From Natronolimnohabitans innermongolicus JCM 12255 (GTDB taxonomy: Archaea; Halobacteriota; Halobacteria; Halobacteriales; Natrialbaceae): a DNA stretch of 64,000 nt. The position numbers were made by a program, and so were the translations under genes. The stretch is from the NCBI RefSeq assembly GCF_000337215.1, contig NZ_AOHZ01000002.1, positions 1 through 64,000 of the forward strand, in the 5' to 3' direction. Below the pieces are notes generated by a model that did no database searches, was not told the origin of the DNA, and saw only the letters and a program-made list of their open reading frames with translations. Below, piece by piece: positions 1 to 64,000 of this stretch; position 1 is the first letter of the stretch; every line of letters begins with the position of its first letter.

Positions 1-254
1 GTACTGGTTGGATGCTCGGTGGAGCTGTAAACCTAAAATCTCCAACGCTCAGGATTCCTCCGTGTTCACGCGGAGGAGGATGTCAATCGTTCTTCGAATA
101 TCGTTCACTCGTGTACGCACTTCTTTTTCACCGACGAGTACCAACCTGGATCGCGTAATTGCACATTGAGGCCGAATAGGCCCGGATTTCGCCGCGCTCG
201 CCGCTTCGTGCAAGCCGGTCAATTAAGGGAACGAACGTCGTGTTCTGTTGTCTG

Positions 255-1727
255 ATGGGCCGAGAGAATCGCGGGCACTCCCATCGAGCCGGACTGTCCC
301 GTCGGCGGTTCGTGGCTGCATCGACCGCGACGACGGTCGGCGCCGTGTCGATTACCGGCTGTCTCGGGCGCGGGCGCGATCCGAACACCGTCGTGATGAC
401 CGGGGCGACGGACTTCGAGGAGATTCTTCACACGGACGACGGCGAGCCGTCGGTCCAGGAGGCGCTGTGGGACGCCGGACTCGACGAGGATATCCACGTC
501 GAGTTGCAGACGGTCGTCAGCGACTCCGTCCAGCGCATGGAGGAGGCACAGTCGACCCTCCAGGCCGGCCGCGCGCCGCCGGACATCCACATGATGGACA
601 CCGGCTGGACGATCCCGTTTATCCTCCGCGAGCAAACGGCGAATCTGACCGACGAACTCCCCGATGACACCGTCGACCGGATCGAAGACGGCTATCTCGA
701 CGAAGCGCTCGAGGCCGCGCGGAACCCGGAAACCGGTGATCTGCACGCGGTGCCGCTGTTCGTGGACTTCGGCACGATGCTGTACCGCCAGGATCTCATC
801 GAGGACGCCGGCTACGACACGGACGACTGGGCGGAAGAGCCGCCGTCCTGGGAAGAGTTCGCCGAGGCGGTATCCGAGACACGGTCCGAACACGGCCTCG
901 ACTACGGTTACACGACACAGGCGGCGGCCTACGAGGGGCTCGCCTGCTGTTCGTTCAACGAGGTCATGTCGACCTGGGGCGGCGGCTACTTCGGCGGCAC
1001 CGAGAGCCTGTTCACGGCGGGCGACCGTCCGATCACCGTCGACGAAGAGCCCGTCCTCGACGCAATTCGGATGATGCGAGCGTTCATCCACGGCGACGAC
1101 GACGAACACGCCCTCGATGGCTATCCCCAGATCTCGCCGACGGCGATCGTGCAGTGGTCCGAAGAGGAATCGCTCGGCCCGTTCGCGGGCGGCGATGCGG
1201 TCGCCCACCGGAACTGGCCGTTCGCGATCGCCGAGACCGGCGCCGACGAGGCCTTCGGCGAGGATCTCGGCGTGATGACCCAGCCCTACGCCGTCTCCGA
1301 AGACGAGGCCGAACACGAGGGTGTCGGCGGAACGGCGGCTGCCCTCGGCGGCTGGAACCTCACGCTGAGCCCCTACACCGACCGCGCCGAGCAGGCGCTG
1401 CAGGTTCTCGAGGCGTTCACCCACGACGAGGTCATGCTCACGATCTTCGAGTTACAGGGGTTCATCCCGCCGAACATCGACCTGCTCGACGAGGCCGATC
1501 CCGACGAGATCGGGCCGGTCGCGAGGTACGTCGACCAGCTCCAACTGGCGGGCGAAAACGCCGTTCCGCGGCCGGTGACGGACGTCTGGCCGGAGCAGTC
1601 CGCGCTCATCTTTCAGGAGGTCAACGCGGCGTTCCGGGGTGCGAAATCGCCCGAGGACGCCATGACTGATCTGGCCGACCGACTCGAGGGAAGCGAAACG
1701 GAGGTTGCACAACAGCATGGCGACTGA
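255..1727 (+). CDS. Sugar ABC transporter substrate-binding lipoprotein (CUT1 type)
   Basis: Extracellular solute-binding protein of about 490 residues that captures a sugar and delivers it to the two permeases encoded directly downstream. The N-terminus has a twin-arginine signal (SRRRFVAAS, residues 15-23) and a lipobox ending at Cys36 (SITGC), so it should be Tat-exported and lipid-anchored, as is usual in haloarchaea. The rest reads as a family 1 solute-binding fold. The open frame begins 15 nt earlier at a GTG, but the ATG at 255 gives the better signal peptide. The 3' end overlaps the next gene by 11 nt, so this is the first gene of the importer operon. The substrate cannot be read from sequence; the sugar dehydrogenase and isomerase downstream suggest a sugar or polyol. 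Confidence 0.9.
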   Translation: MGRENRGHSHRAGLSRRRFVAASTATTVGAVSITGCLGRGRDPNTVVMTGATDFEEILHTDDGEPSVQEALWDAGLDEDIHVELQTVVSDSVQRMEEAQSTLQAGRAPPDIHMMDTGWTIPFILREQTANLTDELPDDTVDRIEDGYLDEALEAARNPETGDLHAVPLFVDFGTMLYRQDLIEDAGYDTDDWAEEPPSWEEFAEAVSETRSEHGLDYGYTTQAAAYEGLACCSFNEVMSTWGGGYFGGTESLFTAGDRPITVDEEPVLDAIRMMRAFIHGDDDEHALDGYPQISPTAIVQWSEEESLGPFAGGDAVAHRNWPFAIAETGADEAFGEDLGVMTQPYAVSEDEAEHEGVGGTAAALGGWNLTLSPYTDRAEQALQVLEAFTHDEVMLTIFELQGFIPPNIDLLDEADPDEIGPVARYVDQLQLAGENAVPRPVTDVWPEQSALIFQEVNAAFRGAKSPEDAMTDLADRLEGSETEVAQQHGD

Positions 1728-2766
1728 TACTGACACCGACGGGAACGTCCTGGTCGGCGGCGACGACGAACACGACCGCGAGCGCGACCGAACGGGGAAT
1801 GCAGTCATCAACTGGATGGAGAACCTGAGCGAGGCCGCCTACGCGTACCTCCTCTTGCTCCCCGCGTTCGCCCTGCTGGCGCTGATCGCGTTCTACCCGC
1901 TGGTCATGACGTTCGTCACGTCGCTGCGGGAAGACCAGACCCGCGGTGCCGAGCCCCTCGGCGGTTTCGTCGGCATCGACAACTACGTCGACGTCCTCAC
2001 CGGCAACGCCCGCCTGGCGCGGCAGTTCATGGACGTCACGGTGTCGACGTCGTTTCCCTTCGTCGAGTTCGGCGTTCCGATCCTCCAGCAGGCCCTGTTC
2101 GTGACGCTCGGCTTCGCCGTCATCAGCGTCATCCTCGAGACGGTGATCGGCTTCGGTCAGGCTTACGTCCTCGATCAGGAGTTCCGGGGCCGGCGCTGGG
2201 TCCGCGTCGCGATCATCCTCCCGTGGGCGGTGCCGATCGTCATCCAGGGGATGATCTTCTTCCTGCTGTTCCAGCCCGAGGTCGGCTTCGGCAGCGACCT
2301 CATGCAGTGGCTCGGACTCTTCGGCCCGAACCCGCTGGCCGACAGTCAGGACGCGTTCATCATCATCCTCGTCGCCGACATCTGGAAGTCGGCGGCGTTT
2401 ATGGCCCTCCTCATCCTGGCGGGCCTCCAGAGCGTCGACCGGAGCCTCTACGACGTCGCCCGCGTCGCGGGCGCGTCGCCGTGGCAGCGGTTCAAGCGAA
2501 TCACGCTGCCGCTGGTGATGCCGGCGCTGCTGGTCGCGATGTTGTTCCGAACGATGGACGCCATGCGCGTTTACGGCCTGATCGAATCGACCGCCGGCTG
2601 TACGACCGTCCCGTCGCTAACCTGCCTCGTCGTCGAGGCGATGTTCGGCGGAACCCGGATCTACGCCACCGCGGCGGCCGTCGCGTTCATGACCGCGCTG
2701 GTGATCGGCCTGATCATCTCGGTGTACGTGTTCTTCTTCCGCGACACCGAGGGAGGACCCTACTGA
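1717..2766 (+). CDS. Sugar ABC transporter permease (MalF/UgpA-like)
   Basis: Inner permease subunit of a CUT1 importer, about 349 residues. After a charged N-terminal tail of about 30 residues come six predicted membrane segments. The EAA loop that docks to the ATPase is seen as DVARVAGASPWQRFKRITLP near residue 250. The start chosen is the ATG at 1717; a TTG lies 12 nt upstream in the same frame. It overlaps the binding-protein gene by 11 nt and its stop overlaps the next start as ATGA, so translation is probably coupled. The family assignment is firm, the substrate is not known. Confidence 0.9.
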   Translation: MATDTDTDGNVLVGGDDEHDRERDRTGNAVINWMENLSEAAYAYLLLLPAFALLALIAFYPLVMTFVTSLREDQTRGAEPLGGFVGIDNYVDVLTGNARLARQFMDVTVSTSFPFVEFGVPILQQALFVTLGFAVISVILETVIGFGQAYVLDQEFRGRRWVRVAIILPWAVPIVIQGMIFFLLFQPEVGFGSDLMQWLGLFGPNPLADSQDAFIIILVADIWKSAAFMALLILAGLQSVDRSLYDVARVAGASPWQRFKRITLPLVMPALLVAMLFRTMDAMRVYGLIESTAGCTTVPSLTCLVVEAMFGGTRIYATAAAVAFMTALVIGLIISVYVFFFRDTEGGPY

Positions 2767-3914
2767 TGACCGACGAGAAAGTACCCGACGACGGATCCGA
2801 ATCGGATGCGCAGTCTTCGAGCGACACCGCGGACGACGTCCCGCCACACTGGCGGGCCGCCCGTCGGGCGAGCGGCGGTGATCGGTCCGGCGAGTCGTCG
2901 AGCGACGGCGACCGAACCGGCCGTGAGCCTCGAGCCAGACCGGACGGCGGGGAAACCGGCGAGCGGCGCCACGACGCGCTGCTGGGCGAGGACGGCGACG
3001 ACGCCGAACTCGACCGCGGACCGCTCGAGCGCTGGGCCGCCAACGCCATCAAGAACCCCGAGCGGACCTACCGGGCGATGTTCTACACCGCGACCATCTT
3101 CTTCCTGGTCACGACGCTGTTTCCCTTCTACTGGCTGCTCATGGTCGCGCTGACCCCCGAGGGACAACAGCAGGACATCATCCTTACGCCGAACGGGTTC
3201 AACCCCGGCGCCTTCATCGAGGTCTTCGAGGTGTTGCCGTTCCACTGGTACATGTTCAACAGCTTCGTCATCGCGACGGCCTCGACGATCATCGTCCTGG
3301 TCATCGCGAGCCTCGCGGGCTACGCCTTCGGCCGCCTCGAGTTCCCGGGGAAGGTCCCGATGATGATGCTCGTGCTGGTGATCTCCTTTTTCCCGCCAGC
3401 GGCCTTTTTCATCCCGTTGAACGACCTCTTTAACACCAGCTTCTTCGTCCTCGAGCCGATCACGGGCGACGGGACCCTCTATAACACGCCGGGCGCGATG
3501 GTCCTCCCGCTGTCGGCGATCTTCATGCCGCTGGCCATCTTCATTCTGACGACCTTCTACAGCCAGATCCCCGACGGATTGGAGGATGCCGCCCGCGTGG
3601 AGGGAACCACGCGACTCGGCGCGCTGTTCCGGGTCATCATCCCGCTGTCGGCCCCCGGCGTCGCCACGGCGGGCGTCCTCACCTTCATCGCCGTCTACAA
3701 CGAGTTCTTCTTCTCGTTTCTGATGACCGACGGCCAACCGGAGAACTGGGCACCGATTCTCGAGGGCATTCTCGGCTATCAGGGCCAGTACGAGGTCATG
3801 TACCACCTGATGGCCGCCTCGAGCATTATCGGCGTGATCCCGGTCGCGATCCTCGTGATCGTGGCCCAGGAGAAGATCGTCAGCGGACTGACCGCGGGCG
3901 CACTCAAGGAGTAA
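2766..3914 (+). CDS. Sugar ABC transporter permease (MalG/UgpE-like) with long acidic N-terminal tail
   Basis: Second permease subunit, about 382 residues. The ATG at 2766 overlaps the previous stop (ATGA). The first ~90 residues are hydrophilic and low-complexity (runs of D, S, G, R, E) and form a cytoplasmic extension that typical MalG proteins of about 280 residues lack. The membrane domain then begins near FYTATIFFLVTTLFPFYWLL. The EAA loop is DAARVEGTTRLGALFRVIIP. A longer open frame extends back to 2223 but runs over the upstream permease in another frame and is not coding. The tail may be a haloarchaeal solubility or docking extension; no known domain is seen in it. Confidence 0.88.
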   Translation: MTDEKVPDDGSESDAQSSSDTADDVPPHWRAARRASGGDRSGESSSDGDRTGREPRARPDGGETGERRHDALLGEDGDDAELDRGPLERWAANAIKNPERTYRAMFYTATIFFLVTTLFPFYWLLMVALTPEGQQQDIILTPNGFNPGAFIEVFEVLPFHWYMFNSFVIATASTIIVLVIASLAGYAFGRLEFPGKVPMMMLVLVISFFPPAAFFIPLNDLFNTSFFVLEPITGDGTLYNTPGAMVLPLSAIFMPLAIFILTTFYSQIPDGLEDAARVEGTTRLGALFRVIIPLSAPGVATAGVLTFIAVYNEFFFSFLMTDGQPENWAPILEGILGYQGQYEVMYHLMAASSIIGVIPVAILVIVAQEKIVSGLTAGALKE

Positions 3915-3920
3915 GATACA

Positions 3921-5114
3921 ATGGCACGAGTACGACTCGAGAACGTCACGAAGCAGTACGAAGACGTCACGGCGGTCGACGACGTGAGCATGGAGATCGA
4001 AGACGGCGAGTTCGTCACCTTCGTCGGCCCCTCGGGCTGTGGGAAGTCGACGACGATGGAGACCGTCGCCGGACTGACCAAGCCGACCGACGGCAGGGTC
4101 TACATCGGCGACGACGACGTGACGACCCTCGCTCCGAAGGATCGGGGCGTCGCGATGGTCTTCCAGAACATCGCGCTGTTTCCCCACATGGACGTCTTCG
4201 AGAACATCTCCTTCGGCCTCCGGCTGCGGACGTACGACGACGAGGAGATCCAGCGGCGCGTCGAACAGGCCGCCGACATCGTCCAGCTCGAGGGTATGCT
4301 CGATCGGATGCCCGACGAGATGTCCGGCGGACAGCGCCAGCGGGTCGCGATCGCCCGCGCCATCGTGCGCAACCCCGACGTCTTCCTGATGGACGAGCCA
4401 CTCGCCAACCTGGACGCGAAGCTCCGAGTGCACATGCGCACGGAGCTCCAGCGACTCCACCGCGAACTGGGGACGACGATCATCTACGTCACCCACGACC
4501 AGGCCGAGGCAATGACGATGTCCGACCGCATCGCCGTCCTCAACGCCGGGAAACTCCAGCAGATCGCGCCGCCCCTCGAGTGTTACAACGAGCCGGCGAA
4601 CCTGTTCGTCGCCGGCTTCATTGGCTCGCCGTCGATGAACTTCGCGGAGGGGACGCTCGACGAAAGCGGCCTCGAGACGGCCAACTTCCGCGTCGACGTC
4701 GATCCCGAACGGATACCCGGCGCGACCGTCGGCGACGAGATCACCCTCGGCGTCCGTCCCGAAGACGTCCACCTCTCGCGGGACGCCGACGCGCTGGGAC
4801 AGGCGACGGACCCCATCGACGCCCGAACCGACGTACTGGAGCCGATGGGCGACGAGATCTTCGTCTACCTACTGCTCGCGGAGGGGATAGAGCGGTCGAT
4901 GGAGGAGGATCCGGCCTCGTCGTCGGATCAGTTGCTGATGAGCGTTACCCCCGACACCGACGTTTCCGAAAATCAGGACGTCGACGTCGTCCTCGATCGC
5001 TCGAAGATTCATCTCTTCGAGACGGAAAGCGGCGAGGCGCTCTGTCACGGACTCACCGATCGGTCCGAACGGGAGTCGGGAACGACCGCGACCGAGACCG
5101 AAGCTGATAGCTAG
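3921..5114 (+). CDS. Sugar ABC transporter ATP-binding protein (MalK/UgpC-like)
   Basis: ATPase that powers the importer, 397 residues. Seen in order: Walker A GPSGCGKST, Q-loop VFQNIALFPHM, signature [14 protein letters not shown], Walker B VFLMDEPLANLD, H-loop YVTHDQAEAMT, then a C-terminal TOBE/MalK regulatory domain (about residues 235-375) that is typical of carbohydrate importers. It starts 6 nt after the permease stop and completes the four-gene transporter operon. No second ATPase gene is nearby, so a homodimer is likely. The last ~20 residues are a T/E-rich tail. Confidence 0.93.
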   Translation: MARVRLENVTKQYEDVTAVDDVSMEIEDGEFVTFVGPSGCGKSTTMETVAGLTKPTDGRVYIGDDDVTTLAPKDRGVAMVFQNIALFPHMDVFENISFGLRLRTYDDEEIQRRVEQAADIVQLEGMLDRMPDEMSGGQRQRVAIARAIVRNPDVFLMDEPLANLDAKLRVHMRTELQRLHRELGTTIIYVTHDQAEAMTMSDRIAVLNAGKLQQIAPPLECYNEPANLFVAGFIGSPSMNFAEGTLDESGLETANFRVDVDPERIPGATVGDEITLGVRPEDVHLSRDADALGQATDPIDARTDVLEPMGDEIFVYLLLAEGIERSMEEDPASSSDQLLMSVTPDTDVSENQDVDVVLDRSKIHLFETESGEALCHGLTDRSERESGTTATETEADS

Positions 5115-5257
5115 CGTGTGGGGCCGTCGGTCAGCTAGCTGGTCGCCGAACGGTTCTCGTTTGGCAACGGACAAAAGGCGCTCCAGCCCAACATTCGATA
5201 TAGCACTAGCTGGTGTACGGGTCCGAGAACAGACAGTACGTATCAGATGAGACACGG

Positions 5258-6325
5258 ATGACAAGAGATCGACGCGACATCGAAACCGGTATCGTCGGCC
5301 TGGGCAACATCGGCCAGTATCACGCGGAGCGACTCGTCGACCTCGGCGTCCCGCTCGTTGGAGGCATGGACGCCGCTGCGGACGCACGCTCCAGATTTGC
5401 CAGACGATACAACGTCGACGTTTACGAAGACCACCACGAACTGTACGACGACGTCGATGCCGTCATCATCACGACGCCGAACAAGTACCACGAGGAGTAC
5501 GCAGTGGACGCCTTCGAGCGAAATCTCCACGTCCTCCTGGAGAAACCGCTTGCACACTCACTCGAGAGTGCACAGCGAATCGCCGACGCCGCGGCAGACT
5601 CCACGGGCCACGCGATGGTGGGGTTCAACAATCGCTTTTCGAACACGGTCCGAATCGTCCGCAACCGAATCGAGCGGGCCGACCTCGGCGAAGTCACCCA
5701 CGTCGAGGCGAACTACGTCCGACGACGGGGCATTCCCGGCCGCGGCTCGTGGTTCACTCGCCGCCAGATCGCCGGCGGCGGCGCGCTTATCGACCTCGGC
5801 GTCCACGCCATCGACCTCGCGCTCTACCTGCTCGGGTACCCCGCCGTCACCGAGGCCAACGGCGTTGCCCGCAGCGAGTTCGGTTCCGACGAGGGGTACG
5901 CCTACCTCGAGATGTGGGGCGAAGACGCCGGGCCGGCCGGCTTCGACGTCGACGACTCGGCCAGCGCGTTCATCCGCTGTGCGGACGATCGAACGATCTC
6001 CCTCGAGGTCGCCTGGGCGACGAACCGACCGGCGACCCACGAGTTCGTCGTCCGCGGAACGAAGGCCGCCGCCCGGTTCGACCTCCTCGAGGGCGATCTG
6101 ACGATCCATTCGGCGAGCAACGTTGGACCGGACCACCTCGAGAACACGGCGATCGAAACGCCCCAGAACGACACCCACTCCGAGGAGCAGGAGGCCTTTT
6201 TCGACCGGATCGTCGACGAGGATCCTGACGACGAGAGCATCGGGCAGGCGCTGACCGTCCAGCGAGTCATAGACGCGATCTACCGCTCGAGCGACTCGGG
6301 CCGAACAGTCTCCGTCGAAAAGTAG
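5258..6325 (+). CDS. Gfo/Idh/MocA family NAD(P)-dependent oxidoreductase
   Basis: About 355 residues. The N-terminal Rossmann domain has the nucleotide loop GLGNIGQYHAERL. The family lysine motif EKPLAHS follows, then the C-terminal alpha/beta substrate domain with GGGALIDLGVHAIDLALYLLG. The family oxidises sugars, polyols or their amino derivatives. The ATG at 5258 was preferred over the in-frame GTG at 5213 because the family begins shortly before the Rossmann strand. It lies 143 nt after the ATPase stop on the same strand and probably acts on what the importer brings in. Substrate (glucose, inositol or other) is unresolved. Confidence 0.9.
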   Translation: MTRDRRDIETGIVGLGNIGQYHAERLVDLGVPLVGGMDAAADARSRFARRYNVDVYEDHHELYDDVDAVIITTPNKYHEEYAVDAFERNLHVLLEKPLAHSLESAQRIADAAADSTGHAMVGFNNRFSNTVRIVRNRIERADLGEVTHVEANYVRRRGIPGRGSWFTRRQIAGGGALIDLGVHAIDLALYLLGYPAVTEANGVARSEFGSDEGYAYLEMWGEDAGPAGFDVDDSASAFIRCADDRTISLEVAWATNRPATHEFVVRGTKAAARFDLLEGDLTIHSASNVGPDHLENTAIETPQNDTHSEEQEAFFDRIVDEDPDDESIGQALTVQRVIDAIYRSSDSGRTVSVEK

Positions 6326-6356
6326 GCGTGATCGGGGGCTCGGTCGGGGTTTTTTT
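6326..6356 (+). terminator. T-tract terminator after the sugar dehydrogenase
   Basis: A G-rich stretch is followed by seven Ts at 6350-6356, 25 nt after the stop at 6325. Oligo-T runs of this sort are the usual archaeal termination signal. It separates the sugar operon from the small gene that begins at 6381. Confidence 0.5.
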
Positions 6357-6380
6357 GCCGTCGCCGTGGGATTCCCTGCC

Positions 6381-6704
6381 ATGAGATGCACCCACCCGCT
6401 CGTTCTCGAGATCGGCGTGAAGGAAATATCGGCAGGAGCGACGGTTCCGGTCCGCGTTCTCGCGCGAAACTCGCGGAACAGACCCGTCGAGAACGCCGTC
6501 GTTCGGGTCGGGTCGCAGGTCCAGCGCACCGACGAGGCGGGACGCTGTGAACTCACGATACGCTCGCCCGGATTCTGGCGGGTCACGGCCTACAGTCCGC
6601 CGACCGAACAGGTCGCCTACGAGCCGGCAACCGCACTCTTGCGGGTTCACTCCGGGTCGACAACGCCGAGTCAGCTTCGTCGGCTGGGCCTGACCCCTGC
6701 GTAG
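6381..6704 (+). CDS. Small Ig-like carboxypeptidase-regulatory-type domain protein
   Basis: About 107 residues, cytoplasmic by sequence (no signal peptide). The pattern of a beta-sandwich with alternating hydrophobic strands, including RPVENAVVRVGSQVQRTDEAGRCEL, resembles the CarboxypepD_reg/transthyretin-like fold where a D-x-x-G turn follows a 'V-x-V' strand. A GTG start at 6366 is also possible. The function is not known. It sits between the dehydrogenase and the isomerase on the same strand but is separated from the first by a T-tract. Codon pattern and lack of a competing frame support it as real. Confidence 0.6.
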   Translation: MRCTHPLVLEIGVKEISAGATVPVRVLARNSRNRPVENAVVRVGSQVQRTDEAGRCELTIRSPGFWRVTAYSPPTEQVAYEPATALLRVHSGSTTPSQLRRLGLTPA

Positions 6705-6824
6705 TCTCGACGCGGCGGGTCGGTGTGAGACCGGTACGGAACCAAATATATCCTATGTCGCGATACAGAGAGGGTCCGTTGCCGGCCGTCGTTTTATTTT
6801 CGCGGCCGCCGTCGAACGGGCCGT

Positions 6825-7793
6825 ATGGAGATCGGCGTACACACCCCACCGCTGGCCGACGAATCGCTCGAGGGCGCACTGGCGTATCTCTCGGAACAGG
6901 GCGTCGACGCCATCGAACCCGGCGTCGGCGGCCACCCCGGGCAGGACCACCTCCCGCGGGAGGATCACCTCGACGACGATAGCGCTCAGCAGAAGATCCG
7001 GAACCTCCTCGACGAGTACGAGATGCGAATCAGTGCGCTGGCGACGCACAACAACCCGCTCCATCCCGACGACGAGCGCGCCGCTGACGCCGACACCGAA
7101 CTCCGCGAGGCGATCCGGCTCGCGGCCCAGCTGGACGTCGGCGTCGTCACCTGCTTCTCGGGGCTGCCGGCGGGCGGACCGAACGACGAGGTACCCAACT
7201 GGATCACCGCGCCCTGGCCGCCCGAACACGACGAGGCCCTCGCCTACCAGTGGGAGCAGGGGATCGACTACTGGACGGATCTCGCCGCGTACGCCGACGA
7301 TCACGGCATCGATATCGCCATCGAGATGCACCCCAACATGCTGGTCTACGAACCCCACGGGATGGCCAGGCTCCGCGAGGAGACCGGCGAGCGAATCGGG
7401 GCCAACTTCGACCCGTCACACCTCTACTGGCAGGGAATCACGATCACCGACGCGATCCGCCATCTCGGGGAGCGCGACGCGATCCACCACGTCCACGCCA
7501 AAGACACCAAGATATACGACGCGCAGGCCCGCGAGAAGGGCGTCCTCGACACGACGGCCTACGACGACGAGCCCAACCGCTCGTGGCTCTTTCGCTCCGT
7601 CGGCTACGGTCACGGCGAGGCCCACTGGAAAGATATCGTCTCCACGCTACGCATGGTCGGTTACGACGGCGCCCTGAGCATCGAACACGAGGACTCGTTG
7701 ACGAGTTCGCGGGAGGGACTCGAGAAGGCGATCGATCTCCTCGAGCGAGCGATTTTCGAGACGGAACCCGGCGAGGCCTACTGGGCAGAGTGA
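6825..7793 (+). CDS. Sugar phosphate isomerase/epimerase (xylose isomerase-like TIM barrel)
   Basis: 322 residues spanning an AP-endonuclease-2/IolE-type TIM barrel. Metal and substrate residues of the family are visible: AIEMHPNMLVYE, NFDPSHLYWQG, HVHAKDTKI and SIEHED near the C-terminus. This fold carries sugar or inosose isomerases, epimerases and dehydratases. Together with the Gfo/Idh gene upstream it makes a plausible two-step sugar or inositol pathway. The ATG at 6825 begins right at the first beta strand (MEIGVHTPPL), so the start is secure. Confidence 0.88.
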   Translation: MEIGVHTPPLADESLEGALAYLSEQGVDAIEPGVGGHPGQDHLPREDHLDDDSAQQKIRNLLDEYEMRISALATHNNPLHPDDERAADADTELREAIRLAAQLDVGVVTCFSGLPAGGPNDEVPNWITAPWPPEHDEALAYQWEQGIDYWTDLAAYADDHGIDIAIEMHPNMLVYEPHGMARLREETGERIGANFDPSHLYWQGITITDAIRHLGERDAIHHVHAKDTKIYDAQAREKGVLDTTAYDDEPNRSWLFRSVGYGHGEAHWKDIVSTLRMVGYDGALSIEHEDSLTSSREGLEKAIDLLERAIFETEPGEAYWAE

Positions 7794-7827
7794 GCACGGA
7801 CAACCGACGAGCGTCGGACCGTCACCG

Positions 7828-8139
7828 TCACTCTTCGATCGCCTGCCCGATCGAGTCGCCGGCGACGGCTTCGTCGTCGATCTCGACGCGGCCATCGCTG
7901 TCGACGGCGACCTCGTAGCCTTCGTACTCGAGGACGACGCGGACGGTCGGCGAGGAGCCGCGAGGCGTCTGGAACAGTCGATCGAGCGCCGCCGGGTTGA
8001 CGACGGAGTACAGCGGTTCGTACGCCGGCGGTTCGACGTCGGTGACGTCGACTCCTTCGCGGTCGGCGATCGCCTGAACGATCGCCTCGGTCGGCACGGT
8101 GGAGCGTTCGGGCGACGAGGGATCTGGCGAAGCAGACAT
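7828..8139 (-). CDS. HalOD1 output-domain protein
   Basis: 103 residues. Matches the haloarchaeal HalOD1 architecture: an N-terminal helical part (AIVQAIADREGVDVTDVEPP, then YEPLYSVVNPAALDRLF) and a short beta-rich tail (VVLEYEGYEVAVDSDGRVEID). HalOD1 modules are thought to be signalling outputs in halobacterial regulators; stand-alone copies are frequent and of unknown function. Convergent with the isomerase gene, 34 nt away. Confidence 0.78.
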   Translation of the reverse strand: MSASPDPSSPERSTVPTEAIVQAIADREGVDVTDVEPPAYEPLYSVVNPAALDRLFQTPRGSSPTVRVVLEYEGYEVAVDSDGRVEIDDEAVAGDSIGQAIEE

Positions 8140-8256
8140 AGTCGACGGTACATCGAACCGACCGATAAGCGTAGTGGCGAACGAGACTCAGTGAAAACGG
8201 GACTCTCGAGGACACTACCGGCGCATTACGGCTGCCTCAGCCAACAGTTGTCGAGG

Positions 8257-9663
8257 TCAGTCGTCGTCGCCCCGCGCTCGTTCGAACGCCGCGATCGCCG
8301 CTTCCCGTCGGTCGCCGTGGTCGACGATCGGTGCCGGATACGACGGTGCGATCGAGGATCTGTCGGCGGGATCGAGATCGTGCCAGCCGTGAATGTCGTC
8401 CGCGGACGCATCCTCGAGTTCGGGGACGTACTCGCGAACGTACGTCGCGTCCGGGTCGTACTCCCGTCCCTGCTTCGAGGGATTGAAAACCCGAAAGTAC
8501 GGCTGTGCGTCGGTGCCGGTCGAGGCCGCCCACTGCCAGCCGCCGACGTCGCTCGCCGTATCGTGGTCGGCGAGCAGCCGCCGGAAGTGCGCGTAGCCCT
8601 TCCGCCAGTCGATCAGCAGATCCTTCGTCAGGAACGCGGCGACGAGCATCCGCACGCGGTTGTGGATCCACCCCTCTCGACGCAGCTGTCGCATTCCCGC
8701 GTCGACGATCGGAAATCCGGTCTCGCCTGCTTTCCAGGCGGCGAGTTCGTCCGGATCGTTGCGCCACGGGATCTCGTTCTCGTAGCCGCTGAAGTTCTCA
8801 GTCACCGTCTCGGGATTGAACGCGAGGACGTGGACGTAGAACTCCCGCCAGGCGAGTTGGCGCTGGAAGGCGGCGACGCTCTTGCGATCGTCGTCGTCGG
8901 ACGCGCGCTCGGCGGCCGCGTCGGTCGCGTCGTACACCGTCCGGACGCCGACCGTCCCCCACTTGAGGTGAATCGAGAGTCGAGACGTCGCGCCGGCCGA
9001 CGGCACGTCTCTCTCGTCGGCGTACCGGTAGATGTTGGCGTCGCAGAACGACTCGAGTCGGCGTCTCGCCGCGGTCGGCGTAACCGTCGGCGGCGTCGAC
9101 TCCGGCTCGTCGAAGCCGAGCGCTGATGGCGACGGAATCGGCTCGCCGTTCGGGTCAGCGAGATCGTCTTCGGTCGGCCCATCGACCGGAGCGTGTTTCT
9201 CTCGATCGCGCCACTTCTTCCAGAAGTACGAGAAGACGGAGTAGAACTCGCCCTGATTCGGCGTGATCGAACCGGGCTCGTGGTGGATCGCGTCGTGGAC
9301 CGGCTCGCACGCGACGCCCGCGTCCTCGAGAGCCGCCGTTACGGCCCGGTCGCGGTCGCGGGCGAGCCCGCCGTAGTCGTCGGCCCAGACGACGGTCTCG
9401 ACGCCGTGATCGGCGGCCAGTTCCGGAAGCACCGCACTCGCCTCGCCCCGGACGACCAGCAGGTCGCTCCCGCGATCGCGGTATCGCGCGCGAAGCGCCT
9501 CGAGGGCCTCGCACAGACACGCGACCCTGACGGGCGAGGCGTGTTCGAGGACCGTTGGATCGAGGACGAAGACGGGAACGATCGGCTCGTCGAACGCCGC
9601 TGCCCGCTCGAGGCCGCAGTTGTCGCTGACGCGGAGGTCGCGTCGGTGCCAGTACAGGGGCAT
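8257..9663 (-). CDS. phr: Deoxyribodipyrimidine photolyase (FAD/cryptochrome family)
   Basis: 468 residues. Repairs UV cyclobutane pyrimidine dimers with blue light through FAD and an antenna pigment. The N-terminal alpha/beta photolyase domain opens with MPLYWHRRDLRVSDNCGL; the C-terminal FAD-binding domain has SRLSIHLKWGTV, QLAWREFYVHVL and the hallmark GGWQWAASTGTDAQPYFR. The frame stays open to 9978, but the MPLYWHRRDLRV start at 9663 is the family start. A role in sunlight tolerance suits a haloarchaeon. A cryptochrome-like sensor is a less likely alternative. Confidence 0.93.
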   Translation of the reverse strand: MPLYWHRRDLRVSDNCGLERAAAFDEPIVPVFVLDPTVLEHASPVRVACLCEALEALRARYRDRGSDLLVVRGEASAVLPELAADHGVETVVWADDYGGLARDRDRAVTAALEDAGVACEPVHDAIHHEPGSITPNQGEFYSVFSYFWKKWRDREKHAPVDGPTEDDLADPNGEPIPSPSALGFDEPESTPPTVTPTAARRRLESFCDANIYRYADERDVPSAGATSRLSIHLKWGTVGVRTVYDATDAAAERASDDDDRKSVAAFQRQLAWREFYVHVLAFNPETVTENFSGYENEIPWRNDPDELAAWKAGETGFPIVDAGMRQLRREGWIHNRVRMLVAAFLTKDLLIDWRKGYAHFRRLLADHDTASDVGGWQWAASTGTDAQPYFRVFNPSKQGREYDPDATYVREYVPELEDASADDIHGWHDLDPADRSSIAPSYPAPIVDHGDRREAAIAAFERARGDDD

Positions 9664-9740
9664 GCGGGTATTGACGGGCTGCAAACCGAAAACCTCGAGG
9701 GCTCGGGGAATCCGCCGAAGGCGGCGATCACGAGTGGGCG

Positions 9741-10607
9741 CTACTCGCCGTCGGCTTTCGGCGACTGGAACCGTGACGCGACGAACGTCCTGATGCCGTC
9801 GACGATTTCCTCGACCGTGTAGTTGACGCCGATGTAGACGCTGACGAGTGCGAGCACCGTTCCGGCGACGACATCGGAGAACCAGTGGATGCCCAGATAC
9901 ATCGTCGAGAGCGCGACGCTGATCGCGAGGAACCCGGCGACGGGAACCCACGATGGATACTTCTCGCGAGTGACCCACGCCAGGAAGAAAACGGTCATCG
10001 AAAGCGACGTGTGCAGCGACGGGAAGACGTTCGTGTTCTGGTTGATCTCGTGCGTGAGCGCACCCGACTGTGGGAAGGCCGTATACAGCAACCCTTCGAA
10101 GAGTTCCGGACTCAGGTTTCGCGGCCCGTAGGCGATAAACAGCGTATAGAACAACAGCCCGATCGCGTAGTTAGCGGTAAACGAGAGAATGAGCGTCGAA
10201 AGATCGTCCATCTCCTCGAGCGCGAAGTACGCGATGAACGGAAAGATGAGCAAGAACGCGTAGCCGTAGATGTAAATAAAGACGAAAAACGACGTCAACG
10301 CCTCCGTCTGAAACGACTGGAGGACGATTACGGGCTCGAGCATGGCCTGGTCGAACGCCGACAGCTGCGGCGTGATGTTGTTCTCGAGGACGCGGCGCTC
10401 GAGGCGCTGGACGACGTCCTGGGTCGACCAGCGCAACAGGAGAACGGCCGCGAGCACGGCGAGTGGCAGCAGGCACGCCTCGAGTCGCCAGCGGAAGTCG
10501 CGGATCGCAGCGACGATCCGTCGCGGGCCGACGATAGCGAGCGTCGCGGCCACGAGCATCGTCGCCACGATGAGTGTGAGTTCGAGCAGGACGTCGAGGA
10601 GGGCCAT
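9741..10607 (-). CDS. PAP2-superfamily membrane phosphatase / phosphotransferase
   Basis: 288 residues, with six or so hydrophobic segments. The PAP2 motif 2 (VFPSLHTSLSMTVF) and motif 3 (YLGIHWFSDVVAGTVLA) are visible, with the catalytic histidines in the loop and in IHWFSD. Members dephosphorylate or transfer lipid head groups; the AUR1/inositol phosphotransferase branch is the nearest by look. It probably modifies membrane lipids at the outer face. A 77-nt gap separates it from the photolyase start (9663), on the same strand. Confidence 0.82.
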   Translation of the reverse strand: MALLDVLLELTLIVATMLVAATLAIVGPRRIVAAIRDFRWRLEACLLPLAVLAAVLLLRWSTQDVVQRLERRVLENNITPQLSAFDQAMLEPVIVLQSFQTEALTSFFVFIYIYGYAFLLIFPFIAYFALEEMDDLSTLILSFTANYAIGLLFYTLFIAYGPRNLSPELFEGLLYTAFPQSGALTHEINQNTNVFPSLHTSLSMTVFFLAWVTREKYPSWVPVAGFLAISVALSTMYLGIHWFSDVVAGTVLALVSVYIGVNYTVEEIVDGIRTFVASRFQSPKADGE

Positions 10608-10696
10608 TCGGTGTACCTGTTGGTGCTACTGGGTCCTGGCCATTAACTCTTTCAGCGATCGTGCGGGCAGTCGTCGTTCGACGGAACGAGTGCGTC

Positions 10697-12457
10697 TCAT
10701 CCGGACGAACCCAACAGGGCATCGTCCTCGTAGCTGTAGTGGATCTCGCGGAACAGCGACCGAGCCGCCCTCGGATCGACCTCGCCGGCCGTCCCGGGAA
10801 AGTCGAGTAGCGTGGACGCGCGCTCGTCGTCGAGCGTATCGCCGGGCCAGTTCGCCCGGCGAAGCCCGACGAGTTCGGTTGGTGCCGTCGCCGGATCCGC
10901 AAATCCCTCGAAGAACTCGGTAACGACGTGTTCGCGATCGATCAACTGCGAACAGATGCGTCGGACGTGTGGATGGCCGAGTTCGCTGTGTTGGGCGTTG
11001 TAGCCGATCATGTAGAACGCATCGGTCGTTCCGGTCGCCGTCGAGACATCGTCAGCGTCGCGGATCGATTCGGCGTACTCCGGCGGCAATCCGCCGGCCG
11101 TGATATCGATTTCACCGTCGATCAGTGCATCGACCATCGCACCCGGGTTCGGTGCGACCTCGAATCGGATCCCGTCGTATCGTGGAAACGCCTCGAGGAC
11201 GTCGGGACGATCCGCCGCCGAAAGCAGCGCGTGATCCTCGACGGGCGTCAGTTCGAGTTCGACGTCCGTCGTCGCCTCGCCGAACTCGAGAAGGCCGGAG
11301 CCGACGGGTTCGTCGTTATCGTGTGCCAGCGCCTCGGGCTGACGGTCGACGAGGAGGGTCGACCGGTCGGTCCAGACGTGTTCGGGAAGGATCGGAATCG
11401 TCAACGCTCGGCGGGCGACCGCCGGCGTCGTTTCGGTAAACGTCAGCGTGATCGTCCGCGAGTCGACGACGGTCGCCGCGTCGACCAGCGTCCGTCGTCC
11501 GCGAAATCTGGGCGCCGGGATCCCGTCGTCGACGGCGCCGAGCGACGTGTCCTCGACGAACCGGTACGTGAATTCGACGTCCTCGGCGTCGAGCGACTCG
11601 CCGTCGTGCCACTCGAGGCCGTCGCGAAGCGTGATGCGGAGTCGAAGGGGGTCGTTTTCGTCCCACTCGAAGTCGTCGATCAGCCACGGAACGTACTCGC
11701 CGTCGATCCGTCGGGCGAGCGGATCGTAGAGCAACCCCAGGAGGCCGTCGATACGGTTCTGATCGACGGTGATCGGGTTGAGCCGTCTCGTCAACCCTTC
11801 CCCGTAGACGCCGACCACGAGCGGTCCGTCACGCGGTCCGTTATCCGGCAGGGACAACACGTCGAGGAACTCGTGTGGTCGTTCCGGCGGCGACGGGACG
11901 TCGATCTCGTCTCGTCGTCCGCCGAGCGCGTGGGGGTGGGCGACGGCCGTGTACGGCGTCGTCATCAGCAGGTGATCGAGCAGCTCGTCGAGAGCGTCGG
12001 CGCGATCTCCATCGGCGCGTCGCTGTACCTCGAGCGCGTCGTCGATCGTGAGATCCGCAAGTTGAAAGGGGTTCTGCCAGCCCTGTTCGCCGACGAACCG
12101 CGAGTGTAACAGCCCGTGAAACGCGTCGGGTTCGTCGAGGCCCGGGTGGCGAGCGACGAAGACGTCGTAGTTTCCCTCGAGGAGGAGATCCCGGTACAGC
12201 TCCGCCTCGCCGATCGGTTCGTGCGTCGCGTCGATGCCGGCGACCTCGTAATTCTCCCGCAACCGGCTCGCGATCGTCGCCGCCAGCCGGTCGTCGTCGG
12301 CCGGAACGGTTTTGATCGTCAGCGAAACCTGGTCAGGGCCGGTGGTCTCGGCCTGCGACCAGAGCTGTTCCAGACACCCGGCGAGCCCGCTCGCGGCGGC
12401 GACGCTCGCGCCCGCGAGCAGGTTCCGCCGGGTCGTCGGAGGGCCGGCGTCGTCCAT
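10697..12457 (-). CDS. ABC transporter substrate-binding lipoprotein, peptide/nickel family (SBP_bac_5)
   Basis: 586 residues. TRRNLLAGASVAAASGLAGC gives a Tat signal and a lipobox with Cys28. The C-terminal two thirds has the family-5 pattern (GLLYDPLARRIDGEYVPWLIDDFEWDENDPL, then LRDGLEWHDGESLDAEDVEFTYRF), as in dipeptide and oligopeptide binding proteins. No permease or ATPase gene of this family lies beside it, so it is an orphan binding protein here and would work with subunits encoded elsewhere, or as a sensor. The first ~200 residues are less typical of the family. Confidence 0.85.
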   Translation of the reverse strand: MDDAGPPTTRRNLLAGASVAAASGLAGCLEQLWSQAETTGPDQVSLTIKTVPADDDRLAATIASRLRENYEVAGIDATHEPIGEAELYRDLLLEGNYDVFVARHPGLDEPDAFHGLLHSRFVGEQGWQNPFQLADLTIDDALEVQRRADGDRADALDELLDHLLMTTPYTAVAHPHALGGRRDEIDVPSPPERPHEFLDVLSLPDNGPRDGPLVVGVYGEGLTRRLNPITVDQNRIDGLLGLLYDPLARRIDGEYVPWLIDDFEWDENDPLRLRITLRDGLEWHDGESLDAEDVEFTYRFVEDTSLGAVDDGIPAPRFRGRRTLVDAATVVDSRTITLTFTETTPAVARRALTIPILPEHVWTDRSTLLVDRQPEALAHDNDEPVGSGLLEFGEATTDVELELTPVEDHALLSAADRPDVLEAFPRYDGIRFEVAPNPGAMVDALIDGEIDITAGGLPPEYAESIRDADDVSTATGTTDAFYMIGYNAQHSELGHPHVRRICSQLIDREHVVTEFFEGFADPATAPTELVGLRRANWPGDTLDDERASTLLDFPGTAGEVDPRAARSLFREIHYSYEDDALLGSSG

Positions 12458-12728
12458 ACACAGGTCGCTACGCCACCCCAGCGTATAGGACTTACTCTGA
12501 TAACAACAGGTCCTCGCGACGATCGGAATCGATAGACGGTGACGAAACGTCGGATATCATTATTCTCAGTAGTAGATGATTATCGTCTATCTATGAACAT
12601 CATAACAAACTGAATGGGTGTCGCCGTTCCGGTCGTGGCGCCGGTCGCTGTCGACCGCTGTCGGCCACCGTCGATCGGGACGGACCGAGCGGGGAGATGG
12701 CGGCCGGCCACGGGAGAACACGTTCACC

Positions 12729-13913
12729 ATGAAACTCGCACTCATCGGTTTCGGACAGGCGGGCGGGAAGGTAGTTGACCAGTTTCTAGCCTACGACGAA
12801 CGGGTCGACGGCGGCTTCGTCGAGGCGGCGATCGCGGTCAACACCGCGACGACGGATCTGCAGGGACTCGAGCGAGTCCCACGGTCGAACCGTATTCTCA
12901 TCGGGCAGGCGCGCGTCAACGGCCATGGCGTCGGTGCCGACAACGAACTCGGTGCCGAGGTCGCCGAGGCGGATATCGACGAGGTTCAACACGCTATCGA
13001 CGACGTGCCGACCCACGAGGTCGACGCGTTCCTCGTCGTCGCGGGGATGGGCGGGGGCAGCGGCTCCGGCGGCGCGCCGGTGCTTGCCAGACACCTACAA
13101 CGAATATACACGCAACCGGTGTACGGCCTCGGAATTCTGCCCGCGACCGACGAGGGCGGCCTCTACACGCTCAACGCGGGCCGGTCGTTCCGAACGTTCG
13201 TCCGCGAGGTCGACAACCTGCTCGTCTTCGACAACGACGCCTGGAGAAGCGCCGGCGAGTCCGTCGAGGGCGGCTACGACCGGATCAACCGAGAGATCGT
13301 CGAACGGTTCGGCCTGCTGTTTGCCGCCGGCGAAGTCGGGAGCGGCGATGCGGTCGCCGAGAGCGTCGTCGACTCCTCGGAGATTATCAACACGCTCTCG
13401 GGCGGCGGCGTCTCGACGATCGGCTACGCGACCGAGACCGTCGAGACGAGCGCCAGCGGGCTACTCTCGTCGTTGTCGAGTTCGAAAGGAAGCAAACACG
13501 ACGGCACCGATCTCGACACGGACGGCGCTGCGACCAACCGACTGACCAGCCTCGTCCGCAAGGCCACGCTGGGACGGCTCACCCTCCCCTGCGACGTGAG
13601 CAGTGCCGACCGCGGACTCGTCGTCGCGAGCGGTCCAGCGGAAGAGCTGAGTCGGAAAGGCGTCGAACGCGGGCGCACGTGGCTCGAGGAGGAGACGGGA
13701 AGCATGGAGATCCGCGGCGGCGACTACCCGACCGGCGGCGACGAGGTCGGTGCGATCGTGCTCCTCTCGGGCGTGACGGACGTTCCGCGGATCGACCGAC
13801 TCCAACAGGTCGCCGTCGAAGCGAAGGAGACGACCGAAGACGTTCGGACGCGATCCCAAGAGGGAACCGCCGCGCTCGTCGATACGAGCGGCGAACTCGA
13901 CGCGCTGTTTTGA
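12729..13913 (+). CDS. cetZ: CetZ-type tubulin-like GTPase
   Basis: 394 residues. Opens with MKLALIGFGQAGGKVVDQFL and has the tubulin/FtsZ signature loop GGGSGSGG near residues 107-116, then the PVYGLGILPATDEGG strand. CetZ proteins are haloarchaeal cytoskeletal GTPases that control cell shape, rod formation and motility. The frame is open from 12618, but the family starts at MKLA. This leaves a long upstream stretch (12458-12728) with an AT-rich patch at 12550-12615 containing a small hairpin (TAGATGA..TCGTCTA), so the transcript may have an untranslated leader. The C-terminal part (about residues 240-300) is poorly conserved, as in other CetZ paralogues. Which CetZ subgroup cannot be decided here. 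Confidence 0.9.
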   Translation: MKLALIGFGQAGGKVVDQFLAYDERVDGGFVEAAIAVNTATTDLQGLERVPRSNRILIGQARVNGHGVGADNELGAEVAEADIDEVQHAIDDVPTHEVDAFLVVAGMGGGSGSGGAPVLARHLQRIYTQPVYGLGILPATDEGGLYTLNAGRSFRTFVREVDNLLVFDNDAWRSAGESVEGGYDRINREIVERFGLLFAAGEVGSGDAVAESVVDSSEIINTLSGGGVSTIGYATETVETSASGLLSSLSSSKGSKHDGTDLDTDGAATNRLTSLVRKATLGRLTLPCDVSSADRGLVVASGPAEELSRKGVERGRTWLEEETGSMEIRGGDYPTGGDEVGAIVLLSGVTDVPRIDRLQQVAVEAKETTEDVRTRSQEGTAALVDTSGELDALF

Positions 13914-13932
13914 ATCGAATCGCGCCGTCGTC

Positions 13933-14373
13933 TCACTGGTCGACCGCGTCCGGTCGGATGAAGCCGTCGACCGCCGTCCGAAACCGCGAACTCTCGTGGT
14001 ACCACAGCCAACCGGCGACGACGATGACGATCAGCGACATGAGGACGATTCCGGCCGTCGCGGTCGTGTAGGCGAGCGCGCCGTCACCCGACACCGCGAA
14101 GACGTTCGCCGAGTTGTCGTGAACGAAAAAGAAGTAGCTCACGAACCAGCCGTTCGGCAACAGCGTCGCGATGAGCAAGGGCGGCCCGTACCGATAGTTT
14201 CGCATCCAGATTAATCCGAACGCGAACAGCGGGCAAAGCACGCCGACGACCAGTAGGAACACCGGCTGTCCGTCCGAAAACGTCGCGCCGGCCGCTGACT
14301 GGGCGATCGCGAACAGACCGAGGATGGCGAGGTACGCCACGAACGGGGCCGTGATGATGAGTCGGCTATCCAC
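13933..14373 (-). CDS. Four-helix membrane protein of unknown function
   Basis: 146 residues with four hydrophobic segments (ITAPFVAYLAILGLFAIA, FLLVVGVLCPLFAFGLIW, PPLLIATLLPNGWFVSYFFF, GIVLMSLIVIVVAGWLWY). A short charged cytoplasmic tail follows. I do not recognise a functional family. It is convergent with cetZ (19 nt between stops). Confidence 0.65.
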   Translation of the reverse strand: MDSRLIITAPFVAYLAILGLFAIAQSAAGATFSDGQPVFLLVVGVLCPLFAFGLIWMRNYRYGPPLLIATLLPNGWFVSYFFFVHDNSANVFAVSGDGALAYTTATAGIVLMSLIVIVVAGWLWYHESSRFRTAVDGFIRPDAVDQ

Positions 14374-14508
14374 GTACTAGAAACGCTACCTGTTCGTCTT
14401 AACCGTTATTACCAGTTGTAGAACGCGTGACAACTGTGGGCGACTTCGGTTGCGTCGTTCCACATCGAAACCGAGGCCGTGACGGCACTCGAGTGTCACA
14501 GTATCCGT

Positions 14509-15543
14509 ATGACACGGGATAGCGTCCGGCGGATCGGCGTCGGCAGTGGCTCTCCGGAGGGGAAAAACAGCGCGTACCTCGTCGACGAGCGGGTCGTCGT
14601 CGATCCCGGACCGCCCGACGACGACGCCTGGGCGGATCTGACGGACGGCCTCGAGCGCGCGGACGTTTCGCTTACCGATCTCGAGGCCGTCCTCGTCACC
14701 CACTGGCACGTCGATCACGCGGGGCTGGCGCCGCGACTGGCCGACGCGGCGGGCGCGACGCTCGCGATGGGCGCTGGAGACGCGCCGCTCGTCGCCGACT
14801 ACGGAATCGAACGCGAGCGGCGCCTCGAACGGGACCGCGAGACGATGCGATACTGGGGCGTTCCGGCCGACGCCGTCGAGCGCGTCGTCGCGGGCGATAC
14901 GCCCTCGCCGATGCCGGAGTCAATTTCCGTCGAGCGACTCGCGGACGGCGACCGCCTCGCGGGCCTCGAGGCCGTCGCGACGCCCGGACACACGCTCGGC
15001 CACACGGCCTTCGCGCGAGACGACGCGTTACTGGTCGGCGACGCCGTATTGCCGACGTATACGCCGAACGTCGGCGGAAGCGACACGCGGACGCTCGCAC
15101 CCGAGTCCGTTCAGTCCGTCCGCGAAGGCGGCGCAAACGACGGCGCGGCGCGTCGAACCGATCCCCTCGCCGACTTCCTCGAGACGCTCGACCGACTCGC
15201 GGACCGCTCGGAGCGGTTGCTGCCCGGCCACGGTACCTCGCTCGCAGCCGACCGGATCGAAACGGTTCGCGACCACCACGAGGAGCGATCGGCGCGCGTA
15301 CTCGAGGTACTCGAACGTCGAGCGAACGAACCCGCAGCTCGCGCTGCTGCTGATACCGACGAAACAGCCGACCGGACGGGAACGACGCCGTGGACCATCG
15401 CCCGCGACCTGTTCGGTGATCTCGGGGGCTCTCACGTCAAGTTCGGTGCCGGCGAGGCGGCCGCTCACTGCCGACACCTCGAGCGGCGGGGCCTCGTCGG
15501 CCGGCGCTCGACGGATCCGGTTCGGTACGTCCCGCTCGACTAG
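14509..15543 (+). CDS. MBL-fold metallohydrolase with C-terminal winged helix (LACTB2-like)
   Basis: About 344 residues. The metallo-beta-lactamase core has the zinc motif HWHVDHAG, then VATPGHTLGHTAF and LVGDAVLP, LLPGHGTSL. The C-terminal ~80 residues (DLFGDLGGSHVKFGAGEAAAHCRHLERRGLVGR) look like the small winged helix seen in LACTB2-type and glyoxalase-II-like hydrolases. The ATG at 14509 is used; an upstream in-frame GTG at 14479 has no family support. Substrate unknown (thioester, RNA or other). Confidence 0.85.
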   Translation: MTRDSVRRIGVGSGSPEGKNSAYLVDERVVVDPGPPDDDAWADLTDGLERADVSLTDLEAVLVTHWHVDHAGLAPRLADAAGATLAMGAGDAPLVADYGIERERRLERDRETMRYWGVPADAVERVVAGDTPSPMPESISVERLADGDRLAGLEAVATPGHTLGHTAFARDDALLVGDAVLPTYTPNVGGSDTRTLAPESVQSVREGGANDGAARRTDPLADFLETLDRLADRSERLLPGHGTSLAADRIETVRDHHEERSARVLEVLERRANEPAARAAADTDETADRTGTTPWTIARDLFGDLGGSHVKFGAGEAAAHCRHLERRGLVGRRSTDPVRYVPLD

Positions 15544-15687
15544 CCGACGACGGACGGAGAAACACGGTCGTCGAGATACGGCGAGACGATCGGATCAATC
15601 GATTTCACCGCGGTAATCAGTCCCTTACCGCCGAATCGTCGGAGTAGTTACTCTGGAAAACTGTTCAAATATACTGTCAATCACGAT

Positions 15688-15924
15688 ATGAAGACAATAA
15701 CCAAACACGATATGATCGGATCGTCAGCCATGGGAGTGAATGGGCGATCCGAGCGATCATCGACGTCATCGCGACTACGAACCGTCCTGGAGACGATCCT
15801 GTTTCGACCCGACGAACGGACCGTCGTCGAGGAGTGTCGACGGTGCGGGACGACGCGGGAGACCGGCGGACCGTGCTGTCCGACGTGCGGGTGCGACGAA
15901 ATCGCACGCTATCACATCGGCTAA
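15688..15924 (+). CDS. Small zinc-ribbon protein
   Basis: Up to 78 residues; ATGs at 15712 and 15730 are alternative starts. The C-terminus carries two CxxC knuckles (EECRRCGTT and PCCPTCGCDE), a zinc ribbon as in many haloarchaeal small proteins. The N-terminal half is basic and low complexity. Role unknown. The 10-nt string CACGATATGA is repeated at the two candidate starts, and a 25-bp direct repeat straddles the stop codon (see separate entry). Confidence 0.6.
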   Translation: MKTITKHDMIGSSAMGVNGRSERSSTSSRLRTVLETILFRPDERTVVEECRRCGTTRETGGPCCPTCGCDEIARYHIG

Positions 15925-15959
15925 CGGACAGTCCCACGCTATCACATCGGCTAACGGAC
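15905..15959. repeat. 25-bp direct repeat spanning a stop codon
   Basis: Two identical 25-bp copies, 15905-15929 and 15935-15959, separated by 5 bp (period 30). The first copy contains the last codons and the TAA of the zinc-ribbon gene; the second lies outside it. It looks like a recent 30-bp tandem duplication. Confidence 0.85.
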
Positions 15960-16026
15960 GATCACGGTCGCGCGGATGGTCTCGAGGGTCACTCGAGTGA
16001 GACCGAGAGTGCTGCGGTCCCGGGGC

Positions 16027-16731
16027 TCACTCCAGGGAGACCGGGAGCGCTTCGGTCTCGATACCGTCGCGTCGACCGTCGAGTACGTCGAAGCGGTCGT
16101 TCCGTCGCGTCTCGAGCCAGTAGAGCAGTCGTTCTGCCCACTCGAGTTTTCGGGCCTTCGCTGAGTCGACTGACTCGTCGTCGAAGTCCCAGCCGACGAA
16201 GACGAGCGCGCCGGCTCCGAAGTGATCCGCGAGAAACGCCGCGCGGTCGCCGTCGGTGAAGCCGCCGAAGTTTCGCACCGGCCCGCGGGGTTCGACCTGC
16301 GTGGTCGGCAAGACGAACTCGTCCGCGCAGTCGGGGACGATATCGCGGACAGCGGGAACGTTGTCGCCGTGGGCGTGGACCGCGACCGGCACGCCATCGC
16401 GGGTCAGTCGACGAACCGTCTCCGGGTTCTTATCCAGATCCGTAACCATGCAGTCGACCTCGATTCCGCGGGCGGCGAGCACGTCGGCGGCCGTCGACGC
16501 CGCGACGACGACGTCCGCGGTCCGCGCTCGCTCGAGTTCCGCGTCCGTCTCGAGGGAGGGGCCGGCGCCGGCGATTGCGACCGTCGCGTCGCGGACACTC
16601 GAGAGTCGGGTGCGGTCGAATTCGTCGGTGAGCGACGCCAGGACGTCGCGTGCGCGTTCGTCGCCCGCTCGGCCGTAGCCGAAATCGGCGCGAATCGCCT
16701 CGTAGACCGGATCCCACTCGTCGAACTCCAT
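16027..16731 (-). CDS. mptE: 6-hydroxymethylpterin diphosphokinase MptE-like
   Basis: 234 residues of the DUF115/MptE family. It transfers pyrophosphate from ATP to 6-hydroxymethyl-7,8-dihydropterin, the step before dihydropteroate synthesis in archaeal pterin (folate or methanopterin) biosynthesis. Seen: AIAGAGPSLETDAELERARTADVVVAAST (cut here as a Rossmann-like G-x-G-P-S-L), CMVTDLDKNPE, HAHGDN and FVGWDFD. The dihydropteroate synthase gene lies next on the same strand, 249 bp upstream in transcriptional terms, which supports the assignment. Confidence 0.88.
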   Translation of the reverse strand: MEFDEWDPVYEAIRADFGYGRAGDERARDVLASLTDEFDRTRLSSVRDATVAIAGAGPSLETDAELERARTADVVVAASTAADVLAARGIEVDCMVTDLDKNPETVRRLTRDGVPVAVHAHGDNVPAVRDIVPDCADEFVLPTTQVEPRGPVRNFGGFTDGDRAAFLADHFGAGALVFVGWDFDDESVDSAKARKLEWAERLLYWLETRRNDRFDVLDGRRDGIETEALPVSLE

Positions 16732-16979
16732 GGCCGATGTGGGTCCCGCGGTCGTAACTGTGTTCGGTTCGACGGATGCCGTCGCTCGAGGGCGTGATTC
16801 GCCGGTGTCGCGTGCTGGCCCCGTCGAACCGCGACGCTCGACGAGTGGGCCGTCGCTACTCGACGTAGTACCACAATAATTCCGTGTTGTGGGCCGGGAG
16901 TCGCCTCCGAAGTACCCCTACCCAGGAGGCCGCCCGGCGTCCACTCCCTCTTTTCGAAGCCTCCGGCATAAGCTTTCTC

Positions 16980-18173
16980 TTACTCAAGCATTTCTGAGAG
17001 CGAGTCCGCGATCGCTGCTAAATTGTCGTCTCTTCGGCTGAGACAGTCAGATACAGCGGAAATACTCGATCGAGTACCGAGCAGAAGCAAGCGATCTGTG
17101 CTAACACTGAACACGTCTGCGTCGGTGTCGGCGACGACGGAGGTGACGCCGATTCGATCGTTACCGTCGAGTCCGTCGATCTCGACGGCGAGCGTCGACC
17201 ACTCGTCGGCGACCGCCGGATCGATGCCTCGTTCGTCGAGGTGGACGCGAAGGTCGCGACTCGAGCGAACGTCGAGTTCGCAGACCGAAAGGTCGCCGTC
17301 GTTGACGCGGGAGCGCTCGGTGAACGCGTCGCCGATGAGCGCCGCGTCGCGGGTCTCCACGACGTCGTGGGTTCTGATCACGTGCGCGCCGCGTTCGACC
17401 GCGAGCGACGTCGCCGCGAGGCTGACCGGCAGGCGGTCGTCGGTCTCGCGGTCCGCGATCTCTCCGAGGAAGTTCTTCCGATTGATCGAGACCAGCATCG
17501 GCTTGCCGAGTGCGCGGAACTCCCGCAGGCGGCGGAACGTCTCGCGATCGTCCGCGAGGGTCTGGGCCTCGCTCCAGCCGCCGAACGCGGGATCGACGAT
17601 CGTCTTGTCGGTCAGACCGTTCTGCTTGAGGGACTCGTAGACCTGATCGACGTAGTCGGCCTCGGCGGCCCAGTCGGCCGATTTCCGTGCGCCCCAGTCG
17701 GTCTCCTCGACGGCGCCCGGTCGCTCGAGGTCCGGCGGACTCGCCATCTTCGCGACAGCAGCGTCGTACTCCTCGCAAACGGTCGGCATCTCCGGGTCAG
17801 CGAAGCCGGCGATGTCGTTGACCATATCGAACCCCTGCGAGAGCGCCTCGTCGGCGACCGCGGCGTATCGCGTCTCGATCGAGAAAATCGCGTCCCCAGA
17901 GACGCTCTCGATCGTCTCGAGGGCGACGTGGAGTCGGTCGAGTTCCTCCTCGGCCGACAGCACGTCGAAGCGCTTGTTCGCCGACTCGAGGCCGATATCG
18001 ACGATCTCCGCCCCCTCGTCGATGAGTTCGTCGTCGACGTATCGCGCCGCCTCGCCGGGGTCGTCGTAGACGCTCGGATCGTAGGGCGACTCCTTGCTGA
18101 CGTTTAACACGCCCATGATCCGCGGTGGATAGTCGTCGCCGATCCCCAGTCCCGCCGCGTCGACGTTGTCCAT
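16980..18173 (-). CDS. folP: Dihydropteroate synthase (archaeal folate/pterin synthesis)
   Basis: 397 residues. The TIM-barrel part has the DHPS opening PRIMGVLNVSKESPYDPSVY, then EIVDIGLESANKRF, MVNDIAGFADPEM, TIVDPAFGGWSEAQTL, SINRKNFLGEI and the final strand IRTHDVVETRDA. It condenses pterin pyrophosphate with p-aminobenzoate or a relative. An extra C-terminal ~120-residue part (from about residue 275) is not in bacterial DHPS. The start at 18173 was chosen over the longer frame (to 18287) because the family begins here. Pairs with mptE. Confidence 0.85.
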   Translation of the reverse strand: MDNVDAAGLGIGDDYPPRIMGVLNVSKESPYDPSVYDDPGEAARYVDDELIDEGAEIVDIGLESANKRFDVLSAEEELDRLHVALETIESVSGDAIFSIETRYAAVADEALSQGFDMVNDIAGFADPEMPTVCEEYDAAVAKMASPPDLERPGAVEETDWGARKSADWAAEADYVDQVYESLKQNGLTDKTIVDPAFGGWSEAQTLADDRETFRRLREFRALGKPMLVSINRKNFLGEIADRETDDRLPVSLAATSLAVERGAHVIRTHDVVETRDAALIGDAFTERSRVNDGDLSVCELDVRSSRDLRVHLDERGIDPAVADEWSTLAVEIDGLDGNDRIGVTSVVADTDADVFSVSTDRLLLLGTRSSISAVSDCLSRRDDNLAAIADSLSEMLE

Positions 18174-18283
18174 ACCGTGACTGTGGCCACCAGCCCCAAA
18201 GGTATCGCGGTTGTCGACGACTGCGGCGCCGACGAGACGGTTCGTTCGCCCGCCGACGGGGTGCTCAGCCCGCCCGACTGCGG

Positions 18284-19627
18284 TCACACACCGTCCCGTA
18301 CGGTCTCCATCGGATCCGTGACGCAGACGACGCCCGGACGGGAACGGTCGAACGAGTCATCGCCGTCGAAATTGTCGCCGCCGGTACTCGTTTTCGATTC
18401 CGGATCGGTCCTCGAAACCGTGACGCCGGTCCGGACCCAGCGTCGGCCCTCGACCGACACGAATCGGTCGGCGGTCGCGTCCGGTCGGTCCACGTATCGC
18501 TCCATCGTCCCCGGCCCGTCCACGACGAGCGTGTCGCCGCGTTCGGGCACGGTATCGTCCTCGAGGGTCCGTGTGTCGATCTCCGAACGCGTCCGCGCCT
18601 CGACGCCCGGAAGCGTTTCGCCGAGTCGGCCCGCCTCGACGTCTGCCGGCGTCCTGACGTGTGTCAGGCCCGTCTCCGGGCGGCCGCGAACGCGGATCGC
18701 CTCGCCGGCGTCGACCCGTTCCTCGAGCGGCGCCGCCGTTCGTTCGACGACGACGGCGTCGGTGACGTCGGCGTCGGTGGCGCCGAGCGATCGCACCGCG
18801 TCGTACTGCGCCGGCGCGAGAAACGTCCGATCGGCGGCGCCGGTCGCGAGCAGCGACCGGGCCGTCTCCGGCGTCCAGTCGTCGACGGGAACGTACCGAC
18901 CGCCGCCGAATATCGCCGCCGTCGCGCCGTACAGCAACTCGAGCGGGTCCGAAAGCGAACGCGAGCCGAGGTGGCGAACGGCACCGCCGTCCGGCGTCCG
19001 TGAATCGGGCACCGACGACCCGTCCGTTGCGGACCCGAGCAACGACTCCCCCACGTCGCCGGCTGCCGCGAGGGTCTCGTGGGTGTACTCCACGCCGAGC
19101 GGATCGCCGTCGGAACCGGTGCCGTAGGCGAGTAGCGCGCGGTCTCGGTCCGCCCGCCGCGCAACGTCGACACCCGTCCGACCGCCGGCGAGGTTCAAGC
19201 TACTGTTCTCGAGCAGGCGCTCGAGCGCGATGCCCATTCGCGCGTCGCAGTCGACGGTGATGACGACCTGAACCGCCTCCGATCGGTTGATTATCGGCAG
19301 AAACGGCGTCTCGTCGGTGACGTAGGCCCTGGCGTCGACCTCGTTCAGGATGGCTCTGATCGTTCGATTATCGACGTCGGGCGGGATGGTGACCGGCACG
19401 CTTCCGTTTCTGAGTGCGCCGTAAACGGCGACCAGAACCGCTCGAGGCGTCGAGAGGCGAATCGCGACGGCGTCGTCGGGAGAAATGCCTCGGTCTCGGA
19501 GTCCGCCGGCGAACGCGTCCGTCATCGACCAGAGTTCCGAGAACGTCACGGGATCGTCGCCGTCGATCGCCACCGACGACTGGTTGTTCATCACACGATC
19601 GCGCAACTCGGCGACAGCGTTAGTCAT
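18284..19627 (-). CDS. AMP-binding (acyl-CoA synthetase-like) protein, degenerate or C-terminally shortened
   Basis: 447 residues. The N-terminal half matches ANL adenylating enzymes (FSELWSMTDAFAGGLRDRGI, then VAIRLSTPRAVLVAVYGALRNGSVPVTIPP). The phosphate loop is YGTGSDGDPLGVEYTH, recognisable but altered from the usual TSGTTGxPKG. In place of the usual A8 hinge and C-terminal lid domain there is only WVRTGVTVSRTD followed by a low-complexity tail, so catalytic ligation is doubtful. It may be a haloarchaeal paralogue with a non-catalytic role. The stop is 111 bp from the DHPS start on the same strand. Confidence 0.7.
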   Translation of the reverse strand: MTNAVAELRDRVMNNQSSVAIDGDDPVTFSELWSMTDAFAGGLRDRGISPDDAVAIRLSTPRAVLVAVYGALRNGSVPVTIPPDVDNRTIRAILNEVDARAYVTDETPFLPIINRSEAVQVVITVDCDARMGIALERLLENSSLNLAGGRTGVDVARRADRDRALLAYGTGSDGDPLGVEYTHETLAAAGDVGESLLGSATDGSSVPDSRTPDGGAVRHLGSRSLSDPLELLYGATAAIFGGGRYVPVDDWTPETARSLLATGAADRTFLAPAQYDAVRSLGATDADVTDAVVVERTAAPLEERVDAGEAIRVRGRPETGLTHVRTPADVEAGRLGETLPGVEARTRSEIDTRTLEDDTVPERGDTLVVDGPGTMERYVDRPDATADRFVSVEGRRWVRTGVTVSRTDPESKTSTGGDNFDGDDSFDRSRPGVVCVTDPMETVRDGV

Positions 19628-19821
19628 TACACGGGCGAGGAGTTCGCGTATGTTTAATCTTCTGCGAATATCTGATTGAATTGTGGGTGGGATTCTGAGG
19701 AGAGCATATTTCCTAGAGGATTCGTCGGTTCTGGCTGAAACGACGATCGATCTGGACGTTCGTCGTGTCGTCTCGTCACCTCCGTGTAGCCCGGGGCTGC
19801 TCTCCCGGCCCTACAGACGGG

Positions 19822-21057
19822 TCACTCCTCGTCGTCGTCCTCGAGTACCGCCAGCCGCGAATCCCGCAGGAGGACCTTCTTGACGATCGACGGGTTCTCG
19901 AGCAGGCGGTGTTTCGCGTGGGCGCCGCGGCCCCGTCCCCGACCCTCGCGTTCGGATTGAATCACGTTGAGGAAGTTCTGTTCCTGGAGGATCTCCTGGA
20001 CGCGACGCTCCGAGAGCACGTCGAAGTCGAGCTGGTGAGCGATCGACTTGTACTGGTTGTAGATGATCTTCGTCGGGAACTCCTTCTCCGAGCTGTTCTC
20101 GGTCAGGATCGTCAGCGCGTAGAGGATCGCCTTGGCCTGCTGGGGCGAGCCCTCGATCAGTTCGTTGAACCGGTCGGCCTCGGTTTTCTCCTTGGCGTCG
20201 CGAACGTGGTCTGCCGTCACGCGGGTCGCGTTCTGTTTTTTCGCGATCCGGCCCGCGTTCCGGAGGATGTCGATCGCCTTGCGCGCGTCGCCGTGTTCCT
20301 GGGCCGCGAGCGCCGCCGTGAGCGGAATCACGTCGTCGGAGAGCACGCCGTCGTGGAACGCGTCGCGGCGCTTCTCGAGGATTTCGACCAGCTGGTTCGC
20401 GTCGTACGGCGAGAAGACGAGTTCGTCGCGGGAGAGACTCGATTTGACGCGCTCGGAGAGGTGGTCGGGAAAGTCGATCTTGTTCGAGATGCCGATGATG
20501 CCGATGCTCGAGTCCGAGATGCGTCGATTCTCGCCGGCCCGCGAGAGTTTCCGCAGGACCTCGTCGTCCTCGAGCATGTCGATCTCGTCTAAGATGACGA
20601 TGGTAACGTCGGTGCAGTGATCGACGGCTTGCCAGAGGCGTTTGTAGTAGTCGCCGGTGCCGAGTCCCCGGTCGGGAACGGTGATGCCGCTCCGATCGGA
20701 TTCGTTGACGATCTGGGCGATCGTCTTGACGATGGAGGCCTCGGTGTTTTGCTCGCCGCAGTCGATGAAGGCGTACTTGACTCTGACGTCGTCGCGCTGT
20801 GCTTCCGAGATGACGCGCTGGGTGACCGACCGGGAGATCAGCGACTTCCCGGTTCCGGTCTTCCCGAAGATGAACAGGTGGTTGGGCTCACTCCCGAAGA
20901 TCGCGGGATTCAGGGCGTCCGCCACCCGTTGCATCTGCTCGTCGCGGCCGACGATCCGATCCGGGCCGGGCAGGTGCGTGATCTCGAGCAACCGCTCGTC
21001 GGCAAACACCGGATCGTCGTACCGAAAGAGTGGATCACGATCGTCGTTGGCGGACAT
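19822..21057 (-). CDS. cdc6: Orc1/Cdc6 replication initiator
   Basis: 411 residues. AAA+ ATPase that binds origin repeats and loads the MCM helicase. Walker A FIFGKTGTGKSLIS, Walker B TIVILDEIDMLEDDEVL, sensor 1 IIGISNKIDFPDHL, sensor 2 region GDARKAIDILRNAGRIA, and a C-terminal winged helix (LSERRVQEILQEQNFLNVIQSEREG). The initiation site MSANDDRDPLFRYDDPVFAD is the haloarchaeal form; the frame is open to 21372, but the extra sequence lies over the origin repeats. The neighbouring inverted repeats make this a likely oriC-associated copy. A TATA-like box (CTTTATTTC) sits about 30-38 nt upstream. Confidence 0.93.
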   Translation of the reverse strand: MSANDDRDPLFRYDDPVFADERLLEITHLPGPDRIVGRDEQMQRVADALNPAIFGSEPNHLFIFGKTGTGKSLISRSVTQRVISEAQRDDVRVKYAFIDCGEQNTEASIVKTIAQIVNESDRSGITVPDRGLGTGDYYKRLWQAVDHCTDVTIVILDEIDMLEDDEVLRKLSRAGENRRISDSSIGIIGISNKIDFPDHLSERVKSSLSRDELVFSPYDANQLVEILEKRRDAFHDGVLSDDVIPLTAALAAQEHGDARKAIDILRNAGRIAKKQNATRVTADHVRDAKEKTEADRFNELIEGSPQQAKAILYALTILTENSSEKEFPTKIIYNQYKSIAHQLDFDVLSERRVQEILQEQNFLNVIQSEREGRGRGRGAHAKHRLLENPSIVKKVLLRDSRLAVLEDDDEE

Positions 21058-21083
21058 TGCGCTACCACGTGGCTTTCTACCGA

Positions 21084-21096
21084 ACTGAAATAAAGG
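21084..21096 (-). promoter_or_regulatory. TATA-like box of orc1/cdc6
   Basis: On the minus strand CCTTTATTTCAG lies about 27-39 nt before the ATG at 21057, the expected place of an archaeal TATA element for a transcript with a very short leader. Confidence 0.4.
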
Positions 21097-21252
21097 TATG
21101 GAGATCGATCGCGGATGTAAATTTCGGGTACTAGAGCCGTACGGTGGAGAGACGACCTCGATTCGGTTGTTCACCAGAACGCAGGACCCTCGCGTTTCTA
21201 AACACCTGGTTGAATCGCGTCGATCGAGTACGTCCAGAACGTGGCAACCACC

Positions 21253-21274
21253 GACACCCCCATCGCGGATGTAA
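21253..21274 (-). repeat. ORB box 1
   Basis: Minus-strand copy of the origin box: TTACATCCGCGATGGGGGT followed by GTC. Outer box of the orc1-proximal pair. Confidence 0.8.
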
Positions 21275-21424
21275 CGCTGACGCCGGTTTCCGTCGGCATT
21301 CGAACGACAGTGGATCGCGACTCGAGATGCGCCACGGGACTCAGGAGTCTGGAAACGGCGGGCGAATACCACCGGTATCGGACGCTATTGCCTGAAACGA
21401 CGCTCTCACTCGAGCCGTTGGGGA

Positions 21425-21448
21425 CACACACCCCCCTCGCGTTTGTAA
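21425..21448 (-). repeat. ORB box 2
   Basis: Minus-strand copy: TTACAAACGCGAGGGGGGTG then TGTG. Inner box of the orc1-proximal pair, bordering the AT-containing spacer. Confidence 0.8.
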
Positions 21449-21518
21449 CGACGAACGGGTGGGTGGGGTGGAAAATTATTCCCGAATGTTGGCCGATCTG
21501 GGATTTTCTGCCCCGAGA

Positions 21519-21540
21519 TTACATCCGCGACGGAGGTGTG
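21519..21540 (+). repeat. ORB box 3
   Basis: Plus-strand copy: TTACATCCGCGACGGAGGTG then TG. The G-string is interrupted by an A. Inner box on the orc1-distal side. Confidence 0.78.
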
Positions 21541-21572
21541 TTCCACGAATAGACCGCCACACGAATACAGCG

Positions 21573-21607
21573 TTACATACGCGAAGGGGGTGTGTCCCCC
21601 CTTCGCG
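21573..21607 (+). repeat. ORB box 4 with overlapping hairpin
   Basis: Plus-strand copy 21573-21594: TTACATACGCGAAGGGGGTG then TG. The second half also forms an inverted repeat: CGCGAAGGGGG (21580-21590) pairs with CCCCCTTCGCG (21597-21607) across a 6-nt loop, so this box can fold into an 11-bp stem, which the others cannot. Confidence 0.8.
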
Positions 21608-21783
21608 AACGCAGTACTGTAGTACGGATCGAATAGTGGCGGTTCTCTCCGTCAGACGCCGGATTTTCACACGTGACCATAGTGGGGGTGATCGCCCACC
21701 AGTGACGGAGATGGCGACGGTGACGGAGATGGTATCCACGATCGCAACGATGGCAGTACCGATACGATCGCGACAGGGACATT

Positions 21784-21846
21784 GACGACACCGATACCAG
21801 GACAGACGAAACTGATACCAGAACAGACGACACCGATACCCGGACG
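21784..21846. repeat. Three 21-bp imperfect tandem repeats near the origin
   Basis: Units 21784-21804, 21805-21825 and 21826-21846 share the core GACGA(C/A)AC(C/T)GATACC. Just upstream, 21700-21780 has looser purine-rich repetition around GGTGACGGAGATGG. No gene covers this stretch. Likely origin-associated iterons or simple expansion. Confidence 0.7.
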
Positions 21847-21939
21847 TTAAGCGACACAACTCGAGATCGGTCGAGACCAGCGACAAGATGACGACTCGAG
21901 AGGAGAGCGTGATTTCCGGGAAGTGATGAGGATCACTCT

Positions 21940-22061
21940 CTAGAATTATCTTCTAGACTAGAAATACTACTTCTAGACTAGCTAGTAAGACTAGCTAAGA
22001 AAGACGAAGACGGTAACTAGATGTGAGGTTCTGTAGGGTGATCAAGGATAGATCAGGCTAG
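21940..22061. other. CTAG-dense AT-rich segment between origin and trmJ
   Basis: Nine CTAG tetranucleotides begin at 21940, 21953, 21958, 21973, 21978, 21982, 21991, 22017 and 22058. TTCTAGACTAG is present twice (21951-21961 and 21971-21981, period 20). CTAG is normally rare in haloarchaeal DNA, so this packing is striking. No open frame of note lies here. Confidence 0.75.
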
Positions 22062-22274
22062 TGGCGGTCCAAGCCTGAACTGATGGGGCGGATCGTGTGA
22101 TGTGGTCCGATTCGACCCATCAGTCGACGGTTGGAACGGTACTAGATCGAGGAAAGAGTCGATCACGGTCACACAGTCACGAAACACCACACCCGATCGC
22201 TCCCATTCTCGCTCGAGTCCGCTCGGAACCGAAACGGCTACTCCCCTCCTCGAGTGGATATGCGACACTGAACG

Positions 22275-23039
22275 ATGACTCCCGACCCCGCCAGCGATCC
22301 CTCGTCCGACCGCACGCCGCCGGCAGTCGCCGTCGTCGACGCCCAGGCGCCGGGGAACGTCGGAACGATCGCTCGAGCGATGAAGAACTTCGGCTTCGAG
22401 GAGTTACTGCTGGTCGACCCGCCCGAACTCGATCCGGACGGTGAGGCCTACGGCTTCGCGGGTCAGGCCCGCGAGGACATCCTCCCGAACGCGGCCGAGA
22501 TTTCGTTCGACGACCTCGTCGATACCTATCACACGATCGGCTGTACCGCGGTGACGAACGAAGACGACCGCAGCCACGTTCGCTTTCCGTTCTCGACGCC
22601 GGCCGAACTCGCCGAACGACTCCCGACCGTCGAGGCCCCGACCGCGCTCGTCTTCGGTCGCGAACGGGTCGGTCTGACCAACGAGGAACTCGCGCGGATC
22701 GACGAGATCTGCTCGATTCCCGCCAGCGCCGACTACCCCGTTCTCAACCTCGGACAGGCGGCGACGATCACGCTCTACGAACTTCGATCGCTGACGCTGA
22801 CCGACGACGGAACGCAACTCCCCGACGTCGACCGCGTTCGTGCGCCCGAACCGACCGTCGACCGCCTGTACGATCAGTGGGACGACCTCCTCCGCGAGAT
22901 CAACCATCCCGAGGAAAAACACGACAAGACGATGCGACTGCTCCGACGGGTGTTCGGCCGGGCCGACCTGACCGAGCGCGAGGCGAATACCCTTCTCGGC
23001 GTCCTCCGGCGGGCGACGGAACGGCCCGCCGAGCGGTAA
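22275..23039 (+). CDS. trmJ: tRNA/rRNA 2'-O-methyltransferase TrmJ (SPOUT family)
   Basis: 254 residues. SPOUT-class enzyme that 2'-O-methylates tRNA nucleotide 32 using S-adenosylmethionine. Seen: VAVVDAQAPGNVGTIARAMKNFGF, then the deep-knot strands TALVFGRERVGLTNEELARIDEICSIPA and YPVLNLGQAATITLYEL. A C-terminal helical extension (to residue 254) is as in archaeal TrmJ. It is the first gene past the origin on that side. Confidence 0.9.
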   Translation: MTPDPASDPSSDRTPPAVAVVDAQAPGNVGTIARAMKNFGFEELLLVDPPELDPDGEAYGFAGQAREDILPNAAEISFDDLVDTYHTIGCTAVTNEDDRSHVRFPFSTPAELAERLPTVEAPTALVFGRERVGLTNEELARIDEICSIPASADYPVLNLGQAATITLYELRSLTLTDDGTQLPDVDRVRAPEPTVDRLYDQWDDLLREINHPEEKHDKTMRLLRRVFGRADLTEREANTLLGVLRRATERPAER

Positions 23040-23096
23040 CGACCGCAACGGCTCGGCGCGACGCCGTCTCCCGGCGACGACGACACCTATCGCACC

Positions 23097-23807
23097 CTAT
23101 CGCGACTCGACGGCCGTCGTCTCACGCTCGTCCGCACTCGATCGCGCGCTATCGGTCTCCGGCTCGTCCGCACTCGAGCGTGCGCTATCGGTCTCCGGGA
23201 CAAATTGGCCGCCCTCGGAAACCGTTCCGATCCAGCCGCACTCGAGGCAGGCGAACAGCCCCTGTCCGTCGACCAGCGACGAACCACATTCGGGGCAGTC
23301 GGTTTCGACGTCGGGCTTCGCGTCGGTACGCTCGGATTCTGATTCGGGTTCGGTTCCGAGCGGCGTCGGGCGGTCGCCCGTTCGGAGCGCAGCGATGGCC
23401 TCGTCGGAGGTGTGCGTTTCGTCGGTCGTCTCGTCAGTGTGGGGGAAGACGCCGACGAGTTCGTCGTCCGCGTAGAGTTCCAGACACAGCAGGGGCGTCA
23501 CGAGCAGTTTCGTCGTCTCGCCGGTTATTTGCGAGGTCGTCGTCCGTTCGCGAAACGGGGGACGGACGCTCACGCCGCGTCGGTCGGCCCACCGCTCGAA
23601 CCGCTCGAAGCTCTCGAGGGCCTCCTGATACGGGCTGTCGTCGCTCAGCGCGATCTCTTTTGGCCAGCTGCGAAGCAACAGATCGTCGACCGCCCCTTCG
23701 GATTCGCAGGCACGGAGGGTCTCAATCTGCCGATCGACCGGCTCGAGCAACAACGGCGCACGGACGTGGCAGACGGCCGTGATCTCGCTCGGTTCTGTGT
23801 CTGTCAT
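23097..23807 (-). CDS. Conserved haloarchaeal protein with C-terminal zinc ribbon
   Basis: 236 residues. The first ~115 residues form an unrecognised domain (ITAVCHVRAPLLLEPVDRQI, ALESFERFERWADRRGVSVRPPF, LLVTPLLCLELYADDELVGVFPH). After an acidic linker comes a ribbon with CPECGSSLVDGQGLFACLEC. The tail is a perfect 12-residue tandem repeat (ETDSARSSADE twice), encoded by a 36-bp DNA repeat. Function unknown. Convergent with trmJ. Confidence 0.7.
   Translation of the reverse strand: MTDTEPSEITAVCHVRAPLLLEPVDRQIETLRACESEGAVDDLLLRSWPKEIALSDDSPYQEALESFERFERWADRRGVSVRPPFRERTTTSQITGETTKLLVTPLLCLELYADDELVGVFPHTDETTDETHTSDEAIAALRTGDRPTPLGTEPESESERTDAKPDVETDCPECGSSLVDGQGLFACLECGWIGTVSEGGQFVPETDSARSSADEPETDSARSSADERETTAVESR
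23126..23197. repeat. 36-bp tandem repeat inside the zinc-ribbon gene
   Basis: Units 23126-23161 and 23162-23197 differ at only a few positions and code for two copies of a 12-residue S/A/D/E-rich unit at the C-terminus. Confidence 0.8.
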
Positions 23808-23970
23808 GCGTTAGTAGATGGTGCCAGTCTGTAAACTGATAAAGGTTTTCGACGACGCAGATATGCAGATCTATCTATATTTTATGATTGTTCGTCGAAC
23901 TCACCAGTCAAAACGCGGAGTATCGAAACCGGGGTCAAACTCGCAGGAGATCTGTCCGTCGGCCGACGCG

Positions 23971-24918
23971 TCAGAGCGTGGTCGACCGCGTCCCGAGCAG
24001 CGAGCGAAGCAGCGCCCGGAGGGCCTCGCGTTTGATGAGGACGAAGCCAACGAGGATGACCGCCAGTCCGAGCACCGTCACCGAGTCGACGACCTGGCCG
24101 AGCAGGAGCCAGCTCACGCCCATCGCGACGACGGGTTCGGCGTAGCCGACGAGGACGACCTGCGTCGCGCCGCTTCGCTCGAGCAGTTCGAAGTACAGCA
24201 GGAAGGCGAACACACCGGAGATCAGCGTCAGGTAGCCGAACGTGAGGAGCGCGGCCCCCGTCCACTCGATCGCGGCGACGGATTCGCCGCGCAGTCCGGC
24301 CCAGGCGAGCAGGACGCCGGCCCCGATGACCATCGCCCAGGCCTGGAGCGACTCGAGCGGGAGCGTCGACTCGATCGGGCGCACGAGCACGGTCCCGAGG
24401 GCAAACGCGGCCGCCGAGGCGAAGACGAGCGCCGCACCCAGCGTTACGTCGCCGCCCAGCGCCGAGGGCGACGGTTGGACGATCGCGACCACGCCGAGGA
24501 GGCCGAGGACGAAGCCGACGATGCCGGCGGGTGCCAGTCGCTCGTCGGGAAGAAGCACGCCGGCGAACGCCGCCGTGAGGATCGGCGCCGTGCTGGCGAC
24601 GGTCGCCGCGAGCGCGCCGGAGACGTACAGTTCGCCGAGATACAGCAGGCCGTGATAGAGCGCGATGACGAACACGCCCGCCAGCGAGACCGCGAGCCAC
24701 TCCGAGACGGTCCTCGGCCAGAGTCGGTCGGTGACGAGTGCCGCGTAGCCGAAGACGATCAGCCCCGCGATCGCGTATCGAAATCCGGCGAACAGCAGCG
24801 GTGGAACGTACTCGAGGCCGATCTCGATCGCGACGAACGAGCTCCCCCAGCAGAGTGCGAGCATCGAAAACAGCACCGTTTCGCGGTGCCGGTTTGGAAT
24901 GAATCCGGTAAGAGTCAT
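23971..24918 (-). CDS. EamA/DMT-superfamily permease
   Basis: 315 residues with ten hydrophobic segments in two EamA halves (residues about 12-140 and 155-295). Motifs include FRYAIAGLIVFGYAAL in half 1 and VLVGYAEPVVAMGVSWLLLGQVV in half 2, where a Pro-Glu pair in a membrane helix is typical of drug/metabolite exporters. Substrate unknown. Its promoter faces the Lrp gene, which may control it. Confidence 0.87.
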   Translation of the reverse strand: MTLTGFIPNRHRETVLFSMLALCWGSSFVAIEIGLEYVPPLLFAGFRYAIAGLIVFGYAALVTDRLWPRTVSEWLAVSLAGVFVIALYHGLLYLGELYVSGALAATVASTAPILTAAFAGVLLPDERLAPAGIVGFVLGLLGVVAIVQPSPSALGGDVTLGAALVFASAAAFALGTVLVRPIESTLPLESLQAWAMVIGAGVLLAWAGLRGESVAAIEWTGAALLTFGYLTLISGVFAFLLYFELLERSGATQVVLVGYAEPVVAMGVSWLLLGQVVDSVTVLGLAVILVGFVLIKREALRALLRSLLGTRSTTL

Positions 24919-25097
24919 ACCAAATTCGAAGCTGACGGTACTATTTGAACGCTTCTACAAGAGAACCGAAATAGACGAATTTAGAACCACACATATGGAT
25001 TTCATCCGAGTACTCTCTCACTAGTACAGTAGGTATTGGAGAGAACTACAACCATATCAGTCACAAGAGGTATTTCGTCGCCGCCCGAAGGACGCCC

Positions 25098-25580
25098 ATG
25101 GACGAGCGCGACGTGCGACTGTTGAAGGCGATCTCCGAACTCGAGACGGGCAGTCCCGAGCGACTCCACGAAGCGACGGGTATTCCGGTCTCGACGATTC
25201 ACTACCGACTCAACAACCTTCGCGAGGAGGGGATCATCGCGAACGATCGCTACGAGATCGACCTCGAGGAACTGGGTCTCGGCGTCACCGTACTGGTCGA
25301 GATCCACGCCGACTACCAAGGCTCCTACGAGTCCTTTGCCGATCAGTTGCTGACCGTCGAAGGGGTCACGAACGTCTACTTCACGATGGGCGAGACGGAC
25401 TTCATCGTGATCGCGCGGCTGAGCGACAGCGGCATGGTCGAGCGACTGATCGCCGAGTTCGAACAGCTCGAAGGCGTCGACCGGACGGACTCGACGTTCG
25501 TCATTTCGGCGATCGAAGAGCGCGATGCCCTCCAGAGCTACGAGTTAGAGACGTTGCTCGAGGAGTTGACCGACAACTGA
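25098..25580 (+). CDS. Lrp/AsnC family transcription regulator
   Basis: 160 residues. N-terminal winged helix (DERDVRLLKAISEL, then LHEATGIPVSTIHYRLNNL) and a C-terminal RAM/ACT effector domain (VTVLVEIHADYQG, VEGVTNVYFTMGETDFIVIARL). Such regulators respond to amino acids or other small ligands. It is divergent from the DMT permease (180 bp apart), so local control is plausible. Confidence 0.9.
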   Translation: MDERDVRLLKAISELETGSPERLHEATGIPVSTIHYRLNNLREEGIIANDRYEIDLEELGLGVTVLVEIHADYQGSYESFADQLLTVEGVTNVYFTMGETDFIVIARLSDSGMVERLIAEFEQLEGVDRTDSTFVISAIEERDALQSYELETLLEELTDN

Positions 25581-25634
25581 GCGAAGACGAGAACCGAGGA
25601 CGACTGACCGCGTTCGGCCCGGAATCGCGTTCAG

Positions 25635-26531
25635 TTACCGATTCGTCGTCGCGTCGATCGGGTCGACACCGACCTCCAGTCCGTCCTCCGCGACGATGAT
25701 GTCGCCGTCGAACTGCGCCGCGACGCCGGAACGGATCGCCTCCCGGTCGCGGTACGGTAGCAGATGGGTCAACACGACGGTATCGACGGCCGCATTCGAG
25801 GCAATCTCGCCCGCCTCGGACGGATCGCAGTGCGTCTCGTGGAGTCCGGCTCGCTTCTCGTCGGGGAGCTCCGACGTGTACTCGTCCCAGACGTACGCGT
25901 CCGTGTCCTCGTCCGTCGGGGGATCGTCGGCGACCGGTGCGATACAGCAGTCTTGAACGAGCAGATCCGCGCCGTCCGCGATCTCGACGATTTCGTCGCA
26001 CATGCTCGTATCGCCCGAGAGGACGACCTCTCGTCCAGTCTGCGTATCGGTAATTCGGTAGGCGTAGGCCTCGATCGAGTGATCGACTTCGCGGGCTTCG
26101 ACTCGCCACCGACTCGTTTCGATCACCGACCCATCGTCGACCGGATCGGTTTCGACGTCCCAGATCCCGTTCGACGGATAGCCGACCTCTTCTCGGTACT
26201 CGATGTCTTCCTCGTAGATGTCGTACAGCGACTCGAGCAGCGTGTCAGTCCACGGATTCGGGCCGTGGATTCGGAGCGTCTCGGATCCGTTCCCGCGAGC
26301 CCAGTTCGTGATGGCGAAGTTGAAGAACTCCGCGTTGTGATCGATGTGGTGGTGGGTAAAGAACAAGCGATCGATCGAGCCGGGATTGATCCCGTTTTCG
26401 AGGAGTCGGGTCACTGTTCCCGGCCCGCAGTCGAACAACAGCCGTTCGTCGCCGATCGAGACGAGGATACTGGTCCCCGCGCGATCCGGCAGGGGAACTG
26501 GACTCCCGGTCCCGAGTAGTGTGACCTTCAT
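25635..26531 (-). CDS. MBL-fold hydrolase (RNase Z/arylsulfatase-like) at the end of an ABC importer operon
   Basis: 298 residues. MKVTLLGTGSPVPLPDRAG opening, then LLFDCGPGTVTRLLENG, zinc motif FFTHHHIDHNAEFF, VVLSGDTSMCDEIVEIA, LVQDCC, HCDPSEAGEIAS and TVVLTHLLPY: the RNase Z/phosphodiesterase/alkylsulfatase branch of the MBL fold. The ATG at 26531 overlaps the stop of the ABC ATPase gene (ATGA), so it is cotranscribed and coupled with the importer. Inference: it hydrolyses the imported compound (an ester, phosphodiester or sulfate ester) rather than processing tRNA. Confidence 0.85.
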   Translation of the reverse strand: MKVTLLGTGSPVPLPDRAGTSILVSIGDERLLFDCGPGTVTRLLENGINPGSIDRLFFTHHHIDHNAEFFNFAITNWARGNGSETLRIHGPNPWTDTLLESLYDIYEEDIEYREEVGYPSNGIWDVETDPVDDGSVIETSRWRVEAREVDHSIEAYAYRITDTQTGREVVLSGDTSMCDEIVEIADGADLLVQDCCIAPVADDPPTDEDTDAYVWDEYTSELPDEKRAGLHETHCDPSEAGEIASNAAVDTVVLTHLLPYRDREAIRSGVAAQFDGDIIVAEDGLEVGVDPIDATTNR

Positions 26532-27325
26532 ATGTACTCCTGGAGGACGTCGACGCACTCTTCGGACACTTCGACGATGTCGGGGTCGTCGAGATCCCGC
26601 GGATGGGGTTTCTCGACGGCTCTGTTTTCGACGATTCGGGCGGGCCGCTGGGAGAGCACCAGCACCCGCTGGGAGAGAAACGCCGCTTCGAGAGCGTTGT
26701 GAGTGACGAAGACGATCGTCTTGCGCTCTTGCTGCCAGATGTCGACGAGGTCCTGGCGCAGTTCGCGTGCAGTAATCTCGTCGAGCGCGCCGAACGGTTC
26801 GTCCATCAGGATCACGTCGGATTCGATGGCCATCGCCCGTGCCAGCGCAACTCGCTGTTTCATGCCGCCAGAGAGCGATTGCGGGTACTCGTCGGCGAAC
26901 TCAGAGAGGTTTACCAACTCGAGGTAGCGGTCGACACGCTCGTCCCACTCAGATTCGGGGATGCCCATCCCCTTGAGGCCGAACTCGATGTTGTAGCGGA
27001 CCGTCCGCCAGTCGAGGAGTCTGGGCTCCTGGAAGACGAACCCGACCGTCGTCTCCCCGTCGTCGGTCCCGACGGTTACCGACCCGCTCGTCGGCTCCTC
27101 GAGGTCGGCGATGAGATTCAACAGGGTCGACTTCCCGCAGCCGCTGGGGCCGAGAATCGAGACGAAATCGCCCGGCTCGGCCTCGAACGACAGCTCTCGT
27201 AGCACCTCGAGGTGAGAGCCGTCTGCCTGTCGGTAGGATTTCGAGGCGTTCTCGACGGTGATTGCCGTTCCCTGTACCTGTCTCGAATCCGAATTCGTAT
27301 CTGTTGATTTGCTCATCTGTGTCAT
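26528..27325 (-). CDS. ABC transporter ATP-binding protein (SsuB/TauB/NrtD-like)
   Basis: 265 residues. Walker A GPSGCGKST, Q-loop VGFVFQEPRLLDW, signature LSGGMKQRVALARAMA, Walker B VILMDEPFGALDEI, H-loop FVTHNALEAAFLSQRV. The FQEPRLLDW and THNALEAA forms are typical of the nitrate/sulfonate/taurine/thiamine-precursor family. Its start overlaps the permease stop by 4 nt and its stop overlaps the MBL start. Confidence 0.92.
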   Translation of the reverse strand: MTQMSKSTDTNSDSRQVQGTAITVENASKSYRQADGSHLEVLRELSFEAEPGDFVSILGPSGCGKSTLLNLIADLEEPTSGSVTVGTDDGETTVGFVFQEPRLLDWRTVRYNIEFGLKGMGIPESEWDERVDRYLELVNLSEFADEYPQSLSGGMKQRVALARAMAIESDVILMDEPFGALDEITARELRQDLVDIWQQERKTIVFVTHNALEAAFLSQRVLVLSQRPARIVENRAVEKPHPRDLDDPDIVEVSEECVDVLQEYI

Positions 27326-28146
27326 ATCGTCACTCGCTGGTTATCCGAACTTTCCTGCCAGGCCGTCGCCCGCCGCTCGAGGGGTTTGAGGATGCCGAAC
27401 TCGACGGCCATCATGACCAGCGTGAAGCTGAGCGTCCAGCCCAGCACGCCGACGATCGAGTAGACCTGGAACTGCTGGTTGATCATGTAGCCGACGCCGC
27501 TGGTCAGCGCCAGCAGTTCGACCAGCACGACGATCTTCCAGCACAGCGCTAATCCGAAGCGGGCCGCCGCGAGCATGTACGGCATCAGCGTCGGGATCAG
27601 CACGTCCCGGAAGATATCGCGTCGTGAGACCTCGAAGGCGTGGGCCATGCTGATCAGGTCGTTGTCTAACGACTGCATTCCCTTCCAGAAGTTGAAGACG
27701 ATCATCGGCGTCGCCAGGATGAACAGCGAGACGTACGCCGTCATGTTCGAGACGCCGAACCAGATGATCGCCAGCACGACGATTCCCAGTCCCGGAATGG
27801 TGATGCCGATCAGCACGAGAATCTCGAAGAAGTACTCCGCGCGCTTGTACAGCCCCATCACGATTCCAAGCAGGATGCTCACCGTGTACGCGGCGCCGAA
27901 ACCGATCGCAACCCGCTGGATCGTATCCGCCGCGTGGACGAAAAACTCCCCGCTGGCGACGATCGAGACCGTAAAGGCGGCGACCTCCGTCACCGGCGGC
28001 AGAAAGTGGCCGATGAAAAACATCGCCATCACCTCCCAGGTGGCGAGGACGACCCCGATCGACAGCAACTGATAGAAGCGCTTCTCCTCGAGCAAACGGC
28101 GGCCGTATCGCCGGAACCCTGGTTCGGTTGCGGTTGCTTCAGACAT
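27322..28146 (-). CDS. ABC transporter permease (SsuC/TauC-like)
   Basis: 274 residues with six membrane segments. The family loop is seen as ISMAHAFEVSRRDIFRDVLIPTLMPYML near residue 160, where an EAA-like loop contacts the ATPase. It overlaps the binding-protein gene by 8 nt and the ATPase gene by 4 nt, so the three form one transcript. Confidence 0.9.
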   Translation of the reverse strand: MSEATATEPGFRRYGRRLLEEKRFYQLLSIGVVLATWEVMAMFFIGHFLPPVTEVAAFTVSIVASGEFFVHAADTIQRVAIGFGAAYTVSILLGIVMGLYKRAEYFFEILVLIGITIPGLGIVVLAIIWFGVSNMTAYVSLFILATPMIVFNFWKGMQSLDNDLISMAHAFEVSRRDIFRDVLIPTLMPYMLAAARFGLALCWKIVVLVELLALTSGVGYMINQQFQVYSIVGVLGWTLSFTLVMMAVEFGILKPLERRATAWQESSDNQRVTI

Positions 28147-29152
28147 CGATGACGTTGTAGATGTCGTCGGTCGGTTCGACCTCGAGGATTCCGAGGTCGT
28201 GGGCCTGTTCGACGAACTCGAGACCGGACTCAGCGAGATCGTCGGACCACTCCGTCGGATACGTTCCCGGGAGCCGTTCTTTCGCCAGTTCGATCTGCTC
28301 GTCGCCCTCGAGACCGATGGCGTCGGCGTAGGTGTCGATGACGTCGTCGAAGTTGTCTTCGATGTAGTTCTGCGTGTCGTACACCGCCGCTGCGAAGGCT
28401 TCAGCGTCCTCTTCGTTCGACTCGTACCACGACTGTTCCCACGCGACGTCGACCGTCGTCATCGGCAGCCCGGTCATCTCCTCCCAGGTTTCCTCGGGAT
28501 CGAGCACGATTTCGAAGTCGTGTTCGACGAGCGCGTTCGTGATGAGCGGCTCGTGTAACAGGATCGCGTCGAGATCCTCGTCCTCGAGCAGTCCGATGCT
28601 GGTCGCGGGCGCGACCTCGCTCAGTTCGTAATCGTCCGGCTCCAGCCCGTACTCCTGTGCGAGGATCACGGCGACTTTGAGCCACGCATCGGCCTCCCTG
28701 CTCGCCCAACTGAGCTCCATTCCCTCGAGGTCCTGTGGCTCCTCGATGTCGGAGTCTTCCCTGGTAACGATGTACGCGTGGTAGTTCATGTACGGGCCGA
28801 CGAGTTCGATCTGATTGTCCTCCCAGTTTCGTGTCGCGACGATCGAACCCATGTATGCGGCCGGAATGTCTTCGTTGAGAACGAGCTGCTGTTGGACCTG
28901 TGGCGGCGCAGCGAACGCTTCGCTTTGGATCTGAATGCCGTGGTCCTCATCGAACCCCTCATCCATGAGTGTCTCGGTCAACAGACCGGTCGTTCCACCT
29001 TCGGTCGTCCCTTTCGTGATGACGTCTTCGTCCTCACCACCGAGACAGCCTGCAAGCGACGCGGTCACACCAGCGATACCCGCTCCAGCGACGGATCGCA
29101 GCACCGATCGACGATCCAGTCGCCGCAAGTGGTTACTTTTGTCATGCCCCAT
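28139..29152 (-). CDS. ABC transporter substrate-binding lipoprotein (SsuA/THI5-like)
   Basis: 337 residues. A Tat motif (DRRSVLRSVAGAG) and lipobox with Cys36 (SLAGC) mark an exported lipoprotein. The body has the NMT1/SsuA pattern (EGGTTGLLTETLMDEGFDED; DIPAAYMGSIVATRN; LEGMELSWASREADAWLKVA). First gene of an overlapping four-gene operon (lipoprotein, permease, ATPase, MBL hydrolase). Possible substrates include sulfonates, aromatic acids or pyrimidine precursors. A TATA-like box lies at 29175-29184. Confidence 0.9.
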   Translation of the reverse strand: MGHDKSNHLRRLDRRSVLRSVAGAGIAGVTASLAGCLGGEDEDVITKGTTEGGTTGLLTETLMDEGFDEDHGIQIQSEAFAAPPQVQQQLVLNEDIPAAYMGSIVATRNWEDNQIELVGPYMNYHAYIVTREDSDIEEPQDLEGMELSWASREADAWLKVAVILAQEYGLEPDDYELSEVAPATSIGLLEDEDLDAILLHEPLITNALVEHDFEIVLDPEETWEEMTGLPMTTVDVAWEQSWYESNEEDAEAFAAAVYDTQNYIEDNFDDVIDTYADAIGLEGDEQIELAKERLPGTYPTEWSDDLAESGLEFVEQAHDLGILEVEPTDDIYNVIDV

Positions 29153-29463
29153 GGTAACACCCAGTGTAACTCGTCATATAAAGGTTACTAATATTGATAT
29201 CTTGAATTCGTAAATAAGACGCTTCAAGCCCCAAAACGCCTATATTGTGCGCCGTCCGGAACGCTCTATACTATCATTTATATTTGAGTGGCGTTCGCAA
29301 GATTCGAACGGCATAGCTGGCCCCTCAAGTCGTCCCCGCTGAACGAAATCTAGGGGTACGGTTCTCTCTGCTGGGAACTGCTCACACCGATCCCGTCGGT
29401 ACTCGCATCTTCTCCGTTCGAACTATTCGAAAGCTTTTCGAGCTACGGGTGCTAGACTCACGC
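29153..29463. promoter_or_regulatory. Divergent control region between the importer operon and the IclR regulator
   Basis: 311 bp, AT-richer than the flanks. For the minus-strand operon, CCTTTATATG (29175-29184) lies 23-32 nt before the ATG, a good TATA fit for leaderless transcription. AT-rich strings (ACTAATATTGATATC; TATCATTTATATTTG) occupy 29188-29290. The region probably also holds the operator for the IclR-type regulator. No gene is seen. Confidence 0.5.
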
Positions 29464-30231
29464 ATGGAAAAGCGAACGCGTCCCAGTCAGCCGGTCACGA
29501 CGACGCAGACGTCGTTCGAGGTATTCGAGTTGATCAAAGAGCGTGACGGGTTGACGCTCAGTGAACTCGACGCCGAACTCGATCTCGCGAAGAGTACGCT
29601 TCATCGCCACCTCGCAACGCTCGAAGATCTGGGGTATCTCGTTCGCGACGACGACACCTACCGCGTTGGGCTCTGGTTTCTCGACCTCGGGTTCTCGGCG
29701 ATGCGCCAAAACGAGCTGTACCAGGTCGGCAAGGATCTCGCCGAGAATCTGGCCGAACAGACCGAACACACCGTCTGGCTGAGCGCCGAACAGAACGGGC
29801 TCGCCGTTCACATACACAAGGCGGTCGGCGGCAACCCGTTCCAGAACTTCGCGAACGTCGGCAAGCGGCGATTGCTTCACCCTTTGGCCGGTGGCAAAGC
29901 TATTCTCGCGTTCCTTCCGGAAGAACGCGTTCGATCGATCGTCGATCGCCACGGACTCCCCGCTCGAACGGAGAACACGATCACCGATGAGGCGGAGCTA
30001 TTCGAAATGATCGAACGGACGCGCGAACGCGGGTACTCGGTCCAGTTCGGCGAGGCGATCGTCGGCTTAAACGGCGTCGGGGCACCGATCCGACTCGAGG
30101 GCGAGGTCGTCGGGGCGATCGCGATCGCCGGCGCGGCGAACCGAATCCCGCGGGCGAAGATTCACGACGAACTGGCAGAGCAGGTGCTTGCGATCGCAAA
30201 CGAGATCGAAGTAAATCTTCGGTACTCCTGA
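29464..30231 (+). CDS. IclR family transcription regulator
   Basis: 255 residues from the ATG at 29464; a TTG/GTG start 15 nt earlier is possible. N-terminal winged helix (FEVFELIKERDGLTLSELDAEL, KSTLHRHLATLEDLGYL) and C-terminal GAF-like effector domain (VGKRRLLHPLAGGKAILAFL, REVQFGEAIVGLNGVGAPI-type strand). IclR proteins often regulate adjacent catabolic operons; here it is divergent from the importer plus MBL operon, which is its likely target. Confidence 0.9.
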   Translation: MEKRTRPSQPVTTTQTSFEVFELIKERDGLTLSELDAELDLAKSTLHRHLATLEDLGYLVRDDDTYRVGLWFLDLGFSAMRQNELYQVGKDLAENLAEQTEHTVWLSAEQNGLAVHIHKAVGGNPFQNFANVGKRRLLHPLAGGKAILAFLPEERVRSIVDRHGLPARTENTITDEAELFEMIERTRERGYSVQFGEAIVGLNGVGAPIRLEGEVVGAIAIAGAANRIPRAKIHDELAEQVLAIANEIEVNLRYS

Positions 30232-30278
30232 TCAGCTACTCGAGCGGAACGGCGTCTACGGTATGGATACGCGACTGA

Positions 30279-30299
30279 AGCGCGCTCAGGCGCGCTTTT
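30279..30299 (+). terminator. Hairpin plus T-run terminator overlapping the end of gatE
   Basis: AGCGCGC (30279-30285), loop TCAG, GCGCGCT (30290-30296), then Ts to 30299. It lies 48 nt after the IclR stop and so can end that transcript. On the other strand the same bases encode the last codons and TGA of gatE, so a single hairpin sits at a convergent junction. Confidence 0.6.
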
Positions 30300-32154
30300 G
30301 AATCTCCTCACGTAGCAACTGACTCACGAGGTCGCCGTCGGCCTTCCCGCGCATCGCGCCCATACACTCGCCCATGAGGCCGGAGAACGCCTGCATTCCC
30401 TCTTCTTCGACCTGAGCCTCGTTGCGTTCGACGACCTCGACGACGGCCTCGCGGACTTCCTCGTCGTCGGCGCCGCCGAGCCCGGCCGACTCGGCCGCCT
30501 CTTCGGCGGTTCGATCGGGTTCCTCGGCCAGTTCGGTCAGCAGGTCCGGCACGCCCTCGTTGGGCAGATCCCCGGTCTCGGCCATTTCGAACACGTCCTC
30601 GAGGTGCTCGCGCGTGAGGTTCTCGACGGGGACGTCGTCACGTCGGAGTTCGGTCAGCGTCGACTCGAGGGTCGACGCCGCGAGCGTGGGATCGATACCG
30701 TCGGCGACGACGTCCTCGAACAGGGGCATGTGCTGGCCGTAGGCGACCTGCTCGGCGAGTCCAGCGCCGAGGTCGTACTCGTCCTGATAGCGCTCGACCT
30801 TCTCGGTCAGCAGTTCTGGTTCGGGGACCTCGCTCGGGTCCGGTTCGACCGGCGGCACGTCCGTCTCGGGGTACATCCGCGCCGCGCCGGGCAGCGGGCG
30901 CAGGTAGCGGGTCGTCCCGTCGTCGTTCGCGCCGCGGGTCTCCTCGGGGACGCCCTCGAGGGCGGTCCCGGCGCGTTCGGCGGCGGCCTCGATGGCGGCT
31001 TCGGCGACGTCGGCGTCGGCGGCGACGATCGCCACGGCGTCCTCGGGACCGGCGCCGACGGCGTCGCGAAGCGCGTCGACTTCGGCCTCGGTCACGCCGT
31101 AGGCCGGGAGTTCGTCCGTGTGGAAGATCCCGCCGGCGCCGTGGCGCTTGGCGTGGTCGGAGAGTTCGGTGCCGAGCCGGCGGTCGGGCGCGATTTCGCG
31201 GCCGACGATGCCGTCGAAGCCGTAGAGCGGGACGGCCGTCACCGATCCGCCACTGTTGAGCGCGCCGGCGATGACGCCGCTGTCGGTTCCCTCGAAGACC
31301 TCGGTCACGTCCTGAACCTCGCCGACGGAGGCTTCGCGCTCCTCGAGTTCGTCGCGGATGGCGACGAGTTCGGCCTGTCGGCCGACCTCGTTGCGGACGA
31401 TGTCGTCGATGTCGTCTAAGCTCTGGACGCCTTTGATCTCGACGCGCGCGCCCTCTTCGATGGAGACGTTGACGTCCTGGCGGATCGTCCCCAGGCCGCG
31501 TTTGACCTTCCCCGTCGAGCGCAACAGCATGCCGATTCGCTCGGCGGCCTCGAGGGCCTGCTCGGGCGAGGAGATGTCCGGCTTCGTGCCGATTTCGACC
31601 AGCGGAATGCCGAGTCGGTCGAGGCTGTACCGGACGCCGTCGGCCGTCTCCTCGACGCGCTGGGCGCTTTCCTCCTCGAGGAGGAGATCCTCGATCCCCA
31701 CCGCGCCGTCGCTCGTCTCGATCTCGCCTTCGGTGGCGATCAGCGTCGAGCGCTGGAAGCCGGAAGTGTTCGAGCCGTCGACGACGATTTTGCGCATGAC
31801 GTTGGCCTGATCGACCGGATGCATCGCCATCAACTGGGCGATCTCGAGGGCCGTCTCGAGGGCTTCCTCGTCGAGTTCGTGGGGCGGTTCGTCGTCTTCC
31901 TCGACCAGACAGGTCGTGTCGTAGGCGAGGTACTCGAACTCGCGTTCGACGCGACTCTCCTCTAAGGCGGCGTCGTCGATCTCGCCCAGTTCGCTTCGCG
32001 TCGGGTGGAGGTATCGCGTGAACGTTCGCGTCGCCTCCTCGGGCTCGCGAAGCTCGGTCGGACACTGACAGAACAGCTTCGTCGCCGTATCGAGTTGCTG
32101 GTGGATCTCCAGCCCGGCGACGAGTCCGAGCTCGTCGTAATCGTACTCGCTCAT
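30286..32154 (-). CDS. gatE: Glutamyl-tRNA(Gln) amidotransferase subunit E
   Basis: 622 residues. Archaeal GatDE amidates Glu-tRNA(Gln) to Gln-tRNA(Gln). GatB/E core: GLVAGLEIHQQLDTATKLFCQCP, YLAYDTTCLVEEDDEPPHELD, AHQANVMRKIVVDGSNTSGFQR-type strand, GIPLVEIGTKPDISSPEQAL, KRGLGTIRQDVNVSI and IKGVQSLDDI. A GAD domain insert follows, then the YqeY tail (AFSGLMGECMGAMRGKADGDLVS). The start at 32154 (MSEYDYDELGLVAGLEIHQQ) is used although the frame stays open to 32283. Partner gatD is not in the window. Confidence 0.94.
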   Translation of the reverse strand: MSEYDYDELGLVAGLEIHQQLDTATKLFCQCPTELREPEEATRTFTRYLHPTRSELGEIDDAALEESRVEREFEYLAYDTTCLVEEDDEPPHELDEEALETALEIAQLMAMHPVDQANVMRKIVVDGSNTSGFQRSTLIATEGEIETSDGAVGIEDLLLEEESAQRVEETADGVRYSLDRLGIPLVEIGTKPDISSPEQALEAAERIGMLLRSTGKVKRGLGTIRQDVNVSIEEGARVEIKGVQSLDDIDDIVRNEVGRQAELVAIRDELEEREASVGEVQDVTEVFEGTDSGVIAGALNSGGSVTAVPLYGFDGIVGREIAPDRRLGTELSDHAKRHGAGGIFHTDELPAYGVTEAEVDALRDAVGAGPEDAVAIVAADADVAEAAIEAAAERAGTALEGVPEETRGANDDGTTRYLRPLPGAARMYPETDVPPVEPDPSEVPEPELLTEKVERYQDEYDLGAGLAEQVAYGQHMPLFEDVVADGIDPTLAASTLESTLTELRRDDVPVENLTREHLEDVFEMAETGDLPNEGVPDLLTELAEEPDRTAEEAAESAGLGGADDEEVREAVVEVVERNEAQVEEEGMQAFSGLMGECMGAMRGKADGDLVSQLLREEIQKRA

Positions 32155-32316
32155 TGGCGCCCACTCGGAGGCGGAGCGGTAAAAAACCGTCCAGTTGCGT
32201 CCAGCGCGACGGCGGTCGGAGTCGAGTACGGGAGGGGCCTCGAATTCGGGTTCGGTTCCGTTTCGAATCGCAGACGCAAGCACAACTGGTACCTTCGGCT
32301 GTCAACGAAGCAACGT

Positions 32317-32463
32317 ATGGTTCGAGCCTCGACGATCGTGATCGTCCTCGCGATTATTCTCGGAATCGGTCTCATACCCATTCCCGTTATCCCCGGTGTC
32401 GGCATCCTCGTCGGCATCTCGGGAATCGTTCTCGGAATCGTTCTCCGACTTCTCGGGTACTAA
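32317..32463 (+). CDS. Small single-span membrane protein (48 aa)
   Basis: 48 residues from the ATG at 32317. It is almost wholly hydrophobic: MVRASTIVIVLAIILGIGL, then a Pro-rich turn (IPIPVIPGVG) and ILVGISGIVLGIVLRLLGY, giving two short helices or one hairpin. Peptides of this type occur widely in haloarchaea with unknown role. Divergent from gatE. Confidence 0.6.
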   Translation: MVRASTIVIVLAIILGIGLIPIPVIPGVGILVGISGIVLGIVLRLLGY

Positions 32464-32513
32464 CGGCTAGTCGCTCGAGGAGTCGGCCGAAACGCCGGCG
32501 TTCGAGCCCGGAC

Positions 32514-32551
32514 TCGAACTCGACTCTGCGCTAGCGCAGAGTCGAGTTCGA
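32514..32551. repeat. Perfect 38-bp palindrome at the end of btuD
   Basis: Both 19-base arms are exactly complementary with no spacer; the centre is CTAG at 32531-32534. The last codons and the TAG stop of the ATPase gene (minus strand) fall inside it. It lies between convergent genes, so it may act as a two-way terminator or a cruciform; it could also be a protein-binding site. Confidence 0.9.
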
Positions 32552-34174
32552 ATTTGAATCTGAACCCGAACTCGATCCTCCCACCACACTCGAGTCGGAG
32601 CCGCCGTCCGTGGCTGTCGACCGGGTCTCTTCCTCGGCAGCGCCGGCCGATGACTCGGTCTCCAGTCCGGGTCCGGGTTCGGCGCCGATCACCGTGCTCT
32701 GTCCGTCGATACCGGTCTCGAGGGCATCCGCAACCGCCTCGAGAATCGTCTCCGGCGTCGCCGTCCACACCGCACTGTCGCCGGCCGCCGCAATAGCTGC
32801 TTTACCGTCCCGATCCTCGTCCTGCGTCGCGACGACCACCGCGTCCGCAACGTCATCGACCGTCTCGAGTAGCGACTCGGTCCCCATTCCGCCGGACTCG
32901 AAAACGCCCTCGGTGACGACGGTCACGTTCGCGTCGCGAACGCGCTCCTCGAACGCGGTCAGTTCGGCCGGCGAGAGCGACTCGAACGGGGCGACCTCGA
33001 GCGGCTCGATTCCGAGCGAGCGGGCCGTCTCGGCGGTCGTCTCGGTGGCGACGACGGGGCCGACCGAAAGCGCCAGCCCGGGTTCCCGCTCGAGTCGAGC
33101 GAGGGCGCTCGTCGCCGTCGGGCCGGTGCCCAGGACGTGCACGCGGTGATCGGCAGTGGCTGCGTCGCCGTCCTCGACATCGCCACCGTGCTCAGTGGCG
33201 CTCTCAGCGGTGGCCGGTCCCTCGCCTCCGAGGCCGACGCCGACCGGCGTCGGCAGCGCCGTCACCGTCTCCGTCCCCGTAATCGGGTTCTGCGTGACCG
33301 TCGCCGTCGCGTCGAAGACGTCCGAGAGCGCGTCGCCGGAGAGGACCTCCGACGGCGGCCCGCTCCGGTAGACCGCGCCGTCGGCGAGCATCACCAGCCG
33401 ATCGCAGTACCGGGCCGCCAGATCGAGGTCGTGAATCGCCGCACAGACCGTTCGCCCGTCGTCGACGAGTTCGCGGACCAACTCGAGCGTCTCGAGTTGG
33501 TGGTTGACGTCCAGACTCGCCGTCGGCTCGTCGAGGAGCATTGCCGGCGTCGCCTGCGCGATCGCGCGTGCGAGAACGACTCGCTGGCGCTGTCCGCCGC
33601 TCACTTCGTCGATCGGCCGGTCAGCCAGTTCGGCCGTCCGGGTGCGCTCGAGGGCGTCGTCGACGACTTCCTGGTCCGCGCGCGTGGGACTCGAGAATCG
33701 CGAGCGATGCGGGTGTCGTCCCATCTCGACCACGTCGCGGACCGGAAACGAAAACGACAGCGTCGTGTCCTGGGGCACGACCGAGACCAGCCGGCTCGAG
33801 GTCCGCGAGTCGACCGCGTGGACGTCGACGCCGTCGATCGTAATCCGGCCCGAATCGGGCTCGAGTGCGCCGCTGATCAGCCGCAGCAAGGTCGTCTTCC
33901 CGGCGCCGTTGGGGCCGACGAAGCCGACGAACTCGCCGGGTTCGACGGTCAGCGAGACGTCCTCGAGGACCGAGAGGTCGCCGAAGGAAAGCGAGCAGTT
34001 CTCGACGGCGATCGTCGCAGGTTCGATCGGGTCGCTGGCCTCGTCCGTGGTGCCGTCGTTCGCCACCCCGTGGGCGTCATGGGTGCCGTAGGTGTCGTGG
34101 CCGTCGGAGTTGTTTTCGTCCCGATCGCCGTCAGCGGTTCCGTCGTCGTCGTTTCGATTATCGAACACAGTCAT
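32531..34174 (-). CDS. btuD: Cobalamin/iron-type ABC transporter ATP-binding protein with C-terminal extension
   Basis: 547 residues from the ATG at 34174, which overlaps the btuC stop (ATGA). Residues 1-50 are acidic low complexity. The ABC domain (about 54-300) has Walker [10 protein letters not shown] (87-95), signature [14 protein letters not shown], Walker [12 protein letters not shown] and [15 protein letters not shown], the FecE/BtuD/HmuV type. The C-terminal ~230 residues hold an unusual domain ([49 protein letters not shown]) with a Rossmann-like look, then an S/G/N-rich tail that ends in the palindrome. Substrate could be cobalamin, heme or siderophore. Confidence 0.88.
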
Positions 34175-35301
34175 ACTGCGTGCACCTCTCGACGGGTCAG
34201 CAGGAACAGGAAGAAGGGCGCGCCGAGCGCGGCCGTGATGATGCCGACGGGAACGATCGGCGTCGCGATATCGGGGCCGAACGGGATCGGGATCGCCCCG
34301 AGTCGGGCGATCGTGTCGGTTATGACGAGAAACGAGGCGCCGGCGAGCGCGCTGGTCGGCAGCAGGATTCGGTGGTCGGGGCCGACGAGCAGCCGCATGA
34401 TGTGGGGGACGACGAGGCCGACGAAGCCGATGACGCCGGCGACGGCGACGCCCGCGGCGGTGACGACGCTCGCGAGCGCGAGCAAGAGGAGTTTGGTCCG
34501 CTCGACGTCGACGCCGAGGTGGTGGGCGTCCTCCTCGCCGAGCAGGAGCACGTTCATCTCGCGGGTGTACGCGAGCAGGATGCCGACGCCAGCGATCGTC
34601 ACCGGCAGCGCGAACTGGACGTCGCTCCAGGTGCTGTTGTGGAGGTGGCCCATCATCCAGACGACGGCCTCCCGAAGGTCGTCGCCGCTGTGGACGAGCA
34701 TGTAGGAGATCATCGCGCCGAGGAAGGCCTGGATCGCGACGCCGGCCAGCAGGAGGGTCGCGACCGGCGTCCGCCCGCCCTCGGTGGCGATCGCGTAGAC
34801 GAGAAACGCGGTTCCTAACGCGCCGATGAACGCCGACAGGTGCAGGCTGCCCAGCGGCACCAGCGCGGGAAACGCGATCGCGGCGACGGCGCCCGCGGCG
34901 GCTCCCGAGGAGACGCCGATGATCGACGGATCCGCCAGCGGATTCCGGAAGAACCCCTGCATGACCGTCCCGGCGGCCGCCAGGGAGAACCCGACGATCG
35001 CCGCCAGCACGATGCGGGGGAGTCGGATGTCTCCGACGATGGTCTGGTGCGTTCCCTGCACCTCGAAGTCGAAGACGGACGTGTACTCGACTCCCGGTAG
35101 CGGAACGTCGACGCCGATTCTCGGGAGCGTCGCCGTGCTGAACGAGAGCTCTGACGGGACGACGACGGCGTTCAGGGCGGCCATCGCGACGGTTATCGGA
35201 TCGATTTTGACCGGCCCGAGCGCGGCGCTCCCGATGACGACGCCGACGAGAACGATCGCTAGCCCCGCCGACCAGCTCGCGGTGCGGACCGGACGATACA
35301 T
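34171..35301 (-). CDS. btuC: Cobalamin/iron-type ABC transporter permease
   Basis: 376 residues, nine to ten membrane segments of the FecCD/BtuC family. Motifs: [51 protein letters not shown] and [26 protein letters not shown]. It forms the channel with the overlapping ATPase gene and faces btuF across a 61-bp divergent promoter. The N-terminus is secure at 35301. Confidence 0.92.
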
Positions 35302-35362
35302 CGTCTACAACCTCGATTGGCTTAGACAAATATTTGTTGAAGTAGGGGAAGACGTAGAGACG
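35302..35362. promoter_or_regulatory. Short divergent promoter between btuC and btuF with a 12-bp palindrome
   Basis: Only 61 bp separate the two start codons. ACAAATATTTGT (35326-35337) is a perfect palindrome in the middle and the only AT-rich element, so it may act as TATA for both directions, an operator, or both. One regulator could thereby control the whole importer. No RNA riboswitch is evident. Confidence 0.5.
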
Positions 35363-36478
35363 ATGCGAAAACAGCTAACCGTTCTGATCACCGTTGCGCT
35401 CGCGATATCGCTCGCCGCTCCGTTCGTCGGAGCCGCAGCCGCAGCGGGAACGGGGGTCGAAGACGGCGAGGCACAGTGTGAGTATCCGCTCGAGATAACC
35501 GACGCGACCGGCGAGGAGGTGACGATCGACGAGGAACCCGATTCGGTCGTGACGCTGTACCCCGGTGACGCACAGCTCGCGTACTCGATCGGCGCCGAAG
35601 ACAACGTCGTCGGCATGCCGGTCGGCGAGTACACCGACTCGCTCGACGCTGGCGACCGCACGGATATCAGCGAAGACGACGGCACGACGCCGAACGCCGA
35701 GGAAATCGTCAATCTCGATCCCGACGTCGTCCTCGCCGCGAACGTCGCTATGTCCGACGAGGATCTCCTCGAGACGCTCGAGGACGCAGGCATCACGGTC
35801 GTGGTTCTCGACACCGCCGAATCCTTCGAGGACGTCGAGGAGAACGTCCGAACGACCGGCGAGGTAACCGGCGAATGTGACGGTGCCGAGGAGACCATCG
35901 AGTGGATGAACGAGCGACTCGACGTCTACGAGGCGGCCCTCGAGGGCGAAGACGCGCCGCTTGCGTACTACGACAGCTACGACGACGGGTCGACGTTCGG
36001 TGCGGAGACGTTCCAGCACGATATTCTGACCGCGGCGGGACTCGACAACCTGGCTGCCGAAGCCGGCGAAACCGGGTGGGTAGCGATGAACCCCGAGAGC
36101 GTCGTCGCCGAGGATCCGGAGTGGATCGTCTACCCCGACTGGAGCGACGAACCGCCGAGCGAGACCAACCTGCAGGAGACGTCCGCGTATCAGGAGGATA
36201 CCGTCGTTTCCGTCGACGACAACGCGGTGAGTCAGCCCGCCCCCGATATCGTCTACGTGATCGAATCCCTCGTCGAAACCGTCCACCCCGACGTCTACGA
36301 GGAGATGGAGGGTGACCTCGAGGCGGTCGACGAAGAGTACGGCGTCGAGGACGGCGACGACGAATCGGAGGGCGACGACGCGAGTGACGATGCCGACGAC
36401 ACGATTCCTGGCTTCGGAATCCCCGCTGCGGTCGCCGCAGCGCTCGTCGCCGCCGCGTTCCTCACGCGCCGTCAGTAG
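35363..36478 (+). CDS. btuF: Cobalamin/iron-type ABC binding protein with PGF-CTERM anchor
   Basis: 371 residues. Sec signal MRKQLTVLITVALAISLAAP; then a BtuF/FecB-type domain (YPLEITDATGEEVTIDEEPD, PNAEEIVNLDPDVVLAANVA, ASNDWMNERLDVYE-type spacer helix, GWVAMNPESVVAEDPEWIVY). An acidic linker leads to a C-terminal PGF motif, membrane helix and RRQ tail (IPGFGIPAAVAAALVAAAF), the PGF-CTERM sorting signal processed by archaeosortase A. So, unlike the Tat lipoproteins in this window, it is anchored at its C-terminus. The ATG at 35363 was chosen; upstream frame is over btuC. Confidence 0.9.
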   Translation: MRKQLTVLITVALAISLAAPFVGAAAAAGTGVEDGEAQCEYPLEITDATGEEVTIDEEPDSVVTLYPGDAQLAYSIGAEDNVVGMPVGEYTDSLDAGDRTDISEDDGTTPNAEEIVNLDPDVVLAANVAMSDEDLLETLEDAGITVVVLDTAESFEDVEENVRTTGEVTGECDGAEETIEWMNERLDVYEAALEGEDAPLAYYDSYDDGSTFGAETFQHDILTAAGLDNLAAEAGETGWVAMNPESVVAEDPEWIVYPDWSDEPPSETNLQETSAYQEDTVVSVDDNAVSQPAPDIVYVIESLVETVHPDVYEEMEGDLEAVDEEYGVEDGDDESEGDDASDDADDTIPGFGIPAAVAAALVAAAFLTRRQ

Positions 36479-36538
36479 GCGTCATCCGCCGCGCGCTTTT
36501 TGAAAAGCATTTACCCGTCGGACTGCCGAGATGAGTGT

Positions 36539-36817
36539 ATGGTCGAGAACGTCATCTGGCCCGCCTACCTCGACGCCAATCGCACGCGTTCGGAGGGGCG
36601 GCGCGTCGCCCAGGATCTCGCGGTCGAAGAACCGACGGTCGACGAAATCGCGAAGGCCGTCCAGCAGATCGGCTACGACGCCACGATCGAGCGGGACAAA
36701 GCCTACTCCCGGGAGCACTGGGCCGACCGGGGCCGGGTCGTCGTCCGCGGCTCCGACGACTCGAAGAACGACCTCGTCCAGGCCGTCGCGGCGTACGTCG
36801 TCGCGATGCGCGAGTAA
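36539..36817 (+). CDS. srp19: Signal recognition particle protein SRP19
   Basis: 92 residues. Binds 7S RNA and helps assemble SRP54 for membrane targeting. Typical opening [23 protein letters not shown], then [36 protein letters not shown] with the basic loop. The frame opens 39 nt earlier, but the ATG at 36539 matches the family. It is followed 1 bp later by gar1, so the two share a transcript. Confidence 0.93.
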
Positions 36818-36818
36818 C

Positions 36819-37079
36819 GTGCGCCGGGTTGGATCGGTCGTCCGGACCGCACAGGGACTGGCCGTGCTGCGGGCGGACGACACCGGCGGATCGAACGATA
36901 GCGACGCGGACGAGACCGTTCGGAACGAAATCGGAACCATGGTCGTCGACGACTCTCTCGAGTCGGTCGGCCGCGTCGTCGACGTCTTCGGACCGGTCGA
37001 TCGGCCGTACCTCGCGGTGGCGCCCGACGACGACGTCCACCTGCCGGCGCTCGTCAGTTCGACGCTGTACGCTCGGTAA
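36819..37079 (+). CDS. gar1: H/ACA RNA-protein complex component Gar1
   Basis: 86 residues from a GTG at 36819, one base after the SRP19 stop. It is part of the box H/ACA pseudouridylation and rRNA-processing complex. Seen: MRRVGSVVRTAQGLAVLRA, then ESVGRVVDVFGPVDRPYLAVAP, a short RNA-pol-like beta barrel. An overlapping long frame in the same phase runs through srp19, but that part is shadow. The srp19-gar1 pair is common in haloarchaea. Confidence 0.88.
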   Translation: MRRVGSVVRTAQGLAVLRADDTGGSNDSDADETVRNEIGTMVVDDSLESVGRVVDVFGPVDRPYLAVAPDDDVHLPALVSSTLYAR

Positions 37080-37201
37080 GCGCGTCCCCCGGCGCTCGAG
37101 CCGAACAGCAACGACGATTCGGAACGGCAACGGCGACCCACTACGGTTCGTCACCGGCCGAGACGAAAACGCCCATAGGACCGGGGTTCGAACCGCGGGC
37201 C

Positions 37202-38377
37202 ATGAACCATCGGACGCGGGTCCTCGGCGCCGTCGGACTGACGGTCGCGCTCTTTCTGGCCGTGCAACTCGGCGCGCTGGCGCTGGTCGAGCCGTTTCAG
37301 GAGGCCGGCCACCAGACCGTCGAGAACCCCGACGACCCGACGAACAGCATCTTCTACTTCGGAATCATCCTCGTCGCGACGGCGTTCATGCTCGTCACGT
37401 TCAAGTACGACGTGCAGTGGCTGATCAAGGGCCTGATCATCGGCGTCAGCGTGATGCTCGCGTGGTTCGTCTTCGCCGAACTCGTGCCGCCGGTCGTCAC
37501 CGCCGGTCCGATGAACGTCTTCGCCGTCCTCGGCGCCCTCGCCATCGGCGCGGCGCTGTACTGGTATCCCGAGTGGTACGTCATCGACGCCGCGGGGATC
37601 GTGATCGGCGCCGGCGCCGGCGCCCTCTTCGGGATCAGCTTCGGGCTCTTTCCCGCCATCCTGTTGCTCGCCGTCCTCGCCGTCTACGACGCCATCAGCG
37701 TCTACGGCACCGAACACATGCTCGACCTCGCCGAGGGCGTGATGGACCTCAAGATTCCGGTGATCCTCATCGTCCCGACGACGCTGTCGTACTCCTACCT
37801 CGAGGCGGGGACGGCCGACTCGCTCGAGGACCGGGACGAACGGAACGAACGAGACGGACGCGAGGAGGAAGACAGGCCTGCGGACCGAAAAGAGCGAGCG
37901 ACGGCCGACGCTGGTGGGGACGAGGCCGGCATCGAAACAGACGCGGACGAGCGAAGCGAGAGCGGTGGTTCCTCGCTCGAGGAACGGCCGATCGACGACT
38001 CCCCAGAGGGAGACGATGTCGAGGGTGACACCGCCACCGCCACCGACGCCGACGCCAGTGTCGACGAGGAACCCGACGCCGACGGGCGCGACGCCTTCTT
38101 CATCGGGCTCGGCGACGCCGTCATCCCGACGATCCTCGTCGCGAGCGCCGCGTACTTCCTCGAGGCCGGAACGCTCGACGTGCCGGGAATCGCGCTGAAT
38201 CTCCCGGCGCTGGGTGCCCTCCTCGGAACGACCGCGGGGCTGCTCGTCCTGATGGCGATGGTTCTCAAGGGTCGGCCACACGCCGGGTTGCCGCTGCTCA
38301 ACGGCGGTGCGATCGGCGGCTACCTGCTCGGCGCGGTCGCGAGCGGATTGTCGATCACCACGGCGCTCGGATTCTGA
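37202..38377 (+). CDS. Presenilin-like A22 intramembrane aspartyl protease
   Basis: 391 residues with about nine membrane segments. The catalytic pair is YD (Asp163 in VYDAISVYGTEHM) and GxGD (Asp305 in FIGLGDAVIPT), and the C-terminal PAL motif is LNLPALGALLG. A hydrophilic insert of about 90 acidic residues (roughly 205-295) separates the two catalytic halves and is longer than in characterised archaeal presenilin homologues. Substrates are unknown. A 120-bp gap separates it from gar1 on the same strand. Confidence 0.9.
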   Translation: MNHRTRVLGAVGLTVALFLAVQLGALALVEPFQEAGHQTVENPDDPTNSIFYFGIILVATAFMLVTFKYDVQWLIKGLIIGVSVMLAWFVFAELVPPVVTAGPMNVFAVLGALAIGAALYWYPEWYVIDAAGIVIGAGAGALFGISFGLFPAILLLAVLAVYDAISVYGTEHMLDLAEGVMDLKIPVILIVPTTLSYSYLEAGTADSLEDRDERNERDGREEEDRPADRKERATADAGGDEAGIETDADERSESGGSSLEERPIDDSPEGDDVEGDTATATDADASVDEEPDADGRDAFFIGLGDAVIPTILVASAAYFLEAGTLDVPGIALNLPALGALLGTTAGLLVLMAMVLKGRPHAGLPLLNGGAIGGYLLGAVASGLSITTALGF

Positions 38378-38511
38378 TCGCGATAGTCGGTTCGCGGCCA
38401 ACCGACCCGGCGCCTGTAGCCGGCACACGTCGGCAGTACAGACGTAGCACCGTACAAATTATCCCGCGGACGACGGTCTCACTATGGTCCTCGGACGGTC
38501 CGCCGGGCGTA

Positions 38512-39243
38512 CTACTCGTCCTCGTCGTCGCTGTTTCCGTCGTCGGCTTCGTCCTCGTCGACGATCTCGACCTCGACGTCCTCGCCGTGCTCGATCCCGG
38601 CGACCAGCGTATCGACGCGATCGGTTTCGTCATCCTCGATGGGCAGGTCGTCGACGTCGGGGTAGACGGCCATGATGACGAGGTGGTCGTCGTCGTGGTC
38701 TGGCTGGGCGACGTCGAGGCGGATGTCGACGTCGACCTCTCCCTGCAGCGTCGCCGTCCCCTCGTACGTGCTGAGCGACACCGTCGTGTTCAGCCCCTCG
38801 ATGTCGTCGCTGTCGATCGCTCGTCCCCCGACGTTTCGCTCGAGGTCGAGTTCGTCGTACTGTCCCTGAACGTACTCGGCGAGTTCGGCTTCGCTCATGT
38901 CGCCGACGGGGTTGAACGTCTCGCCGGCGACGCTGACGTCCGGCGTCGAGACGAGGGCGAAAACGCCCGCGTCGGGTTCGTCGAGATCGAGCGGCAGGTC
39001 GATCGTTCGCGTGTACTCGCTGATGTAATTCGTCGCCTCGACGCTCTCGCCGGCGAACTCCCGCTCTTCGACGCGCTCGGTAGTTCCCTGGTACTCGTAG
39101 CCCGCCTCGTCGGCCGCCGCCTCGGAGACGCGGATCGGCGACGCTTCGAACGTCGTGACGTCGTCGAGAATATCACTGAGACAGCCGGCCGACGCGCCAA
39201 TCGCACCGACCGCAGCAGCCGCAACGAACGATCGTCGATTCAT
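38512..39243 (-). CDS. Tat lipoprotein of the DUF6517 type
   Basis: 243 residues. RR signal and lipobox: MNRRSFVAAAAVGAIGASAGC with Cys21 (length within the family). The mature part has three to four beta-rich segments (YTRTIDLPLDLDEPDAGVFALVST, VSLSTYEGTATLQGEVDVDI, LVIMAVYPDV) and an acidic tail. Function unknown; a surface lipoprotein. The frame stays open upstream to 39357 but the RR start is preferred. Convergent with the presenilin gene. Confidence 0.75.
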   Translation of the reverse strand: MNRRSFVAAAAVGAIGASAGCLSDILDDVTTFEASPIRVSEAAADEAGYEYQGTTERVEEREFAGESVEATNYISEYTRTIDLPLDLDEPDAGVFALVSTPDVSVAGETFNPVGDMSEAELAEYVQGQYDELDLERNVGGRAIDSDDIEGLNTTVSLSTYEGTATLQGEVDVDIRLDVAQPDHDDDHLVIMAVYPDVDDLPIEDDETDRVDTLVAGIEHGEDVEVEIVDEDEADDGNSDDEDE

Positions 39244-39418
39244 ACTACTCTGGCCGACCATTCTCGCAACGATAAATGTCGTGGTCCGAATCATATACTG
39301 TGAGCCGACCCGTTCTCGCTCGTTCCGGCTTCGACCGCGTCGATCTCGAGAATCCACAGACGACGCACCGCCGATAGCGTTTTATCGGCGACACGAGCCT
39401 CGAGTCGGTTCGAGCGCG

Positions 39419-40915
39419 CTACTCGCCCGACGGCAGCCGATACGTCGCGCCGTCGTCGGTGTCCTGTACCTCGACGCCGAGCGCCTGCAACTCGTCTCGA
39501 AGCTCGTCCGCGCGCTCGTAGTTGCCCGCCTCGCGCTCTCGCTCGCGAACGCCGAGGACGAGTTCGACCACGTCGCCGGCGAGGTCGGCCGAGCCGGTCG
39601 TCTCGCCGACGAACGAGAGCCCGAGCACGTCGCCGAGTTCCTCGAGCGTCTCGACGGCGTTCCGGAGCCCGCGGTAGTCGTACTCGTCGCGGCCCTCGAG
39701 GTGGGCGTTTACGGCCGTCGCGACCTGCAACAGCGCCGACTGGGCCTCGCGCGTGTTGAAGTCGTCGTTCATCGCCTCGACGAAGGCATCGCGGGCGTCG
39801 TCGACCGTCTCGCGCAGCGCTTCGTCCTCGACTTTCGTCCGCGCGTCGGGTGCGTCGAGCGCCTCGACGGCCGACTCGTGGGCGCGCTCGAGGCGATCCC
39901 ATCGCTCCTCGGCCTCGGCGATGGTCTCGTCCGAGTAGAGTTGCTGGCTGTTGTACGAGCCCGCGGTGAGGAACGTCCGCATGACGTTCGTTCCCCACCG
40001 GTCGATCGCTTCGTCGACGGTGACGAAGTTGCCCAGACTCGAGGACATCTTCTCCTCGTCCATCTGAAACAGTTCGCAGTGGAGCCAGTACTTGGCGAAC
40101 TGCTGACCCGTCGCCGCCTCGGACTGGGCGACCTCGTTCTCGTGGTGGGGGAAGACGAGGTCGCGACCGCCGACGTGGACGTCGAGCGTCTCGCCCAGGT
40201 GCGTCGTGCTCATCGCCGAGCACTCGATGTGCCAGCCGGGACGACCCTCGCCCCACGGGGAGTCCCAGGTCCGGGCGGTCTCGCAGGCCTCCTCCGCGGG
40301 TGCCGCGCCCTCGTGGCGGTGTTCCTCGATCGCCTCGGCGTCGACGCCGCCGGCCTTCCAGAGCGCGAAGTCGGCGGGGTTGCGCTTCTCCGAGCGCTCG
40401 TCGGGGTCGCCCTGCGATTCGATCTCGTCGAGTTCCTGATTCGAGAGCTTGCCGTACTCCTCGAACTGGGTCACGTCGAAGTAGACCGAGCCGTTGGACT
40501 CGTAGGCGTAGCCCTTCTCGACTAAGGTTTCGACGAGGTCGATGATCTCCGGGACGTGCTCGGAGACGCGCGGGTAGACCTCCGCGCGCAGGAGGTTCAG
40601 CGAGCGCATGTCGGCGAGCGTGCGCTCGATGTAGGTCTCCGCGACGTCGGCTTCGCCCTCGCCCAGGTCGTCCTCGCCGACGCGGGCGACGATCTTCTCG
40701 TTAATATCAGTAAAATTCTCGACGTGACGCACGTCGTAGCCGAGGTACTCGAGCCAGCGGTGCATGACGTCGACGTGGACCCACGACCGCGCGTGGCCCA
40801 GGTGGGGCGGGTCCGAGACCGTCAGGCCACAGTAGTAGAGGAGAACGTTCTCGGGGTCTTGTGGCTCGAACGGCTCGCGTTCGCCCGTCAACGTGTTCGT
40901 CACGTGTAGGGTCAT
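39419..40915 (-). CDS. cysS: Cysteinyl-tRNA synthetase
   Basis: 498 residues. Class I synthetase that charges tRNA(Cys). Zinc site and HIGH region: [52 protein letters not shown]; and [14 protein letters not shown] and C-terminal domains follow ([20 protein letters not shown]). Length is normal. Monocistronic by position. Confidence 0.95.
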
Positions 40916-40951
40916 TACCCACCCCTACCCGCGGCCGAAAGTTAAACGCTG

Positions 40952-42145
40952 TCAATACGGCGCTCGAGTGCGCTGGACGACTGCGAGCGCGCCGACCGAC
41001 AGGAGTCCGAGAAGGGCGCCCGCGGCTAGCGTGGGAAACGCCGCGGCGTACCCCGCCCGATCGAGTGCGAGCCCGAAGACGACCGGCGAGACGACCGTCG
41101 TCGAGAAGCCGACGAGCGACTGCAGCGACAGCGCGGTCCCGACGCGCCGGTCGTCGACGACCTCCGTAACGAGTGTCGACGTGGGCGCGCTGTCGAGGGA
41201 GATGACGACGCCGTAGCCGAGCGTGATCGCGATCAGCACGGCGAGTCTGAGGTCGCCGAGCAGCCCGAAGACGGCACTCAACGAGGCGCTGGCTGCGAGG
41301 CCGGTTGCGATCGTTCGTTTCCGTCCGACTCGGTCGCTGAGCCAGCCACCCGCGGCGTTTCCGACGCCACTCATGACGATCATTGCGCCGACGACGAGCC
41401 CGGGAAGGACCGCCGAGTCGGTGGCGGCGAAAGCCGGGGCCGCCACGAGAAACGCGAGCAGCCAGTTTCGGATACCGAACAGCTCCCAGTTGTGCCAGGA
41501 GTAAATACTGACGGCGCAGAGAAACTCCCGGTTCCGAAGCAGCGAGCGGTCGAGCACGCCATCCGACGTGTCGCTTTCTTCCCGGGCAGGGTGATCGCGC
41601 GTCAGCCCGAGAATCAACGGCGCAACGAACAACGCGCCGACGCTCGTCAGTGCAATCGCCAGCCGCCAGTCGACTGCCTCGGCGGCCACCGTCGCGAAGA
41701 CGAACGAGAGCCCGGAGCCGACCGAGAAGGTCCCGACGTACAGGCCGAGCGCGCGGCCGCGGACCGCCTCGGGGAACCACTCGCTGACGAACCGCATTCC
41801 GGGGACGTAGACGCCGGCGACGAACGCGCCCGAGAGAAAGCGCAGGAGCGTCCCGCTCAGGAGTCCGTCCGCGAGGGCGGCGAAGGCGAGACTCGGCGCG
41901 GCGGTTCCGGTCGCGCCGACGGCGATGACCCACCGCGGGGAGTACCGATCCGCGAGCCAGCCAGCCGGAACGATGGCCACGAGGTAGCCGGCCTGAAACG
42001 TCCCGAAGACGACGCCCGCTTCGGTCCCGGTGAGTCCCCACTCCTCGACGATCAGCGGCAACACTGCCGAGTAGTTGAACCAGACCAGCACCGAGAAAAA
42101 CAACGATGTGGACGCGACGATCAGGACCTGCTGTCGTTCTCTCAT
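40952..42145 (-). CDS. Major facilitator superfamily permease
   Basis: 397 residues with twelve hydrophobic segments in two six-helix halves. The loop GWLADRYSPRWVIAVG (2-3) and the second-half GWLSDRVGRKRTIATG match the MFS A-motif. Substrate unknown. It lies 36 bp from cysS on the same strand and is likely an independent unit. Confidence 0.88.
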   Translation of the reverse strand: MRERQQVLIVASTSLFFSVLVWFNYSAVLPLIVEEWGLTGTEAGVVFGTFQAGYLVAIVPAGWLADRYSPRWVIAVGATGTAAPSLAFAALADGLLSGTLLRFLSGAFVAGVYVPGMRFVSEWFPEAVRGRALGLYVGTFSVGSGLSFVFATVAAEAVDWRLAIALTSVGALFVAPLILGLTRDHPAREESDTSDGVLDRSLLRNREFLCAVSIYSWHNWELFGIRNWLLAFLVAAPAFAATDSAVLPGLVVGAMIVMSGVGNAAGGWLSDRVGRKRTIATGLAASASLSAVFGLLGDLRLAVLIAITLGYGVVISLDSAPTSTLVTEVVDDRRVGTALSLQSLVGFSTTVVSPVVFGLALDRAGYAAAFPTLAAGALLGLLSVGALAVVQRTRAPY

Positions 42146-42267
42146 GCGGGCTACGATAGCGAGACATTCTCACGCTACCGCATAAATCGCCGGACCGACG
42201 GCTTTCGATGTACGCAGTTCCGCGTTCGTCGTCCAGTTCCTCGACCTTTTCGAGGCGGAACCGACCG

Positions 42268-42771
42268 TTACCGATCGCCGGAAACGCGAACGCGCTCGAG
42301 CGCCGTTTCGACCGTCCGGAGCGCGTTCGCCCCCTCGCGGCGGTCGACGACGACGAGGAGCGTATCGCCGCCGACGCCGGCCGCCGTCGGGGAAATTCCC
42401 TCGAGCGCGAGCGCTCGCAACGCGTCGGCGAGTGCGGCCCCGTCGACCGCACCCGTCGCGAGGATCGCGGTCGAGTCGCCGGCGTCGGCGTCGAACGCGA
42501 CCCCACCGATCGAGAACAGCGGTTCGGACTCGTCCCCGCCGTCGACCGTCCCGACGCCGCTTTGCATCCTGACGCGGACGTCTCGAGACTCGGTTTCGTG
42601 GTCGGGCAACTCCTCGGCGTACCGGCGCAGCGCCGTCGCGACCGCGTCGGTCTCGACGTCGACCTCGAGGAACCGGGCGGCGGCGGTGTAGTTGACGACG
42701 CCGGCGCGCAGCGCCGCGACGAGAAACGGCTGCGCCGCCGCGGCGCGTCGGGTCTCGGCAGCGAGTGACAT
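42268..42771 (-). CDS. Conserved haloarchaeal protein (DUF7523-like)
   Basis: 167 residues from the ATG at 42771. A helical N-terminus (ETRRAAAAQPFLVAALRAGVVNYTAAARFLEVDVETDAVATALRRYA) resembles a small HTH, and the second half (DAGDSTAILATGAVDGAALADALRALALEGI, then GVGGDTLLVVVDRREGANALRTVETAL) has the beta-alpha-beta spacing of an ACT-like domain. This suggests a ligand-responsive regulator, but I cannot name a function. Divergent from the BolA gene. Confidence 0.68.
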   Translation of the reverse strand: MSLAAETRRAAAAQPFLVAALRAGVVNYTAAARFLEVDVETDAVATALRRYAEELPDHETESRDVRVRMQSGVGTVDGGDESEPLFSIGGVAFDADAGDSTAILATGAVDGAALADALRALALEGISPTAAGVGGDTLLVVVDRREGANALRTVETALERVRVSGDR

Positions 42772-42910
42772 ACGACCGACAGCGCCCTCGACGAGCATAA
42801 ACACGGCGGTCAGCGGCGACGGCACGGCCACACCCGAACCCGCTTCGTCCGCTGGCGCTCCGTCGGGGCGGACCGCCGCGTTTTTGCCTCGAGCGCCCCT
42901 CGCTCCGAGC

Positions 42911-43165
42911 ATGAAACCCGAAGACGTCGAGCAACTCATCGAGTCGAACCTCGAGGACGCTGAGGCGACCGTCACGCACGCGCGAGATAAGCACGACGAC
43001 GATCACCTCGCGGCGACGGTAATCTCGCCCGCGTTCGACGGCCTCCCGCTGGTCCAGCAACACCAGCAGGTCTACGACGCGCTCGGCGACCACATGACGA
43101 CGGATATCCACGCACTCGAGCTGTCGACGTACACGCCGGAGGAATACGAGGAGTACGAGGACTGA
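42911..43165 (+). CDS. BolA-family protein
   Basis: 84 residues. A small class II KH-like fold: MKPEDVEQLIESNLEDAEATV, then HLAATVISPAFDGLPLVQQHQQVYDAL and the C-terminal helix. The conserved LVxxHxxVY motif of BolA/IbaG is visible. In other organisms BolA proteins work with monothiol glutaredoxins in Fe-S handling. Downstream gene begins about 70 bp later. Confidence 0.82.
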   Translation: MKPEDVEQLIESNLEDAEATVTHARDKHDDDHLAATVISPAFDGLPLVQQHQQVYDALGDHMTTDIHALELSTYTPEEYEEYED

Positions 43166-43236
43166 CTCGATCCGTTCTCGAGTCGGTTCCAGGCGCCGAG
43201 CGGAACCGCAGCTTTATCCTGTACTCCTGATACGAT

Positions 43237-43704
43237 ATGCGTATGGAAGCGCTTCACTCCCGTATTAGACTGCTCTGGATCGCCCAGGCGGCGATCATGG
43301 CGATCATCGTCGGCGTCGTTCTGGCCGCGGTTGACCAGTGGATCACCGACGTTCCGACGGCGATCATCGCGGGCGTCGTCGTCGTCGGGCTCGTCCTCGG
43401 CGTCGCTTACTCGATTCGCCTCTACCAGGTCTGGCAGTTCGAGATTCAGTCGGACGCGCTCTACCTGGAACGCGGCGTCATTACGTTCGTCGAGACCGCA
43501 GTTCCGTTCGTTCGCGTCCAGCACGTCGACACCCAATTTGGCCCGATCGAACGGGCTCTCGGACTCTCGAGCGTCGTTGTCTACACCGCCGGAACGCGCA
43601 ACGCGGACGTCCGCATCCCCGGACTCACGCCCGACCGGGCGCGTGAGCTACAGGATACGCTGCGCGAACTGGCCGTCGAAAGCGAAGCGGACGACGCCGT
43701 CTGA
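43237..43704 (+). CDS. Bacterial-type PH-domain membrane protein (YdbS-like)
   Basis: 155 residues. Two N-terminal membrane helices (LLWIAQAAIMAIIVGVVLAAV; AIIAGVVVVGLVLGVAY), then a bPH2 domain (FEIQSDALYLERGVITFVETAVPFVRVQHVDTQFGP, RALGLSSVVVYTAG). A TATA-like box (GCTTTATCC) sits at 43210-43218, 19-27 nt upstream, which fits a leaderless start. The larger partner follows 16 bp later. Confidence 0.82.
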   Translation: MRMEALHSRIRLLWIAQAAIMAIIVGVVLAAVDQWITDVPTAIIAGVVVVGLVLGVAYSIRLYQVWQFEIQSDALYLERGVITFVETAVPFVRVQHVDTQFGPIERALGLSSVVVYTAGTRNADVRIPGLTPDRARELQDTLRELAVESEADDAV

Positions 43705-43720
43705 TCGCGACCAATAGCTC

Positions 43721-45535
43721 ATGAACAGATTACACCCACTCAGTGCGGTCACGTACGGCCTCCAGTACGGCTTCCTCTGGCTCTCGCTGGCGATGGTCCT
43801 CACCATCGTTCTCGGCGGCATCTTCGACCCGATCGGGTCGGCCTGGTTCATCGCCACCGCGCCGCTCGGATTCGTTCTCGGGGTCGCGTACGGGGTCGCC
43901 TACTACTATCGATTCGAGTACGGGATCACCCCGGACACGTTCGACGTCTCCTCGGGCGTCTTCGCACGACGCTCGCGCGAGATTCCCTACGAACGGATTC
44001 AGAACGTCGACCTCCGGCAGGGGATCTTCCAGCGGCTGTTCGGCCTCGCGATCGTCTCGATCGAGACCGCCGGCGGCGGCACGACCGAAGCCTCGCTGAA
44101 CTTCGTCAGCGAGACGGAGGCGAACCGCCTCCAGGGACAGATCCGCCAGCGAACTGCCGACGTAAAGGAGCGCCGGCGACAGCGCGATCAACGCGCCCGA
44201 CACGACCAACGCGATCAACAGGCGGCCGCCGAAGAACGGCCGGACGAGGGCGACACCCCCTCGAGCGATCCGGAACCGACGGACTCCCTTGACGTACCGG
44301 GAGCGGATTCCGACGACGAGAGTGCTGCCCCACAGCCGGGCGTTCCCGACCCGTCCCCGACCGCCCCGAGCGACGAACCGGGGTCGACTGCACCCGCCCC
44401 AGACTCCGATCCGACCGCGACCGCGGACCGCCGAGAGCGCTCGCCCGAACCGATGGGGCCACGCCAGCGGCGGCTGTTCGACCTCGAGCCGCGGGAGCTC
44501 CTGCTGTATTCGTTTACCTCGTTCAGGCCAGCGGCGGTGGCCGGGGTGTTGTTCGTCTTCTTCTTCGCGACCGGACCGATCATCGATCTGCTGGTCACGA
44601 TCGCCCAGCCGTTCGGCGGACCGGCGGATATCGGCGAGGGAACCTCGACGAGTTACGGCATCCTGACCGTCGTCTCGGCGATCAACGGTGTCGTCATCAC
44701 GTACGTGTTGAGCGTCGCCTACACGTTCGCGACGTACTACGGCTTCCAGCTCGGGCGGGCGGGAAGCGACTTCGTCTACGAACGCGGACTGATTCAACGC
44801 TACAGCGGCTCGATCCCCGCCGAGAAGGTCCAGTCGGTGACGGTGACGGCCAACCCGCTCCAGCGGCTGATCGGGTACGCCGGTCTGTGGGTCGAGACGG
44901 CCGGCTACGGCCCGGAGAGCAACGGCGGGAGTCAGTCCGCGGTTCCGCTCGCCAACCAGGGTCGGATCCATCGATTCACCGAGAATCTGACCGGCGTCGA
45001 GACGCCGAAATTCACCAGTCCGCCGACGATGGCCCGACGGCGCTACCTCGCTCGCTACTCGATCATCGCCACCGTCGTCGTCGCCATCTTCTTCGGTCTG
45101 GCACAGCTCACCGCCTTCGAGTCCTGGTATCTCTCGATCGTCGTCTTCGCCGCGGTTCCGCCGGCCGCCCACCTGAAGTACGTCAACCTCGGCTACTACG
45201 TCGGCGAGGATCACCTCGTCATCCGACGCGGCTTCTGGACCCGGCGGACGACCGTGATCCCCTATTACCGCATCCAGACGGTCAACACTCGCCGCTCGAT
45301 TTTCCAGCGTCGCCTCGGGCTGGCGTCGCTCGTCGTCGACACCGCAAGTTCACAGACGATGGTCTGGACGACGCCGACGATCTACGACGTCGACCTCGAG
45401 GACGCCCGCGACGTCCACACGACCGGCCGAAAGCGTCTCCAGTCGGCCCTTCGCGAACGCGCCCGCGATGACGACCTCGGAATCGAGGTCGACTTCACCG
45501 ACCCGAACTCGAGTGGCGGCCCCGCGCCCCAGTAG
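43721..45535 (+). CDS. Multi-PH-domain membrane protein (YdbT-like)
   Basis: 604 residues. Membrane helices at the start (YGLQYGFLWLSLAMVLTIVL), then a first PH domain (VSSGVFARRSREIPYERIQNVDLRQGIFQRLFGL), an insert of about 100 disordered P/S/D/T-rich residues (roughly 150-245), helices, and two more PH domains (ERGLIQRYSGSIPAEKVQSV; RRGFWTRRTTVIPYYRIQTV). With the preceding small gene it makes the classic ydbS-ydbT pair, function unknown in any organism but probably membrane stress or lipid related. Confidence 0.85.
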   Translation: MNRLHPLSAVTYGLQYGFLWLSLAMVLTIVLGGIFDPIGSAWFIATAPLGFVLGVAYGVAYYYRFEYGITPDTFDVSSGVFARRSREIPYERIQNVDLRQGIFQRLFGLAIVSIETAGGGTTEASLNFVSETEANRLQGQIRQRTADVKERRRQRDQRARHDQRDQQAAAEERPDEGDTPSSDPEPTDSLDVPGADSDDESAAPQPGVPDPSPTAPSDEPGSTAPAPDSDPTATADRRERSPEPMGPRQRRLFDLEPRELLLYSFTSFRPAAVAGVLFVFFFATGPIIDLLVTIAQPFGGPADIGEGTSTSYGILTVVSAINGVVITYVLSVAYTFATYYGFQLGRAGSDFVYERGLIQRYSGSIPAEKVQSVTVTANPLQRLIGYAGLWVETAGYGPESNGGSQSAVPLANQGRIHRFTENLTGVETPKFTSPPTMARRRYLARYSIIATVVVAIFFGLAQLTAFESWYLSIVVFAAVPPAAHLKYVNLGYYVGEDHLVIRRGFWTRRTTVIPYYRIQTVNTRRSIFQRRLGLASLVVDTASSQTMVWTTPTIYDVDLEDARDVHTTGRKRLQSALRERARDDDLGIEVDFTDPNSSGGPAPQ

Positions 45536-45583
45536 CGGTCGCGTTTCGGTGCCTTTTACCTGATGCCGGGCGACGGATCGCCT

Positions 45584-46999
<1,416 letters not shown>

Positions 47000-47353
47000 G
47001 ACGATCCGCTGGAGTTCGTTGCCGGTGATCGCTGCCCGTTGGAACGATCCCCGGTCACACGCTCTCCGATTCGTCTGGATCGCTGTCCGGTCACCTGACC
47101 GGGCCGTTTTGCATCCCTGTACCGCATACCTACCAGATTCGGAACACTGTTTTGAGTTCAACGTTAACGTGGCATTCTCTCGCGCGAACGTGACGGGAAA
47201 CAGTGAATACGAACTCGAGTAAATCAATGAATCGATCGTTCTTTCTTTCTAGACCGTCACAACGAAATCGACACAGTGGAGCCGTATCATCGGCGTTTCA
47301 GACGTAATAAAGAAACCCAAGCAGTTTTGGCGGAGGCTCTCGTCTGACGTAAT

Positions 47354-47587
47354 ATGCACACCTGTCGCAACTGCAACCAGTCCTTCCAGACCGAGCTCGC
47401 CCTCGAACTCCACCGGGATACGTGTCAGCAAGGACAGCTCTTCTGTCAGGTATGTGGTGATCGGTTCCAGGAGGCCGACGCCACACAGGACGGCTGGCAT
47501 TACGAGTGTCCGAGCGACGACTGTGATGGAGACGGACTACAGGAAGACCTGTATCGTGTCGACGACGTCCGTACGACGACACACTGA
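47354..47587 (+). CDS. Small C2H2/CxxC zinc-finger protein
   Basis: 77 residues. First finger is a C2H2 type (CRNCNQSFQTELALELHRDTC), the second CQVCGDRFQEADATQDGWHYEC with a further Cys in PSDDC. The combination fits small haloarchaeal zinc-finger proteins that may regulate gene expression or bind RNA. Its neighbour upstream is fumC with 354 bp between. Confidence 0.72.
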   Translation: MHTCRNCNQSFQTELALELHRDTCQQGQLFCQVCGDRFQEADATQDGWHYECPSDDCDGDGLQEDLYRVDDVRTTTH

Positions 47588-48632
47588 TCCCGCCGTCGGT
47601 TTCTCTTTACGCGTTCCCGCGCCGACGAGTTCTCGAGTTCTTCCGAAAGGAGTTAAACCCGATAGAAGTTTACCATTCCCTATCGTGTAACTGAAGAACA
47701 GTTAGTGGCTGCCGAACTCAACTCGAGTACAGACGGCAAATATGGATATGGGAGTTATGAGCTTCCACTGAACTTACTGTCACATTATCTCTCCGCACCC
47801 CAGACAATTACAACGAAAAAGCGTTTATTATTTCTGCCCTTATCTCCTACTAAAACATTCCATTAGGCTCTGTACCATCATTTGTCTGATTGTGTTGGTA
47901 GCGGACCGTAGCATGATAAACTACATTCTATTTATTAAAATAGGCCTGCCATTCCTACCCCGACTGTCAGCAAGGGTCACCACTACCAATTACTCGAGAG
48001 GGTGTCCACTTCCGGTCGGCAGTTCGATGTGCGCGTTTTTCGGGCGGAGGCTACGAACGGGGAACGCATCACCTGTATTTTAAACATTATTTGAGTTTGT
48101 AGTAGCTGCTTGCAGCACAGAACGAGGAAATGGGCCGAAGGCCCTAAGCGGTATTCGGTACCGTTCTCACGAGGTGACCATTCGAACGGCAACGAAACCT
48201 TGGTCCGTCCGATACGTATATCCCGTAGTTCGTCCTTCGAAAGGAAGAACCGGCGACAGCCTTTTACTCGCCGACGACGGCCGGTCCGGCGCTTACCGAA
48301 CTGGTTCGTCTCGCTATCACGTTCGATTCCGGGGCAAGCATTCGTCGACCAGCGATACATCCGGTCACGGTTCTGAACGAGTCTCGAGTCCCACTTGACG
48401 CTGCCCGTAACGTGACCGTTTCGGCCTCGAACGATGCCTATGCGATCGGTGCGTGGAAAGGCGAAACGATTGTGGGTTCTTTCACTACATTACATCCATA
48501 CATATGTAATTCCGGCCGCAATATTTTCGGCTTGTCGTCGAACTGCGGTGAGGCCACGACGCGTCGAACTGATCGACGGCCAGTGGCGAAAGAACTGTAT
48601 AGTCGACCACCCTACTCGTACATAGACCAACT
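47588..48632. other. 1-kb region without a convincing gene, boundary of the sulfur island
   Basis: The stretch is visibly AT-richer than the rest of the window (for example TTTATTAAAATAGG at 47930-47943 and TTTTAAACATTATTTG at 48076-48091). Several short frames (60-125 codons) exist on both strands but none shows a recognisable domain or the acidic composition of haloarchaeal proteins. I see no tRNA, hairpin array or transposase core. Worn-out mobile DNA or a decayed gene is possible, not shown. Confidence 0.5.
48597..48604 (+). promoter_or_regulatory. TATA-like box before the HTH-rhodanese gene
   Basis: GTATAGTC lies 29-36 nt before the ATG at 48633, the normal place for a haloarchaeal TATA element of a transcript with a very short leader. 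Confidence 0.45.
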
Positions 48633-49727
48633 ATGGCGGAAAACCAGACCGACACTGCACTCGAGGACTTACCGCCGAGTTCGAAGTTCATTTACAAAAC
48701 CCTCACAGACGAGGGCCCGATGACGCTCAAGGCGTTGACCGAGGAAACACTGCTCTCGTCGCGGACCGTTCGATACGGGTTGGACCAACTCTCCGAGGCC
48801 AAGCTCATCGACTCCTCGCCGGCCCTGCACGATGGTCGTCAGACGTGTTACCGACTCGCCGGCGAATCGTGCGGTAAAGGGGACACCGAGTCGTCGGTTC
48901 TGGTGTCACCGGAGTGGGTCGAAGAGCGGCTCTCGGCGTTCGAGCGAGACGACTCCGAGCTCCGACTCGTCGAAGCGGATGCCGAGTACGACGAGGGCCA
49001 CATTCCTGGAGCGGTTCAGATCGACGTGCTCGCCGACCTCGTCGACGTCGACGGCTGCGGGGTCGCGGACAAGCACTGCTTTGAAAAGTACGTTGGCGAA
49101 CGCGGCATTACCGAGGAGAGCACGGTCGTAATCTACAGCACCAACCGAAATCAGTACGCGGCGTATCTCTACTGGTTGTTTAAGTACTACCATCATACGG
49201 ACGTGCGATTGCTCGATGGGGGCAAACGACGGTGGAAGGCGGTCGGTGGGCCGACGACGACTGCCCGTCCGACGGTCACTACCCAGGAGTACACCGCCCA
49301 CTCCGCGGACGAGCGGATCCGCGCCTACCGAAGTGACATCAAGTCCGCGCTCGCGCGCGACGTCACGATCGTCGACGTCCGCTCGCCGGCCGAGTTTCGC
49401 GGCGAACAGACTCAGCCGCCGGACAAGGATCTCCCCAAAGCGCGGACGGCGGGCCACATTCCGGGGACTGCCCACATCACCTGGTCAGAAGTCATCGACG
49501 AACGCGGCCAGTTCAAAGACGAGGCGGCACTCGCTCACCTCTTTCGCGACCGAGCGATTCATCCCGACACGGAGACGATCGTCTACTGTCACGTCGGCGA
49601 ACGGTCATCGATCGTCTGGTTCGTCCTCTCGGAACTCCTCGAGTACGATGCCGTCTCGAACTACGACGGTTCCTGGATCGAGTGGGGCAACCTCGTCGAC
49701 GCCCCGGTCGAGACCGGCGAGGAGTAA
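48633..49727 (+). CDS. HTH-domain / double-rhodanese fusion (putative sulfur-responsive protein)
   Basis: 364 residues. N-terminal winged helix, about 1-80 (LPPSSKFIYKTLTDEGPMTLKALTEETLLSSRTVRYGLDQLSEAKLI). Two rhodanese domains follow, as in thiosulfate or mercaptopyruvate sulfurtransferases. In the first (about 90-215) the active-site strand is VVIYSTNRNQYAAYLYWL, with Ser instead of Cys, so it is inactive. The second (about 225-355) has IVYCHVGERSSIVW with catalytic Cys319. An HTH fused to a two-domain sulfurtransferase suggests regulation by persulfide, or DNA binding coupled to sulfur transfer. It heads the island. A plain enzyme with an accessory domain is the alternative. Confidence 0.8.
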   Translation: MAENQTDTALEDLPPSSKFIYKTLTDEGPMTLKALTEETLLSSRTVRYGLDQLSEAKLIDSSPALHDGRQTCYRLAGESCGKGDTESSVLVSPEWVEERLSAFERDDSELRLVEADAEYDEGHIPGAVQIDVLADLVDVDGCGVADKHCFEKYVGERGITEESTVVIYSTNRNQYAAYLYWLFKYYHHTDVRLLDGGKRRWKAVGGPTTTARPTVTTQEYTAHSADERIRAYRSDIKSALARDVTIVDVRSPAEFRGEQTQPPDKDLPKARTAGHIPGTAHITWSEVIDERGQFKDEAALAHLFRDRAIHPDTETIVYCHVGERSSIVWFVLSELLEYDAVSNYDGSWIEWGNLVDAPVETGEE

Positions 49728-49917
49728 AGTCGGGACGACGACGGAACCGCTTCGGCTCTGATACCCAGCCCGCTCGGCACTGACTGTCTACAGTCCGGGA
49801 CCGTGGTGTACAACGGCAAGATCGCAAGCCCCGTCGCGTCGCTCGACGATACCCGCAGTATTTGCGCCCTCCGGTCGGCGACTCGTCACCGACCGAGATT
49901 ATTATCCACAAACATAC

Positions 49918-49926
49918 GTTTAGATA
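49918..49926 (+). promoter_or_regulatory. TATA-like box before sqr
   Basis: GTTTAGATA lies 26-34 nt before the ATG at 49952, consistent with separate initiation of the sqr-DUF1641 pair. Confidence 0.4.
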
Positions 49927-49951
49927 GGATCGACCCCGTATTTGGCGGTGT

Positions 49952-51124
49952 ATGGTTCGTATAGTTGTAGTTGGGTCCGGGTCCGGTGGAGCGATGACGG
50001 CGAACATCCTCCGTCGCAAACTCGACGCCAACGCGATCGACATCACGGTCGTCGACAAGAGCACCGATCACTACTACCAACCCTCGTTCTACCTCGTGCC
50101 GTTCGGATACCTCGACCCCGATCAGTCGAGGGATGTCGACGAACTCCTCAAGCCGGGCGTCGAGTTCGTCCACGATGCTGTCACCAGTATCGACCCCGAC
50201 GAGGAAACCGTCTCACTCGCGGACGGGGACGACCTCGAGTACGATTACCTCGTCGTCGCGACCGGGCATCGACTCGATCCGAGCGCGATGCCGGGACTGG
50301 TCGAAGCCTGGGAAGAACACGACGACGTCTACCCGTTCTACCACTACGAGGCCGCCCTCGAGATGCGCGAGGCCCTCGAGAGTTTCGACGGTGGGACGTT
50401 CCTCGTCACCCAGCCCGATACGCCGATCAAGTGTCCGGGTGCGCCGCTGAAGCTAACGATGCTCGCGGAGGACTACTTCCGTCGACAGGGTATCCGCGAC
50501 GACGTCGAGGTCATCATGACCCGAAACGCCGAACACCACTTCGGCGTCCAGCCCTACCGCGACAAACTGTACGAGATCTGGAACGACCGTGATATCGAGT
50601 TCGTCGAGAACTTCTCCGTCGACCGGGTCGACCCCGACGCGGGCGTCGTCTACGGTGCTGACGGTGAAGAGATCGAATACGACCTCTACGCGCCGGTCAC
50701 TCCACAGTTCGGCCAGAAAGCGATTACCGAGGAATCGCCGCTTGCGGACGGCTCCGAGTCCGGCGAGTACATCACCATCGACCAACACACCTGCCAGCAC
50801 GACGACTACGACAACGTCTTCGCGTTGGGAGACTGTGAGAACGCCCCTCACTCGAAGACGGCCGCGGCCGCACGCAAACAGGCACACGTCGTCTCGAAGA
50901 ATCTGACGTCGCTGCTAAACGATCAGCCGATGCTCGCGGAGTACGACGGCTACGCCGCCTGTCCGTTGCTCACCAAGAAGGGGAAGGCGTTGATCGCCGA
51001 GTTCGATTACGAGGGGCCAATCTCCGCGCCCGTCGAGAGCAAGATGAACTGGATCATGGACGTCAACGTCCTCCCGTCGGTCTACTGGGACGCCTGGATG
51101 AAAGGCTACGATCCACTTCCGTAA
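49952..51124 (+). CDS. sqr: Sulfide:quinone oxidoreductase
   Basis: 390 residues. Flavoprotein that oxidises sulfide to sulfane sulfur and passes electrons to quinone at the membrane. FAD loop VVVGSGSGGAMTANIL; second strand VTVVDKSTDHYYQPSFYLV; YLVVATG; FAD-site VFALGDCENAPHSKTAAAARKQAHVV. Both redox cysteines needed by SQR are present: Cys161 in IKCPGAPLK and Cys337 in YAACPLLTKKGKA. The C-terminal tail (IMDVNVLPSVYWDAWMKGY) is amphipathic, as in membrane-bound SQR. One base separates it from the DUF1641 gene. A type II NADH dehydrogenase is unlikely because both cysteines are conserved. Confidence 0.9.
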   Translation: MVRIVVVGSGSGGAMTANILRRKLDANAIDITVVDKSTDHYYQPSFYLVPFGYLDPDQSRDVDELLKPGVEFVHDAVTSIDPDEETVSLADGDDLEYDYLVVATGHRLDPSAMPGLVEAWEEHDDVYPFYHYEAALEMREALESFDGGTFLVTQPDTPIKCPGAPLKLTMLAEDYFRRQGIRDDVEVIMTRNAEHHFGVQPYRDKLYEIWNDRDIEFVENFSVDRVDPDAGVVYGADGEEIEYDLYAPVTPQFGQKAITEESPLADGSESGEYITIDQHTCQHDDYDNVFALGDCENAPHSKTAAAARKQAHVVSKNLTSLLNDQPMLAEYDGYAACPLLTKKGKALIAEFDYEGPISAPVESKMNWIMDVNVLPSVYWDAWMKGYDPLP

Positions 51125-51125
51125 C

Positions 51126-51971
51126 ATGGCTCAGAAAGACCAATCGGTAGACGGTGACTTCGACGATACGCCCTTCGAGGCCGCCGAAGTAAACGAACTC
51201 GCTGAGACGCTCGAGGAAAACGACGAGGAACTCGCCGAACTTCTCGAGACGCTCGTCGTCGTCCAGGAGCTGTCGGCTGATCTCGCGCCCGAACTCCGCG
51301 AGGCAGCCCACGACTCCCGCGAGCCTATCGCCGAGTTACGAACGGCCCTAGAGCAAGAGGAAACGCTCGTGCTCGTCCAGCGGGTCGGCGAGAACGCCGA
51401 TACCCTCGTCGAACTGCTCGAACTGCTCGAGGTTGTCGACGAACTCGTGGGCGATCTGGTTCCGGAACTCAAGACGATCGTTCGCGAGAACCGCGAGACG
51501 ATCGCGCGGATCCGGGTCGCGCTGGAACGTGAGGAGACGCTCACGCTGCTCGAACGACTCGGTGAGAACGAGGAGACGTTGATCGAACTACTCGAGTTGC
51601 TCGACGTAACCTACGAACTCGCGGAGGACCTGGTGCCCGAGGCTGTGGCGGTCGTCCAGGAGAACCGCCAGCCGATCACGGAGCTTCGGATGATGGTCGC
51701 TGGGTTCAGCCACGCCTACACCGACGCAGACCTCGAGCCCTATCAGCTCGGACAGAACCTCGGGAACATGCTCGTGTTAGGGTATCAGCTCGGTGATGAG
51801 GAACTCATCAACTCCGTCGAGTCGGGTCTCGGTGCGTTCACCGAGGAGGAACCACCGAAAAAGATCGGCCTGCTGGGGATGCTCGGTGCGCTTCGCGACG
51901 ACGACGTCCGGCAGGGGCTCGGCGTTCTCGTCGAGTTCCTTCGGCGGATGGGTTCGGCACGGTCGGACTAG
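51126..51971 (+). CDS. DUF1641 repeat protein, putative SQR partner
   Basis: 281 residues, very acidic, mostly helical. Three units of exactly 58 residues (31-88, 89-146, then 147-194 partial) share the pattern EN..TL.ELLELL.V..EL..DL.PE and end in EETL.L..R.G. The C-terminal 80 residues (YQLGQNLGNMLVLGYQLG, LGMLGALRDDDVRQGLGVLVEFLRRMG) are the conserved DUF1641 core. No catalytic residues are evident. It follows sqr by 1 bp, an arrangement also seen in bacterial SQR loci (recalled, not checked), so it may anchor SQR to the membrane or shuttle sulfur. Confidence 0.85.
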   Translation: MAQKDQSVDGDFDDTPFEAAEVNELAETLEENDEELAELLETLVVVQELSADLAPELREAAHDSREPIAELRTALEQEETLVLVQRVGENADTLVELLELLEVVDELVGDLVPELKTIVRENRETIARIRVALEREETLTLLERLGENEETLIELLELLDVTYELAEDLVPEAVAVVQENRQPITELRMMVAGFSHAYTDADLEPYQLGQNLGNMLVLGYQLGDEELINSVESGLGAFTEEEPPKKIGLLGMLGALRDDDVRQGLGVLVEFLRRMGSARSD

Positions 51972-51975
51972 GTTC

Positions 51976-51990
51976 GATCCAGATCGTTTT
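51976..51990 (+). terminator. T-rich terminator after the sqr-DUF1641 pair
   Basis: CGTTTTGTTTTCGG lies 5-19 nt after the DUF1641 stop: two T4 runs, the usual archaeal signal. It suggests the pair ends here and the peroxiredoxin is transcribed on its own. Confidence 0.45.
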
Positions 51991-52118
51991 GTTTTCGGTA
52001 CTGTTCTCCTTCGGCGTCTGCTACTGGTATCCATGGTACCGTTCTTGGATTGCGAAAAAGTTACCCGCATCACCGATACCGAATGAGGAATGCGAAAAGA
52101 TTTCTTTTTGAATAGGAG

Positions 52119-52124
52119 TTATAG
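52119..52124 (+). promoter_or_regulatory. TATA-like box before the peroxiredoxin gene
   Basis: TTATAG lies 27-32 nt before the ATG at 52151. A second AT-rich stretch (TTTTGAATAG) is just upstream. Confidence 0.35.
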
Positions 52125-52150
52125 TTGGCGGGTCCGTAAGCCAAAATGCA

Positions 52151-52828
52151 ATGACTGACGAAAGCGACGAGAGTGGATTCCCACTCATCGGCGACCAGTT
52201 CCCCGAACTCGAGGTAGCGACGACCCACGGTCCAAAGTCGATTCCGGACGACTACGAGGGTAAGTGGTTCATCCTCTTCAGCCACCCCGGTGACTTCACG
52301 CCGGTCTGTACGACGGAGTTCGTCGGCTTCGAACAGCGCCGCGAGGCGTTCGAAGAACTGAACACCGAATTGATCGGCCTCTCGATCGACCGCGTTCACT
52401 CACACATCAAGTGGACTGAGTGGATCGACGAGGAGATCGACGAGAAGATCGACTTCCCGATTATTGCCGACGAAAGCGGCGATGTCGCCGACGCGCTCGG
52501 GATGGTCCATCCCGGCCAGGGGTCATCGACTGTCCGTGCGGTCTTCATCGTCGACCCAGAGGGGATCACGCGACAGGTTCTCTACTACCCCAAGGAGATC
52601 GGCCGCAACGTCGACGAGGTGCTGCGCTCGCTCGAAGCACTCCAGACGTCCGACCACGAAGGTGTCGCACTGCCGGCCAACTGGCCCGAGAACGAGAACT
52701 TCGGCGATAAGGTCCTGCTCTCACCGCCAGGAACCGTCGACGAGGCTGAAGCACGAACTGCCGAGGCCGACGAGGAGGGCTACGAGTCCTACGATTGGTG
52801 GTTCACGCTGAAAGAACTCGAGTCGTAA
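52151..52828 (+). CDS. Peroxiredoxin, one-cysteine Prx6/AhpC type
   Basis: 225 residues. Thiol peroxidase that reduces peroxides and possibly polysulfides. Active-site [15 protein letters not shown] with Cys53, and a C-terminal extension ([28 protein letters not shown]) as in archaeal Prx6. Cys53 is the only cysteine in the protein, so no intramolecular resolving Cys exists; recycling needs an external thiol, plausibly the thioredoxin-reductase-like flavoprotein 0.7 kb downstream or a small thiol. Confidence 0.9.
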
Positions 52829-52956
52829 GCGAATCGCTGTGACGAGACGGTGAGTGTGCCCGGCTGAGTCTATTCCACGATAGACCGGGCTCGCTTCCTG
52901 CCAGTTTCATTTTTGTCGACGACAACACGAGTCCGATCCGCCGGTCTGTCGAAAGC

Positions 52957-52965
52957 GTATAAGTA
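52957..52965 (+). promoter_or_regulatory. TATA-like box before the 100-residue unknown gene
   Basis: GTATAAGTA lies 23-31 nt before the ATG at 52988, the best TATA match in the island. Confidence 0.45.
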
Positions 52966-52987
52966 GCTTCACTACCGAGAGAGACGT

Positions 52988-53290
52988 ATGGGTGAAGCTA
53001 CCGTGAGCAGTGACCCTGATGAGCTGGTCGAACGGATCAACGAGCTTGCAACCGGCGGCCCGTCGACTGACGGCCAACAGTCGTCGGTCAAACGGTTCGC
53101 ACTCGAGCTCGTCCAGCAGTACCACGACCGGATCAACGAACACTACTACGAACGTGGCCGCTCGGACGCCGAAGCAGAGGCCCGCACGCTCGACGAAGCT
53201 GGCCTCTCGACAGCCGGCATCGTTCTGGCCATGAACGCGACGGGCCGGCCAGACGTTTCCGAACGGATGATAACTGCGTGTCTCGAGTAG
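52988..53290 (+). CDS. Unknown 100-residue helical protein
   Basis: 100 residues, acidic, soluble, predicted all-helix with one Cys near the C-terminus (ITACLE). Middle segment KRFALELVQQYHDRINEHYYERGRSDAEAEARTL looks amphipathic. No family recognised. It has its own good TATA-like box and lies between the peroxiredoxin and the flavoprotein, so a role in sulfur or thiol homeostasis is only guilt by association. Confidence 0.6.
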   Translation: MGEATVSSDPDELVERINELATGGPSTDGQQSSVKRFALELVQQYHDRINEHYYERGRSDAEAEARTLDEAGLSTAGIVLAMNATGRPDVSERMITACLE

Positions 53291-53471
53291 CACGGCGTCT
53301 GTGGATGGCTGATCTGGTGTTGCAGCGCGCGTGAGGTGGTACTATAACCACTGACCGTCACGGCACACCTGATCGCACGACGGACGCGCGGCCCGGGGAG
53401 GGACGACCCGTGCGCTGTGCGAGCAGCGTGTAACCCGTTTCAGTCGTTACGATAGATTCCCCCTAGGATAC

Positions 53472-53479
53472 ATTTTTAC
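53472..53479 (+). promoter_or_regulatory. TATA-like box before the flavoprotein gene
   Basis: ATTTTTAC lies 26-33 nt before the ATG at 53505. CTAG occurs just upstream (53463-53467 region). Confidence 0.4.
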
Positions 53480-53504
53480 CTGCCCGACGGCATCTCTTGA
53501 ACAC

Positions 53505-54551
53505 ATGCATACGGGATTCGATTACGACGTTGCAGTCGTCGGTGGCGGACCCGCTGGGTTGACGAGTGCGCTGTACACGACACGGCTGGGACTCGATACA
53601 GTGGTCATCGACCGTGGCGGTGGACGTGCCGCAATGATGCAAGAGACGCACAACGTGATCGGTATCACGGAAGAGACATCGGGCAACGAACTGCTACAGA
53701 CCGCCCGCGAACAGGTACAGGGATATGGTGCCGACGTCGAACGGGGGTTCGTCGAGTCGGTGACGCCACTCGGCGAGGGGGCCGATGACGGCTTCCGCGT
53801 CGAGACGGATGCTGAATCCTATCGGGTCTCTCGGGTCGTTCTCGCAACGGGCTTTGCCGACAAACGGCCCGATCCACCGCTCCCGCCGACCGGTCGGGGA
53901 CTGCACTACTGCCTCCTCTGTGATGCCTTCATGTTCGTCGACGAACCGGTCTACGTGATGGGGGCGGGCGAGGCTGGTGCACACGTCGCGATGATCCTGT
54001 TGAACTTCACCGACGACGTCGACCTGCTCACCCGGGGCGAGGACCCGTCCTGGAGCGACGAGACGGCGACGATGCTCGAGTACCACCCTGTCGATGTCGT
54101 CACTGCAGAAATTACAGGGATGAACAAGAGCGACGACGGCTGGCTCGAATCCTTCGAGTTCGAAGACGGGCAGGTTCGTGCCTACAGCGGCGGCTTCCCA
54201 ATGTATGGTTCAGACTACCACGACGAGGTCGTCGAAGGACTCGACATAGAGCGCACCGAGGACGGTTCCGTCGCCGTCGACGACCACGGCCAAACGTCGG
54301 TCGACGGCGTCTACGCGGTCGGTGACCTCACGCCGGGATACAGCCAGATCCCGGTTGCGATGGGCGAAGGCGCAATCGCCGGCATTACCATCCACAAAGA
54401 ACTACGAGCATTTCCGCGTTCACTCGAGGAGTTCGAGACGGAGGGTTCGGTTACTGATGCGGACGTGCCGGCACTCTCCGCTGAACTCGCCACAACGGCA
54501 GTCGAACACGACGGTCACGCACACTCTCCGGACGACCCTGATACCAAGTAA
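53505..54551 (+). CDS. Thioredoxin-reductase-like FAD/NAD(P) flavoprotein
   Basis: 348 residues. FAD loop VAVVGGGPAGLTSALYTTRLGL; redox pair CLLC in GLHYCLLCDAFMF (takes the place of the CAxC of thioredoxin reductases); NADP loop VYVMGAGEAGAHVAMILL; C-terminal FAD motif VDGVYAVGDLTPGYSQIPVAMGEGAIAGI. The family reduces a thioredoxin or other disulfide; in this island it may recycle the one-Cys peroxiredoxin or a persulfide carrier. The LC residues between the Cys and the missing NADPH arginines hint at altered cofactor use, which is inference. Confidence 0.85.
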   Translation: MHTGFDYDVAVVGGGPAGLTSALYTTRLGLDTVVIDRGGGRAAMMQETHNVIGITEETSGNELLQTAREQVQGYGADVERGFVESVTPLGEGADDGFRVETDAESYRVSRVVLATGFADKRPDPPLPPTGRGLHYCLLCDAFMFVDEPVYVMGAGEAGAHVAMILLNFTDDVDLLTRGEDPSWSDETATMLEYHPVDVVTAEITGMNKSDDGWLESFEFEDGQVRAYSGGFPMYGSDYHDEVVEGLDIERTEDGSVAVDDHGQTSVDGVYAVGDLTPGYSQIPVAMGEGAIAGITIHKELRAFPRSLEEFETEGSVTDADVPALSAELATTAVEHDGHAHSPDDPDTK

Positions 54552-54640
54552 CATTCTAGTGTCGGCAACTTCTGTCCCTTCTTGCCCCGAGTTCGCCACA
54601 GACTGCCCGAAAGGACCAATTATTCTGGCTGCTCGAAGTC

Positions 54641-54648
54641 TTAATATT
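54641..54648 (+). promoter_or_regulatory. TATA-like box before the rhodanese-MBL gene
   Basis: TTAATATT lies 24-31 nt before the ATG at 54672. Confidence 0.45.
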
Positions 54649-54671
54649 GGGCAGTTCGAGGTTTGTACTGT

Positions 54672-55847
54672 ATGCCAGAGGCCATTTCGGCAGCAGAGCT
54701 ACGAGACCGAATCGAAGCTGACAATCTTGACGTGCTCTTCGACACGCGAGCACCGGAAGACTACGAGGATTGGCGCATCGCCGAGGCTGAAAACGTCGAG
54801 TACTCCGGTAGTGACGACGAACTCGTTGGTGACTTCGACCCCGAAGCGTACGACACGAACGACGAGATCGTCGTCACGTGTGCAACGGGGCGCTCGGCTG
54901 GCAAGTTCGCCGCGTACCTCGATGAAGTCGAGGGATTCGAGAACGTCGCCCACGTCGAGGGTGGGATGGAAGACTGGAGCCTGGTCTACGATGTTGTCCC
55001 AATCGCAACCACGCGGGATGACCTCGAACTCCTCCAGTTGCAGCGTCGTGCGAAAGGGTGTCTGGGCTACCTGATCGGTTCGAAGCGCACCGGTAAGGCC
55101 GCCCTCGTCGACGTCACCCGCGCGACCGACGCCTTCGAGGACGCTGCCGCCGAACGCGGCTACGAGATCGAGCGGGTATTCGACACCCACATCCACGCCG
55201 ATCACATCTCCGCGGGCCGAATCGTAGCCGAGAAGTACGGCGTTCCGTACCATCTCGGCGAGCCCGCCAACACGCGTGACCCACAGTTCGAGTTCGACGG
55301 CCTCGAGCCCAACGAGACCGTCTCGGTCGGCGACGTGTCGATCAAGGCGGTCCATACGCCGGGTCACACGACCGGTATGACCGCCTATCTCGTCGAGGAC
55401 GAGGCACTGCTGACCGGCGACACCCTGTTCGTCGAATCGATCGGTCGCACCGAACTCCAGTTCGCCGGCGAGGACGCCAAATCCGGCGCCCGCGTCCAGT
55501 ACGAGACGCTCCACCACAAGATCGGGACGCTGCCCGACCACGTCAAGATCCTGCCCGGACACTTCTCGCTGACCAACTGCGGCGAGTACATCGACGTCGA
55601 ACCCGGCATGCCCATGTTCTCGACCGTCGGCGAGATCTGGGCGAAAAACGAGATCATCCAGCTCGAGGAAGACGCGTTCGTCGAACACATGTTCGATAAC
55701 CTCCCGTCCAAGCCCCCGAACTACGAGAAGGTCATCGAGACGAACCTCGGCGTCTACGAACCCAACAGCGAAGACGAGCGCAACGAACTCGAGCTCGGTC
55801 CCAACCGCTGTGCCGCGACCGAAGACAGCGCCGTCGCTGACGATTAA
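54672..55847 (+). CDS. Rhodanese-MBL fusion, persulfide dioxygenase type
   Basis: 391 residues from the ATG at 54672. N-terminal rhodanese (about 1-110) with VVTCATGRSAGKFAAYL carrying the active cysteine. The metallo-beta-lactamase domain (about 125-330) has VFDTHIHADHISAGRIVA, AVHTPGHTTGMTAYL, LLTGDTLFV and ILPGHFSL, the ETHE1/persulfide dioxygenase pattern. It should oxidise glutathione-type or other persulfides to sulfite. The rhodanese-first order differs from the MBL-first order of several bacterial fusions. A tail of about 60 residues (EYIDVEPGMPMFST onward) ends in KPPNYEKVIETNLGVYEP, seen in many MBL sulfurtransferases. No promoter-to-gene gap problems. Confidence 0.88.
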   Translation: MPEAISAAELRDRIEADNLDVLFDTRAPEDYEDWRIAEAENVEYSGSDDELVGDFDPEAYDTNDEIVVTCATGRSAGKFAAYLDEVEGFENVAHVEGGMEDWSLVYDVVPIATTRDDLELLQLQRRAKGCLGYLIGSKRTGKAALVDVTRATDAFEDAAAERGYEIERVFDTHIHADHISAGRIVAEKYGVPYHLGEPANTRDPQFEFDGLEPNETVSVGDVSIKAVHTPGHTTGMTAYLVEDEALLTGDTLFVESIGRTELQFAGEDAKSGARVQYETLHHKIGTLPDHVKILPGHFSLTNCGEYIDVEPGMPMFSTVGEIWAKNEIIQLEEDAFVEHMFDNLPSKPPNYEKVIETNLGVYEPNSEDERNELELGPNRCAATEDSAVADD

Positions 55848-55874
55848 TTCGAGGACACGCCTATCTACACGACT

Positions 55875-56012
55875 ATGATCGGAATCGAAGGGGGAGTTAC
55901 CGGCGCGTTCGCTGTCGTCGGTTTCATCCTCGTACAGGCGATCGCCCTCTACGTCGCCTACGGCTGGCTCGAGTCGATCGTCGAGACGATCCGCTCCGAC
56001 AAGGTGAACTAA
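55875..56012 (+). CDS. 45-residue single-span membrane peptide (DUF7512-like)
   Basis: 45 residues: one membrane helix (GAFAVVGFILVQAIALYVAYGWL), then a short basic/acidic end (ESIVETIRSDKVN). Coding is supported by position: 27 nt after the MBL gene stop and 3 nt before the TSUP start. I recall haloarchaeal peptides of this type beside TSUP and sulfur genes, but could not check. It may be an accessory subunit of the exporter. Confidence 0.7.
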   Translation: MIGIEGGVTGAFAVVGFILVQAIALYVAYGWLESIVETIRSDKVN

Positions 56013-56015
56013 TCG

Positions 56016-57056
56016 ATGGAGATACTCGGACTCAGCCTGCCGCTGCTCGCGTTGTTCGTGAGCTTCGGCTTCATGGTCGGGGTGCTGTTCGGCTTCTTCG
56101 GGATGGGCGGGTCGTTCCTGATCACGCCGACCCTGTTGATCCTCGACTACCCCGCCTCGGTCGCGATCGGCAGCGGGCTGGCGTTTTACTTCGGCACCTC
56201 CGTCATCGCCGTGTTGAAACACTACGACATCGGCCAGGTCGACTACAAGCTGGGTGCGATCCTCTTCGTCGTCCTTTCGGTCGGGATCGAACTCGGCAGT
56301 CGGCTCGTCTTCGCCCTCGAGGCGCTGGGTATCGCCGAACTCGTCACGGGCATCGCATACATCGTCCTGCTCGCTGGGATCGGTGCGCTGTTCCTGCGAC
56401 GCGCCTACAACCTCGAGGACGACGGGAACGACGCAGACGATGCAGACGATGCAGACGATTCGGACGACGAGAACCCAGCGATCGGACAGAAGATCCAGTC
56501 GTACAACGTGCCACCAATGATCTCGTTGACCTCCGGCGGTCGAGCCTCGGTGTGGACGATCTCCGGCGCAGGCGGCGGCGTCGGTCTCGTCTCGGGGCTG
56601 ATCGGCGTCGGTGGCGGCTTCATCCGCATGCCCGCCATCCACTACCTGATCGGCACACCCCTGACGGCCGCGGTTGGGACGAGCCTGTTCGCCGGGCTGT
56701 TCTCGGGTGCGTTCGGGACCTTCACCTACGGCATGTCCGGCAGCGTCGACCTGACGGTCGTCTCGCTGTTGCTGGTCGGCAGCGCCCTCGGCGCCAAGAT
56801 CGGTTCCGCGGCGACGACGATCGTCGAGGAGAACGACGTGATCGTCTACTTCGGGCTCATGATGGTGTTTGCCAGTATCGGTATCGCGCTTTCCGAACTC
56901 TCCGACTGGCTCGGCACCGGTTCGCTCGAGGTCGTGAGCGTCTTCCTGTTGGTCGGATCGTCGTTTTTCGTCGCCGCGATGATCCTCTACCAGGTCGTTC
57001 AGCAAACCGGATCGGACGAATCACACGCGCAAACGACTCTTGACGGAGGCGACTGA
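56016..57056 (+). CDS. TauE/SafE (TSUP) family sulfite/sulfur-compound exporter
   Basis: 346 residues with eight to nine membrane segments in two repeats, each starting with the family motif (FGFFGMGGSFLITPTLLIL; LIGVGGGFIRMPAIHYLIG). The family exports sulfite, sulfoacetate or other organosulfur anions, and thiosulfate uptake is known for YeeE-type relatives only. A cytoplasmic loop (about 134-160) holds an Asp-rich repeat coded by a 9-bp microsatellite. Position after the rhodanese-MBL gene suggests export of the sulfite it makes. Confidence 0.87.
   Translation: MEILGLSLPLLALFVSFGFMVGVLFGFFGMGGSFLITPTLLILDYPASVAIGSGLAFYFGTSVIAVLKHYDIGQVDYKLGAILFVVLSVGIELGSRLVFALEALGIAELVTGIAYIVLLAGIGALFLRRAYNLEDDGNDADDADDADDSDDENPAIGQKIQSYNVPPMISLTSGGRASVWTISGAGGGVGLVSGLIGVGGGFIRMPAIHYLIGTPLTAAVGTSLFAGLFSGAFGTFTYGMSGSVDLTVVSLLLVGSALGAKIGSAATTIVEENDVIVYFGLMMVFASIGIALSELSDWLGTGSLEVVSVFLLVGSSFFVAAMILYQVVQQTGSDESHAQTTLDGGD
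56433..56459 (+). repeat. 9-bp microsatellite in the TSUP gene
   Basis: GCAGACGAT three times in tandem (56433-56441, 56442-56450, 56451-56459), coding ADD three times. In frame, so copy number changes would alter only an acidic loop. Confidence 0.85.
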
Positions 57057-57087
57057 TGTCTCCGCGGGGACGACAGCACAGGGTTGC

Positions 57088-57195
57088 TACTACCGGACAA
57101 CAGCCAGCATACACCCGATCGCGTCTCGGCATCTGTCGCGTCTCGCGACGGCGTCTCGAGTGCGATCGGCGTATGCATCGTGTTGTCCGGCAGTA
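57088..57195. repeat. Intergenic inverted-repeat unit A
   Basis: 108 bp between the TSUP stop and the antiporter start. Left arm 57088-57122 (TACTACCGGACAACAGCCAG..) pairs almost base for base over ~34 nt with the right arm 57162-57195 (..GTTGTCCGGCAGTA), with three or four mismatches or bulges. It contains no frame of note. First of four related units (A-D). Confidence 0.85.
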
Positions 57196-57243
57196 TGAAC
57201 TACTCGGGGCCACCGACACCGCACTGCTGCGTGGTTCGCCGTG

Positions 57244-59094
57244 ATGCTCGTCGCAATCGTTGCGCTGATCCTGACACTGGGTGTCGCCTCCCGGGTCCTC
57301 GCGGATCGGCTCCGGATTCCGAGCGTCCTCTTTCTGATCTTCGCGGGGATCGCTATCGGTCCCGAACTGCTCGGATTGGTCACCCAGGAGACGTTCGGAG
57401 ACGGGCTCTCGGCGATGGTCGGTGTCAGCGTCGCGATCATCCTCTTTGAGGGCGGCTACCACCTTCGCTTCGAGAAGCTGCGTGAGAGCCCACGGGCACT
57501 GACGCGGATGGTGACGGTAGGAGCAGCGATAACCTGGCTCGGGGCGGCCGCCGCCGTCGTTGTCTTCCTCGAGACGAGTATCGAAGTCGGGTTGTTAGTC
57601 GGTGCGTTGCTGATCGCGACGGGGCCGACGGTGATCGGGCCGGTTCTACAGGTCGTCACCGTCCGTGACCACGTCGCCGCCGTCCTCGAGGGCAAAGGCG
57701 TGATCAACGACGTGACCGCAGCGATCCTGGTGGTCGTCGTCTTCGAAGTGTTGATCGCCGGCGATGGCGGTCTCACACACCTCGTCGCGGACTTCGCGTT
57801 GCGGCTGGGTGTCGGGCTGTCGATCGGCACACTCGTCTCCGGAGTGGTATGGCTGGTGCTCACGCGGTCGAACCTCACGCCCAGAACCGGTCCGTTACAC
57901 GCCCGACTAATCGTCCTCGCGGGGATCGTCGTCGCCTACGGTGGCGCGGAACTCGTCGCCCACGAGACGGGGATCGCCGCGGCTGCGATGGCTGGCTTCG
58001 TCCTTGGTAACGTCGATCTCCCCCATCACGAAGACGTGATCGACTTCCTCGACGACCTTTCGGTGGTCGTGTTGTCCTTCGTCTTCGTCGCACTGGCGGC
58101 GCTGATCGACTTCGCGGACATCCGCACACTCGGGCTGGCCGGACTCGCCATCGTCGTCGCGATTACGCTGGTGTTACGACCGGCTGTGATCTACCTGTCG
58201 ACGACCAGCGAGCGCTTTACCCGCAGCGAACGGCTCTTCCTCTCGGCGGTCGGTCCACGGGGGATCATCCCCGCAAGCGTCGCGACGCTGTTTGCCGTCG
58301 AACTGCAGGCACTCGGTCGCCCCCAGGAGGCCCAACTGCTCGCCGGGACGGTCTTTCTGATCATCTTCGCGACGGTCGTCCTCCAGGCCGGCCTCGCACG
58401 ACAGATCGCGAACTATCTCGAGGTGTCACCAATGCGTACGATACTCGTCGGCGGGGGCCGAGTTGGCCTCTCGCTCGCAGAACGGCTCGAACAGGACGGA
58501 GAGAACGTACTACTCGTCGACCCCGACCCCGATGCGGTCGAAACGGCCCGCAAGCGCGGCTTGCGGGCGCTCGAGGGCGACGGCACCGATGCCGACGTCC
58601 TCGAGAAGGCTGGGGCGTCGAACGCGAAGACGGTAATCGCCACGACGCCGGACGACGACGTCAACCTGCTGGTCTGCCAGCTCGCGAAGACGACCTTCGA
58701 CGTCGAGAAGGTCGCCTCGCGGGTCAACCAGCCGGAGAACGTCGACGCCTTCGAGTCACTCGGCGTCCGAGCGATCGATCTCTCGATGGCGACCGCCTGG
58801 TCCCTCGAGAACGTCCTCGAGCGACCGTCGCTGTCGGCGTGGATGAACGAACTGGGCCGCACCGGCGACGTGCAGGAGATCGAGGTCACCGCGTCGGATC
58901 TCGTCGAAAAAACGATCGCCGATGTCAACGCCGAAATCCCCGACGGCTGTATCGTCGGGCTGCTCACCCACCAGGACGGGACGACGGAAGTCCCGACCGG
59001 CGATCACCGACTCCGGGACGGCGACCGCGTGACATTCCTCGGGCAGACGGCGGCCGTCGACCGGGCCATCAAGCGGTTCCATCCCCACGATTGA
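57244..59094 (+). CDS. Cation:proton antiporter (CPA2/KefB-like) with TrkA-N and TrkA-C domains
   Basis: About 616 residues; a GTG one codon earlier is an alternative start. Ten to twelve membrane segments fill residues 1-385 (GVASRVLADRLRIPSVLFLIFAGIAIGPELLGL; TGPTVIGPVLQVV, with the family's acidic motif KGVINDVTAAIL). A TrkA-N domain follows (MRTILVGGGRVGLSLAERL, VDPDPDAVETARKRG) and a TrkA-C domain at the end (VTASDLVEKTIADVNAEIPDG). It likely exchanges K+ or Na+ for H+ and is gated by nucleotide. Role in the island may be pH or redox (electrophile) protection. Confidence 0.88.
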   Translation: MLVAIVALILTLGVASRVLADRLRIPSVLFLIFAGIAIGPELLGLVTQETFGDGLSAMVGVSVAIILFEGGYHLRFEKLRESPRALTRMVTVGAAITWLGAAAAVVVFLETSIEVGLLVGALLIATGPTVIGPVLQVVTVRDHVAAVLEGKGVINDVTAAILVVVVFEVLIAGDGGLTHLVADFALRLGVGLSIGTLVSGVVWLVLTRSNLTPRTGPLHARLIVLAGIVVAYGGAELVAHETGIAAAAMAGFVLGNVDLPHHEDVIDFLDDLSVVVLSFVFVALAALIDFADIRTLGLAGLAIVVAITLVLRPAVIYLSTTSERFTRSERLFLSAVGPRGIIPASVATLFAVELQALGRPQEAQLLAGTVFLIIFATVVLQAGLARQIANYLEVSPMRTILVGGGRVGLSLAERLEQDGENVLLVDPDPDAVETARKRGLRALEGDGTDADVLEKAGASNAKTVIATTPDDDVNLLVCQLAKTTFDVEKVASRVNQPENVDAFESLGVRAIDLSMATAWSLENVLERPSLSAWMNELGRTGDVQEIEVTASDLVEKTIADVNAEIPDGCIVGLLTHQDGTTEVPTGDHRLRDGDRVTFLGQTAAVDRAIKRFHPHD

Positions 59095-59291
59095 CCGTCC
59101 ACTCCCGACCGGCCTATGATGGACGCCTCAGTCGGCCAGGCAACCGGTACTCAGATGCGCCGACACGACCACCGTCATGGTCCAGACCCCACGATTTCAG
59201 GCAGACAGAACGGCTCCGGCGGCTGTTGACGAACTCCCTGTTTAACTGACGGCTGCCGACCGTCCCACGGCTATCCGTCACGAACCCTTTT

Positions 59292-59369
59292 TATTGTCGG
59301 ACAGCAGTCGCTGAAGCGGGTTCGCCGGACGGGCGCGGCGACTGCGCACACTCGTTCTGTCCGGCAGTA
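59292..59369. repeat. Intergenic inverted-repeat unit B
   Basis: 78 bp downstream of the antiporter gene. Ends TATTGTCGGACAG... and ...CTGTCCGGCAGTA are inverted copies of each other; inside, GCAGTCGC and GCGACTGC make a second 8-bp stem. The ends match those of units A, C and D. Confidence 0.8.
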
Positions 59370-59467
59370 TGACCGCCGGTCGGGACCCCTCGCGTCCTCG
59401 AACGATCGCCCATGGACACACCGACAGTTGGCGACGATGGCAGTCCCCGAAAACCGGTCGTACGGTC

Positions 59468-59520
59468 TCCTGTCGTCACTGACCGCCGATCACCGGCCCC
59501 GTGCTGGCGATCGGCGGTAC
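59468..59520 (+). repeat. Hairpin module, copy 1
   Basis: TCCTGTCGTCACTGACCG is followed by a stem: CCGCCGATC(A)CC at 59483-59494 and GGCGATCGGCGG at 59506-59517. A 24-bp part (59468-59491) is identical, in opposite orientation, to 61646-61669. It could be a terminator for the antiporter or part of a mobile element. Confidence 0.8.
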
Positions 59521-59521
59521 A

Positions 59522-59605
59522 TATAGTAGCTACTGAAACGGTGTACACACCGATCGCAACGCCGTCCGCCGATCGGGTATGCATCGACTTTCAGTAGCTA
59601 CTATA
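59522..59605. repeat. Inverted repeat with TATAGTAGCTACTGAAA ends
   Basis: 84 bp. TATAGTAGCTACTGAAA at 59522-59538 and its complement at 59589-59605 are perfect; further in, TACACACCGATCG and CGATCGGGTATGCAT also pair, with some mismatches. The inner part (CGATGCATAC.CCGATCG) matches the inner part of unit A although the outer ends differ. It lies 17 bp from the UspA stop. Confidence 0.85.
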
Positions 59606-59621
59606 GTTACAGTAGACCGTC

Positions 59622-60467
59622 TCAGGCGGTTCGACGCGCCGGAACGAGGAAGACGTTGCCGGCCGCGTTGGCGACGACCGATTCGGAGACGCTACCAAGC
59701 AGCAGCCGGCGAAATTTGCTTTGGCCGCGCGAACCAACCAGCGTCGTCGTCGGCTCGTGGGTCGCTTCCGCGGCGAGAATCTCGTCGGCGGGGTCGCCCA
59801 TCCGGACGTCGATTGTCGCGTCGATATCCCACTCCTCGAGTCGGTCGGTCAGCTCCTCGAGTCGCTCTTCGGGCGCGCGGTCTCCGTCGGGGCCGGGGCT
59901 GGTCTCCGTCTCCACGTGGACCAGCGTCGCCTCCTGGGCCGCGTGGCGGAGATAGGAGAACGCCTCGAAGGCCCGGTCCGCGTTCGCCGAGAAGTCAGTC
60001 GCGTACAGTAGTCGTTCGAACAGGTGTTTCTCGACGAGGTCGGGTGACTCGGTTTCGCGTTCGATGCGGTTGACGAGCAACGGCACGACCGTCGTCCGGG
60101 CGAGGTTCCGCGTCGTCGACCCGATGAGCCGGTTCTCGAGCGGACTCTTCCCGCGCGAGCCGACGATCGAGAGATCCGCGCCGACGGTCTCGGCGATCCC
60201 GTTGATTCGGCGGTGTGGCGTGCCTCGAACCACGTGTGTCTCGACATCGAATCCGACGTCCTCGATCGAGTTGCGATAGCGCCGAAGTACGCGCCTGCGC
60301 CGTTTCTCGTGGTCGATCCCGATCGTCCCGCCATGGACGTTTACCGGGACGACCGTCACGAGGTGGAGTTCGTCGACGCCGATCCGTTCGAGACAGTCGA
60401 GACAGGTTTCGGTCTCGATAGCCACTTCACTGGCTGCTGATAGTTCTGTCGCGTAGACGGATTTCAT
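59622..60467 (-). CDS. Universal stress protein, tandem UspA domains
   Basis: 281 residues in two UspA folds (about 1-145 and 146-281). Each ends in the ATP-binding GxxGxxxxxxxxGS(T/S) pattern: GSRGKSPLENRLIGSTTRNL in domain 1 and GSRGQSKFRRLLLGSVSESV in domain 2. Usp proteins are widespread in haloarchaea and respond to stress. It is convergent with the antiporter gene, with the repeat cluster between, and divergent from the HTH-10 gene. Confidence 0.9.
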   Translation of the reverse strand: MKSVYATELSAASEVAIETETCLDCLERIGVDELHLVTVVPVNVHGGTIGIDHEKRRRRVLRRYRNSIEDVGFDVETHVVRGTPHRRINGIAETVGADLSIVGSRGKSPLENRLIGSTTRNLARTTVVPLLVNRIERETESPDLVEKHLFERLLYATDFSANADRAFEAFSYLRHAAQEATLVHVETETSPGPDGDRAPEERLEELTDRLEEWDIDATIDVRMGDPADEILAAEATHEPTTTLVGSRGQSKFRRLLLGSVSESVVANAAGNVFLVPARRTA

Positions 60468-60520
60468 ACTGGTCGTTCTGGGCGGACGAATAGTATCCCT
60501 GGTGGTTCAGTTACCTAGTC

Positions 60521-60600
60521 CGCTGTCGGATTAGCTGTCGAGCGATACGGTTCTTTGTACCAACGTATCGGCAACCGTACAATAGCTCTGTCCGACAGTA
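60521..60600. repeat. Intergenic inverted-repeat unit C
   Basis: About 80 bp in the divergent UspA/HTH-10 interval. Ends CTGTCGGA and TCCGACAG are complementary, and inner parts CGATACG and CGTATCG make another 7-bp stem. The right end TGTCCGACAGTATGA differs by one base from that of A, B and D. Least perfect unit of the family. Confidence 0.7.
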
Positions 60601-60833
60601 TGAACCACCTTCCGACTGGCCGCGTTCTCGACTGACCCGGTTCGAGCAATATTTTCCGGGAGGTGGTCGATGTGAGGTCGTGACGCATCGAAAATCGTCC
60701 GGTTCGACTCATTTAGGCGTCGGAACCGGCTAGTTTCGAACGGGATGGCCACCGCTACGTTCCCCAGTCGAACGACCCCGACGTCACCGACCGTATCGAA
60801 CCGCATCCCGCCCGCGTCACCCAACCCAAAACG

Positions 60834-61598
60834 ATGAGTACGACGACAGACCGCCTTCGCGAGTTTACTTTCACGCTGACCTACGAGCCCGGGGAAGACC
60901 CGGTCGCCGACATCTTCCACGAGTATCCGAATCTCCAGGCAGCGACAATCGACGTCGCGGTCGGCCGGACGTCGTACGTTCGTCTCGTCCAGCTCACCGG
61001 CCCGCCGGCTGCGACCGATCACCTCCAGACGGTCCTCGAGGATCGTGACTATCTCCCGCGTGCGATCGGAACGGAACGGTGTTGTGGTACGAGCACGGCG
61101 TACCGGCTCGAGTGTGCCCCGAGACAGCGGCTGGTCTACGCGTACGTAGAGGACATCTGCGACTGCCACTCGATCCACAACATCGCCTCGACGTATCTCG
61201 AGCCGGGGACGGTCTTCGAGCACAGACACCGCGCCGGCCGGGAACGGTGGCGACTGCTGATGCGCTCCGATGCGGCGGTCGGCGAGCTGTTCGATCACGT
61301 CGAGGCTGCCTGTCGACCGGGTGTGACAGTCGAGATCGGACACCTCGGAGAAGCAACGGAGTGGCACGGGGACGCGTTCGTCGACGCCGACTTGACGGGC
61401 TCACAGCGGCGGGCGCTTGCACACGCCGCCGCGAACGGTTACTACGAGCGTCCGCGTCAGGTGACGATCGAAGAACTCGCAGACGAACTCGACGTTCCAA
61501 AGTCGACGCTCTCCTATCGCCTTCGAATGGCCGAGTCGAGACTCGTGAAACGCTACCTGGATCGGAACTCCGAGACCGAGCCTGGGGTGTACGCCTGA
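60834..61598 (+). CDS. HTH-10 (Bat-type) transcription regulator with a cysteine-rich sensor domain
   Basis: 254 residues. C-terminal HTH-10 domain (LTGSQRRALAHAAANGYYERPRQVTIEELADELDVPKSTLSYRLRMAESRLVKRYL), typical of bacterio-opsin activator-like regulators. The N-terminal ~190 residues form a ligand or redox domain with a cysteine cluster: Cys83, Cys84, Cys94, Cys109, Cys111 and His113 (ERCCGTST, DICDCHSIHN). This spacing suggests metal, Fe-S or thiol sensing. It lies within the repeat-rich block near cydA and the sulfur island, which it could control. Confidence 0.85.
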   Translation: MSTTTDRLREFTFTLTYEPGEDPVADIFHEYPNLQAATIDVAVGRTSYVRLVQLTGPPAATDHLQTVLEDRDYLPRAIGTERCCGTSTAYRLECAPRQRLVYAYVEDICDCHSIHNIASTYLEPGTVFEHRHRAGRERWRLLMRSDAAVGELFDHVEAACRPGVTVEIGHLGEATEWHGDAFVDADLTGSQRRALAHAAANGYYERPRQVTIEELADELDVPKSTLSYRLRMAESRLVKRYLDRNSETEPGVYA

Positions 61599-61617
61599 TA
61601 CGGACTGCTGTACCGAT

Positions 61618-61669
61618 GTCCCGCCGATCGCCGACCCCGTGTGGCGATCGGCGGTCAGTGACGACAGGA
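61618..61669 (-). repeat. Hairpin module, copy 2 (inverted)
   Basis: Same module as at 59468-59520 in opposite orientation. The stem is CCGCCGATCGCC (61621-61632) with GGCGATCGGCGG (61643-61654), perfect here, 12 bp. It begins 20 nt after the HTH-10 stop, so it can also act as its terminator. Confidence 0.85.
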
Positions 61670-61754
61670 AACTGTATGAGTGCAACTACAGCGTATCGTC
61701 GTGTGGTGTTCGACTGTTCGATGCCGTCTCATACCCGATCAGAAACGCCGTTTC

Positions 61755-61841
61755 TACCGCGGACAACAGTCAGTATCCCTCCGATCGTCTCTCACGACCG
61801 GTCGCGTATGATCGCTGCGTAACTCGGATCGTCCGGCAGTA
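61755..61841. repeat. Intergenic inverted-repeat unit D
   Basis: 87 bp. Left end TACCGCGGACAACAGTCAGTAT matches the left end of A; the right end GTCCGGCAGTA closes exactly at the base before the trmO stop codon (61842-61844, minus strand). Inner CCGATCG pairs with CGATCA-like bases less well than in A. Confidence 0.75.
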
Positions 61842-62270
61842 TTACTCCTCGAGCCAGCCGGTGGCGAGTTCGTCCCGGTCGACTGCCGGGACGTAGGGCT
61901 TTATATCCAGTACGGGGGTCCCGTCGAGAAGGTCGAGTCCCGTGACCCGAAGCGCCGTTCCGTCGTGGTCGCGTAACTCGACGACGGTCTGGGCGATCGG
62001 ATTCGGTCGGAACGGACTCCGGGTCGCGAACACGCCGACTTCGACATCGGTAGCGTGAGGTGGTCGAGACGTAAGCAGCGCCTCCTCGACTTCGTCTAGG
62101 TGTGCGAGGACGACGGCGTGAGAGAACTCGGCCAACCCGTCGAGTCCGCGTTTATACTCCTCCTCGAGGACGATCTCGCTGGTCGTTTCGTCAGTTTCCT
62201 CGTGGGAAACGTCGGCAGGGGAATCGTACGGCGATCGAACGTGTCCGATTGGCGTGTAGGTGATCTCCAT
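61842..62270 (-). CDS. trmO: tRNA (N6-threonylcarbamoyladenosine-37 N6)-methyltransferase TrmO
   Basis: 142 residues from the ATG at 62270. TsaA/UPF0066 fold: MEITYTPIGHVRSPYDSPAD, EYKRGLDGLAEFSHAVVLAHLDEV, GVFATRSPFRPNPIAQTVVELRD, TGLDLLDGTPVLDIKPYVPAVDR. It methylates t6A37 in tRNA. The frame stays open upstream to 62396, but the family starts here. Confidence 0.88.
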   Translation of the reverse strand: MEITYTPIGHVRSPYDSPADVSHEETDETTSEIVLEEEYKRGLDGLAEFSHAVVLAHLDEVEEALLTSRPPHATDVEVGVFATRSPFRPNPIAQTVVELRDHDGTALRVTGLDLLDGTPVLDIKPYVPAVDRDELATGWLEE

Positions 62271-62601
62271 CGGCGCTGCCCGCGTGTAGCGGGCAGGTTC
62301 GGTTAAGCGACCGGCTGGCACCCAATATTGTCGGTTGAAACGCGACGGATGGAGGTATCGACAGTCATTGCCGGTATAGTGGTAACCCCCGAACAATCTC
62401 GAATCGGCTAATCCCGTACCGCTGAATCAGTAATTCCGTCGTTCAAACGCCGGAAGCGAATAGACAGAATAACTTTGGTTTGTGAACCGAAAGTCGAATA
62501 CCGGGGAGCGTATTTCTGGTCCATCCATCGAATTTTGGATATGTACGAAGTGTAGCTTACCGGTGTTGAACACCTATTCGTAGTTACTTGGTGAGCATGA
62601 T
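62271..62601. other. 331-bp divergent promoter region between trmO and cydA
   Basis: AT-richer than its flanks (for example AATAACTTTGG near 62468 and TTGGATATGTACG near 62533). AATCGGCTAATCCC and TATAGTGG strings occur but I can assign no TATA element or operator with confidence. No gene is seen. Confidence 0.4.
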
Positions 62602-64000
62602 ATGTCCGCTAGTCGAGCAATATCGATGACCGATCCAACCGTCACGACGATGATGACCGAATTCGGGCCGTGGCTGGCGTTTCTCACGCCGGAGTTAGCC
62701 AGCCGAATCCAGTTCGGGTGGGCGATTACGATTCACATCATCTTCGCAGCGCTCTCGGTCGGGCTGGCGCCGTTTCTGGTCTACTTCACCGTTCAGGAGG
62801 TAAGAACCGGAAAGGAACGCTACGTCCGGCTCCGGAAGTTCTGGACGAAGATCTTCGCGGTCGGGTTCATCATGGGGACCGTCACCGGCATCCCGATGGG
62901 CTTTATGTTCGGGACGAACTTCGGGGCGTTCTCGACTGTCGCCGGCGAACTGATCGGGGGCCCGCTCTCGTTCGAAGCGAAAATGGCCTTCTTCCTCGAA
63001 GCCGTCTTCCTCGGGATCTTGCTGTTCGGGCGTGACCGCGTCTCCGATTGGTTCTACGCGCTCTCGTCGTTTATGGTCGCACTCGGCGCGTGGCTGTCGG
63101 CGTTCTGGATCCTGGTCGTCAACTCCTGGATGCAGACGCCACGTGGCTACGAGATCGTCATGGAAGACGGTGTGCAGATCGCACAGCTTACCGATCCGCT
63201 CGCGGCGTTTTTCAACCCGCGTTTCCCGTGGATGTACGTCCACATGCAGAACGCGGCGATCATCTCGGTGACGCTGCTGATCGTGGGTATCGCCGCGTAC
63301 TTCGTCTGGAAGAACCGTGACAGCGACGTCTGGAAAACCGCGCTCCGGGTGGGCGTCGTCGTCCTCCTCCTGACGTCGACGTTTCAGGCCATCCACGGCG
63401 ACATGTACGGTCGCCACGTCGCCGAAACCCAGCCACACAAGTTCGCCGCGATGGAGGCCCACTACGAGACTGGATCGGCCGACTTACACGTCGTCGCCAT
63501 ACCGACCGAGTTCGAGTCGATCACCGATCCGCGTGCGGACAACCTCTATACGATAAGCATTCCACACTTCGCGTCGTTCCTCGCTAGCGGGGGTGATCCG
63601 AACGCCGAGGTAACCGGTCTCAACGACTTCGAGTACGACTCGCCGCCCGTCGCGTGGGTCTTCTGGTCGTTTCGGATTATGGTCGGGCTTGGCTTCTGGT
63701 TCATCGCACTCGGCGCCTGGGGGACCTACCGCCTCTGGAAAGGCGGTCTTGCCGACGACGATCGGCTGTTGAAGGCGCTTATGCTCTCCTCGCCGCTTGG
63801 CTTCGTCGCGTTGATCACCGGCTGGTACGTCGCCGAGATCGGCCGCCAGCCCTGGATCATTCAGGACGTCCTCAAGACGTCCGACGGCGTCTCCCCACCG
63901 GTGACCGGGACCGAGGCGACGTTAACACTGCTCGCATTCGTGGTCGGGTACGTCCTGCTATTCAGCGTCTTCCTCTACGTCCTGAAACGTATCATCGACG
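62602..64000 (+). CDS. cydA: Cytochrome bd ubiquinol oxidase subunit I, 5' part (cut by window end)
   Basis: First 466 codons; the gene runs past base 64000. It is the heme-bearing subunit of the high-affinity terminal oxidase. Seen: RIQFGWAITIHIIFAALSVGLAPFL with the first heme histidine, WTKIFAVGFIMGTVTGIPMGFMFGTNFGAFS, SFEAKMAFFLEAVFLGILLFG with conserved glutamates, HMQNAAIIS, FQAIHGDMYGRHVAETQPHKFAAMEAHYET, and the GRQPW motif in YVAEIGRQPWIIQ. The ATG at 62602 or the in-frame ATG at 62626 may start it. cydB is expected downstream. Cytochrome bd resists sulfide in other organisms, which fits the upstream island. Confidence 0.93.
   Translation, partial: MSASRAISMTDPTVTTMMTEFGPWLAFLTPELASRIQFGWAITIHIIFAALSVGLAPFLVYFTVQEVRTGKERYVRLRKFWTKIFAVGFIMGTVTGIPMGFMFGTNFGAFSTVAGELIGGPLSFEAKMAFFLEAVFLGILLFGRDRVSDWFYALSSFMVALGAWLSAFWILVVNSWMQTPRGYEIVMEDGVQIAQLTDPLAAFFNPRFPWMYVHMQNAAIISVTLLIVGIAAYFVWKNRDSDVWKTALRVGVVVLLLTSTFQAIHGDMYGRHVAETQPHKFAAMEAHYETGSADLHVVAIPTEFESITDPRADNLYTISIPHFASFLASGGDPNAEVTGLNDFEYDSPPVAWVFWSFRIMVGLGFWFIALGAWGTYRLWKGGLADDDRLLKALMLSSPLGFVALITGWYVAEIGRQPWIIQDVLKTSDGVSPPVTGTEATLTLLAFVVGYVLLFSVFLYVLKRIID

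Follow-up and report, generated by a model that had tools for sequence, protein, structure and literature searches.

One gene of the window, as we call the whole 64,000-nt stretch of DNA analysed here (Natronolimnohabitans innermongolicus JCM 12255, contig NZ_AOHZ01000002.1, positions 1–64,000), encodes a winged helix-turn-helix (wHTH) joined in one chain to an entire thiosulfate sulfurtransferase (TST) of two domains, and its comparison across haloarchaea suggests that the fusion protein, HTH-TST, is a switch for the neighbouring sulfide-detoxification genes. A regulatory role, predicted from comparative data, is well supported. We consider it rather probable that HTH-TST is a one-component regulator of the local sulfide-oxidation genes, whose TST part would be the sensor, with sulfur relayed from the catalytic cysteine C319 to a cysteine of the wing, C72. 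The comparison supports the fusion, its link with SQR, a predicted promoter box, the link of this box with the fusion, the conservation of C72 and C319, and an alteration of the catalytic loop. The gene and its domains are located as follows.

48633–49727, plus strand: HTH-TST fusion gene, an open reading frame of 364 aa
48660–48866, plus strand: winged helix-turn-helix, approximately aa 10–78 (Pfam matches below cut-off; AlphaFold2 and Foldseek results given below)
48846–48848, plus strand: codon of the wing Cys72, in the motif GRQTCY (RQ[TS]CY in 40 of 42 fusions)
48894–49277, plus strand: N-terminal rhodanese domain, without a catalytic Cys (S169), as is ordinary in two-domain TSTs
49317–49712, plus strand: C-terminal rhodanese domain (Pfam, PDB relatives, Foldseek)
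49587–49589, plus strand: codon of the catalytic Cys319, in the loop CHVGERSS (Cys in 42 of 42 fusions)

The open frame, the loop VVIYSTN of the first rhodanese and Cys319 of the second one had been pointed out in an earlier, sequence-only reading of this DNA, and the codons agree with it (S169 is encoded at 49137–49139); the coding score of 48633–49727 is positive in a codon model for which this gene was one of 11 training genes. Both rhodaneses proposed in that reading are recovered by Pfam (two Rhodanese matches in the 364-aa product, 96.4 bits), and the winged helix that it proposed, which is N-terminal, scores below the Pfam cut-off of 27 (HTH_20, 20.2 bits; MarR_2, 17.8 bits). Despite these low scores we consider the HTH to be real, since AlphaFold2 folds the isolated 80-aa HTH into a winged helix (pLDDT 87.5), and the best PDB matches of this model are MarR proteins (Foldseek, E 2.5e-4), that is, the fold is of the MarR type. 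As for the flanking dimerization helices of MarR-type proteins, a single short helix (aa 3–11) precedes the wHTH of HTH-TST, and the chain continues into the TST. The same winged helix is present elsewhere in the genome of the window as solo proteins of 85–103 aa, with several paralogues. In Vulcanisaeta (L111–L118) it is found, without the wing Cys, at the C-terminus of an enzyme with the GSTAYAMSAGGP motif, which we take to be NAD-kinase-like.

Residues from approximately 78 to 364 constitute a complete TST of the CysA2/CysA3 type, with two tandem rhodanese domains in a single chain and the catalytic Cys confined to the C-terminal domain. Among solved structures, Mycobacterium CysA2 and CysA3 and the Thermus rhodanese come closest (PDB 3hwi, 3aay, 1uar; phmmer E 2e-67 to 8e-66); they are approximately 42% identical to this part and have the same fold (Foldseek E 3e-28 with a TM-score over target of 0.93; range of this score 0.90–0.94). 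The sequence-only reading had treated the first domain as a pseudo-rhodanese with Ser where Cys should be. A decayed active site is ruled out, as 3hwi, the closest solved two-domain TST, reads lyggNNN at the same loop of its N-domain, with no Cys, so that Ser169 is ordinary TST anatomy rather than a loss; the Cys-less loop VVVYGDN is also observed in five of six unfused haloarchaeal TSTs (for the sixth, another loop was read). HTH-TST thus shares with TSTs of the CysA2/CysA3/Thermus type the Cys-less N-domain and the C-domain Cys, and differs from them in the added wHTH and in the loop, CHVGERS or CNVGERS rather than CRIGERS. The candidate role of HTH-TST as the only TST of the organism is ruled out by an unfused two-domain TST (L002, 47% identical) in the same genome.

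Conservation at the wing and at the catalytic loop was assessed in 42 fusions, a set that includes L063 and excludes L096. In the family alignment, C72 is the sole conserved cysteine of the HTH part, and none of eight aligned unfused haloarchaeal wHTH relatives has Cys at this wing position, the residue there being Leu, Lys or Val. The two exceptions to the RQ[TS]CY motif among the 42 fusions are L064, where the Cys is located two residues before the usual wing position, and L051. The latter, a second copy in genome G029, located away from SQR, has no wing Cys and a loop altered to CHVGWRSA, as if its function had been released. In L063 (genome G021) the fusion gene adjoins cydA and has a TGA codon in its frame; G021 has a second copy, L064, with an open frame.

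The catalytic Cys is followed by His in 19 fusions, Asn in 20, Gly in two, and Ser in one, and by Arg in none of the 42, hence the CRxGxRS loop with Arg, typical for two-domain TSTs, is not seen in any fusion. Arg does occupy this position in all 25 distinct unfused haloarchaeal TSTs (25 and not 26, because one gene, from G012, belongs to both sets). Residues of the rhodanese loop shape the choice of the sulfur donor, and therefore the donor use of the fusions may have shifted.

Among the matches listed, which reach down to E 5.9e-81, so that fusions of greater divergence may have escaped the count, the full-length fusion is present in at least 24 of 292 haloarchaeal genomes. With fusions counted among these matches, the SQR subtype (E ≤ 1e-140) is found in 24 of 24 fusion genomes versus six of 268 others, and the fusion gene and SQR are adjacent in 23 of the 24 fusion genomes, the exception being G010. 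A scan of a collection of named genomes yielded 35 loci, 23 of them fusions, from Natronorubrum, Natrialba, Natrinema, Haloferax, Halolamina, Halobellus, Halorientalis, Halorussus, Natronomonas, and others. The TST domains of 41 fusions occupy one side of a single branch (SH-aLRT 95; the tree, with 41 rows, excludes L063 and L096), and hence one fusion event fits these data. Rows dropped were L065, a cut copy treated as a near-duplicate of L061, and contigs matching already counted genomes (L086, L088–L091, L094, L095, L098, L103).

In the window, the genes from SQR through TauE run downstream of the fusion gene on its strand, and an HTH_10 regulator and cydA follow approximately 12 kb on.

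49952–51124, plus strand: SQR-like flavoprotein, type III-like (NCBIfam SQR_III_seleno, 319.5 bits at a cut-off of 525)
51126–51971, plus strand: DUF1641 protein, 1 bp past SQR (Pfam)
52151–52828, plus strand: 1-Cys peroxiredoxin, Prx6-like (Pfam)
52988–53290: conserved 100-aa ORF with no Pfam match, on either strand in relatives
53505–54551, plus strand: thioredoxin-reductase-like flavoprotein (Pfam, NCBIfam)
54663–55847, plus strand: rhodanese-MBL protein, persulfide-dioxygenase-like (bifunc_ST_SDO, 56.5 bits, below cut-off)
56016–57056, plus strand: TauE/SafE permease (Pfam)

In many relatives outside the closest group of the window, the rhodanese-MBL gene and the fusion gene are in divergent orientation. 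The candidate promoter elements of this region are listed below (the palindromic boxes are given with no strand).

48518–48528: box GCAATATTTTC before the fusion gene, at –110 of it, exact consensus, PWM score 17.0
48587–48602, plus strand: putative BRE/TATA-like element CGAAAGAACTGTATAG, approximately 31–46 bp before the ATG, assigned by inspection
49855–49865: box GCAGTATTTGC at –97 of SQR, with one departure from the consensus
52094–52104: weak box GAAAAGATTTC before Prx6, score 11.6
60646–60656: second exact box, between Usp and the HTH_10 regulator upstream of cydA

The box, GMAATWWTTKC, is an 11-bp palindrome. Counted from the start codon of SQR, it is located between –95 and –100 in all 40 of the 40 loci, and its copies agree with the consensus at 8–11 of the 11 positions; related loci in these counts are not independent, and the consensus was picked after the SQR promoter alignment on start codons had been seen. 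Among 3840 dyads scanned, the top-ranking one was CAAT-N1-ATTG, present in seven of 28 fusion-gene upstreams versus one of 383 controls (p 2.4e-8), followed by CAAT-N0-ATTG (five versus one) and TTAC-N12-GTAA (6/28 versus 5/383). A matrix was trained on the SQR boxes alone and then applied to the other upstreams, L063 being excluded from the counts and L096 kept. Thirty-eight of 42 fusion-gene upstreams score above the 95th percentile of a set of 544 controls, from which neighbours sharing the promoter of the fusion had been removed (AUC 0.96), and so do 32 of 33 Prx6 upstreams, whose box was missed by the looser CAAT pattern and found by the matrix. The same threshold is passed by none of 40 DUF1641 upstreams, one of 19 TauE upstreams, and one of 12 TrxR upstreams, and the rhodanese-MBL upstreams score like controls in loci where this gene and the fusion gene are not in divergent orientation. 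None of 119 column-permuted and 31 complement-swapped matrices beats the AUC of 0.96, the mean being 0.81, and thus A+T richness is a part, not all, of the signal; the nearest permutation, with two almost identical columns swapped, ties it to the second decimal.

No good box precedes the fusion gene in L050, L064, L066, and L067, two of which (L066 and L067) do have one before SQR. Upstream of HTH10 the same box is present in L082 and L083. An exact CAATATTG is located at 62323–62330 in the window, between a TrmO_N gene and cydA.

In the 4.59-Mb genome of the window the exact box is found at seven places, two of them within the window; at four of the five outside places the neighbours have no obvious role in sulfur metabolism, and the fifth (L122) gave no gene call. 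These further places would fit a core-promoter or general haloarchaeal regulatory element unrelated to HTH-TST. We hold such an element to be very improbable: exact sites are rare, 152 in 88 Mb, and 28 of these 152 (24 fusion genomes) are within 15 kb of a fusion gene with 1.46 expected, an approximately 19-fold enrichment, although five of the 24 genomes have none within this distance; the scores of the fusion upstreams against the 544 controls argue against it as well, and so does the absence of the box from the SQR cluster genes of genomes with no fusion.

Six genomes have SQR without the fusion, and their clusters (L075–L080) hold an unfused TST beside an HTH_10 regulator. All six of these regulators have three Cys, and the TST gene is directly 3′ of the HTH_10 gene, within 60 bp or overlapping in five clusters and within 90 bp in the sixth. 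The TST is thus tied to a regulator in two ways, being fused in HTH-TST and encoded beside HTH_10 in these six clusters, and it is possible that the unfused TST and the three-Cys HTH_10 are a two-protein version of the same sensor. No matrix site above 11.5 is present at the SQR, TST or HTH10 genes of the six clusters; five of the six stretches have no such site, and L077 has one of 12.6 beside other genes. In G010 the contig that carries the fusion gene also carries SQR, approximately 100 kb away, and SQR still has the box at –99 (9 of 11 positions). Hence the box and the fusion travel together.

These data bear on another alternative, by which HTH-TST is mainly a pathway sulfurtransferase, its HTH being a decaying or accessory passenger, and the box is bound by a solo wHTH or by the HTH_10 regulator. 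The HTH_10 regulator of the window has a box of its own, several solo wHTH paralogues exist, and a TST is a plausible step in sulfide oxidation. Still, the aligned HTHs all share R44, T45, L53, and Y73, some box-bearing stretches show no HTH10, the HTH10–TST clusters have no box at their genes, and the loss of the loop Arg in every fusion speaks against an unchanged enzyme, so we find this alternative improbable. The sequence-only reading had suggested a sulfur sensor for the island, and this putative role gains much support from the co-occurrence and adjacency of the fusion with SQR and from the shared promoter box; the predicted boxes at 48518–48528 and 49855–49865 fall where it proposed footprints, near 48.6 and 49.9 kb.

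The preferred reading, that of a regulator with a relay, could operate as follows. The MarR-like winged helix, probably dimeric, would bind GMAATWWTTKC before its own gene, SQR–DUF1641, and Prx6, and in some genomes also before the persulfide-dioxygenase-like gene and the HTH10–cyd unit, the fused two-domain sulfurtransferase being the sensor. SQR would oxidize sulfide to sulfane sulfur, which would be taken by C319 and handed to the wing C72 of its own chain or of the dimer partner; sulfur on C72, the probable switch residue, would alter DNA binding. We infer the binding of the box by HTH-TST itself, its dimerization, the persulfide transfer, the C319-to-C72 chemistry, and the sign of control. 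The sequence-only reading had proposed that persulfide would be signalled to the DNA by the active Cys, and did not mention C72; the relay is a more specific proposal, as it builds on the conservation of this wing cysteine.

Alternatively, HTH-TST could bind the box and sense by C319 alone, persulfide or thiosulfate occupancy of which would move the domains, or by low-molecular persulfides on C72, with no transfer from C319 to C72. The link with SQR and the box fit this scheme equally, and excerpts of PMC9995734 report a reaction of known persulfide sensors, SqrR among them, with low-molecular persulfides. On the other hand, a whole TST with Cys in all 42 fusions and a C72 specific for the fusions fit the relay better, making sensing without transfer rather unlikely. 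The relay reading can be carried further, to a self-loading sensor with the sulfurtransferase as the input domain, in which the sulfur of C319 would be written as a C72 persulfide, catalysis would itself be sensing, and the sister clusters would use two proteins for this; we regard this extension as tentative.

Activation by the sulfur-loaded HTH-TST would be the slightly favoured sign of control, because in the window the boxes precede the presumed TATA of both genes (SQR, –97; fusion gene, –110), and because the same position goes with activation by OxsR of Haloferax, for which PMC9426492 describes the sign as set by the motif position relative to BRE/TATA. The placement varies by group, however, and some loci also have CAATATTG at –12 of the fusion gene, where a repressor might be expected to bind.

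The gene set resembles that of known persulfide regulators. The SqrR-dependent set in Rhodobacter comprises a peroxiredoxin, SQR, a sulfurtransferase, a rhodanese protein, and a flavin disulfide reductase (excerpts of PMC9995734), and BigR controls a sulfur transferase/dioxygenase (abstract of PMC5823870). Both SqrR and BigR are, as proposed for HTH-TST, local regulators of sulfide-oxidation genes, and the linkage of SQR and PDO genes with a shared box, the predicted operator, is observed for HTH-TST too. The differences are in the protein: the HTH part is below the ArsR-family thresholds (HTH_20, 20.2 bits versus 27; HTH_metalloreg, 16.9 versus 55), and instead of a conserved Cys pair in an ArsR fold HTH-TST has one wing Cys, the only one conserved in its DNA-binding part, and the catalytic Cys of the fused TST. 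To our knowledge, neither SqrR nor BigR has an enzyme domain.

OxsR of Haloferax volcanii (TrmB family) is a haloarchaeal thiol-based regulator with a single winged helix, likewise a winged-helix protein; as described in PMC9426492, it differs from HTH-TST in having C24 at the dimer helix, a CG-rich motif, and a response to hypochlorite. It is also a stand-alone wHTH, unlike HTH-TST, whose chain runs into a full TST, and the word "rhodanese" does not occur in the main text of that paper. SurR and MsvR are archaeal ArsR-type DNA-binding proteins with cysteines responding to S0 or oxidation, and the passages on them in the same source mention no sulfurtransferase domain, unlike that of HTH-TST. 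In Rhodobacter capsulatus the rhodanese rcc01557 alters the output of the persulfide sensor SqrR; according to excerpts of PMC9995734 these are separate proteins, whereas in HTH-TST both functions would be joined in one chain. Searches of open-licence PMC articles for HTH-rhodanese fusions or a haloarchaeal sulfide regulator gave no title or abstract opening that describes HTH-TST. As a one-component regulator whose input is an entire sulfurtransferase, HTH-TST would be a new variation on known regulators.

SqrR and other known persulfide sensors bind DNA, and their signal reaches them by diffusion; how sulfurtransferases bring sulfur to particular protein targets is a question that persulfide signalling has long posed. 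With the transferase and the putative promoter switch in one chain, two point mutants and a single operator of 11 bp would be enough to test such delivery, and if the proposed reading is true, haloarchaea would gain a regulator that responds to sulfide and has a defined promoter box.

Some other elements are seen in these promoters. Just upstream of the box of the fusion gene, at 48490–48509 (no strand), sequence inspection reveals a second palindrome, TTACAT-N8-ATGTAA; it was considered as a putative operator, its variants being found in close relatives only. An element similar to the BRE/TATA-like one of the window is present in the fusion promoters of most close relatives. A loosely conserved A+T-rich element (CATTATT/CAATTGTT-like) is located near 49900 in the window, at about –52 of SQR, and a similar one is observed approximately 45 bp past the box in many SQR promoters.
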